Source: a virus
Direction: 5' to 3' (one strand)
DNA length: 33,576 nt
Virus record (IMG/VR): IMGVR_UViG_3300034064_000898
Span: 1-33,576 of that record
This document shows positions 1 to 33,576 of the stretch, piece by piece. The stretch's first letter is position 1; each line of letters starts with the position of its first letter. Both the position numbers and the translations under genes were made by a program. The notes under the pieces were generated by a model, which saw nothing but the letters and a program-made list of their open reading frames with translations, did no database searches and was not told the DNA's origin.

Positions 1-15
1 GGCAGGCCGTGGCAC

Positions 16-492
16 GTGTCTCTGACCGTGTCGTCGGCGAAGAGAGTCAAGGACTCGGTGTTGGTGGTGCTTCCGCCGAAGTCGGCCGACGAGCCGGCCC
101 CGACCGAGGCCGTTCCTTTCGACCTGATCGACGCCGGCGAGATCGCCAGGACGTTTCAGGTTTTGCGGTCCAACTTCTCCGCCCTCGGCGAGACGCTGTA
201 CGCGATCCTGCTGCCGCAGGTCATTCAAAAGGGGCTGACTCAAGACCAGTTCCTTGACGGGCTGAAGGGCGAGTCGCTCGAGCAAGGAGGGCTAGCAGTC
301 GAGGAAGAGCTAATCGGTTTTTTCCCCCCGCGCCTCCGCGGCGTGGTGACCTCGCTGGCGGCTCGGATGACGGAGCTGGCCGACGAGGTGACCAAGCAGG
401 CGGAGGCGGCGCTTCAGACTCCTGGGCCGTCGTCTGGGAGTGCTGCGGCATCACCGGACTCGACCCCGACAACCGCACCCTCCGAGAGTTGA
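16..492 (+). CDS. Tail assembly chaperone, short form (gpG-like)
   Basis: Probable tail-assembly chaperone that would coat the tape measure protein during tail-tube assembly. It sits directly upstream of the tape measure gene, the position of gpG/gpGT in lambda-like phages. The frame is open to the left edge of the window, so the GTG at 16 may not be the real start and the gene may be partial. Residues 1 to about 130 look like a folded helical protein. The last 25 residues are Ala/Ser/Pro/Thr-rich and probably disordered. The third-position GC bias typical of this genome holds in this frame up to about base 415, then weakens just where the -1 frame begins to look like real protein. Function is assigned from position and from the downstream -1-frame segment, not from a motif in this part. 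Confidence 0.6.
   Translation: MSLTVSSAKRVKDSVLVVLPPKSADEPAPTEAVPFDLIDAGEIARTFQVLRSNFSALGETLYAILLPQVIQKGLTQDQFLDGLKGESLEQGGLAVEEELIGFFPPRLRGVVTSLAARMTELADEVTKQAEAALQTPGPSSGSAAASPDSTPTTAPSES
318..324 (+). promoter_or_regulatory. Candidate -1 ribosomal frameshift heptamer
   Basis: The heptamer TTTTTTC lies in the zero frame as T TTT TTC, fitting the X XXY YYZ rule, and is followed by six C. A slip here would leave the gpG-like frame and enter the -1 frame, which is open from 258 to 695 and contains the conserved chaperone C-terminal segment. A weakness is that the -1 frame from 324 to about 411 reads as low-quality Gly/Arg/Asp-rich protein, so the real slip could lie nearer 411-426, where I see no canonical heptamer. 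Confidence 0.4.
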
Positions 493-695
493 TGGCGGCC
501 CGAGATGCTCGGCTTGAATCCGACTGGTGGCACACGGCGCAGCAGCTCGCTCAGTTCTACAACGCGAATCGGGGCCAAGGTAAGCCGGCGGTCGAGGCCG
601 CGAAGTTCAACCCGTTTACAAAGTCGAAGCCGACACCGAAAAGAGAAGCGACCCAAGCCGACCTCCAAGAACTGTTCGGCCCCGCAGGAGGATGA
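489..695 (+). CDS. Tail assembly chaperone C-terminal extension (T-like, probably expressed by frameshift)
   Basis: Short reading frame (TTG or ATG at 489/492) overlapping the end of the gpG-like gene. It is in the -1 frame relative to it, and that frame is open without stop from 258. Between about 420 and 695 it encodes a segment beginning SWAVVWECCGITGL and continuing through TLRELMAARDARLESDWWHT. This strongly resembles the C-terminal part of phage tail assembly chaperones (LREL, a run of Arg/Ala, then W-HTA and an N-rich tail). Because the conserved part starts upstream of the only start codons, a gpG-T style -1 frameshift fusion is more likely than independent translation. It ends 3 bp before the tape measure ATG and overlaps its AGGAGG ribosome binding site. 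Confidence 0.6.
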   Translation: MMAARDARLESDWWHTAQQLAQFYNANRGQGKPAVEAAKFNPFTKSKPTPKREATQADLQELFGPAGG

Positions 696-698
696 CAG

Positions 699-2189
699 AT
701 GTCAGCATCAGCAGTCCGCGGCGGTCAGGTCTATATCGAGATCGGTGCTGATTCGTCCAGGGCGATCGCGGCTCTCGGCAGAATCAACGCCGTGGTCGGC
801 AAAATGGGCGGCGGATTGGCAAAGCTCGGCACGTCGTTCATGGCGGCGGGCACTGCGATCGTGGCACCGATCATGGCCGCCGGCATGGCGTTTTCCAGCC
901 AGAACGAAGAAGTTCTTCGGGCTCAGAAGTCGTTGATGTCGCTCGGCGAGTCGGTCGGACAGGCAGTTGCCCCGGCGATAGTCGGAGTGGCAAACGCAAT
1001 TGCCGGCATGGCCGAATCAGCGGCCCGGTTCGTCCGCGAGAACGAAGAGCTCGTCCGCCAGGTGCTAGCGGTCGGCGGGGCGCTCGTCGGCGTCGGGGCT
1101 TTGATGTTTGGGTTCGGGAAGACGATGTCCGTCGTGTCGTTCACGATTGCAAACTTCTCCAAGCCTTTGATGGCGGTGATGTCGATCGTCATGGCACTGG
1201 CTGGGCCGGCACTGGCCGTGGCCGCGGCACTTGGCGGAATCGCCTTCGCTGCAAATGCCGCAGGAGTCGATCTCGGAAAGCTCGTGCAGTCGGCCGGTGC
1301 CCTCGGAGGCGTCTTTGCCGGCCCGATCAACGACGCGAAGGCGCTGCTCGCCGACCTCGGCGAGACAACGTCAACGACGATCACCGGCATCTACAACTCG
1401 ATCGCGGCCGGGGACATCGCCGGGGCGATCGACATCCTATGGTCGGGCGTAAACGCGGCGTGGCTTCGCGGTCAGGCGGCGATCATGGGGGTGATCGATC
1501 CGTGGGTGAGTCTGATCCAGAACACCTTCGACGTGCTCGGCACGTACGTCGTGAGCGGGCTTGACCTGCTGTCCACCGATGCCGGGAACGCTGTCCGCAA
1601 AGTCTCGTCCGTGGTGATGGGCATCTTCGACGAGCTGGCGAACGGCGTGATGGCGACGTTCGACATGATGATCGGCAACATCCAGAAGGCATGGATTCGG
1701 ATCACCGGGTTCCTGCAAGGCGCGACCGACACGCAAAGCAAGCTCGATGCCATCGACAAGGAAAACCAGTCGAGGGCCGATCAGCGTGGCAAGGATCGCC
1801 CCGGCCTTGCCGCCCGCATGAATGAGGCGATCGGCACCAACGCCACTGAGTCGCAGGCGGCGAGCGATCGCCAGTCCGCGGCGATGTCGGACCTCGATAA
1901 GCGGATGATGGGCCGCGAGGACGCGAACCGCCAGCGTGCCGCCGACCGCATGGCCGCCGTCGATCAGGCCAAGACGGCTCTCGACCAGAAGGTCGCCCAG
2001 ACTTCCGCCCCGGCGTCGATCTCCGGCGGGTCAGCTCCAAAGATGAGCACCAGCGTGGCCGGCACCTTCTCGGCGACCGCGGTCGGGCAGATGGGCGGCG
2101 GCAACGTGCAGAAGCAGCAGCTCGACGCGCTGCTCAAGATTCAGGCCGGCATCGACCAAGCGAACCGCGTCGGTGGCATCGTCGCATGA
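699..2189 (+). CDS. Tail tape measure protein
   Basis: Protein of 496 residues that would set tail length and help deliver DNA. It starts at ATG 699 after a strong AGGAGG. It has the usual tape measure layout. The N-terminus is Gly/Ala-rich (about 30-75). A long hydrophobic region with several potential membrane-spanning helices follows (about 110-190, rich in VGVGALMFG- and ALAGPALAVAAALGG-like stretches). Next comes a region with amphipathic helices (about 200-340) and a charged coiled-coil-like stretch rich in Arg/Asp/Ala/Gln (about 345-440). The C-terminus is Gly/Ser-rich. It lies immediately after the chaperone pair. At under 500 residues it is short for a siphovirus tape measure, suggesting a short tail. 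Identification rests on position and composition, as this family is poorly conserved in sequence. Confidence 0.8.
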   Translation: MSASAVRGGQVYIEIGADSSRAIAALGRINAVVGKMGGGLAKLGTSFMAAGTAIVAPIMAAGMAFSSQNEEVLRAQKSLMSLGESVGQAVAPAIVGVANAIAGMAESAARFVRENEELVRQVLAVGGALVGVGALMFGFGKTMSVVSFTIANFSKPLMAVMSIVMALAGPALAVAAALGGIAFAANAAGVDLGKLVQSAGALGGVFAGPINDAKALLADLGETTSTTITGIYNSIAAGDIAGAIDILWSGVNAAWLRGQAAIMGVIDPWVSLIQNTFDVLGTYVVSGLDLLSTDAGNAVRKVSSVVMGIFDELANGVMATFDMMIGNIQKAWIRITGFLQGATDTQSKLDAIDKENQSRADQRGKDRPGLAARMNEAIGTNATESQAASDRQSAAMSDLDKRMMGREDANRQRAADRMAAVDQAKTALDQKVAQTSAPASISGGSAPKMSTSVAGTFSATAVGQMGGGNVQKQQLDALLKIQAGIDQANRVGGIVA

Positions 2190-2197
2190 GGTGGTAG

Positions 2198-3097
2198 ATG
2201 GCTCTCACATGGATCGAAGACAGCAGCTCGAGGTCGTCAACGATCTTCCGTCTCGGTCGGAAGGACGCGAGCACCCGCACCCGCGTTTTCAACGTCTTCG
2301 GCACCACCAACGAAGACGTGCTCCATGCCTCTGCCAACCAAGCGATCTCGACCCAATACCCGTACTGGCAGTATCCAGGCCAGCCGACCGTCAAGCTGCG
2401 GGCGGAGTCCTACGCGGTCGAGTACCAGGGCGACGACTCGTGGAAAGTGACGATCAACTACGAGAAGATCGGGGCGGACGACGCAACGCAGGCGGCACCA
2501 CTCAAGCGGGCACGCTCTTTCGACACGTCGGGCGGCACGAAGCACGTCACCGAGTCGGTGACCGGGGCCGACAAGGCAGCGTATGCCGCCGGAGGCACGA
2601 CGCCGACTTCGATGGGCGGGGCGATCGGCGTCGATGACAACGGAGTAAACGGTGTCGATGTCGTAGATCCGGCTCTTCAGTGGCAGGAGTCCTACGACGT
2701 TCCATCCAACTACGTCACGTCGGCGTACATCCGCAATCTGGCGATTCTTACCGGCACTGTGAACGAGGCAGCCTTCCGCGGGTTTGCCGCCGGCGAGGTG
2801 CTATTCGTCGGTGCGTCCGGCAGCCACGAGTGGGACGACCAGCGGGGGAACGGCCCGTGGTCGCTCTCGTTCAAGTTCGTGGCGTCACCAAATGCCGGAG
2901 CGGGGAAGACGCTGCCGGCGTTGACCGTTGACACCATCACCGGGATCGAGAAGGGCGGCCACGACTACCTCTGGATTCAGTTCGCCAAGATCGAGGACTC
3001 CGCGAAGGCGCAGATGGCCCGCCGGCCGTTCGCCGTCTACGTGGACAAGGTCTACAAGGACGGCGACTTCTCACTGCTAGGGATCGGAGTCGCATGA
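2198..3097 (+). CDS. Phage structural protein, probably minor tail component
   Basis: 299-residue protein starting at ATG 2198 behind GAGGTGG and overlapping the next gene by ATGA. The first 100 residues contain many aromatic residues and alternating polar/hydrophobic stretches (WQYPGQPTV, YAVEYQGDDSWKVTINYEKIG) typical of beta-rich tail-tip or baseplate proteins. No signal peptide or catalytic motif is seen. Its place directly after the tape measure is where distal-tail or baseplate-hub proteins normally lie. I do not recognise a named family, so the structural role is inferred from position and composition. Confidence 0.6.
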   Translation: MALTWIEDSSSRSSTIFRLGRKDASTRTRVFNVFGTTNEDVLHASANQAISTQYPYWQYPGQPTVKLRAESYAVEYQGDDSWKVTINYEKIGADDATQAAPLKRARSFDTSGGTKHVTESVTGADKAAYAAGGTTPTSMGGAIGVDDNGVNGVDVVDPALQWQESYDVPSNYVTSAYIRNLAILTGTVNEAAFRGFAAGEVLFVGASGSHEWDDQRGNGPWSLSFKFVASPNAGAGKTLPALTVDTITGIEKGGHDYLWIQFAKIEDSAKAQMARRPFAVYVDKVYKDGDFSLLGIGVA

Positions 3098-3864
3098 GCG
3101 AAGGACGAATCCAACCCGGTCCGGTGCGAGGGCAGCTATCCGCCCGTGCGTGGAACCGTGCGCAGGACGCCGCAGACATCGTCCTGGGGCAGCGATCCGA
3201 CGGCACGGCTGCCGGGCCGTCGGACGGCCCGTCTTCCTACACCCCGATCCTCGCCCGAAACTCAACTACCGGCACCGTAAACCGCTGGGGCGTCCTCTCC
3301 GTCGCCGGCGTTGTATTCACGCCCTCGGGTGCGACCGGCAACGCGACGCAGCAGTTTCAGGATCAGCCGGTGTTGAGCGGCGGCCTGCCGACTGGCGGCT
3401 CGTCGTTCGTGGTCGCGGTCGAGCCGATCGCGGCCGGGAAGATCGGGCGGGTCGCGGTGGCCGGCGTCGTCCAAGCCAAGATCAACGTCGTCTCGGAGTC
3501 CGACACGTTTGCCACGGCGAAGGACGGCGATCTCACGCAGCTCTCTTCGGCGTCGAGCGGGGAAGCCACGATCCTTTGGAAGGAAAGCGGCACCGGGGCG
3601 GGGAAGTGGGCCATCGTGCGGTTCGGTGCGGCGGGGGCTTCGATCCGGCTGGGCAAGGTCACGGGAACGTGGTCGAAGGGCTCGACGGCGAGCGTGACGC
3701 AGTGGAAGGGCGACGGGTCGGCGGCTGTGTCGGGGCCGAGCGGGCCGGCGAAGTTCATTGCGATCAACCGGGCGCAGACCGTGACGGGACCGACCGGCGG
3801 TTACTGGGTCGGATGCGAGAGCATCGACGGTACATGGCACCTTGAATGGGCGGAGTGTGCGTGA
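3094..3864 (+). CDS. Phage minor structural protein, beta-rich
   Basis: 256-residue protein overlapping both neighbours (ATGA at 3094, TGATG at 3862-3866). It is Gly/Ser/Thr/Ala-rich with a beta-strand pattern. A central stretch (about 95-130) has a fold-like rhythm VAVEPIAAGKIGRVAVAGVV followed by alternating V/I, often seen in phage virion proteins of this class. The C-terminus ends in a Trp/Cys-containing tail (GTWHLEWAECA). No enzyme motif or membrane segment is visible. It is probably a component of the tail tip or fibre network, judged from its location between the tape measure region and the Cys-rich adsorption candidate. It was not assigned to a named family. Confidence 0.55.
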   Translation: MSEGRIQPGPVRGQLSARAWNRAQDAADIVLGQRSDGTAAGPSDGPSSYTPILARNSTTGTVNRWGVLSVAGVVFTPSGATGNATQQFQDQPVLSGGLPTGGSSFVVAVEPIAAGKIGRVAVAGVVQAKINVVSESDTFATAKDGDLTQLSSASSGEATILWKESGTGAGKWAIVRFGAAGASIRLGKVTGTWSKGSTASVTQWKGDGSAAVSGPSGPAKFIAINRAQTVTGPTGGYWVGCESIDGTWHLEWAECA

Positions 3865-4937
3865 TGCTGCTCGGAGGAAAAGGCGGCTGCCAGCAATGCA
3901 CGTGCGTGCCGTGCGACGCATGCACGAGGACGTGCCAAAATCCGTACACCGGGACGGAGTTCAAGCCTGTCTACACGCGGTACTTCGAGGGCGTGGAGGC
4001 CGGCTACCCGTCCGACGGCTACCTCTCAGCGTCAGGCAATTCCGACACGTCCGACCCTTACAACGGCATGGACGGGGCCGGGCCGTGGTTCCAGCAGATC
4101 ACCGGAGGGTTTACGCTCAACAGCACGCAGACTCGGTTCCCGTGTCGCGTCACGATCTCGTTTTGGCGGAACCAATACGGGGTCGGTGTGCAATCGATTC
4201 CGCCGCCGTCCACGGCGCTGACATTTGAAGGCGTGTTCGTGGAGGTTAGCAGCGGGGCTGTAATTGTTGGCGACCGTGTGATCGTGCCGGCCGACGGCGA
4301 AGTGCAGATCACAGGCGTTTCTATTCCTCTCGTCTCCGGTGGCGGTGACCAGAGCAGCAACGACCCGCGGCGGTACGAGGGCGGTATTTCAATCGTTCCG
4401 CAGTGCGAGTCTGCGTCTTTCTCAATCCGAGCCACGATCAACTGGAATACGCAAAGGCGGCAGCACGTTCTGTACGGCATCGTGCGGGAGTGTTATGAGG
4501 AAGAGAATCCTTGCGTGGATGAGTGTAGCGGATCTGGCACCCCAGACGTTGTGTATGTCACGATCAGCAACTATACAGGTCCGACGCCAGACGGAACAAC
4601 TCTTAACGGCACTCACGTCCTCGACCGAATACCGAATAACTGCTATTGGTGGGACGGGCCGAATCCAGATGAATGTCTAGGAACGCCGGACAACTTACCG
4701 TGGAACTATTTGTACCCGAACGAGTTTGCAATACGGACTGGTCGATTATTCAGTGGCGCGTGTTACGGTGTCGGATTTAATGTATTCACACAGGTGTCGT
4801 GGGATTTATGTTTGACAGGAGTAATCGCCACCGGAACAAACGGAACTACGAAGATCGCAACTTTTGGAAGCGGTACGAGTATTCCTATGACAGGAAGTCC
4901 ATTTACGAACTCCTTTGACTGGAAGATTGAAACGTGA
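3864..4937 (+). CDS. Cys-rich candidate tail fibre / receptor-binding protein
   Basis: The ATG at 3864 is preferred because it makes a TGATG junction with the preceding stop. An in-frame ATG at 3846 would add six residues. The protein has about 357 residues. It begins with a Cys cluster (about residues 9-26: GCQQCTCVPCDACTRTCQ), has further Cys pairs in the middle (ECYEEENPCVDECSG), and is otherwise rich in Thr, Asn, Gly, Tyr and Trp, with the look of a beta-structured adhesin. From about 4500 to 4930 the DNA is visibly less GC-rich and uses A/T-ending codons (tat, aat, ttt, aca) that neighbouring genes avoid. This suggests recent acquisition or a different selective regime, as seen for host-range genes. 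No recognised family. The receptor-binding role is inference. Confidence 0.55.
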   Translation: MLLGGKGGCQQCTCVPCDACTRTCQNPYTGTEFKPVYTRYFEGVEAGYPSDGYLSASGNSDTSDPYNGMDGAGPWFQQITGGFTLNSTQTRFPCRVTISFWRNQYGVGVQSIPPPSTALTFEGVFVEVSSGAVIVGDRVIVPADGEVQITGVSIPLVSGGGDQSSNDPRRYEGGISIVPQCESASFSIRATINWNTQRRQHVLYGIVRECYEEENPCVDECSGSGTPDVVYVTISNYTGPTPDGTTLNGTHVLDRIPNNCYWWDGPNPDECLGTPDNLPWNYLYPNEFAIRTGRLFSGACYGVGFNVFTQVSWDLCLTGVIATGTNGTTKIATFGSGTSIPMTGSPFTNSFDWKIET

Positions 4938-5302
4938 CCCGCTGCGACCTCTCCTCCGCCGACGCGACCTGCCCCCGCTGCGGCTTCGTCAGCAAGTACC
5001 GCAACGCGATCCGCCAATGCCGCAGGCCGCTGCCGACGACCTGCGGCCCCGGCTGCCAACTCCGCCGGTCGCTGGCATGGTGGGGAATCCGCGACGACGG
5101 CAAATGCGGCTGCGATTCCTTCGCCGCCCAGATGGACGGTTGGGGGCCAGACGAATGCTGGCGGCGGATCGAGGACATCGTCTCGCACCTTCGGGAAGCC
5201 GCCGAGAAGAAGGGATTGCCGTTCATCGCCACAGCGGCCCGGATCATGGTCGGCCGCGCTATCGAAGCGGCCAGGGCTGAAGCCACACCCCCGCCGGGGT
5301 GA
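4934..5302 (+). CDS. Conserved phage zinc-ribbon-like small protein
   Basis: 122-residue protein starting with GTG that overlaps the previous stop. The N-terminal half holds CPRCG and further Cys residues (GPGC, KCGC), arranged as for metal binding. The second half has the pattern WWGI...GC.C...MDGWG.DEC....I..HLR..A...GLPF...AARIMV.RAI..AR. I recognise this as a common small phage protein of unknown function found among tail/late genes. No catalytic motif. Metal binding is inferred from the Cys pairs. Confidence 0.6.
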   Translation: MTRCDLSSADATCPRCGFVSKYRNAIRQCRRPLPTTCGPGCQLRRSLAWWGIRDDGKCGCDSFAAQMDGWGPDECWRRIEDIVSHLREAAEKKGLPFIATAARIMVGRAIEAARAEATPPPG

Positions 5303-5338
5303 CCGTCCCCACCGTCACGATTGACCGCGGAGGCGAGC

Positions 5339-5620
5339 ATGGCGAAGCGCACGGCCACGGTCCACATCGGCCAGAAGAAGTGGCGAATCCGCGTCTGCAA
5401 GGTGCCCGCCGACCGGCTCGGCGACTGCAACGACGAGACGGGGACCATCCGCGTCAGCGAGAAGCTCGTGGGCGTGGACTTCGTCGAAGTCTTGCTACAC
5501 GAGTTGATTCACGCTCGGTGGTGGTGTCTCGACGAGGGCGAGGTGACGGAGTTCGCGGAAGAGGCGTCGGCCGTTCTTGAGGCGTTCGGGGTGACCCGCG
5601 AGGAGGACGAGGATGGCTAG
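5339..5620 (+). CDS. HExxH putative zinc metallopeptidase
   Basis: 93-residue protein. ATG 5339 is chosen over an upstream in-frame ATG at 5321 because it follows GGAGGCG at proper spacing. It contains HELIHAR at residues 54-60, the HExxH zinc/catalytic signature of gluzincin-type metallopeptidases, followed by an acidic region (EGEVTEFAEEASAVLE, about 66-81) that could supply the third ligand. It is a minimal, single-domain protein, close to the small HExxH proteins common in phages and not a full SprT. Its stop overlaps the start of the metallophosphoesterase. The substrate is unknown. It could process virion proteins or simply be a zinc-stabilised structural protein. Confidence 0.65.
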   Translation: MAKRTATVHIGQKKWRIRVCKVPADRLGDCNDETGTIRVSEKLVGVDFVEVLLHELIHARWWCLDEGEVTEFAEEASAVLEAFGVTREEDEDG

Positions 5621-6632
5621 ACGCCGCACCTATGACGGTGACGAGATCACGCCGATCGTCCGCCGGATCGTCGAGGCCCACCCGGACGCACCGGCGAGGA
5701 CGCTCGCCCGGCGGATCGTTGAAGAGTGCAACGGGGCACTGACGCTCGAGCAGGCCCGCACTCGGGTGCGACTCGCTCTCGGGCTCACCGGCGATGCGAG
5801 GCGGAAGCAGTCGAAGACGAAGCACCTGCACCGCGACCCGCGGCCGGCAGGCCAGCGGCTTGCCATGCCGCCCTCGCAGGCCGAGCCCTGGCTGCCGTTC
5901 GATCTCGGGATTGTCGGCAAGGTCGGCATCCTCTCCGACATCCACGTGCCGTACCACGACGAGACAGCCCTGCGGGCCGCGGTCGATCACCTCCAGGGCG
6001 AGAAGATCGACGCCCTGTTGCTCAATGGCGACTGGGCCGACTTCTACTCGATCTCACGGCACGAGAAGAATCCGAAGCTGCGGAACTTCCGCAACGAGCT
6101 GGCGGCTGGCCGCGATCTGTTGAAGTGGCTTCGTCAGGAGTTCGACGGAATCCGCATTGTGGCGAAGCTCGGAAACCACGAAGAGCGTTGGGAAAAGTGG
6201 CTGTGGGAACACGCCCCAGAGATTTCCGACGATCCCATTATGGGCATCGACAATTGGTACGGATTCCACAACCTCGGCATCGAGCTGGTGGCCGACAAGC
6301 GGATCATTCTCTGTGGTGCGTTGCCGGTGCTGCACGGCCACGAAAAAGGCAACGGGATCAGCTCGCCGGTGAATCAAGCCCGCGGCGCGTTCATGCGTCT
6401 TCATCACACCGTCCTCGAGGGCCACGGGCACCGCACCTCGACACACTCCGAGCCCGACATGATGGGAAGCGAAACGGTGTGCTTCTCGACGGGCTGTCTC
6501 TGCGACATGCGGCCGGCTTACGCTCGCCTGAACAAGTGGAATCACGGCGCAGCGGTCGTGGCGGTCCACGCCGACCGCAGTTTCGACGTTGAAAACTTCC
6601 GCATCCAAGCCGGCCGGGTGAGGCAATCGTGA
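5613..6632 (+). CDS. Calcineurin-like metallophosphoesterase
   Basis: 339 residues. The full set of metallophosphoesterase motifs is present in order: SDIHVP (D109/H111), NGDWAD (G139-D140), GNHEER (187-192), HGHEKG (241-246) and GHGHR (270-274). They would bind two metals and hydrolyse a phosphodiester or phosphomonoester. The first 90 residues form a separate basic helical region (about 1-75) with a helix-turn-helix look (RRIVEAHPDAPARTLARRIVE-like), which may bind DNA. It overlaps both neighbours by a few bases, so it is co-expressed with late genes. The substrate cannot be read. Such enzymes in phages act on nucleic acids, cyclic nucleotides or polyphosphate. Confidence 0.85.
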   Translation: MARRRTYDGDEITPIVRRIVEAHPDAPARTLARRIVEECNGALTLEQARTRVRLALGLTGDARRKQSKTKHLHRDPRPAGQRLAMPPSQAEPWLPFDLGIVGKVGILSDIHVPYHDETALRAAVDHLQGEKIDALLLNGDWADFYSISRHEKNPKLRNFRNELAAGRDLLKWLRQEFDGIRIVAKLGNHEERWEKWLWEHAPEISDDPIMGIDNWYGFHNLGIELVADKRIILCGALPVLHGHEKGNGISSPVNQARGAFMRLHHTVLEGHGHRTSTHSEPDMMGSETVCFSTGCLCDMRPAYARLNKWNHGAAVVAVHADRSFDVENFRIQAGRVRQS

Positions 6633-7231
6633 CAGACGCCGACATCGTTACTATCGACCAACGCATCCAGAGGGCCGGTGCCTCCAACTGTTGGACGGTC
6701 ACACTCGGCTCTCTCGCCGGCGATGCTCGGCGGCTGGTGCGGCACATTCAGGAGACGCGGAAGATGGCAGACAGTTACCCCGTCGATCACATCCTTCGCG
6801 GCGAGCGGGAGTTAAAGCATTTTCCCGGCGACGAGATCGAGCCGGAGGCGACGTTAATCGAGGAGGAAGAAACACCGGCGTGGGTGGCACCGGTGGCCGA
6901 GAAGATTGTCGAATACTTGCACGAGCCCGGCCCGCCGGTGGCCGTGCAGCTCCTCGACACGGCACGGGCCGCGGTGCTCGATCGGCACCGGGTGTACGGT
7001 CCGCCCCAGGAGCATTTCCAAAGGACGGTGGGCATGGTCAACAGCCTGTTCGCCTCAGTGTTTAAACGTCCGCTGACCACGTCCGATTGGGCTCGGATCA
7101 TGCTCTTGGACAAGCTGGCCCGCGACCTCGGACCGCGGCCCCACCCCGACAACGCCGTTGACCTCGCCGGCTACGCGGCGTGTCTCGCCGAGTGCAATGC
7201 GTCCGCACCCCCTGCGGACGGCACCACGTGA
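6629..7231 (+). CDS. DUF6378-like phage protein
   Basis: 200 residues, GTG start overlapping the previous stop (GTGA). The C-terminal half (about 105-192) carries the DUF6378-type pattern: A..AVLDRHRVYGPPQEHFQRTVG, then DWARIMLLDKLARD, then PDNAVDLAGYAACLAEC. This helical domain is very common in phages and is of unknown function. Its spacing of Asp/Glu/His resembles metal-dependent nucleotide pyrophosphohydrolase-like helical bundles, but that is speculation. The N-terminal about 100 residues are acidic and not recognised. Confidence 0.75.
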   Translation: MTDADIVTIDQRIQRAGASNCWTVTLGSLAGDARRLVRHIQETRKMADSYPVDHILRGERELKHFPGDEIEPEATLIEEEETPAWVAPVAEKIVEYLHEPGPPVAVQLLDTARAAVLDRHRVYGPPQEHFQRTVGMVNSLFASVFKRPLTTSDWARIMLLDKLARDLGPRPHPDNAVDLAGYAACLAECNASAPPADGTT

Positions 7232-7256
7232 CACGTAGCGTGGGGGGAGGTGGCAC

Positions 7257-7496
7257 ATGATCGTACGGCCGACTCACTGGCGGACCGGACCCAACGGCCG
7301 GGAAGCGGTGGCATCCGCCGGGGACTTCGTGTCGCTCGAGCGACTGCTGACAGCGGGCGAGAGGTCAGGCCGCATTACTTCCCGACCGGAACGAACGGAC
7401 CGCGAGATCGAGGTGATCGCCTACCGGCTCGGCTGGACGGTGGCCGAAGTCCGGCGAGCGATTGCACGGGGACGCACGGAGATTCTCGATGCCTGA
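7257..7496 (+). CDS. Small hypothetical phage protein
   Basis: 79 residues, ATG 7257 after GGGGGAGG. It is Arg-rich and helical, with a C-terminal stretch (about 50-78: IEVIAYRLGWTVAEVRRAIARG) that resembles a helix-turn-helix pair, so DNA binding is possible. It overlaps the next gene by 8 bp. No family recognised. Confidence 0.5.
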   Translation: MIVRPTHWRTGPNGREAVASAGDFVSLERLLTAGERSGRITSRPERTDREIEVIAYRLGWTVAEVRRAIARGRTEILDA

Positions 7497-8001
7497 CTCT
7501 CTCGACGGAATCGTATCCACCACGACGAGCCTGACGCAGACGCAGACGGGCACCGTCGGCAGCTCGACGCGGGCCGTCTCCGTGTCGTCGGCCATGCCGC
7601 TGAACAGCGTGTCCGGGCCGATCGCCGACCAGCTTTGGGTGTCGAACCGCTCGCTAGCAGTCGGGGCGTCCGAGACGCTCGATCTGCTCTCGCTTGCCGA
7701 CACCATCCAGGGGGCGACCGGCATCCAGACCATGCGGCAGGTTCGCCTCGTGCGAATCGCCAACAGCGAGACGGTCACCGGGCCGCGGATCGTCGTCGGC
7801 CCGTCGGGCACGAACGGCTGGGGCCGCGTCGCCGGCGAAGTGGGGCCGGGCGGCGAGCTGCTCGCCGTTCAGCAGACGCACGCCTGGGGCGTCACCGCGA
7901 CCGAGCGGGGCGTGACGATCCGCGCCACCGGGCCGACCGGCTCCGTCGCCTACTCGATCGTGATCGCCGGCACCGCCACCACTGGCCCAGCGGGGTACTG
8001 A
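7489..8001 (+). CDS. Hypothetical virion-type protein
   Basis: 170 residues from ATG 7489, which lies inside the end of the preceding gene. An upstream in-frame ATG at 7462 lacks this coupling. The protein has an N-terminal Ser/Thr-rich stretch, then repeated beta-strand-like segments (QVRLVRIANSETVTGPRIVVGP, and a C-terminal GSVAYSIVIAGTA). This composition matches phage virion decoration or fibre proteins. No catalytic or membrane motif. Family not recognised. Confidence 0.5.
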   Translation: MPDSLDGIVSTTTSLTQTQTGTVGSSTRAVSVSSAMPLNSVSGPIADQLWVSNRSLAVGASETLDLLSLADTIQGATGIQTMRQVRLVRIANSETVTGPRIVVGPSGTNGWGRVAGEVGPGGELLAVQQTHAWGVTATERGVTIRATGPTGSVAYSIVIAGTATTGPAGY

Positions 8002-8002
8002 C

Positions 8003-8362
8003 ATGACACCCGATCAGCTTCAATCCGCCGTCCTCGCTCTGATCGCCGGGGCGCGGCTCAAGTCCGCCGGCGGGCTCACCGTCTCGGAGTTCGGCTCGCT
8101 GACCGTCGAGGTGATCCGCCTGGCGGTGGCCGGGCTCGACACGATCTCGACGCTCGACGGTGCCGCAAAAAAGTCGTGGGCGCTGTCGTGCGTCGGGACG
8201 CTGTTCGACGCGGTCGCCGATAGCTGCGTGCCGTTCGTCGCCCGGCCGATCTGGTGGGTGATCCGTCCGGCCGTTCGCACGCTTGTTCTGTCGGCCGCCG
8301 GCGGGGCGCTGGAGCAGATCCTCGCCCTGACCCGCGCCGCCGCCCCGGAGCCCGTCGCATGA
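8003..8362 (+). CDS. Small protein with hydrophobic helices, possible holin-like
   Basis: 119 residues, ATG 8003 one base after the previous stop. The C-terminal half (about 70-110: DSCVPFVARPIWWVIRPAVRT, then LVLSAAGGALEQILALT) is hydrophobic or amphipathic and could associate with the membrane. It begins a run of five tightly packed genes with membrane segments that ends at the terminator near 10,900. By position and character it could be holin-like, but no family was recognised and the hydrophobic stretch contains Arg residues. Confidence 0.45.
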   Translation: MTPDQLQSAVLALIAGARLKSAGGLTVSEFGSLTVEVIRLAVAGLDTISTLDGAAKKSWALSCVGTLFDAVADSCVPFVARPIWWVIRPAVRTLVLSAAGGALEQILALTRAAAPEPVA

Positions 8363-8592
8363 TCTGGGACGTGAATCAGTCCGAGCCGTGGACGGCCGCA
8401 AAGGTCTACGACGCCAACGGCGAGGAGATCACCTACGTCGTGTGGATGGACACCGACACCGGCGAGGTGGTGCAGCTCCGGCACGACGGGCAGTCGTTGG
8501 TCTTCTACCCCGACAGCCTGGACATCGTGAAGGACCGCAAGACCTACTCGGCACCGCTCCGCGTCGTGCCGATCACGGAGCCGACCGCATGA
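8359..8592 (+). CDS. Small hypothetical protein
   Basis: 77 residues, ATG 8359 in an ATGA overlap with the preceding stop. The sequence has a compact beta pattern (VWMDTDTGEVVQLRHDGQS, then LVFYPDSLDIVKDRKTY). It ends in an ATGA overlap with the next gene, so translation is coupled on both sides. Not recognised. No membrane segment, unlike its neighbours. Confidence 0.5.
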   Translation: MIWDVNQSEPWTAAKVYDANGEEITYVVWMDTDTGEVVQLRHDGQSLVFYPDSLDIVKDRKTYSAPLRVVPITEPTA

Positions 8593-9206
8593 CGACCGCC
8601 CTTGTCCTCGCCGCCGCCGCGGTGGCCTACCTTCTCTGGACCCGCCCAGCGGTCGCGCCCGCGCTGCCGCAACTGCCGCCACTCTCGCCCATCATCCCGC
8701 CCGGCATCATGCCGTTGGGGATGCCAGGGGCAGCGGCAGGAGGCGGCGGCCCGCACCCGCTCACGCTCCTGGCGATCCTCGCCGCCGGGGCCATGATTGC
8801 GTTCTCGATTCGAGAATCTGGAACGCCCGCCCCCGCCCCCGGCCCTGTGCCGGTGGTCGGGCTCGATCTCCGAGGCCGATTCGTGGGGCCGGATGCCGCC
8901 GCCGACGCCGCGACGACTGCCGCCCTGCTCGACGAGCTTGCCGGTCAGATCGAGTGGGACGGCTCGCAGGCCGAGCCGCGCCTTCGCACCGGGGCCGCGT
9001 TCGATGATCTCCGACGCGCCGCCCGCGAGCTGCGGACGCGGGGCGTCTCGCTCGGGGCTCGGCAGCCAGCCGTCCGGGATGCCATCAAAACCTTCCTCGA
9101 CTCCGAGGCCGGCACTGAGGGCGGGCCGGTCGATGCCGCCGCGCGGGCGAAGTGGGTGAAGGCGTACCGGGCAGTGTCGCAGGCCGCGGCGGAGGCGACA
9201 CGATGA
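8589..9206 (+). CDS. Two-pass membrane protein of the late region
   Basis: 205 residues from ATG 8589 (ATGA overlap). There is a hydrophobic helix at residues 3-17 and a second at 58-74 (LTLLAILAAGAMIAFSI), separated by a Pro-rich linker (20-56). A soluble Ala/Arg/Asp-rich helical domain follows from about 85 to 205. It overlaps the start of the anchored papain-like peptidase by four bases, so the two are probably made together. The topology would suit an envelope-associated lysis accessory or a structural membrane protein. No family recognised. Confidence 0.5.
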   Translation: MTTALVLAAAAVAYLLWTRPAVAPALPQLPPLSPIIPPGIMPLGMPGAAAGGGGPHPLTLLAILAAGAMIAFSIRESGTPAPAPGPVPVVGLDLRGRFVGPDAAADAATTAALLDELAGQIEWDGSQAEPRLRTGAAFDDLRRAARELRTRGVSLGARQPAVRDAIKTFLDSEAGTEGGPVDAAARAKWVKAYRAVSQAAAEATR

Positions 9207-10327
9207 CCGCCCGTCAACGCACAGTCTGGACATGGTCGGCCGTCGGCTTCGTGATCTTCGCCGCCATCGTCGGCGCGCTCGTCGAGCGGGCCACGCACCG
9301 GATCGCCGCCGGCGTGGAAAGCCGGTTCGGCTACACGCCGAATCCGGAAGGCGTCCGCGAGTTCCTTGCCGAACTGGATCAGCCTGAGTTCAAGGGCGCG
9401 GCTCCTGACGTGTTGCGAAACGCCAAAAACCGCGACACGTTCCTCTACCGCCACGCAGACCGAGCACACCGCGCCGTCTACGGGCGGCCGTTTGAGGTGT
9501 GGAATCAAGGCAACCACGGCTCCTGCGTTTCGTTCGGGTGGGCTATGGGATCGTTTGTCGGGCAGGCCGTGGACTGGACCGAGGGCGAGTTGCCCGATCC
9601 TCCGAAGCTCGTCGCCACCGAGCCGATCTACGGCGGCAGCCGGACGGCCGGCAGGCTCCCGCCCATCACGTTCGCCGGCTACTCCGATGGCTCCTACGGG
9701 GCCGCTGCGGCCCGCTGGGTGGTCGGCACGAAGGCCGGCGTCGGCGGCATCCTCTACCGTCAGAAGTACGGCAGCGTCGATCTCACGACGTACGACATCC
9801 AGACATCCCGCGAGTGGGGAGCGAACGGCGTCCCCGCCGCCCTCGCCAAGCAGGCCACGGAACACACCGCCCAGGGCGTTGCCCTCTGCGACTCGTGGGA
9901 TTCACTCGCGGCCGCCATTGAGAACGGCATGCCGGTGCCGATCTGCTCCAACGTCGGCTTTGCCACGACCAACGTCAGGGACGCCGACGGATTCCTTCCT
10001 CGAGGTGGAAACTGGTCCCACTGCATGGTCGTGATCGGCATCCGCTACAAGGCCAACGGCAGCCCGCGAGACGGTGCCCTCATCTGCAATTCTTGGGGCC
10101 AGTCGTGGGTGCGTGGAGGCCGTTTTCCAGACGACATGCCGGAGGGCTGCTTCTGGGCTGACCGCAAGGACATCGAAGCCATCCTCGCCCAGGGCGATTC
10201 GTTCGTCATCGCCGGCGTCAACGGCTGGAAGGCCCGCGACCTCGACAACGGCGCTTGGCTCGAGCCCGCCGCCGCCCGCCCGCAACCCGCCCGCGTGATC
10301 GCTGACACGTTCTCCCTCGCCCCGTGA
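9203..10327 (+). CDS. Membrane-anchored papain-family (C1-like) cysteine peptidase
   Basis: 374 residues from ATG 9203 (ATGA overlap). A hydrophobic segment at about 9-25 (WTWSAVGFVIFAAIVGALV) with basic residues before it acts as an N-terminal anchor. The rest is a C1-like peptidase. Q102 and C108 lie in QGNHGSCVSFGWA with the papain Q-to-C spacing of six, H273 in NWSHCMVVIGIRY and N296 in CNSWGQSW. The Cys/His/Asn triad and oxyanion Gln are therefore all visible. No propeptide of the usual eukaryotic type is recognised, although residues 40-100 could serve. It sits in a cluster of small membrane proteins just before the late terminator, where lysis genes usually lie. Proteolysis of envelope or adsorption-related proteins is inferred. 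Confidence 0.8.
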   Translation: MTARQRTVWTWSAVGFVIFAAIVGALVERATHRIAAGVESRFGYTPNPEGVREFLAELDQPEFKGAAPDVLRNAKNRDTFLYRHADRAHRAVYGRPFEVWNQGNHGSCVSFGWAMGSFVGQAVDWTEGELPDPPKLVATEPIYGGSRTAGRLPPITFAGYSDGSYGAAAARWVVGTKAGVGGILYRQKYGSVDLTTYDIQTSREWGANGVPAALAKQATEHTAQGVALCDSWDSLAAAIENGMPVPICSNVGFATTNVRDADGFLPRGGNWSHCMVVIGIRYKANGSPRDGALICNSWGQSWVRGGRFPDDMPEGCFWADRKDIEAILAQGDSFVIAGVNGWKARDLDNGAWLEPAAARPQPARVIADTFSLAP

Positions 10328-10334
10328 GGCCGCC

Positions 10335-10607
10335 ATGCTGATCGACCGCCGCACCGTCGCCGTTGTCCTCGTCTGCCTTGCCGTCGGCTGGTGGCTCGGC
10401 TCCTCGCCGTCGAGCCCCATCAACCCGACGCCGCAGCGGCCGGTGTTGCAGGCCGTCGGCCGGCTGGCCCGGATCGCGGCCCGGCTCGGGCTGTGGATGG
10501 CGATGGCCGCCGAGCCGCCGCCGCAGGCCGACGGCCGGCAGCTTGTCCACTCGCCGGCGGTGGATGCCGAGGGGCATCGAGTGGTCGATCATGGGGAGGG
10601 CTGGTGA
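10335..10607 (+). CDS. Small membrane protein of the late region
   Basis: 90 residues, ATG 10335. It has one N-terminal membrane helix (about 7-22: TVAVVLVCLAVGWWLG) followed by a Pro/Ser break and an Arg/Ala-rich amphipathic helix (about 40-58). The stop overlaps the next start (TGATG). The form, a short N-anchored protein, would suit a spanin- or holin-type lysis accessory, but no family was recognised. Confidence 0.45.
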   Translation: MLIDRRTVAVVLVCLAVGWWLGSSPSSPINPTPQRPVLQAVGRLARIAARLGLWMAMAAEPPPQADGRQLVHSPAVDAEGHRVVDHGEGW

Positions 10608-10888
10608 TGACGTTGTACCGCTCGATCCTCGCCTTCCTCGCCAGCCTCTCCGCCGACCCGCAGGAGATCGACCGCGAACCTCCACGCGCCGCCGCGGCCG
10701 TCGCCGCGGCTTACGCCTCCCTCGCCCCGGAGGCGGCACCGACGCCGACGCCGGCACCGGCTCCGGGGAAGTGTGGGTGCGGGGGGAAGTGTGCCGCAGG
10801 CGTCTACAGGCCCGACGGCCGGATCGAGATGAAGTGCGAGAGCACGTGCCCGTGCGGGTGCCGCAAAAGCTCCGCCCCCGGCCGCTGA
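10607..10888 (+). CDS. Small Cys-rich protein at end of late operon
   Basis: 93 residues from ATG 10607, the overlap start. The N-terminus is weakly hydrophobic (LYRSILAFLASLSA). A Pro/Thr/Ala linker (about 42-53) is followed by two Cys clusters (GKCGCGGKC and CESTCPCGCR) that look like a small metal-binding or disulphide knot. It is the last gene of the rightward late operon, and its final codons form the left arm of the terminator stem. Not recognised. Confidence 0.45.
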   Translation: MTLYRSILAFLASLSADPQEIDREPPRAAAAVAAAYASLAPEAAPTPTPAPAPGKCGCGGKCAAGVYRPDGRIEMKCESTCPCGCRKSSAPGR

Positions 10889-10930
10889 CCGCCAATGCCC
10901 GCGGGCTGGCGTCGCGCCGGGGGCGGGGTC
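10872..10930. terminator. Bidirectional terminator between converging operons
   Basis: Perfect 11-bp inverted repeat: CCGCCCCCGGC at 10872-10882 and GCCGGGGGCGG at 10916-10926, with a 33-nt interior that can form additional G/C pairing. Rightward the stem is followed by GGTCTTT. Leftward it is followed by AGCTTTT. It lies exactly between the last rightward late gene (stop at 10888) and the last leftward gene (stop at 10932), so it can end both transcripts. Confidence 0.65.
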
Positions 10931-10931
10931 T

Positions 10932-11165
10932 TTAACCGGCGTTGTAACTTTCCAAGATCACACCGCGTTGAACGTCCGGAGCTGCCACGCCGATCAGCGT
11001 CGCAGCGATGTTTTCCGGCGTTGTCCAGCCGCTGCAAGGAGCCGTCGTGTCGCGGCTTTCGGGGCGGATCGTGATGGCATCGGCCTCGGATTCAGCCGCC
11101 ACCACCAAAGCGTCGAAGCTCTCGTAGCACCAGTCGTCGTTTCGCGTCAGCAGATACAGGTTCAT
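10932..11165 (-). CDS. Small hypothetical phage protein
   Basis: 77 residues. The start at 11165 makes an ATGA overlap with the upstream leftward gene. It begins MNLYLLTRNDDWCYESFDALVVAAESEADA, the rhythm of a small compact alpha/beta protein, and a later ENIAATLIGVAAP stretch looks structured. I recognise this as resembling small phage proteins found near integrase or early genes, without known function. It is the last gene of the leftward operon. Confidence 0.55.
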   Translation of the reverse strand: MNLYLLTRNDDWCYESFDALVVAAESEADAITIRPESRDTTAPCSGWTTPENIAATLIGVAAPDVQRGVILESYNAG

Positions 11166-11371
11166 GCGTCCCTCGCCTTCCTCGGTCGCCCCATGCCTGG
11201 CGTTGCCACGATCTTGGCGACATCCCGCCGGTGGACGAACACGGTGCCGTCGATCTCAATGCTCGGGACAGTGCCGTCCTTTACCATCCGGTAGGCCAGG
11301 GCTCGGCTCACGCCGGCGAGCGTGGCCGCGGTGGACGGCCGGACGTAGTCGTCGGTGTTGATGCGGGTCAT
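11162..11371 (-). CDS. Excisionase-like helix-turn-helix protein
   Basis: 69 residues. ATG 11371 is preferred to 11383 because it forms the same ATGA overlap used throughout this operon. Residues about 9-55 match the short MerR/excisionase type (HTH_17-like): V.PSTAATLAGVSRALAYRMVKDGTVPSIEIDGTVFVHRRDV. This comprises a helix-turn-helix followed by a wing in which the last strand precedes an HRRDV motif. The C-terminus is basic (GRPRKAR), AT-hook-like. It would act as a recombination directionality factor or small regulator. It lies in the same leftward gene set as the integrase. Confidence 0.7.
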   Translation of the reverse strand: MTRINTDDYVRPSTAATLAGVSRALAYRMVKDGTVPSIEIDGTVFVHRRDVAKIVATPGMGRPRKARDA

Positions 11372-11688
11372 AGGCTTGCGCACACCTTTGCCTTTCCGCC
11401 GTTCCGTTTCCGGTCAGCAACGCCCTGCGCGAAACCTTCACGGACGGCCTTGCTGACGATCTTCCGGAGTTCCGTGATCGTGTGATCGTCGTGCTCGGCG
11501 ACGATTGAACGAATGACGGAATCCAACGGCAGGTAAACCCATGCCGGACTCTCGCCGTCAGCCACCTCCACCATTGAATCCGTGGCGGCTGTCACGCATG
11601 GAACGCCGCCTCGGAACGTCGTCATCAACATCAGGTTGTCGTGCTCACGCGACACTGAGCGAAGCATCCTGTCTCGTCTCTTTGCCAT
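11368..11688 (-). CDS. Hypothetical leftward-operon protein
   Basis: 106 residues from ATG 11688, chosen because AAGGA lies at normal distance. An ATG two codons upstream (11694) abuts the Shine-Dalgarno sequence. The N-terminus is basic (MAKRRDRMLRSVSREHDN). The middle has VPCVTAATDSMVEVADGES, and the C-terminal half is a charged helical region (ITELRKIVSKAVREGF) ending in a basic KRNGGKAK tail. Nothing identifies a family. The basic ends make nucleic-acid binding possible. Confidence 0.5.
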   Translation of the reverse strand: MAKRRDRMLRSVSREHDNLMLMTTFRGGVPCVTAATDSMVEVADGESPAWVYLPLDSVIRSIVAEHDDHTITELRKIVSKAVREGFAQGVADRKRNGGKAKVCASL

Positions 11689-11709
11689 CGTCATTTCCTT
11701 GGGGTGGTG

Positions 11710-11736
11710 ACCCGCCCGGCGAAGCGCCGGGCGGGT
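11710..11736. other. Strong GC-rich hairpin in the leftward operon
   Basis: Perfect 12-bp stem (ACCCGCCCGGCG / CGCCGGGCGGGT) around a 3-nt loop (AAG). It lies in the gap between the leftward genes 11751-11987 and 11368-11688, about 20 bases before the ribosome binding site of the latter. There is no T-run after it on either strand, so it is probably not a classical terminator. It could act as an attenuator, an RNA-processing/stability hairpin or an operator. Confidence 0.55.
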
Positions 11737-11750
11737 GGGGCTGGTCAGAG

Positions 11751-11987
11751 TCAATCTAGCTTCGACTCGACTTCTTTCATGCACTTCTTGATGTAGCGGA
11801 TGCCGTGGCTTGTCAGCCCGCAGGCGTGGCGACGGACACGCTGCATTCCGTACGCTTCCCAAACCAGCCAGACTACGTCTCGGTTGTGGTCGTTGGTTCC
11901 GATCTCGACCCGAGCCCGATAAATATCAAGCGTTCCGGCGAAGGCTTGGAGCTTGGCGATCAGGTCGGCTTGCTTAGTGGCGTTCAT
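11751..11987 (-). CDS. Hypothetical protein, first gene after the leftward promoter
   Basis: 78 residues from ATG 11987 with CCAAGGAACG upstream, nearly the same leader as that of the next leftward gene. It is a helical, basic protein (ATKQADLIAKLQAFAGTLD, then RVRRHACGLTSHGIRYIKKC). A promoter about 40 bases upstream (12026-12053) gives it and the three following genes their own transcript, independent of the integrase. No family recognised. The Arg/His/Lys-rich middle could bind nucleic acid. Confidence 0.55.
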   Translation of the reverse strand: MNATKQADLIAKLQAFAGTLDIYRARVEIGTNDHNRDVVWLVWEAYGMQRVRRHACGLTSHGIRYIKKCMKEVESKLD

Positions 11988-12025
11988 CGTTTCGTTCCTT
12001 GGTGGTGTCGTTCTCGTCTGGTGTC

Positions 12026-12053
12026 AGTATAGACAGTCGTCCATTGTGGTCAA
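12026..12053 (-). promoter_or_regulatory. Sigma70-like leftward promoter
   Basis: On the minus strand TTGACC (12053-12048) is followed after 16 nt by TATACT (12031-12026), five of six matches to each consensus. Transcription would start near 12018, about 30 nt before the start codon at 11987. This is the best promoter-like sequence in the leftward region. It lies downstream of the integrase, so it would express the four small genes without it. Confidence 0.65.
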
Positions 12054-12074
12054 GTGGGGTGAGGAAAGATTTTT

Positions 12075-12118
12075 CCGGAGGCGGTTTTCCGCGGGGAAAC
12101 GTGCTATTCCGCCTCCGG
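12075..12118. repeat. Nested inverted repeat at the 3' end of the integrase gene
   Basis: Perfect 10-bp arms CCGGAGGCGG (12075-12084) and CCGCCTCCGG (12109-12118) enclose a second smaller hairpin (GTTTTCC ... GGGAAAC). The right arm lies in the last codons of the integrase gene and the whole structure spans its stop. It could be a leftward terminator, although the bases after the stem on the minus strand are A-rich, not T-rich. It could also be an integrase-associated DNA site (attP arm or core region). Confidence 0.5.
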
Positions 12119-13009
12119 CACGAACTCGGCCTCCTCGCCGAGATCGAGGGCGGGGAGGTAGTCGAGGGCCGACCGCGTCTGCGTGATCGCCGGGGCGAGG
12201 TAGTGCGTCCGCGTCATTTCCGTGCTGTGGTGCCCAAGGTGAGCCGTCGCGTCGCCGCCCCCGGCGTGGACGTACGACGCCGAGGACTTGCGGACGGCGT
12301 GGAACGGAAGGTAGGCCACGCCGGCAGTCCGGCAGAGGACTCGTAACGACGGGTAGATGCTCGTGGGATTACGGTCCCACGGCCAGACGAGATCGTCGGG
12401 GCCGCCGCGATGCTCCTCGAGCTGCCGGCACAGATCGGCCGGCAAGGCGTGGGAGATGTCAGCCCGCCGGCCCTTGCGGGTGTCGGCCTCAAACAGCACG
12501 CGACCGGCGACGAGATCGACGTTCCGCCAGCGGAGCTGCATTAACTCGCCGATGCGGGCACCGCAGCACCACTGCGCGTACAAGATCGACGACCACCACC
12601 AGGCCGACGGCAGGCCGCCGGTCCGGCCGCGGCGCTTGCGAGCCTGCACGATCAGCCGGGCGATGTCCTGCGACGTGTACGCCCGCGGCGTCCGTGCGAC
12701 CTTCGGGCGACGCTTCAGTCTCGGCATCTTGCCGACGGTCAAATCCTCTTCGCGCATCCAACGCCAGAGGGCGAGGATCTGCGACCGATCCTTGCTTACG
12801 CTGTCGGGCGAGATCGGCTTGCCGGCTCGAGTGTTGGTGGCCCGCCACCGAAGGAACTCGGCAACACGCATGCTGGTCAGATCGTCGGCCGTCGGCTCGT
12901 GGCCGAGGTGCTCGGCAAACTTTGCGATCGAGTGCCGGTAGAGCACCTCTGACCGCGCCGACAAATCCTGGATCACCACGTACCGGCTCAGTGCTTCTGT
13001 GAGTTTCAT
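12104..13009 (-). CDS. int: Tyrosine recombinase / phage integrase
   Basis: 301 residues, normal length for the family. Residues 1-90 form the SAM-like core-binding domain (including LYRHSIAKFAEHLG and RSQILALWRWM). The catalytic domain from about 108 carries all active-site residues: R152 (GARIGELMQLRW), K179 (DTRKGRRA), H237 and R240 (HAVRKSS), H260 (AHLGHHS) and nucleophile Y270 (RTHYL). It would integrate and excise the phage genome at attP/attB through a Holliday intermediate. ATG 13009 is preceded by a GGAG-type ribosome binding site. It diverges from the HTH gene at 13225 and is separated from it by 215 bp containing an inverted repeat. Four small leftward genes follow, including an excisionase-like one. 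It lies in the middle of the phage map, not at an end. Confidence 0.93.
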   Translation of the reverse strand: MKLTEALSRYVVIQDLSARSEVLYRHSIAKFAEHLGHEPTADDLTSMRVAEFLRWRATNTRAGKPISPDSVSKDRSQILALWRWMREEDLTVGKMPRLKRRPKVARTPRAYTSQDIARLIVQARKRRGRTGGLPSAWWWSSILYAQWCCGARIGELMQLRWRNVDLVAGRVLFEADTRKGRRADISHALPADLCRQLEEHRGGPDDLVWPWDRNPTSIYPSLRVLCRTAGVAYLPFHAVRKSSASYVHAGGGDATAHLGHHSTEMTRTHYLAPAITQTRSALDYLPALDLGEEAEFVPEAE

Positions 13010-13103
13010 TGCAAGGCTCTCCGCTAAACGGCCTCGCCTCCATGCGAATCGGTCGATACGCTTGCGCGTGTCGCCGTGTCCTATGCCGACCGGAGGTTCC
13101 TTC

Positions 13104-13148
13104 GGATTGTACTGGACGCATGGTCAGTAGTAGACGGATGTACAATCC
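13104..13148. repeat. Inverted repeat in the integrase/regulator divergent region
   Basis: Perfect 9-bp arms GGATTGTAC (13104-13112) and GTACAATCC (13140-13148), 27 bp apart, lie between the divergent starts of the integrase (13009) and the HTH gene (13225). The spacing of about 36 bp centre to centre (between three and four helical turns) suits a pair of half-sites bound by a dimer or a looped complex. A divergent operator, or integrase/excisionase arm sites in attP, are both possible. No strong promoter is seen in the 215-bp gap. Confidence 0.5.
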
Positions 13149-13224
13149 CGCCCTCTCCGTTGGACTATTGGTCGGCAGTGAACAGTACGCAGACGGCGGA
13201 TCGTCTGCACGGCGGAGGTGCGGC

Positions 13225-13488
13225 GTGGCGAAGGTGTCTCCCTCGGTCAGCGACTTGGTGCCCGTGTCGCAAGCGGCCGACATCGTCGGCGTTCATCCCC
13301 GCACGATTCTGAAGCGGATCGAGGAAGGGAAGCTCGTCGCTCAGCGGATGGGAGCCAGGACGCTCATGGTTCTGCGGTCCTCCGCCGAGGAGTACGCATC
13401 GACCGTCAGCAATCGGTCGAAACGCAAGCGAGCCGAGGCAGCCTCCGCTGCCACAAAGAAGCAGCAGCGGCCTACAAAAGGCCGGTAA
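13225..13488 (+). CDS. Helix-turn-helix DNA-binding protein
   Basis: 87 residues from GTG 13225, preceded by GGCGGAGG at normal spacing. The frame continues upstream to 13009 but that part reads poorly. Residues about 11-58 form an excisionase/MerR-type HTH with a wing: LVPVSQAADIVGVHPRTILK, then RIEEGKLVAQRMGARTLMVLR. The C-terminus is highly basic (SKRKRAEAASAATKKQQR), useful for DNA binding. It diverges from the integrase and is followed by its own terminator. It could be the recombination directionality factor, or the regulator of the promoter and duplicated operator just downstream. The sequence does not decide between these. Confidence 0.65.
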   Translation: MAKVSPSVSDLVPVSQAADIVGVHPRTILKRIEEGKLVAQRMGARTLMVLRSSAEEYASTVSNRSKRKRAEAASAATKKQQRPTKGR

Positions 13489-13489
13489 T

Positions 13490-13515
13490 TCGGCGTTTTT
13501 CTCGACGCCGATTTT
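13490..13515 (+). terminator. Rho-independent terminator after HTH gene
   Basis: TCGGCGT (13490-13496) pairs with ACGCCGA (13505-13511) around an 8-nt loop, followed by TTTT. It starts immediately after the stop of the HTH gene at 13488 and just before the next promoter, insulating the two units. Confidence 0.65.
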
Positions 13516-13521
13516 GTGCTG

Positions 13522-13551
13522 TTGACAAGGGCGGATAGCGGCCCTTATCCT
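13522..13551 (+). promoter_or_regulatory. Sigma70-like promoter overlapped by a palindrome
   Basis: Consensus TTGACA at 13522-13527 and TATCCT at 13546-13551 with an 18-bp spacer (or TTATCC with 17 bp). The whole spacer is occupied by the first copy of a 22-bp operator-like repeat, so a bound regulator would block RNA polymerase. The start would be near 13558, giving a leader of about 180 nt before the ATG at 13740 that includes the second repeat copy. It should drive 13740-14504 and, by coupling, the methyltransferase cassette. Confidence 0.65.
13526..13547 (+). repeat. Operator-like repeat, copy 1
   Basis: 22-bp sequence identical to 13601-13622. Its core AAGGGC-N8-GCCCTT is a dyad with 6-bp arms, and two further flanking positions pair after a single mismatch. 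It lies between the -35 and -10 elements of the promoter at 13522-13551, the classical repressor position. Confidence 0.65.
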
Positions 13552-13600
13552 CCCGCCACGCTTGAGGATTGAAATGTCCGCAGGCGTTTCGGTCTACCAG

Positions 13601-13622
13601 CAAGGGCGGATAGCGGCCCTTA
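13601..13622 (+). repeat. Operator-like repeat, copy 2
   Basis: Exact second copy of the 22-bp dyad at 13526-13547, 75 bp downstream (centre to centre). Here the dyad extends outward by CCAG/CTGG after one mismatch, making the longer palindrome. It lies in the probable 5' leader, so repression by looping or a roadblock between two sites is plausible. The distance is close to seven helical turns. Confidence 0.65.
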
Positions 13623-13739
13623 CTGGACACTCTGGCAAGGATGCCGATTTCCCCCGTGGTTTGGTGGGGGTGACCCGTTCTCGATCGTGAGTAGGATCGA
13701 AGCATCTAAGTGAACGGGTGTACAGCGTTAGGGGATTCA

Positions 13740-14201
13740 ATGGAAACGCAAGGCGGGAACGGGAGGCTCGATCAAGACCTCGTGGACATCTGCTTCGGCA
13801 TCGGTCTGAGCGTGAAAACGACGGCATGGGTGGTGCGGGATTCGGTGGATCGGGTGTGGCACGAGTGGTCGGTTCGCACCGGCCTGCCGACGCCACACGA
13901 CCCGATCAGCAGCGTGATTCAGCAGCGGGCGAAGGAAGTGCAAGCCGGCTGGACGGACGAACAACGGCAGCTCGCTCAGTTTGGCTGCACGGCCAGGCCC
14001 AGCAGCAAGACAGTCGAGTACCGGCAGCGTCAGAGACAGGAAGTCCATCAGCGGTGGAAGGCCACCAAAAAGGCGAAGGAACAGGAATGCCGCTCCGGCT
14101 TGATCGAAGAGAAGGCCAGTCAATCACCGTCCCCGGTGATCGTCCATCAGATGACGTTGTGGTCGTTGTCCACAGCATCAGAGGCGACCGCGTGCGGCTA
14201 G
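13740..14201 (+). CDS. Hypothetical phage protein upstream of csrA
   Basis: 153 residues from ATG 13740 behind AGGGG. An upstream in-frame ATG at 13710 lacks a ribosome binding site. Residues 1-50 look globular (DLVDICFGIGLSVKTTAWVV). Residues 55-120 are strongly charged and helical (IQQRAKEVQAGWTDEQRQ, then EYRQRQRQEVHQRWKATKK), suggesting nucleic-acid binding or a coiled coil. The last 38 residues are read from DNA that also encodes the csrA-like gene in the +1 frame and look unstructured, so the overlap of 115 bp is unusual. First gene of the operon driven from 13522. Not recognised. Confidence 0.5.
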   Translation: METQGGNGRLDQDLVDICFGIGLSVKTTAWVVRDSVDRVWHEWSVRTGLPTPHDPISSVIQQRAKEVQAGWTDEQRQLAQFGCTARPSSKTVEYRQRQRQEVHQRWKATKKAKEQECRSGLIEEKASQSPSPVIVHQMTLWSLSTASEATACG

Positions 14202-14302
14202 AGGTCGTGGCGAACCACGACCAAGCGATCTACAGGACCGAGCTGTTCAAGCGGCTTGAGCAACAGGAGACGGGACATGGCGAGCGAAACGATGGCAGGT
14301 GA
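14087..14302 (+). CDS. csrA: CsrA/RsmA-family post-transcriptional regulator
   Basis: 71 residues from ATG 14087 (AAGGA upstream), nested partly in the end of the preceding gene. It aligns along its whole length with CsrA, a small dimeric beta protein that binds GGA motifs in mRNA leaders and blocks or alters translation. LRLDRREGQSITV corresponds to the first strand and the RR-GE turn. DDVVVVVHSIRGDRVRLEVV corresponds to V-VTVL-VKGN-VRIGV. NHDQAIYRTELFKRLEQQ corresponds to APKEVSVHREEIYQRIQ, with R50 at the position of the RNA-binding Arg of the VHREE motif. A six-residue insertion lies in the first loop. The C-terminal tail is short and charged. The next gene starts inside its end. Targets are unknown and could be host or phage transcripts. 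Confidence 0.82.
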   Translation: MPLRLDRREGQSITVPGDRPSDDVVVVVHSIRGDRVRLEVVANHDQAIYRTELFKRLEQQETGHGERNDGR

Positions 14303-14504
14303 TCGGGAAGCGGCTGGCGCGATTGCCGGCATGCAGGAGCTCTACGGCCGGCCGCTGCCGGAGCGCGGTCAAGCGATTCGCGGCGAGACGAAGGGCAAGC
14401 GGTGGTCGGGCGAGTGCTTTCACGCTGACCAGTTCCGCGTGATCGTCGAGATCGACACCGAGGTGTTCCTCACGGCCTCGCCTTCGGACATCGAGATCGA
14501 GTGA
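14277..14504 (+). CDS. Small phage protein
   Basis: 75 residues from ATG 14277, which lies inside the end of csrA with AGGAG seven bases upstream. The N-terminal part is helical (ETMAGDREAAGAIAGMQELY), and the C-terminal 35 residues look like an antiparallel beta unit (KRWSGECFHADQFRVIVEID). It ends in a GTGA overlap with the next start, inside the left 26-bp direct repeat of the methyltransferase cassette. Not recognised. Confidence 0.5.
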   Translation: MASETMAGDREAAGAIAGMQELYGRPLPERGQAIRGETKGKRWSGECFHADQFRVIVEIDTEVFLTASPSDIEIE

Positions 14505-14526
14505 AGGACGGGCCGGGGCAAGAGGC
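14501..14526 (+). repeat. Direct repeat flanking the methyltransferase cassette, left copy
   Basis: 24 of 26 bases match 15723-15748. It begins with the GTGA stop/start overlap of the upstream gene and covers the first codons of the following frame (MKDGP...). The distance between copies is 1222 bp, the length of the methyltransferase cassette. Confidence 0.75.
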
Positions 14527-15664
14527 AATGCAATGCGATTCGGTTCTCTGTTCTGCGGAATCGGTGGTTTCGATCTCGGCCTTGAGCGAGCTGGGATGCA
14601 GTGTGCATGGCAAGTGGAGATCGACCCGTATGCCCAAAAAGTCCTCGCCAAGCACTGGCCCGATGTCAGGAGACACGCCGATGTCCGCACGTTCCCCCCG
14701 GAAGAAGGCGACTGGGAAGTCGATGTCATCTGCGGAGGCTTCCCGTGCCAAGACATCAGCTACGCCGGGAAAGGGGCCGGGCTCGCCGGCGCAAGGTCCG
14801 GTCTTTGGTATGAGTTCGCTCGGATCATTGGCCAGCTTCGACCCCGATACGTTGTCGTGGAGAACGTCGCAGCGTTGCTTAATCGAGGGATGGGTGAAGT
14901 ACTCGGGACGCTGGCCTCGCTCGGGTATGACGCGGAATGGCACGTCATCCCAGCTTCGGCCGTTGGTGCGCCGCACCGGCGGGACCGCGTCTGGATCGTC
15001 GGCATTCGCTCTGGGGATGGTTGTCAAGCCGTCCCACAGTGTCCCGACGCCGACATCGTCGGACCACATCGAGCGGAAATGCACCTCGTCGGAGGCTCTG
15101 AACTACGAGACGAACAAGAGCGTGACGCTGGATCGGTTCGTCCAGCATTTCCCGACGCCGACGGCCGACAAGTGCGTGGCGTCAACGCTGACTCCGGAGA
15201 TGGCGGACCGATTCCGCAGCAAGGGGCGGAGCGGATCATTCGTGGAAGCGGTTGCGGCCACGATGTGGCCGACACCGACGGCATCGGACCAGAACACCGC
15301 GAGCCTTTCGTCGGACAAGAGGGGCCGGAAGAACGGAATGGCACTTGCCGACGCTGCCCGGATGTGGCCGACGCCCGACGCGAGCATGGGGACCGGGGGC
15401 CGGGTGTCGAAGGAGCCCCCTGTCGGCAAGCGAAAGAGCGGAGCGAAGAAGTCCATCACGCTGAACGATGCCGTGAAGTGGGAGATGTGGCCGACGCCCC
15501 TGTCTCGGGACTGGAAAAGCGGCAAGGCCAGCCAAGCAACGCACGACAAGAACGCTCGCCCTCTGAGCGAGACGGTTGGTGGGCAACTGAACCCAACGTG
15601 GGTCGAGTGGCTCATGGGGTTCCCTCTCGGGTGGACCGACTGCGTTGCCTCGGAAACGCCGTAG
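14501..15664 (+). CDS. Overprinted phage protein with PTP repeats, +1 frame of the methyltransferase
   Basis: 387-residue frame beginning at GTG 14501 (GTGA overlap) and lying almost entirely over the methyltransferase gene in the +1 frame. It is not a random shadow. From about residue 117 it shows features I recognise from a widespread phage family: SWRTSQRCLIEGW, a WPRSGMTRNGT segment, five PTP-containing repeats (VPTPTSSD, FPTPTAD, WPTPTASD, WPTPDAS, WPTPLSRDW), and the closing LNPTWVEWLMGFPLGW. The same DNA in the other frame gives the methyltransferase target-recognition region and motif X region. Function is unknown. The first about 100 residues overlie catalytic methyltransferase motifs and are low-complexity Ser/Lys/Pro, so the true start may be further in. 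Confidence 0.6.
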   Translation: MKDGPGQEAMQCDSVLCSAESVVSISALSELGCSVHGKWRSTRMPKKSSPSTGPMSGDTPMSARSPRKKATGKSMSSAEASRAKTSATPGKGPGSPAQGPVFGMSSLGSLASFDPDTLSWRTSQRCLIEGWVKYSGRWPRSGMTRNGTSSQLRPLVRRTGGTASGSSAFALGMVVKPSHSVPTPTSSDHIERKCTSSEALNYETNKSVTLDRFVQHFPTPTADKCVASTLTPEMADRFRSKGRSGSFVEAVAATMWPTPTASDQNTASLSSDKRGRKNGMALADAARMWPTPDASMGTGGRVSKEPPVGKRKSGAKKSITLNDAVKWEMWPTPLSRDWKSGKASQATHDKNARPLSETVGGQLNPTWVEWLMGFPLGWTDCVASETP

Positions 15665-15726
15665 TCCCGCAGGTGGTGGAGTTGATCGGGCGGGCGATTC
15701 TTCAACACGAACAAGCAAACAGGTGA
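14533..15726 (+). CDS. dcm: DNA (cytosine-5) methyltransferase
   Basis: 397 residues from ATG 14533. C5-methyltransferase motifs are in order: motif I FCGIGGFDLGLE (7-18), IV GGFPCQDIS with catalytic C72, VI VENV (E110), VIII HRRDRVWIV (148-156) and a C-terminal motif IX/X region ending RLRCLGNAVVPQVVELIGRAI. It methylates cytosine at C5 using S-adenosylmethionine and would protect phage DNA from host restriction. No restriction partner is adjacent. The long region from about 160 to 370 (target recognition) is Gly/Asp/Arg/Glu-rich with repeated VAD(A/T) motifs, and is constrained by the second gene in the +1 frame. The gene is bracketed by near-identical 26-bp direct repeats, as expected of an inserted cassette. 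Confidence 0.9.
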   Translation: MRFGSLFCGIGGFDLGLERAGMQCAWQVEIDPYAQKVLAKHWPDVRRHADVRTFPPEEGDWEVDVICGGFPCQDISYAGKGAGLAGARSGLWYEFARIIGQLRPRYVVVENVAALLNRGMGEVLGTLASLGYDAEWHVIPASAVGAPHRRDRVWIVGIRSGDGCQAVPQCPDADIVGPHRAEMHLVGGSELRDEQERDAGSVRPAFPDADGRQVRGVNADSGDGGPIPQQGAERIIRGSGCGHDVADTDGIGPEHREPFVGQEGPEERNGTCRRCPDVADARREHGDRGPGVEGAPCRQAKERSEEVHHAERCREVGDVADAPVSGLEKRQGQPSNARQERSPSERDGWWATEPNVGRVAHGVPSRVDRLRCLGNAVVPQVVELIGRAILQHEQANR

Positions 15727-15748
15727 AGGACGGGCCGCGGCAAGACGC
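15723..15748 (+). repeat. Direct repeat flanking the methyltransferase cassette, right copy
   Basis: Second copy of the 26-bp repeat, starting exactly at the GTGA overlap with the methyltransferase stop (15724-15726). It differs from the left copy at two bases, both G to C. It suggests that a stop/start junction was duplicated when the methyltransferase gene was inserted. Confidence 0.75.
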
Positions 15749-15851
15749 CTTCGGCACGGAGCCCGCGGAGCGGGCAGGCAGGGATGACGGCCGCCGGCGG
15801 TGGAACCGCCGGCGGATCACGGAGGGCGGCGAATGGCTGGCGAAGGGCTGA
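15723..15851 (+). CDS. Small protein whose start is duplicated upstream
   Basis: 42 residues from GTG 15723 overlapping the methyltransferase stop. It begins MKDGPRQDAFGTEP, followed by an Arg-rich stretch (DDGRRRWNRRRITEGGEW). The frame at 14501 starts with the near-identical MKDGPGQEA. This suggests that this small gene originally followed the 14277-14504 gene directly, before the methyltransferase cassette came between them. It overlaps the next gene (ATG 15833). It is very short, so coding is uncertain. Confidence 0.4.
   Translation: MKDGPRQDAFGTEPAERAGRDDGRRRWNRRRITEGGEWLAKG
15761..15815. other. Two consecutive GC-rich hairpins after the methyltransferase
   Basis: GCCCGC (15761-15766) pairs with GCGGGC (15770-15775) around GGA. 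The self-complementary 10-mer CCGCCGGCGG occurs at 15791-15800 and again at 15806-15815, 5 nt apart, forming a stem. No T-run follows. The first hairpin presents GGA in its loop, the preferred presentation of CsrA-binding sites. Together they lie in the leader of the gene at 15833 and could be regulatory. Confidence 0.4.
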
Positions 15852-16336
15852 TCCACACGCAGCGGACGTTCTGGCGATTGCCGGCGCGGACGCCGGCGGC
15901 CGGATCACGCAGGCCAGCCGTGAGGCTTTGTGCGGCGAAGAAGCAGCGGAAGCCGGAGACGCGGGGTGCGAAGCGAGTGCGAATCCGCCAGGAGGTGCGG
16001 CCGGGGATTGTGGCGTGGTTGCGGAGGCTTCGGCGGGTGCAAGCCCGCCTGACGCACACAGGCAACCTGTACGCCGACCCGCGGCGAGCGGGCGGCAGAT
16101 CGTTGGCTGGTGACTGCTACGTCGAGGCGGCGTTGGCCGGCGACCCGCGGATTCTCCTCGACACGATCGTGGAGTCGATCTGCGAGCTGCAAGGGGTGGG
16201 GAGAGAGATCGAGGTGGTGGTTCAGCCGGCGGCGACGACGGCCCTGCCGGGGACGGCTGAGAAGGTTGAAGAGATGCGACGACGCCAGGAGCGTTTCCAA
16301 GCGTTGCACTGTGACTGGGATGCAAAGAGGAGTTAG
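15833..16336 (+). CDS. Hypothetical phage protein
   Basis: 167 residues from ATG 15833 behind GGAGGG. The first 55 residues are Arg-rich and basic (RVRIRQEVRPG-like), with AAKKQRKPETRGAKR. The second half looks folded (ARLTHTGNLYADPRRAGGRS, then CYVEAALAGDPRILLDTIVES) and ends in an amphipathic charged helix (KVEEMRRRQERFQ). It lies six bases upstream of the Sak4-like gene and is probably co-transcribed with the recombination block. Another frame (15784-16113) is also open over its first half but reads as low-complexity Gly/Ala. Not recognised. Confidence 0.5.
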   Translation: MAGEGLIHTQRTFWRLPARTPAAGSRRPAVRLCAAKKQRKPETRGAKRVRIRQEVRPGIVAWLRRLRRVQARLTHTGNLYADPRRAGGRSLAGDCYVEAALAGDPRILLDTIVESICELQGVGREIEVVVQPAATTALPGTAEKVEEMRRRQERFQALHCDWDAKRS

Positions 16337-16341
16337 CGGAG

Positions 16342-17238
16342 ATGGCACTGAACATTCAGCGGGGACGCCGGCACACGCCGGTCAGGGCGGTGATCTATGG
16401 GACGGAAGGCATCGGGAAATCGACGCTGGCAGCGGCGTTCCCGGCCCCGGTGATCCTCGACACGGAAGAGGGCACGCATCATTTGGATGTGGCCCGCGTG
16501 TCGATCGGCTCGTGGGACGAGCTGCGTGCGGCGGTGGCCGAGATCGGCAGCAAGCCCAGCGAGTTCCGCACGGTCGTCATCGACTCGGCGGATTGGGCCG
16601 AGCGGCTGTTGATCGAGAGCTTGCTTGTCGAGCACAAGCAGAAGTCGATCGAGGGCTTCGGCTTCGGCAAGGGCTACACGATCCTCGCCGAAGGCTTCGG
16701 GCGGTTCCTCACGCAGTGCGACGCGCTGATCGGCGTCGGGCTGAACGTGGCGTTCGTGGCTCATTCCAAGGTGCAGCGGACCTCGCCGCCGGACATGGCC
16801 GACGGCTTCGACCGCTACGAGTTGAAGCTGACGAAGCAGACCGCCCCGCTCCTGAAGGAATGGTGCGACTTGCTGTGCTTTTGCAACTACAAGACGACCG
16901 TCTCGGAAGGCAGCGACGGCCGGAAGAAGGCCACCGGTGGCAAGCGTCGGTTGATGCACCTCGAGCGGGCCGCGGCGTGGGACGCGAAGAACAGGTACGG
17001 CCTCGACGCCGAGCTGCCAATGACGATCGAGTCGTTGGCTCCGATCTTTGCCGAGCCGGCCCGCCGGCCGGGCTGGCGGGACCGCGTCGCGGCGGCAACC
17101 ACGCTCGAGGAGCTGGGCCGGATCGGCGACGACGCCGACGTGGCGGTGAGCGACGGCAAGCTGTCGGACGAACTGCGGGCGAAGCTGGACGATGCGATCG
17201 AGGCTCGTGTCTCCCAAATCGAAGGAGTCGTGGCATGA
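16342..17238 (+). CDS. Sak4-like phage recombination ATPase (AAA_24 type)
   Basis: 298 residues. RecA-fold ATPase of the phage Sak4/nucleotide-binding type. Walker A is GTEGIGKST (20-28), Walker B is TVVIDSADW (about 72-80), and sensor-like VAFVAHSKVQRTSPP follows. Middle segments include EGFGFGKGYTILAEGF and ELKLTKQTAPLLKEWCDLLC. Sak4 proteins are single-strand annealing/recombinase proteins that work with a phage SSB. An SSB-like gene lies four genes downstream in the same operon. The C-terminal 60 residues form a charged helical tail. It would act in recombination-dependent replication or repair of phage DNA. Confidence 0.8.
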   Translation: MALNIQRGRRHTPVRAVIYGTEGIGKSTLAAAFPAPVILDTEEGTHHLDVARVSIGSWDELRAAVAEIGSKPSEFRTVVIDSADWAERLLIESLLVEHKQKSIEGFGFGKGYTILAEGFGRFLTQCDALIGVGLNVAFVAHSKVQRTSPPDMADGFDRYELKLTKQTAPLLKEWCDLLCFCNYKTTVSEGSDGRKKATGGKRRLMHLERAAAWDAKNRYGLDAELPMTIESLAPIFAEPARRPGWRDRVAAATTLEELGRIGDDADVAVSDGKLSDELRAKLDDAIEARVSQIEGVVA

Positions 17239-17480
17239 AGCTGCACCAAGCCCACGTCTACGGGGATGTCCGAACGGACGGCGTCTTCGTCCACTTCAGC
17301 GAGGCCGATGCCGTGGACGTTAACGGCACGCTCTACGCCGAAGTGGGCGGAAGCCTGCACAACGCGAAGGGCTGGCACGACACGAAGGAAGCGGCCCGCG
17401 AGGAAGCGGCAGCGAAGGTGGCGGAGATGGCCGAGCGGCTCGCCGCCCAGGCGGTGCGGATCAGAGCGGGAGGCCGCTGA
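17235..17480 (+). CDS. Small conserved phage protein of the recombination operon
   Basis: 81 residues from ATG 17235 (ATGA overlap with the Sak4-like gene). It has a short beta pattern at the start (HQAHVYGDVRTDGVFVHFSE), VNGTLYAEVGGSLHN, and then a C-terminal amphipathic helix (EAAREEAAAKVAEMAERLAA). I recognise the arrangement as common in phage replication/recombination operons. Function unknown. Its stop shares a base with the next start (TGATG). Confidence 0.55.
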   Translation: MKLHQAHVYGDVRTDGVFVHFSEADAVDVNGTLYAEVGGSLHNAKGWHDTKEAAREEAAAKVAEMAERLAAQAVRIRAGGR

Positions 17481-17740
17481 TGTCCGAAGAGCAAACAGCC
17501 AGGGCTTTGATGCACGCCGAGAGAGTCCGCGAGCGGCTCGAGACTTACGGCCGCAAGCCGCTCATCCCACAGATCGGCGAGGCGGCTTGCCGCATCCACG
17601 CCCCGCACATCGTCGAGCTTTGCCGGGATGTCGTCGAGCGGTGGTATCAGTCGTCCGCGACGCCGCAGCCGGTGTCGATGGCGATCATCCGACTGCGGGA
17701 CGAGTTGATGGACATCGCCATTCAGGAGCTGAGGACATGA
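17480..17740 (+). CDS. Small helical protein
   Basis: 86 residues, ATG 17480 sharing a base with the previous stop. It is almost entirely helical by composition (MHAERVRERLETYG, then APHIVELCRDVVERWYQ). It overlaps the next gene by ATGA. No family recognised. It belongs to the recombination operon by tight coupling. Confidence 0.5.
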   Translation: MSEEQTARALMHAERVRERLETYGRKPLIPQIGEAACRIHAPHIVELCRDVVERWYQSSATPQPVSMAIIRLRDELMDIAIQELRT

Positions 17741-17976
17741 CGTTCAGAGACGGGATCGGCCGCGACCTCCAGGCGAAGCGGCAGGCGGCACGCGGGGCGG
17801 AACAGGAACGGCAGGTGCAGCGGATCTCCGACCTCGTGCCGCTGGCACGAACGGGGCAGATCAGCCCGGCGAAGTTCCTTCAGATCACGCGAGACATTTT
17901 GAACGGTGACGCCGACCGCGTGGTGCGAGTCGGTGAGGAGTACAGGCCAGACATTCAGACCGGAGAGCAGCGATGA
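17737..17976 (+). CDS. Small charged helical protein
   Basis: 79 residues from ATG 17737 (ATGA overlap). It is rich in Gln/Arg/Glu (DLQAKRQAARGAEQERQVQR), followed by a region PLARTGQISPAKFLQITRDI and an acidic end. It could bind DNA or a partner such as the SSB-like protein encoded next, whose start it overlaps. Not recognised. Confidence 0.5.
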   Translation: MTFRDGIGRDLQAKRQAARGAEQERQVQRISDLVPLARTGQISPAKFLQITRDILNGDADRVVRVGEEYRPDIQTGEQR

Positions 17977-18479
17977 GGGTTCACAGTTTCGATGACGGGT
18001 TTGAGGCAGCCGCGGCCGCTGCCGGCGGTCAGGCCGGCGGTGATCGGGAGATGATTCCCGACGGCACGCACACGGTGACGATCCGCAAGGCCGCCGAGGG
18101 TCCGCACAAGTTTCCGGAGAACAACCCCGGCGACTACCTGAATCTGGAGTTCGCACCGAACGGCCCGTATTCGTTGTTTTGGGCGTCCTACGGCTCTTCC
18201 GAGAAGGACCGCGGCATGACGGCGATCCTCGCTCAGGCCCTCGGATTCTCTCCGGAGTCGTGGGCCGACACCGATGCGGGCGAGCTGGTCGGCATGGAAG
18301 TTCAGGTCACGACCAAGATCGGCACCAAGGGTAAGCCGCGAGTGTTCGTCAACGACTTCCAGACGGTCCCGCGTTTCGCTGCCGCACCTGAGAAGAAGCC
18401 GGCCGCCAGGACGCCGGCTCAGAAGATCGCCAAGGACAAGGGCGACGAGGCCGGCAGCACCGACGACATTCCCTTTTAG
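17973..18479 (+). CDS. Putative single-stranded DNA-binding protein (SSB-like)
   Basis: 168 residues. It ends STDDIPF, matching the acidic DDIPF tip of bacterial SSB that recruits partner proteins. It is preceded by a Lys/Ala/Pro-rich flexible linker (about 138-160). Residues about 28-135 have a beta-rich OB-fold-like pattern (GTHTVTIRKAAEGPHKF, then YLNLEFAPNGPYSLFWASYG, then VGMEVQVTTKIGTKGKPRVFV). A phage SSB paired with a Sak4-type recombinase is a known arrangement and fits the operon. I did not see a classical SSB family signature in the OB part, so the call rests on the tip, linker and context. The following 216 bp to the next gene show no other gene. Confidence 0.7.
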   Translation: MRVHSFDDGFEAAAAAAGGQAGGDREMIPDGTHTVTIRKAAEGPHKFPENNPGDYLNLEFAPNGPYSLFWASYGSSEKDRGMTAILAQALGFSPESWADTDAGELVGMEVQVTTKIGTKGKPRVFVNDFQTVPRFAAAPEKKPAARTPAQKIAKDKGDEAGSTDDIPF

Positions 18480-18695
18480 GTCTACCCGGCCCGCCCTGGC
18501 CGCGCCTGACACGGTGGCGCAATGGGCTCGTGAGCCGGACGAGCGACGCGGAAACTTGCCCGCATATCACCGGCGATCGTGGGGCAGCGAACATTTCCCG
18601 CAGGCTGCCACGACAACCACTCACGTGACAGGCACGGAGGCCGATCGACGCGGCCGGGGTGGGATTGGGATCGACACCACAGTAAAGGGGAGACG

Positions 18696-19085
18696 ATGGG
18701 GGGAGTAACGACGACCAGCGAACAGCCGAAGGCGTGCCTGAACTGCAAGCTGATGAAGCCGCCGGGAGGCTTTTACCTTCGTACAGGGCTCTCTGACGGC
18801 CGGATGGACACGTGCCGGAATTGCATGGCAGCGAGACGCCGAGCCGCGACCAGAGACGGCAAGGCCGCTCGCACCAGCATCCTCCGCGATCAGTCCGCCA
18901 ACAGCCGCGGCGAGCTGCACGAGGAGACGTTCGCTGCGAGGCGCGACCAGTACATCATCCTCCTCGCTGCGGCCTGCGACCGCTACCGCCAGGCGGAAGA
19001 CCTCGAGGACCGCGACGGGGCACGGGAGGCGCTGATCTTCCGGTGCCGGCAGTTGATCGAGGCGGAAGGGCTGGTGAGCACATGA
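18696..19085 (+). CDS. Zinc-finger protein, Cys4 type
   Basis: 129 residues from ATG 18696 after AAAGGGGAG. Residues about 12-45 hold CLNCKLMKPPGGFY and CRNCMAARRR, two CxxC pairs about 24 residues apart, a Cys4 zinc ribbon. It resembles the N-terminal zinc motif of small phage HNH/recombination-endonuclease-VII-like proteins, but no HNH motif follows. Instead a charged helical region (ETFAARRDQYIILLAAACDR) ends the protein. A DNA-binding or structural role is likely. It overlaps the next gene by ATGA. Confidence 0.6.
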   Translation: MGGVTTTSEQPKACLNCKLMKPPGGFYLRTGLSDGRMDTCRNCMAARRRAATRDGKAARTSILRDQSANSRGELHEETFAARRDQYIILLAAACDRYRQAEDLEDRDGAREALIFRCRQLIEAEGLVST

Positions 19086-19411
19086 GCGTCTTTCAGAACC
19101 AGCACTTCCTCGACTTCGACCCGGCCCCGGCTCGTCGCACCGATCCGCCGACCTCGGTCGCGGCCGGGCAGGCGATGACGGCCGCGGCAGTGGACGAACA
19201 CGAGCGGCTGATCCTGGCGGCGCTGGCGGCGGGGCCGGCAGGGAAGACGGAGCTGGCGGCTCGGATCGGCAGCATGAGCGATCAGCAGGTGATCCGCCGC
19301 ATGAAGCGGCTCGAGCGGCTCGGGCGGGTCGAGCGGACGGGGCTGGAGGTCATGTCGGCCGCCAGGCGGGGCGAGACGGAGTGGAGGGTGGTGGGTGGTT
19401 TCCGCGCGTAA
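19082..19411 (+). CDS. Winged-helix DNA-binding protein
   Basis: 109 residues from ATG 19082 (ATGA overlap). The N-terminal RRTDPPTSVAAG is a motif often seen at the start of small phage winged-helix proteins. Residues about 38-95 form a winged helix: HERLILAALAAGPAGKTELA (helices), RIGSMSDQQVIRRMKRLERL (recognition helix), then GRVERTGL... and a wing with WRVV. It would regulate transcription or act as a replication accessory. Context is the replication block. Confidence 0.65.
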   Translation: MSVFQNQHFLDFDPAPARRTDPPTSVAAGQAMTAAAVDEHERLILAALAAGPAGKTELAARIGSMSDQQVIRRMKRLERLGRVERTGLEVMSAARRGETEWRVVGGFRA

Positions 19412-19475
19412 ACAACATTCCTGGCGGCAAGGTGCTGTCGGGTGGTTCGGTGGTTTTGTTACGAGGACTATTACG

Positions 19476-20165
19476 ATGGCGAAGGCAAAAGCTAGCACTA
19501 ACGGACACGTTAACAGGATTGCGGACGTTCTTCCGCAAGCTAACGGCACAGTCGAAACGAAGATTTCCGCTCCGAACTTCAAGACGGTCGAGTTGGTGTT
19601 GAAGGGCACCGCTCCGTACGTCCAGCTTGCGTTCGGCGAGAAGGCCCGCAACGTCATGCGTGAGAAGCAGGCGGCGGGATCGACGGCGAAGAAGGGCAAG
19701 AAGCGGGAGGCGAAGGACTTCGACGCTGCGTTCGAAGAAGCCCTTCACCGCAGCCGCGACGGCTGGTGCGGCATTCCGGCCGGGGCGATTCGCAACGCGA
19801 TGGTTGCCGCGTGCAGCATCGTCGATTTCCACATGACGAAGGCGAAGAAAGCCATCTTCATCGAGGCCGACGGATTCGACGCCGCCGAGGGGACGCCGCT
19901 GGTGCGGATCAACGGCGAACCGCGGCACGTCGAGCACTGCGTCCGCAACGCTACCGGCGTGGCCGACATCCGCGTGCGGGCGATGTACGACGAGGGCTGG
20001 ACGGCGACGATCCGCGTCCGGTTCGACGCTGACATGTTTACGGTGGCCGACGTTGCCAATCTCGTCATGCGTGCCGGCCTCCAGGTCGGCATCGGTGAGG
20101 GTCGGCCGTCGTCGAAGAACAGTTGCGGTATGGGCTGGGGCACGTTCGAAGTCATCAACCAGTGA
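19476..20165 (+). CDS. Conserved phage protein of unknown function
   Basis: 229 residues. ATG 19476 is chosen because upstream in-frame codons read poorly. The protein has a basic N-terminus, a Lys-rich stretch (about 75-85), and a conserved core (RDGWCGIPAGAIRNAMVAAC, VRNATGVADIRVRAMYDEGW, then NLVMRAGLQVGIGEGRP and SCGMGWGTFEV). The last motif (GIGEGRP...GMGWG.FEV) is one I recognise from phage proteins commonly linked to recombination functions. No catalytic residues are evident. The fold might be ferredoxin-like. It sits in the replication/recombination block. Confidence 0.6.
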   Translation: MAKAKASTNGHVNRIADVLPQANGTVETKISAPNFKTVELVLKGTAPYVQLAFGEKARNVMREKQAAGSTAKKGKKREAKDFDAAFEEALHRSRDGWCGIPAGAIRNAMVAACSIVDFHMTKAKKAIFIEADGFDAAEGTPLVRINGEPRHVEHCVRNATGVADIRVRAMYDEGWTATIRVRFDADMFTVADVANLVMRAGLQVGIGEGRPSSKNSCGMGWGTFEVINQ

Positions 20166-20173
20166 GGTGTTTT

Positions 20174-20626
20174 GTGGACAAGGAAGCGAAGCTCAAAGAG
20201 TTGGAGTTCGTTCGGTCGCAGCACGATGGCGTGCTGCGGCCGGAGGACGTGGTGGAGTTCGCCCGCAACGAGCGGACGGCTCTCCACGCCGATTTCCAAT
20301 GGGACGACACGGAGGCGGCACAGCAGTTCCGCCTCTGGCAGGCTCGGCAGGTGATTCGGTTGACCATCACGATCGTCGATTCACCGGCCGGCAAGCAGTC
20401 GATCCCGATGTACGTGTCGCTCGTCACCGATCGTCAGAAGCCAGGGGGAGGATATCGCCCGCTGGTGGACGTGATGACTGCGGAGGACATGCGTGACGAG
20501 CTGCTCCGCCAGGCCCTCGGCGAGTTGAAGACTGTTCGGAAGAAGTACCAGCAGCTTCAAGAGCTGCGGCCGATCTTCCGGGCGATTGAGAAGGTCGAGG
20601 AGAAGACGCAGGGGCAGCCGGCGTGA
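20174..20626 (+). CDS. Conserved phage protein upstream of the repeat tract
   Basis: 150 residues from GTG 20174 (GAGGTG upstream). Its N-terminal region has the pattern LRPEDVVEFARNERTALHAD-FQWDDTEAAQQFRLWQAR and IRLTITIV, found in a phage protein family of unknown function. The second half is helical (EDMRDELLRQALGELKTVRK, a coiled coil ending in IEKVEEKTQ). It is the last gene before the 1-kb G-rich repeat tract, and its stop touches the first repeats. Confidence 0.55.
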   Translation: MDKEAKLKELEFVRSQHDGVLRPEDVVEFARNERTALHADFQWDDTEAAQQFRLWQARQVIRLTITIVDSPAGKQSIPMYVSLVTDRQKPGGGYRPLVDVMTAEDMRDELLRQALGELKTVRKKYQQLQELRPIFRAIEKVEEKTQGQPA

Positions 20627-21632
20627 CTGCAGGAGTGGCGTGGGATGGCGTGGTGCGGTGAGGCAGAGCGACGAGAGGCATGGCAGGAGTGGCGGGGCGA
20701 GGTGGGGCAGCGCAAGGCGCGGCAGGAATGGCGTGTCCTGGCGAGATCTGGAGAGGAACGGAAGGCGCGGCAGGCGACGTAAGGCACGGCCAGGAGCGGA
20801 AGGCTTGGAGCGGAATGGCAGGAGTGGAATGGCGAGGCGCGGCGCGGAGCGTCAGGTTTGGAGAGATAGGGCAAGGCACGGCAGGAAAGGCGCGGACTCG
20901 TGCGGATGCGCATCGCAAGGCTTGGCAGGTATGTAAAGGCTCGGCGCGGCACGCAGCGGACCGGAAGAGACGGCATTGCGTGGCAGGAATCGCAGGGCTT
21001 GGTCGGGCTCGGTTAGCAACGGCGTGGTGCGGAGCGGATCGAAATGGCACGGCAGGAGTGGCGGGGACTGGATCGGTAGGGAGTGGCGAGGCAGTGCAGG
21101 CGCGGGCGAGGCCCGGTTAGGCAAGGCCACGAAGGCACGGCAGGAGAGGCTCGGTATGGCGGGGCGCGCAGCGGAACGGAACGGCAGTCACGGACCGGAA
21201 AGTCCCGGCGGGGCAGCCAAAGGCACGGCAGGACTGGCACGGCAGCGATGGGAGCGGCAAGCAGAGGCACGGCAGGAATGGCGTGGCAAGGACCGGACCG
21301 GAACGGAGTGGCACGGCAGCAAAGGCTCGGTGCGTCGCGGTGCGGTGCGGTTAGTTGCGGCACTGCACGGCAGGAATGGCTAGGAGCTTTTTGGCGCGAA
21401 GTGGTATGGAGCGTCACGGCAGCAATGGAATGGCGCGGCGCGGCCGGGCTAGGTCGGGAGCGGCAAGGCTAGGCAGGAACGGATCGGCGTGGAATGGGTT
21501 CGCTTGGTAACGAACGGCACGGCAGGAATGGTTTGGATAGGAGCGGTGTGCGAGGCGCGGCAGTCGCGGTCGGGCACGGTAAGGCGCGGTGCGGAATGCC
21601 GCGGAGCGGAAGGCACGGCAGGCACGGATAGT
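20627..21632 (+). repeat. 1-kb non-coding G-rich quasi-pentameric repeat tract
   Basis: No gene with normal codon use is visible in this about 1,000-bp stretch, although the composition leaves long frames open. GG doublets recur about every five bases on the plus strand (for example at 21266-21310: AATGG, CGTGG, CAAGG, ACCGG, ACCGG, AACGG, AGTGG in succession). A longer motif close to GGCACGGCAGGAATGG recurs with variation about a dozen times (near 20717, 20875, 21044, 21135, 21224, 21266, 21306, 21364, 21511, 21612). The plus strand is extremely G-rich and T-poor. By hand I count about 54 GGA and only about 2 TCC. It lies between a conserved phage gene and the replication-initiator-like genes. 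Origin, structured non-coding RNA and recombination-prone repeat are all possible. Confidence 0.75.
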
Positions 21633-21642
21633 AAATACGACC

Positions 21643-22065
21643 ATGTCCGAAGAATACGAACTCCTCCCGGTGACACAGCTCCGCGATCTTGCGGATCAGT
21701 GTGGCCGGCGGCATTGGACAAGCGACAAGCCGATTCCGGCCTCGAGCTACTTCGTGCAGAGGAGCCGGGTGGAGAACTGGCGGATCGTGGCCCGGATGAT
21801 CCGGCAACACTCCGACAAGATGGCCGACCAGAGGATCAGCTTGGCGGTGTGGTGCTCGGTCTGCCAGGCGGTGGACATGCACCTCGGCGAGCCGGCGATG
21901 AGTTGTGAGAAGGAGCGGACCTTGGCGGCCCTTGCTGTCGCCGACCGGGCTGACGCGGAGACGGAGTTGGCGAAGTTTGCCTGCCACCGGATGCAGGGCG
22001 GGTCGAAGTCGTGGGCGCAGTGGATGGGGCTCGTCGCCCCGTGGGAGGTGCTGGATGGCGGGTGA
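21643..22065 (+). CDS. Hypothetical phage protein downstream of the repeat tract
   Basis: 140 residues from ATG 21643. Upstream in-frame codons belong to the repeat tract, so this is the sensible start. Its leader is AT-rich (ATAGTAAATACGACC) and lacks a clear ribosome binding site. Features include LPVTQLRDLADQCGRRHWTS, WCSVCQAVDMHLG and a helical C-terminus (ADAETELAKFACHRMQGG). Not recognised. It overlaps the next gene. Confidence 0.5.
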   Translation: MSEEYELLPVTQLRDLADQCGRRHWTSDKPIPASSYFVQRSRVENWRIVARMIRQHSDKMADQRISLAVWCSVCQAVDMHLGEPAMSCEKERTLAALAVADRADAETELAKFACHRMQGGSKSWAQWMGLVAPWEVLDGG

Positions 22066-22879
22066 CTGGCTGAAGATGCGACACGACCTCGCCGACGACC
22101 CGTCCGTCATCCGGGTGGCCGCCGACCTGTCGATTGATGAGGACTTGGTGATCGGGAAGCTGTTCCGCCTCTGGTCGTGGGCCGATCGCCACACGGTCGA
22201 GGGGGAAGCTGACGGGATTGGGATGGTCTGGGTGGATCGGCTGACGAGGTGCGAGGGATTCGGTGCCGCTCTCGAGAGGGCGGGCTGGCTGGCGAAAACC
22301 GCCGGGGGATTGTGTTTTCCCCGGTTTCACCGGCATTGCAGCGACACCGCGAAGGCCCGAGCACTCGCTTCCGACCGGATGAAACGCTCCCGTTGCGCTC
22401 GCAGCGCAACAGAAGCGCAACCAGAGAAGAGAAGAGAGAGAGAAGAAGTTCCACCACCACCACGCGAGGCTTCGCTGGAGGAGTCAGGGCAGGGAGATCC
22501 GTGGCCAGAGTTCCGCAAGGCGTGGAACAAGGGGGCTGGGATCGCCTGGACGCCCGAGACGCCCCCGGAGGGCTGGGCAGACAGGATTGCCGTCGCAGGG
22601 TGGCTGGAAGACGCCGGGAAGGCCCTCGAGCGGCTGGGCCGGTGTCGGTACTTCGTCAAGCCGGTGGGCTTGCCGCAGTTCCTGGGGCCTCGGTTCGTGA
22701 CGCTGTGCAACGCCGGCCAGTACGACCCGGAGAAGCCCGATCGGTCGGGAAAGGGCCGGGAGCAGGATCGGCCGTCTGCGGAGGCTTACGCCAGGCGGTG
22801 GGAATCCACAGACCCGATTGTCGCTGCCACGAGGGCGGCGATCGCTGAGAAGAAGAAATCACTCAAGGAGTCGAAATGA
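22055..22879 (+). CDS. Replication initiator / replisome organiser-like protein
   Basis: 274 residues from ATG 22055 after GGGAGG. The N-terminal about 110 residues match phage replication-protein winged-helix domains: WLKMRHDLADDPSVIRVAAD, LVIGKLFRLWSWADRHT, a G-W-D strand region, ALERAGWLAKT and FPRFHRHCSD. A basic then Pro-rich linker (about 115-155, including EEVPPPPREA) follows. The C-terminal region (about 160-274) has Trp-rich segments (FRKAWNKGAGIAW, then GWADRIAVAGWLEDAG), with YFVKPVGLPQFLG. It would bind the phage origin and recruit helicase. The 1-kb repeat tract lies just upstream, where an origin could be. Confidence 0.6.
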   Translation: MAGDWLKMRHDLADDPSVIRVAADLSIDEDLVIGKLFRLWSWADRHTVEGEADGIGMVWVDRLTRCEGFGAALERAGWLAKTAGGLCFPRFHRHCSDTAKARALASDRMKRSRCARSATEAQPEKRREREEVPPPPREASLEESGQGDPWPEFRKAWNKGAGIAWTPETPPEGWADRIAVAGWLEDAGKALERLGRCRYFVKPVGLPQFLGPRFVTLCNAGQYDPEKPDRSGKGREQDRPSAEAYARRWESTDPIVAATRAAIAEKKKSLKESK

Positions 22880-23142
22880 AAACCTGCACCCGCTGCCCCG
22901 CCCCGGCCCGCTGGCGAGACGCCGACGGCCGGCACTTCTGTGCCGGCCACGTGCCGGCGAACGGCAAGCCGGTCACGAGGATCGCGGCACCGCCGGAGCC
23001 GGACATCGTGGAGCTGCTGAAGGCGTTGGCGGACACCGAGACAGACGAAGGCCCGGCATTGATCGCACATGCCGCCGCCGCCGAGATCCGCCGGCTCCGC
23101 GCTCTCGTCGAGGCCGCCGGAGACAAGTCCGGGGCGTGTTAG
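22876..23142 (+). CDS. Small Cys/His zinc-binding-like protein
   Basis: 88 residues, ATG 22876 in an ATGA overlap. The N-terminus CTRCPAPARWRD then HFCAGHV has a CxxC and a CxxH arrangement (about residues 4-26) typical of a small zinc finger. The remainder is a charged amphipathic helical region (EPDIVELLKALADTETDEG, then AAAEIRRLRALVEAAG). No family recognised. It is last in the replication operon. Confidence 0.5.
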   Translation: MKTCTRCPAPARWRDADGRHFCAGHVPANGKPVTRIAAPPEPDIVELLKALADTETDEGPALIAHAAAAEIRRLRALVEAAGDKSGAC

Positions 23143-23186
23143 GTTTTGCGGATCGATGGATCGATGACTTTCTCACGGAGGTGGAT

Positions 23187-23549
23187 ATGCGTTTTCTCAT
23201 GGCGATTTTGGCGGTGGCTGTTCTCTCGGGTGCGGCTCACGCCGGCCCGTTCTCTCGCCGCTCGGTGACGACGACCAGGGCGTCGAGCTGCACCGGCGGG
23301 AGCTGCTCGACGGCGAGTACCCGGACGGTGACCCGCGGGGCTCAGGGCCACGCCGAGGCGATGGCGGCCAGCGGCTCGATGGTCCACGCTGCCAGCCACG
23401 GCGCGACCTACGAGGGTGTCGGGGTGGGCGGATCGCCGGCCGCGGCCCTCGGAGCCTGCTGCAACAACGGCGGGGCGGTGCTCGAGGAGGGCACGGCACA
23501 GGGGCGGGATGGCCGCTGGTATGCCTGCCGGCGCTACAGCCTGCGGTGA
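23187..23549 (+). CDS. Small secreted protein with N-terminal signal peptide
   Basis: 120 residues from ATG 23187 (GGAGGTGG upstream). A clear signal peptide MRFLMAILAVAVLSGAAHA with an AHA cleavage site at 17-19 is followed by a Ser/Thr/Arg-rich stretch (CTGGSCSTASTRTVTRG), a central EAMAASGSMVHAASHGATYE and a Cys-containing region (ACCNNGG, YACRRYS). The architecture is that of an exported envelope protein. It shares its first codons (ATGCGTTTTCTC) and exact length with the protein at 23686. A tRNA-like element lies between them. Not recognised. Confidence 0.55.
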   Translation: MRFLMAILAVAVLSGAAHAGPFSRRSVTTTRASSCTGGSCSTASTRTVTRGAQGHAEAMAASGSMVHAASHGATYEGVGVGGSPAAALGACCNNGGAVLEEGTAQGRDGRWYACRRYSLR

Positions 23550-23557
23550 TCGATCAG

Positions 23558-23623
23558 ACGCGATTCATCCAGTGGCAGGACCCCGCCTTGCGGGAAACGA
23601 GGGTTCGATCCCCTCATCGCGTC
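23558..23623 (+). tRNA. tRNA-like element with truncated anticodon arm
   Basis: Canonical tRNA parts are visible. There is a 7-bp acceptor stem ACGCGAT/ATCGCGT (23558-23564 with 23616-23622; G23557-C23623 can extend it), and a D-arm ATCCAGTGGCAGGAC typical of phage tRNAs. The T-arm is perfect: GAGGG/CCCTC around TTCGATC (23599-23615). Between D- and T-arms there are only 17 nt, which fold as CCCGC-CTT-GCGGG, a 5-bp stem with a triloop, or 3 bp with a 7-nt loop showing CTT at the anticodon position but C instead of U at position 33. No encoded CCA. It is probably a decayed or non-canonical tRNA, total 66 nt. Confidence 0.5.
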
Positions 23624-23685
23624 CTAGTTCGTGTGGTGCGTCACGACGGCGGCCACGGTTCGACTCCTCGAAAGGATTCTTCTCG

Positions 23686-24048
23686 ATGCGTTTTCTCTCG
23701 ACGTTGGTAGCGGTGGCGGCTCTGGCTCTCGTCGGTGCGTCTGGCGAGGGGGCGATGGCTCCGCGGAAGTCCCCGGTCCCGGCGGTGATCCCTCGGACCA
23801 CGCTGTTCCGCGGCTGGGTGACGGTCACGATTGGCGGGCAGACGTTCCCCGGCTACGCCGATTGGCGGGGCTTTCCGGACAGCGTTCCGACCAACGACCC
23901 GACCACCTGGGTGTTCGTCGGCAGCGGATCGTCGTGGCGGCTGCTGTCGCAAGCGGAACTTCGGGCCGCAACGGTGCGGCTGGTGCAGCTCGACATGGGC
24001 TATTCCAACGGGCCGTTCAAGCCTGGGACGACGGCGACGGGGATGTGA
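23686..24048 (+). CDS. Second small secreted protein
   Basis: 120 residues from ATG 23686. The signal peptide MRFLSTLVAVAALALVGASG (1-20) leads to a mature protein with VPAVIPRTTLFRGWVTVTIGG, FPGYADWRGFP and a C-terminal LVQLDMGYSNGPFKPG. It has the same length and the same first four codons as the protein at 23187, but the mature parts differ. No clear AGGAGG: AAAGGATTCTTCTCG precedes it. It is probably a phage morphogenesis-independent accessory (moron-like) gene acting outside the cytoplasm. Not recognised. Confidence 0.5.
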   Translation: MRFLSTLVAVAALALVGASGEGAMAPRKSPVPAVIPRTTLFRGWVTVTIGGQTFPGYADWRGFPDSVPTNDPTTWVFVGSGSSWRLLSQAELRAATVRLVQLDMGYSNGPFKPGTTATGM

Positions 24049-24064
24049 GACAACGGGCCGAGGG

Positions 24065-24089
24065 TTGAATAAGGGATCGAGTTATTCAA
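24065..24089. other. Palindrome upstream of a small gene
   Basis: TTGAATAA (24065-24072) and TTATTCAA (24082-24089), perfect 8-bp arms 9 bp apart, are AT-rich in an otherwise GC-rich region. They lie about 30 bases before the ATG at 24118. It may be an operator or RNA hairpin. There is no T-run to suggest termination. Confidence 0.45.
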
Positions 24090-24117
24090 GCGGCGAGGCC
24101 GCGGGAGGGGGTGAGGG

Positions 24118-24393
24118 ATGACCGAAAGACTGGCAGCGACCTACGTCACGCACGAAGGCCGCGAATATCTGGTGTCTACGATCAATCGGCCAAGCTCCGC
24201 CGTTGGCGACTCGTCGTCCTACGCAGAGACGATGGTGTGGCCTGTGGACGACAAGCGAGATCGCACGCAGCAGGAGTCGCTCTACCAGTGCGACGACTGC
24301 TGTGGATCACTCCGCGCTCACTGTCAGGTGGTGCTGAAGATCGCTTCCGGTCAGCTTGGATTTCAGGTCGACGCGAAGGAGGCCGCCCGATGA
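24118..24393 (+). CDS. Small hypothetical protein with Cys cluster
   Basis: 91 residues from ATG 24118 (GGGGGTGAGGG upstream). It has a beta-like start (ATYVTHEGREYLVSTINRP) and a cysteine cluster in CDDCCGSLRAHC (about 58-69), the spacing of a small metal site. The stop overlaps the next start by ATGA. Not recognised. Confidence 0.5.
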   Translation: MTERLAATYVTHEGREYLVSTINRPSSAVGDSSSYAETMVWPVDDKRDRTQQESLYQCDDCCGSLRAHCQVVLKIASGQLGFQVDAKEAAR

Positions 24394-25415
24394 CTCACTC
24401 TTGGTGCCACGACATCGCCCGCGACGCCGCGGTGCGAGCGGCCGAGGACAACCGGACGGAGCCGCTGCCGACGCTGGGGGAGGCGATTGCCCGCCCCTTT
24501 GCCGAGGCCGCTGAACGCTCAGTGCCGGTGAGCAAAACAGGCGAAGGGCAAAGCGGGATGAGGACGGAGCGGGTGACGCTTGAGGAGCGGATCACGCTGG
24601 AGTTCTCCTTTCACCACAGGAGCAACTTTCGCCCGAAAGAATGGGCCGCAACATTTCTCCCAGGCGCTGTGTGCCAGGGTATTTCCGTCCGCGTCGTGAG
24701 CGACGAGGAGCCGATTCCGCCTGCCCCGGTATCCAGGCCAGCAGAGACGCGGCAGACGAAGGCCGAGCGAGTCGGTAGCGGCTGGTGGTTTCCGAAGTAC
24801 GACAAGCCGTCTGCTCCGCCGCCGCCTCCGCCAGCCCCTCCGAGGGTTCATCGTGGCTCCGGGGTGTTTGACGCCAGTGGCGACGAACTGCCGTGGGAAG
24901 GCGTCGTGGCGATCCTCACCGCCGAGCGTGACGCCGCGATCCGCGAGCGGGAGTCATGGAAGCTCCTCGCCGACCGCACGAACGAAAGGCTTTCTGCGGC
25001 AGAGGCCCGCGTGGCTGAACTGGAGGCCGCGAGCGGCGGCGGGGAGGGGGCGGTGGCTAACGTCACGTTCCACGTAGATGACAGTGCGGAGCGGGCGCGG
25101 TACGTCGGGATGACTGTGAAACCGCTACGAAGGCCGCAGCCGCGCGGGTGGCTGACGGAGGAGGAGCGAACGACGCTGACGGGCGTTGTCGGGCTGCTGC
25201 GTGACATTGCGAAGGTGAGTGGACGCCATACCGCGGATCGATGCGAACTGACGGCGGTTGCGATCAACGCCCTCCTCGCCCGGTCGTCGCCGCCGGAGGT
25301 CGTCTTGCGTTCGTGGACCGAGACAAACTACGCCAACCGCGTTATGTCTGCGGAGGAAGTTATTGCAGCCCTCGCCGCGGCGGGCGTGGCGGTGAAGGAG
25401 GTGGGGCGTGACTGA
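24390..25415 (+). CDS. Hypothetical accessory protein with Pro-rich linker and coiled coil
   Basis: 341 residues from ATG 24390 (ATGA overlap). There is an N-terminal domain about 1-105 with ITLEFSFHHRSNFRPKEWAA, and a Pro-rich linker (about 140-155, PSAPPPPPPAPPRV). A coiled-coil-like segment follows (about 170-215: ILTAERDAAIRERESWKLLA, ERLSAAEARVAELEAA). The C-terminal domain (about 250-341) holds LTGVVGLLRDIAKVSGRHTA, CELTAVAINALLA and a helical end (SAEEVIAALAAAGVAV). It looks like a mosaic of phage modules. No catalytic motif recognised. Confidence 0.5.
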   Translation: MTHSWCHDIARDAAVRAAEDNRTEPLPTLGEAIARPFAEAAERSVPVSKTGEGQSGMRTERVTLEERITLEFSFHHRSNFRPKEWAATFLPGAVCQGISVRVVSDEEPIPPAPVSRPAETRQTKAERVGSGWWFPKYDKPSAPPPPPPAPPRVHRGSGVFDASGDELPWEGVVAILTAERDAAIRERESWKLLADRTNERLSAAEARVAELEAASGGGEGAVANVTFHVDDSAERARYVGMTVKPLRRPQPRGWLTEEERTTLTGVVGLLRDIAKVSGRHTADRCELTAVAINALLARSSPPEVVLRSWTETNYANRVMSAEEVIAALAAAGVAVKEVGRD

Positions 25416-25854
25416 TCGACGAACACCCGACGCAACGCTGATCGAGGCCGTGCAAATCCTTGCCCGCAGGATCAACACCGACGACGGCGTTATCGCCGCG
25501 TGTCTCGCTGAAGTGGCGAAGAGGCTGGCGGAGCTGGTCGAGGAGCGGCGGTCGATCTCGACGCTGTTGCAGAAGGTCGAGAGCCTGGAGGCAGAGATCG
25601 CCCGGCTCCGCGAGGAACGGCGGTGGGTGCCGGTGGGCGAGAGGTTGCCGGGGTTGAACGAATCGAACGGTTTTCGTTTCGATTGCTTGGTCCGATGCCA
25701 GACGGGCAACGTCTGCGAGATGGTCTACGAGATAAACACGTTCGCAAAGCAGGAGCGAAACAGGCAGCCAAGGTGGAAGTGGCACGGAATGATTTCGATG
25801 TGGGAGGTTACCCACTGGCAGCCGCTGCCGCCGGGACCGGAGGGGGACGCATGA
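25408..25854 (+). CDS. DUF551-containing phage protein
   Basis: 148 residues from GTG 25408, overlapping the previous gene by 8 bp. Residues 1-70 are a helical/coiled-coil region (EVAKRLAELVEERRSISTLL, then VESLEAEIARLREERR). The rest matches DUF551: WVPVGERLPG at the start and VTHWQPLPPGP at the end, with about 60 residues between. This small domain is common in phages and of unknown function. It ends in an overlap with the resolvase gene. Confidence 0.75.
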   Translation: MTDRRTPDATLIEAVQILARRINTDDGVIAACLAEVAKRLAELVEERRSISTLLQKVESLEAEIARLREERRWVPVGERLPGLNESNGFRFDCLVRCQTGNVCEMVYEINTFAKQERNRQPRWKWHGMISMWEVTHWQPLPPGPEGDA

Positions 25855-26315
25855 TCCTTGCCATCGACCCAGGGCCAGAGCGGAGCGCGTACGTCGTGTG
25901 GACTGACGGTCGTGTCGTTGATTCAGGATGGCTTGACAACTTCGACGTTAGAGTGCGTGTCTCTTACTACGCACGCGAGCAGCAACGAATCGCCATCGAG
26001 ATGATCGCCTCGTACGGCATGGCCGTTGGTGCTTCAGTCTTCAACACCTGCGTCGAGATCGGACGCATGGTCGAAGTCGCTAATGCTCACGGCGTCAATG
26101 CCGAACTCATCTTCCGCAAGGATGTAAAGCTGCACGTGTGCGGATCACCTCGAGCGAAGGACGCCAACATTCGGCAGGCTCTCATGGATACCTACGGGCC
26201 AGTGGGGACAAAGAAACAGCCAGGGCCGCTGTATGGTGTCAAGTCGCACGTGTGGGCGGCGCTGGCTGTGGCAGTAACAGCGGAGGCTGTGATTGTCGCG
26301 GGTCCTTCCCGGTAA
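25851..26315 (+). CDS. RuvC-like Holliday junction resolvase / RNase H-fold nuclease
   Basis: 154 residues from ATG 25851, close to the RuvC length. The first strand MILAIDPGPERSAYVVW carries D6, the second acidic residue is E50 (IAIEMIASYG), and the C-terminal helix has H133 (GVKSHVWAALAVAVT), where some RuvC proteins use His in the active site. Between them are a CGSPRAKDANIRQALMD motif and FRKDVKLHVC, seen in phage RuvC-like proteins. It would cleave branched DNA before packaging or during recombination. It lies just ahead of the methylase and terminase genes. The usual last Asp is not obvious, so the metal site is only partly supported. Confidence 0.75.
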   Translation: MILAIDPGPERSAYVVWTDGRVVDSGWLDNFDVRVRVSYYAREQQRIAIEMIASYGMAVGASVFNTCVEIGRMVEVANAHGVNAELIFRKDVKLHVCGSPRAKDANIRQALMDTYGPVGTKKQPGPLYGVKSHVWAALAVAVTAEAVIVAGPSR

Positions 26316-26393
26316 CTCGGCCCGATCGGGGCACTGCGATCCGACAAGAATCAGCACAAACTTTCTTTCGTTTCCGTTTGGGAGGCACAGGCG

Positions 26394-27638
26394 TTGAAAA
26401 TCCGAGACCGAATCCGTGAGCTTCGCCGCGTCCCGGCGTCTGAACTGCGGCCGAACCCAAAGAACTGGCGGACACACCCACAGGCCCAGGCCGACGCTTT
26501 GCGTGGCGTCCTGGCGGAAGTCGGCATCGCCGACGCCGTCCTCGCCCGCGAGCTGGAAGACGGCTCGCTCATGCTGCTTGACGGGCACCTCCGCGTCGAG
26601 ACGATGGGCGACCAAGTCCTGCCGGTTCTCGTCCTTGATGTGAACGAGGCAGAAGGCGACAAGGTGCTAGCCACGCTCGACCCGCTGGCAGCGATGGCGG
26701 AATCAGATGCCGCGAAGCTGGACGCGATTCTTCGGGACGTGGACACCGGATCGCCGGAACTGCAACAGATGCTCGCCGATCTCGCCGAAGAGGCAGGGCT
26801 CTACAAGGACGAGGCGAAGGAAGTCGTCGAAGACGAAGTGCCCGAGCCGCCGATCGATCCGATCACCAAGCCCGGTGACCTGTGGACGCTTGGCGATCAT
26901 CGCCTGCTCTGTGGCGACTCGACGAAGGCGGAGGATGTCGAGCGGCTGATGGCGGGGGCGAAGGCGGATCTATGGCTGACCGACCCACCGTATGGAGTGG
27001 CCTACGAGTCTGCTGGCCGCAGAGGCAAAGACAACCAGCATGAGGAAATCGAAAACGATTCGCGTCCGCTCGATGAGATGGCGAAGTTCTGGGAGCAAGC
27101 TGCAACGCTTGCGTACTTGTCATGCAGCGGCTCATCGTCTTACTACTGGTTTGCCTGCCAGGGGGGCGACCAGATGATGATGATGATGATGAGCATTTCC
27201 AGTGCCAAATGGCGCGTTCGTCATGAGTTGATATGGGTTAAGGATCAGATGGTTTTCGGTCGCTGCGATTACCACTACAAGCACGAGCCGATCCTCTACG
27301 GCTGGAAGCAAGACGGAACGCACAACTGGAACACAGACCGGAAGCAGGTCAGCGTCTTGGAGTTTGCTCGGCCAAAGCGATCCGACGAGCATCCCACCAT
27401 GAAGCCGGTCGCACTGGTGGCATACCTCCTCGGCAACAACACAACCAAGGGCGATTCGGTGCTCGACACCTTCTGCGGCTCCGGCACCACCCTCATCGCC
27501 GCGGAGCAACTTGGCCGCAAGTGCTTCGGAATGGAGATCAGCCCGGCGTACTGCGATGTGATCGTGAAGCGGTGGGAGACTCTGACCGGCAAAAAGGCTG
27601 AACTCGACAAGCCGCAGAAGAAGCCGAAGCCGAAATAA
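26394..27638 (+). CDS. ParB-like plus DNA methyltransferase (N6-adenine/N4-cytosine) protein
   Basis: 414 residues from TTG 26394 (GGGAGG upstream). Residues about 15-90 form a ParB/Srx-type domain with LLDGHLRVE (61-69). From about 155 the methyltransferase domain has LLCGDST, then the catalytic TDPPYG (196-201), then FCGSGTTLIAAE (360-371) and FGMEISPAYCDVIVKRW. This is the class with DPPY before FxGxG (beta order). A run of six Met (261-266), encoded by six tandem ATG codons (27173-27190), lies in an otherwise conserved helix. It modifies phage DNA, probably against restriction. Such fused genes commonly sit next to the terminase. Confidence 0.88.
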   Translation: MKIRDRIRELRRVPASELRPNPKNWRTHPQAQADALRGVLAEVGIADAVLARELEDGSLMLLDGHLRVETMGDQVLPVLVLDVNEAEGDKVLATLDPLAAMAESDAAKLDAILRDVDTGSPELQQMLADLAEEAGLYKDEAKEVVEDEVPEPPIDPITKPGDLWTLGDHRLLCGDSTKAEDVERLMAGAKADLWLTDPPYGVAYESAGRRGKDNQHEEIENDSRPLDEMAKFWEQAATLAYLSCSGSSSYYWFACQGGDQMMMMMMSISSAKWRVRHELIWVKDQMVFGRCDYHYKHEPILYGWKQDGTHNWNTDRKQVSVLEFARPKRSDEHPTMKPVALVAYLLGNNTTKGDSVLDTFCGSGTTLIAAEQLGRKCFGMEISPAYCDVIVKRWETLTGKKAELDKPQKKPKPK

Positions 27639-27641
27639 CGC

Positions 27642-29804
27642 ATGGCCGACGATCGCCTGCAAAAAGCCGCCGAGGCCGAGAAGAAGCTGCGGCAGCAGCT
27701 CAAGGCTCTGCGTGAACTGCGAGGCAAGGCCGGCAAACGATCCGGCTCCTACGAGTCCCACAAGGAGCGCACGGCCGCTCGCCAGGCGGAGCTGTCCGAG
27801 TCCGGCCGCGACATCGGCGAGTTGCCGGCTGTGGTCGATCCCGCCCGCAAGGCCGCGGCCAGAGATTCCTTTAAGGTCTTCTGCGAGACGTACCTACCGG
27901 CGACGTTCATTCTCGACTGGTCGCCGGATCACCTCACCGCGATTGCCAAGATCGAAGGCGCGGTGCTTCGCGGCGAGTTGTTTGCCTTTGCCATGCCGCG
28001 CGGCTCCGGTAAGACGAGTCTCGTCGAGGCCGCGTCGATGTGGGCGCTGTTCTACGGCCACAGCTCGTTCGTGGCGATTGTCGGGGCCGACGAAGAGCAC
28101 GCGAAGGGCATGCTCGGCTCGATTAAGGTCGAGTGCGAGAGCAACGAGCTGATCCTCGATGACTTCCCCGAAGTCGCCTTTCCGATCGTGTCGCTCGAGC
28201 GGATCAACAACCGAGCCCGCGGTCAGCTCTACAAGGGCAAGCCGACGAACATCGAGTGGAAAGCTGAAGAGATTCAACTGCCGGCCATCCCCGGCTCGCC
28301 GGCGTCGTCCGGTGCAATCAAGGTCGCCGGCATCACCGGCAAGATTCGCGGGATGTCGATCAAGCGGGCCAGCGACGGCAAGAAGGCTCGCCCGTCGCTG
28401 GTGTTGATCGACGACCCGCAGACCGCGGAGTCGGCCAACAGCCCGTCACAGGTCACATCTCGAGAGCGGATCATCGCTGGCGACATCCTCGGCCTCGCCG
28501 GCCCCGGCAAGCGGATCGCCGGGCTCTGCACCGTCACGGTCATCCGCACCGACGACCTCGCCGACCGGCTCCTCGACCGGCAGAAGCACCCGTCCTGGCA
28601 AGGCGAGCGGACGAAGCTCGTCTACGAGTGGCCTGACGCCGAAGACGATTGGAGCCAGTACGCGGAGCTGCGGCGCGAGGGTCAGCGGGACGGCACCGGC
28701 ACCGGCGCGGCCGACGAGTTCTACCGCCAGCGGCAAGCCGCGATGGACGCCGGCAGCCGAGTGGCGTGGCCGGAACGGAAAGCCCCCGACGAACTGTCGG
28801 CGATCCAGCATGCCTGGAATCTCCGGATCGATCGCGGCGAAGCGGCGTTCAACGCCGAGTTTCAAAACTCGCCGCTCGCCGACGACATCACGACCGACAA
28901 GCTCGACAAGCGGCAGCTCCCGCTGCGAGCGACGAACATCGCCCGCGGGATCGTGCCGGCCGGTCACACGAAGCTGACCGCGTTCGTTGACGTGCAGGAC
29001 CGATTGCTTTACTGGCTCGTGGCGTCGTGGTCGGAGTCCTTTGGCGGGCACGTCGTCGCCTACGGGTCGCACCCCGATCAAGGCGCGTCGTTCTTCGAGG
29101 CCGGGTCGGCTCGCAAGACGTTGGCACTCGCATCGCCTGGGGCAGGGTTTGAGGCGGCGCTACGTGCCGGCCTGGACGAGACGGCGCGGCTCTTGCTGGC
29201 CCGCGACTGGCAGCGGGAAGACGGCGTGCCGATGCGGATCTCGCAACTCATGGTGGACGCGAACTGGGGGCAATCGACGGCAGTCGTGAGGAACTTCGCC
29301 CGGTCGTCTCCGTTCGCGGCACAGATCCTGCCGAGCCGCGGCAAGGGTGTCGGGGCATCGGGTACGCCGATGGGGCCGCGGAAAAATCGCGGCGATCGTG
29401 CCGGCCTGAACTGGCTCGTCGGCAAGACCGCCGAGGGAACGCAGATCGAGGCCGCCTACGACACGAACTTCTGGAAGACGTTCGTCTCCGGCCGTCTGCG
29501 GCTCGGGCTCGGCGATCCGGAAGCGATCATGCTGCACGCCGGCAATCACGAGATGCTGATCGAGCACCTCGTCGCCGAGTTCCCGGTCCGCGTCGAGGCC
29601 CGCGGCCGGAGCGTGGACGAGTGGAAGTCGGTTGCCCGCGAGAATCACTGGTGGGACTGTCTCGTCGGGTGCGCCGTCGCGGCGTCGATCACCGGCCTCG
29701 AGCCGGCCGCCAGCGAGGGCGGATTCCGCAAGCGGAAGAAGGTCAGCATCCCCGCCGGCCCTGACGGCAAGCGGGTGATCGTCACGAAGCGCCACAAGGC
29801 GTAG
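27642..29804 (+). CDS. Terminase large subunit (packaging ATPase/nuclease)
   Basis: 720 residues, ATG 27642. It drives packaging of DNA into the prohead. The ATPase part has Walker A PRGSGKTS (119-126) and Walker B LVLIDDP in PSLVLIDDPQT (about 250). A helical extension (1-75) precedes it. The nuclease region has acidic residues in LTAFVDVQD (about 450), LMVDANWG (about 540) and HWWDCLVG near the end. The protein is long for a large subunit, and the overall arrangement resembles GpA-like terminases. No separate small subunit is seen directly upstream. The methylase gene takes that place. Basic tail (KRKKVSI...KRHKA). Confidence 0.88.
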   Translation: MADDRLQKAAEAEKKLRQQLKALRELRGKAGKRSGSYESHKERTAARQAELSESGRDIGELPAVVDPARKAAARDSFKVFCETYLPATFILDWSPDHLTAIAKIEGAVLRGELFAFAMPRGSGKTSLVEAASMWALFYGHSSFVAIVGADEEHAKGMLGSIKVECESNELILDDFPEVAFPIVSLERINNRARGQLYKGKPTNIEWKAEEIQLPAIPGSPASSGAIKVAGITGKIRGMSIKRASDGKKARPSLVLIDDPQTAESANSPSQVTSRERIIAGDILGLAGPGKRIAGLCTVTVIRTDDLADRLLDRQKHPSWQGERTKLVYEWPDAEDDWSQYAELRREGQRDGTGTGAADEFYRQRQAAMDAGSRVAWPERKAPDELSAIQHAWNLRIDRGEAAFNAEFQNSPLADDITTDKLDKRQLPLRATNIARGIVPAGHTKLTAFVDVQDRLLYWLVASWSESFGGHVVAYGSHPDQGASFFEAGSARKTLALASPGAGFEAALRAGLDETARLLLARDWQREDGVPMRISQLMVDANWGQSTAVVRNFARSSPFAAQILPSRGKGVGASGTPMGPRKNRGDRAGLNWLVGKTAEGTQIEAAYDTNFWKTFVSGRLRLGLGDPEAIMLHAGNHEMLIEHLVAEFPVRVEARGRSVDEWKSVARENHWWDCLVGCAVAASITGLEPAASEGGFRKRKKVSIPAGPDGKRVIVTKRHKA

Positions 29805-29850
29805 CCACACCCCCTCCGAGTTCTCGCCCCGGTCACGCATTGTGAACGGC

Positions 29851-30054
29851 ATGAGCGACGAACTTGCCAGCAAGATCGACACGGTGGCCCAGGGGCCGGC
29901 GTCCGTCCGCACCGACGCGGGCGAAGTCACGGCGCAATCGATCCCCGACATGATCGAGGCCGACAAGTACCTCGCCGGCCGGAACGCTACAGCCGCCGGC
30001 AACGCGCATCGGGGGCTCCGCTTCAACAAGTTGATTCCTCCGGGGACAACTTGA
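29851..30054 (+). CDS. Small head protein between terminase and portal
   Basis: 67 residues from ATG 29851 (an upstream GTG at 29842 is also possible; neither has a clear ribosome binding site). It is located where lambda-type phages encode the small head-tail joining protein gpW. The sequence (IPDMIEADKYLAGRNATAAG, then GLRFNKLIPPGTT) has an acidic helix and a short basic tail and could fit gpW-like proteins, but no diagnostic motif is visible. It ends immediately before the portal ATG. Confidence 0.5.
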   Translation: MSDELASKIDTVAQGPASVRTDAGEVTAQSIPDMIEADKYLAGRNATAAGNAHRGLRFNKLIPPGTT

Positions 30055-31509
30055 ATGGGAATCGTCTCCCTCATCCGCACCGGCCGCTGGTCGCCTCCGA
30101 AGAAGGCGATTCAGGTCGTCCGTCCACTCGCACGAGCGCGGTTCGACGCTGCCCAGACGAGCGACGATTCGCGGCACTGGGCCAACGCTGACGCGCTCTC
30201 GGCAAACGCCGCCCTATCGCCGGAAGTCCGGCGGATCATCCGCAATCGTGCCCGGTACGAGCGGGCCAACAACGCCTACGTCCACGGCATCTGCGTCACC
30301 AAGTCCAACGACTTGATCGGCACCGGGCCGCGAATCCAACTCTCCACCGGCTACGCCGACGCCGACCGTGCGATCGGCCGGGCGTTTTTCGATTGGTCGT
30401 GGTCCGTCCGCCTGGCCGACAAGCTCCGCACGTCCACCGAGGCCCGCGTCCTCGACGGCGAAGCGTTTTGCATGTTCTTTACGAATCCCCGGCTCGACTC
30501 ACGGGGCGTGCAGCTCGACCTCCGGCTGATCGAGGCCGACCAAGTCGCCTCGCCGGCGTACGACTACCAGCAAACAATTTCGCCCGACGGCTCGCTTGTG
30601 GACGGTGTCGAACTGGACCGGCACGGCAACGTGATCGCGTTCCACGTTCTCACGTCGCACCCCGGCTCCAACTACCTGATCGGCATCAACGAGTACGACA
30701 CAATTCCCGCCGAGAACATGCTGCACTGGTTCCGGCCGACCCGGCCGGGCCAGCACCGCGGGCTCTCGGAGTTGACGCCGTGCCTGCGGCTGACGGCCAA
30801 CATGCGGCGTTACACGGAAGCGGTCATCCGCGCCGCGGAGATCGCCGCCGACCTTGCCGCGTTCGTCCACTCGAACTCGCCCGCCGCCCAGGTGGACGAG
30901 GTAGACGCCTTCGCGGCGATCGAGATCGAGAAGGGCACGCTCACTACTTTGCCCGAGGGCTGGGATATCTCGCAGCTCAAGGCCGAACAGCCGACGAACA
31001 CGCACCAAGCCTTCACGCGAACGATCCTCAGCGAGATCGCTCGGGGCGTGAACTTGCCGTATTACAAGGCCGCCTTCGACGCCTCGTCCTACAACTACTC
31101 TTCCGCCCGCCTGGACGGCCAACTGCACGAGCAGAACGTCCGCGTCGAGCGTGACGAACTCGAGAGGGCGTGGCTCGACCGCATCTTCCGCGAGTGGCTC
31201 GACGAAGCCCTTCTCGTCCCCGGCATGATCCCCGCCGGGCTGCCGCCGGCTTCGGAATGGAATTGGGCTTGGGTTTGGGACGGCCGCGAAGGCGTCGATC
31301 CCAACAAGGAAGCCAACGCCACCGAGACGAAGTTGGCCACGCTCACGACGAGCCTCGCCGCCGAGTACGCCCGCCAGGGGAAGCAATGGGATGTCGAACT
31401 CCGGCAGATCGCTGCCGAACGTGAACTCATGGCCGAACTTGGCCTGACGCTTGGCGAGCGTCCTTCTCAGCTTGTCGTCCCCGACCCGACGCAAGGAGGC
31501 AACGCATGA
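30055..31509 (+). CDS. Phage portal protein, lambda family
   Basis: 484 residues from ATG 30055, directly after the previous stop. It forms the dodecameric portal through which DNA enters. Lambda-type portal features are visible: RRIIRNRARYERANNAYVHG, DGEAFCMFF, LRLIEADQVASPAYDY, a conserved ENMLHWFRPTRPGQHRGLSE (about 222-242) and the helix ILSEIARGVNLPYYKAAFDA, followed by YNYSSARLDG. The N-terminal 40 residues are basic. It overlaps the protease-capsid gene by ATGA. Confidence 0.92.
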   Translation: MGIVSLIRTGRWSPPKKAIQVVRPLARARFDAAQTSDDSRHWANADALSANAALSPEVRRIIRNRARYERANNAYVHGICVTKSNDLIGTGPRIQLSTGYADADRAIGRAFFDWSWSVRLADKLRTSTEARVLDGEAFCMFFTNPRLDSRGVQLDLRLIEADQVASPAYDYQQTISPDGSLVDGVELDRHGNVIAFHVLTSHPGSNYLIGINEYDTIPAENMLHWFRPTRPGQHRGLSELTPCLRLTANMRRYTEAVIRAAEIAADLAAFVHSNSPAAQVDEVDAFAAIEIEKGTLTTLPEGWDISQLKAEQPTNTHQAFTRTILSEIARGVNLPYYKAAFDASSYNYSSARLDGQLHEQNVRVERDELERAWLDRIFREWLDEALLVPGMIPAGLPPASEWNWAWVWDGREGVDPNKEANATETKLATLTTSLAAEYARQGKQWDVELRQIAAERELMAELGLTLGERPSQLVVPDPTQGGNA

Positions 31510-33362
31510 GCGGACTGACGCTTCGTGCCGATGTGCGATTCCTGACCGCCGACGCTTACGGCGAGGCTGAAAGTCTATCGACGCCGCGGATTCCGCGGTT
31601 CTCGATGGTGGGCTACACCGGCGGCATCATCCGCCAGGCGTGGAGCCGCGAGCCGGTCGTCATCGATCTCGCCGGCATGACCGTGCCGAGCGTGGTGCCG
31701 ATCGTCTTCGGGCACGACTACTCGCTCGAGTCGGTGCTGGGCCAGGGCACCGGCACCGTCGGCGATCAGCTCGTCATCGACGGGTCGATCCTCGCTCAAT
31801 GCGAAGCGGCCATGCAGGTCGTCCAGCTCGGCGACCGCGGCTACCAGTGGCAAGCATCGGTTGGCGCTGACGTTGACGAGCAGACGCTCGTCGGGTCTGG
31901 CGACGCCGTCACCGTCAACGGCCGGACCTTTGAAGGTCCGGTGCGAATCGTAACGCGTTCCACGCTGCGGGAATGCTCGTTTGTCACGCTCGGGGCCGAT
32001 GCAGCGACGGCCGTCACCATTACCGCGAAAGCGGGGGAGTCTCCTATGTCCGATGAGACGAAGGCCGCCGACGGTATGCCGACGGGGCCAGCGCAGAGCG
32101 AAGAGCACGGCGGCGCAATGCCGACCGGACCCAGCGACGTGGCGAGTGCCGCTCCGAAGATCGACGTGCTGTCGATCCGCGAGCAGATCGTGACCGAGGT
32201 GAAGGAGGAGCTGTTGAAGACCCTCCGTGAGCAGCGCGGCCCGGCGATTCACGCCAGCAAGCCGGCCCTCGACGACGATCAGGTGACGATCGCCGCCATG
32301 CAGATGGTCGGCGGGCTCGGCAAGCAGATCGAAGCCAAGCACGGCGATTCGCCGATGATCGAGGCCGCTGCCAAGCGGTCCCGCACGATCGGCCTGCAAG
32401 ACGTGCTTCTCAGCGCGGCCCGGAAGGGCGGCTACGACGGGGCTCAGAAGGTCAACGCATCGAATGTGGCGGTGGTGCTGCGGGCGGCTTTCGCCACGCA
32501 CAACATCTCCAACATCCTCGCCGCGACCTACGGCAAGTACCTCCTCTCGGGCTTCGAGGCCGTCGAGTCGGTGTGGGAGCAGATTTCGCTCGTGCGTCCG
32601 CTGAACGATCTCAAGGCCGCCACCGGGGTTCGCCTCGACGGCGGGTTCGTGTTCGACGAAGTGGGCAACGACGGGAAGCTCAAGTCGGCTGATGCCGGCG
32701 ACGCGGCCCGCACTCTCCAGGCGAAGACCTACGGCCGGATGTCGTCCATCACTCGGACCGACATCATCAACGACGATCTCGGGGCTCTGACGGCGGTTCC
32801 CCGCCGGCTCGGTCGCGGTGCCGCGTTGAAGTTCAATCAAGTCTTCTGGGCCGCGTTTGAGGCGTCGAACTCGACCTACTTCCAGGGTGCGACGGCCGGT
32901 GCCGGCAACGCTCTGGCGATCGGTTCGGTCGAGACGGCTTACGGTGCGTATCGGTCGCTTACCGATCCGGACAGCGCTCCCCTCGGCATCACGCCGAAGA
33001 TCCTGCTCGTGCCGGTGGGGCTGCGGATCACGGCCGACAAGATCCAGACGGGCAACACGCTCCTCGCGTCGTCGCTCGGCTCGACCTCGTCCAAGGTGCT
33101 CGAGCCCCAGGCGAACGTGCTCGCCGGGAAGTTCACGATCGTCGATTCGGCCTACCTCTCCTCGTCTTCGACGTGGTGGCTGGCGGCCGACCCGGCGGAT
33201 CTCCCGACGATGGAAGTGGGCTTCCTGAACGGTCAGCGTCAGCCGACCGTCGAACAGGCGGAGGCCGACTTCGACACGCTCGGCATCCAGGTTCGCGGCT
33301 ACTTCGACTTCGGTGTCAGCAAGGCTGAAAGCCGCGCTTGCTACCGGATGGCGACTGCCTGA
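31506..33362 (+). CDS. Prohead protease-major capsid protein fusion
   Basis: 618 residues from ATG 31506 (ATGA overlap). Residues 1-175 resemble an HK97-type prohead protease, with a candidate catalytic H70 in VFGHDYSLE and S158 in LRECSFVTLGAD. A linker with repeated MPTGP motifs (about 190-215) follows, then a charged scaffold-like helix (about 225-250). Residues about 310-618 are a major capsid protein: LLSAARKGGYDGAQ, ASYGKYLLSGFEAV-like, VRLDGGFVFDEVG, a middle AAFEASNSTYFQGA and the final GIQVRGYFDFGVSKAESRACYRMA. A strong internal ribosome binding site precedes M181, so a scaffold-capsid product may also be made separately. Confidence 0.88.
   Translation: MSGLTLRADVRFLTADAYGEAESLSTPRIPRFSMVGYTGGIIRQAWSREPVVIDLAGMTVPSVVPIVFGHDYSLESVLGQGTGTVGDQLVIDGSILAQCEAAMQVVQLGDRGYQWQASVGADVDEQTLVGSGDAVTVNGRTFEGPVRIVTRSTLRECSFVTLGADAATAVTITAKAGESPMSDETKAADGMPTGPAQSEEHGGAMPTGPSDVASAAPKIDVLSIREQIVTEVKEELLKTLREQRGPAIHASKPALDDDQVTIAAMQMVGGLGKQIEAKHGDSPMIEAAAKRSRTIGLQDVLLSAARKGGYDGAQKVNASNVAVVLRAAFATHNISNILAATYGKYLLSGFEAVESVWEQISLVRPLNDLKAATGVRLDGGFVFDEVGNDGKLKSADAGDAARTLQAKTYGRMSSITRTDIINDDLGALTAVPRRLGRGAALKFNQVFWAAFEASNSTYFQGATAGAGNALAIGSVETAYGAYRSLTDPDSAPLGITPKILLVPVGLRITADKIQTGNTLLASSLGSTSSKVLEPQANVLAGKFTIVDSAYLSSSSTWWLAADPADLPTMEVGFLNGQRQPTVEQAEADFDTLGIQVRGYFDFGVSKAESRACYRMATA
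32033..32048 (+). promoter_or_regulatory. Internal ribosome binding site and start in the protease-capsid gene
   Basis: GGGGGAG (32033-32039) stands six bases before an in-frame ATG at 32046 (codon 181), the beginning of the linker and scaffold region. It is stronger than the signal for the full-length start at 31506, which relies on translational coupling. It would give a 438-residue scaffold-capsid product, in the way lambda expresses Nu3 from inside C. Confidence 0.55.
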
Positions 33363-33383
33363 TCCGAGCCAGCGTAATCCGTG

Positions 33384-33416
33384 CCCGGCGGGTCTGGAAT
33401 GTCTAGACCCGCCGGG
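33384..33416. other. Strong hairpin after the capsid gene
   Basis: Perfect 12-bp arms CCCGGCGGGTCT (33384-33395) and AGACCCGCCGGG (33405-33416) around a 9-nt loop. There is no T-run. It lies about 20 bases after the capsid stop and 40 bases before the next ATG. It may stabilise capsid mRNA or attenuate downstream transcription so that capsid is made in excess. Confidence 0.55.
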
Positions 33417-33457
33417 GTGACGCTCAACCAAATCATTCACAGTAGAGGTTCAGAATT

Positions 33458-33576
33458 ATGGCGACTCTCAAGAGCGAATCGGGTGTCTGGGATTACACGC
33501 CGAGCACCGCGAAGGCGGTCGGCGATGTCGTCATTCTCGGCAAGGTCGTCGGCGTCGTCTGCCGGCCGATCGCGGC
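33458..33576 (+). CDS. DUF2190-like capsid decoration protein (partial)
   Basis: Starts at ATG 33458 after AGAGG and runs off the right edge of the window, so only about 39 residues are visible. The motif GDVVILGKVVGVVCRPIA matches DUF2190-type head-decoration/stabilising proteins, which follow the major capsid gene in many phages. Position after capsid supports it. The rest of the gene is not available. Confidence 0.65.
   Translation, partial: MATLKSESGVWDYTPSTAKAVGDVVILGKVVGVVCRPIA

Follow-up and report, generated by a model that had tools for sequence, protein, structure and literature searches.

The G-rich tract at positions 20627-21632 of the window (i.e. the whole stretch of 33,576 nucleotides analyzed here) is, with a probability that we put at about 0.92, the guide-RNA (vrRNA) array of a phage VIPR system. 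Portal, terminase, and head genes occur in the window, which comes from a virus record, and its relatives were found among viral contigs and phage isolates. PHROG matches also point to a head maturation protease fused to a major head protein (31506-33362) and to a DNA methyltransferase with a ParB-like part (26394-27638). A 2026 preprint (PMC13142463) describes Vipr as an ancestral RAMP protein and vrRNAs as strings of GGY/NN pentamers, and has the systems act between phages. According to the same account, VIPR is mainly encoded by phages and proviruses, comprises seven types, with staggered arrays among them, and is related to CRISPR, whose forerunner it is proposed to be (PMC13142463). An earlier inspection of the letters without database searches (the sequence-only reading) had not recognized the tract as a described element; VIPR provides the match. 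The locus is minimal, consisting of vipr, one small accessory gene, and the tract:

19476-20165, plus strand: vipr (RAMP/Cas7-like, phrog_4652, E = 9.8e-17), 229 aa; the longest ORF starts at GTG 19395
20174-20626, plus strand: accessory gene (vap-like, phrog_15946, E = 2.6e-18) with a predicted winged-helix-like N-terminal part
20627-21632, plus strand: probable vrRNA array of about 168-180 GG(C/A/T)NN pentamers, in units linked by the 4-nt phase break GGCA (period, shuffles, segmentation, and family logo)

Structure of the tract

The tract begins at the stop codon with which the accessory gene ends (20626) and reaches to about 21630, just short of the ATG at 21643. On the plus strand it contains 464 G, 219 C, 206 A, and 117 T (i.e. 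46% G and 12% T), which agrees with the strong strand asymmetry noted before. GG doublets had been said to recur about every five bases. With 500 dinucleotide-preserving shuffles of the tract as a null model, the GG-to-GG value at lag 5 was 0.588, compared with 0.183 expected (z = 15.1). Lag 10 was also enriched (z = 11.6, same shuffles), GG recurrence was depleted at lags 2-3 and 6-8, and the commonest GG spacings were 5, 4, 10, and 9. An ORF survey of the window found no reading frame open across the whole tract, as expected from its description as about 1 kb of non-coding DNA; the 5-nt period runs through all three frames, which counts against coding. Tandem-repeat and period analysis gave diverged 5-nt units only, and no near-identical CRISPR-type repeats with unique contiguous spacers. 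In a simple consensus scan, no promoter or terminator was found.

The motif GGCACGGCAGGAATGG, of which diverged copies had been reported, was found 15 times at up to three mismatches, every copy lying in the tract and on the plus strand (0.66 expected in the whole window). It corresponds to the junction between units. In related loci, a unit has the form GGCA + (GGYNN)8-11. Across 142 of these loci, the distance from one GGCAGG junction to the next peaks at 44, 49, 54, and 59 nt; all are 4 modulo 5, because the 4-nt GGCA sits between pentamer runs. A family logo built from 1111 GGCAGG junctions in the 142 loci showed GG at 0.4-1.4 bits per position, a third base that was mostly C, and NN at about 0.1 bits or less away from the junction. 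Hence, GG is constant while the NN pair is near-random. An RNA-encoding tract beside vipr with alternating GGY and hypervariable NN, as seen here in both the lag-5 signal (z = 15) and the 142-locus logo, is one of the features that define VIPR. Growth by slippage had been suggested for the tract, but the regular phase breaks and the near-random NN argue for a stored code over plain slippage. In the window, the junction and the following candidate guide units were delimited:

21266-21281, plus strand: unit junction GGCACGGCAGGAATGG, exact copy (junction logo); a second exact copy lies at 21516-21531, and the tract holds 13 further, diverged copies
20986-21050, plus strand: guide unit, 13 pentamers between GGCAG junctions, 10 of 13 GG intact; NN = AT AG TT CG TC TA AC GT GC GC TC AT AC
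21143-21182, plus strand: guide unit, 8 pentamers; NN = GA TC AT GG GC GC AC AC
21231-21270, plus strand: guide unit, 8 pentamers; NN = CT AC AG TG GC AA GA AC
21275-21314, plus strand: guide unit, 8 pentamers, 8 of 8 GG intact; NN = AT GT AA CC CC AC GT AC
21422-21471, plus strand: guide unit, 10 pentamers; NN = AT AT GC GC CG TA CG GC AA TA
21476-21520, plus strand: guide unit, 9 pentamers; NN = AC TC GT AT TT TT AA AC AC

Between window units, no 3′ tail of the SUSP1 kind was found; the GGYNN pattern restarts directly after GGCA. GG is intact in 80% of the window pentamers and not intact in 20%. The third base of the intact ones is C in 49%, A in 35%, and T in 15%, so that Y occurs in 64%. 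Loss of GG and A at the Y position could mean that the array is partly decayed or that it follows a related consensus; the VIPR consensus as given in PMC13142463 allows related variants besides GGY. In the closest relative (L065, with a Vipr 89% identical), the third base is A in 26% and GG is intact in 74%. This similarly A-rich third base looks like a habit of the subclade. Array turnover among near-identical loci was variable, with 39-100% of 30-mers shared at 100% vipr identity.

The vipr gene and its linkage to the tract

The protein encoded at 19476-20165 belongs to phrog_4652, a family of unknown function, and Pfam and PADLOC searches with it returned nothing useful. A profile of 99 homologues, however, matched PDB entry 36pp, 'SUSP1 Vipr protein' (E = 7.3e-6), the sole PDB protein with E below 0.001. 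In the SUSP1 genome, the same profile picked the ORF at 28474-29061 (E = 4.8e-9), which is flanked by GGY/NN tracts. A first guess that had put the SUSP1 vipr at 74.6 kb was discarded, since the profile places it at 28.5-29.1 kb. The AlphaFold model (pLDDT 90) superimposed on Csm3 with Z = 11.3 and an rmsd of 3.7 over 154 residues. The top 50 PDB matches listed by Foldseek were all chains of CRISPR effector complexes, at 8-15% sequence identity among the top structural matches. Vipr proteins are described as RAMPs with an RRM core and a glycine-rich loop (PMC13142463); the window protein combines the SUSP1 profile matches and the Csm3-like fold with a Gly-rich C-terminal stretch (GIGEGRP..GMGWG). 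Taken together, Vipr homology, fold, and the GGY/NN tracts of SUSP1 identify the window locus as a VIPR locus. The accessory protein was modeled with a pLDDT of 94; its winged-helix matches were weak (Z = 4.4-5.6), and the PDB fold search gave no match above Z = 5.6. Both ORFs are intact and conserved.

Relatives were fetched with the 19476-20165 gene from viral contigs and genomes. A phrog_15946 gene was present in 153 of 174 vipr loci, and a same-strand tract in 108 of 113 vipr loci with full flanks. The earlier view of the tract as functional and strand-specific is supported. Near vipr, 192 tracts lay on the vipr strand and three on the opposite one. Their placement varies: they are found downstream of vipr and the accessory gene, between them, upstream, or on several sides. 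As controls, 32 initiator relatives without vipr were inspected, of which one had a weak periodic stretch and 31 were clean. Since the tract tracks vipr and is all but absent from vipr-less initiator loci, we assign it to the 19476-20165 gene rather than to replication. The prediction of a conserved position with drifting sequence held with respect to vipr and the accessory gene, but not with respect to the initiator at 22055.

The module was also detected in cultured phages, namely (i) the Gordonia phages UmaThurman, Pipp, and Ecliptus; (ii) Cyanophage Cy-LDV1; and (iii) Mycobacterium cluster F phages (Quico, Donkeykong, and Saal). In Ecliptus, it is located among tail genes, between the tail-assembly and tape-measure genes, and in the cluster F mycobacteriophages the tract lies beside an excisionase gene. 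The impression that mycobacteriophages lack the tract was rejected, as it was found upstream of vipr there. Several side observations were made. Annotated hypothetical proteins overlap the arrays of UmaThurman (gp40, L061 5649-5972), Pipp (gp43, L063 4703-4972), and Donkeykong (gp48, L060 4456-4842) and are probably not genes. In Mycobacterium phage Gorge, gp54 (L064 4613-5680) runs from the first half of vipr through another frame into the accessory gene; given this frameshift, Gorge may be without a working Vipr, and its array remains. Ecliptus has a second stretch with a 5-nt GG period (OP820472.1, 51246-51526, minus strand); it lies a long way from vipr, on the opposite strand, and may be an orphan array. 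A contig assigned to Bacterium HR16 (L072, 6630-9250) carries three separate periodic tracts beside vipr; the phrog_15946 partner was not detected in it.

The tract had been assigned to a replication/recombination block, and an origin of the iteron type, to which the initiator-like protein at 22055 would bind, would suit a non-coding tract 0.4 kb upstream of the initiator-like gene (phrog_2509, E = 3.5e-43). We consider an origin very improbable: 31 of the 32 vipr-less initiator relatives have no tract, the tract accompanies vipr in contexts as unrelated as the Ecliptus tail genes and the cluster F excisionase, and iterons are near-identical copies, whereas the NN pairs are near-random. Even less credit is given to structural DNA, be it a two-tetrad G-quadruplex array or a recombination platform for a Sak4/RecA-like protein. 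Such DNA would account for one strand being rich in G (46%), and the sequence-only reading had placed recombination-type genes nearby, but a quadruplex array requires no strict 5-nt phase, no pyrimidine after GG, no regular GGCA break, and no tight linkage to a RAMP gene, and, like the origin, neither explanation is needed. The chance that the tract encodes a repetitive protein, with frameshifts in its reading, appears close to nil. Short ORFs (116-208 aa) do overlap it, and annotators called such ORFs in UmaThurman and Pipp; yet no frame is open throughout, the period passes through all of them, and an AT-rich relative (L054) contains the stop-giving pentamers GGTAA, GGTGA, and GGTAG. Among the functions originally suggested, an RNA is the best reading.

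Target searches and the predicted gapped code

In the published mechanism, the RNA is coated by Vipr, GGY stays unpaired, and the NN pairs read the target DNA with a 1-nt skip (PMC13142463). Decoded guides of mycobacteriophages and Gordonia phages were searched in phage genomes at skips of 0-3. A unit of Quico/Florinda matched the tape-measure gene of Che8 at 9 of 9 NN pairs from the exact unit start (19 of 20 bases), and did so at skip 1 only; other skips gave 3-6 mismatches and permuted guides at least four. In gene 14, the tape-measure gene, every skipped base occupies codon position 3 (10461-9469 = 992, remainder 2). By simple arithmetic, about 0.004 matches of 18 bases are expected by chance among the mycobacteriophage and Gordonia guides. 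Che8 has no vipr. No further target was found in Tweety or Fruitloop.

Another unit, from locus L007, matched an ORF of L027, which is related to the window phage through its initiator gene, at 18 of 18 bases from junction to junction, with the skip on codon base 3. This ORF (9543-9959) contains RPDVDNVAKAVLDAL, and the gapped match falls on that conserved stretch. The ORF may resemble RusA resolvases, and RPDVDNVAKAVLDAL is reminiscent of the RusA resolvase motif. A sliding-guide search (1408 guides, 1.7 Mb) yielded three exact matches at skip 1, one at skip 0, and none for permuted guides; only that of L007 to L027 was unit-exact. The unit-based skip-1 search over all loci showed no overall excess compared with permuted guides. 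For the window's own guides, zero targets were obtained in the fetched loci, in two exact IMG/VR scans, and in two scans of 392 Planctomycetota genomes.

This bears on whether the array still guides in this phage. A decaying VIPR remnant would be compatible with the lack of targets in IMG/VR and the Planctomycetota genomes, with GG intact in just 80% of pentamers, and with A at the Y position in 35%. We regard this as unlikely, though worth keeping in mind: vipr and the accessory ORF are intact and conserved, and the closest relative has a similarly A-rich third base (26%) at 74% GG.

Proposed mechanism and comparison with known systems

In the VIPR mechanism that we propose for the window, the array, which lies on the same strand directly behind vipr and the accessory gene, would probably be co-transcribed with them. 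The RNA would be a string of units, each with GGCA followed by about 8-11 GG-Y-NN pentamers. Vipr, as a small Cas7-like RAMP, may oligomerize on this RNA with one subunit per pentamer, gripping GGY and leaving it unpaired, so that successive NN pairs could read double-stranded DNA while passing over one target base between them (NNxNNx...). Complexes bound in this way would repress genes carried by rival phages or mobile elements, and the accessory protein probably helps at the DNA. Binding of Vipr to vrRNA transcripts has been demonstrated for SUSP1 and P. fulva (PMC13142463); for SUSP1-type complexes, the same source reports the 1-nt-skip rule, repression, and phage defence. The window array is presumed to be transcribed, processed, and used for targeting. 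The window's clade, characterized by a phrog_4652 Vipr, a phrog_15946 accessory protein, and tail-less arrays with a 4-nt GGCA phase break after every 8-11 pentamers, is possibly a VIPR type outside the published ones with its own guide processing. In such a type, GGCA would set the end of a unit, and many guides would arise from a single long transcript; we hold this idea as tentative and rather doubtful.

VIPR matters as a proposed forerunner of CRISPR and as a weapon of phage against phage. In PMC13142463, detailed descriptions are given for two systems, those of SUSP1 and P. fulva. More than 100 viral loci share the long tail-less array form, as do cultured phages of Mycobacterium (cluster F) and Gordonia and a cyanophage genome. 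Because a Quico guide has a predicted target in Che8 and both phages infect M. smegmatis, the code and the phage-against-phage role are testable in existing isolates.

The window locus is VIPR, an already described kind of system, with an array form that differs from that of SUSP1. The system of Escherichia phage SUSP1 (type II; KT454805) resembles that of the window: it is phage-encoded, its RAMP protein is picked up by the profile of the window family, GGY/NN pentamer tracts accompany vipr in the same orientation, and a small accessory gene adjoins vipr. In SUSP1, four transcripts are made individually, each about 100 nt long and ending in a 3′ tail (PMC13142463), whereas the window has one continuous, GGCA-linked, tail-less array; the invariable structured 3′ tail after each vrRNA that characterizes type II (the SUSP1 clade) does not occur in it. 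In name and length, the phrog_15946 protein and P0006 of SUSP1 differ. By description, the head-to-tail array of the window is most similar to the staggered arrays of VIPR, in which vrRNAs overlap (PMC13142463, fig. S18). TIGR-Tas, also compared by description, resembles the window in being phage-encoded with a tandem guide array and a small protein, but the Tas protein has an RNA-interaction domain of its own (PMC12045711), whereas the window protein is a RAMP. With the RAMP proteins of class 1 CRISPR-Cas systems (Csm3/Cas7), the window Vipr shares its fold and the expected oligomerization on guide RNA; the window locus departs from these systems in being minimal and in having short units that lack both identical repeats and contiguous spacers.
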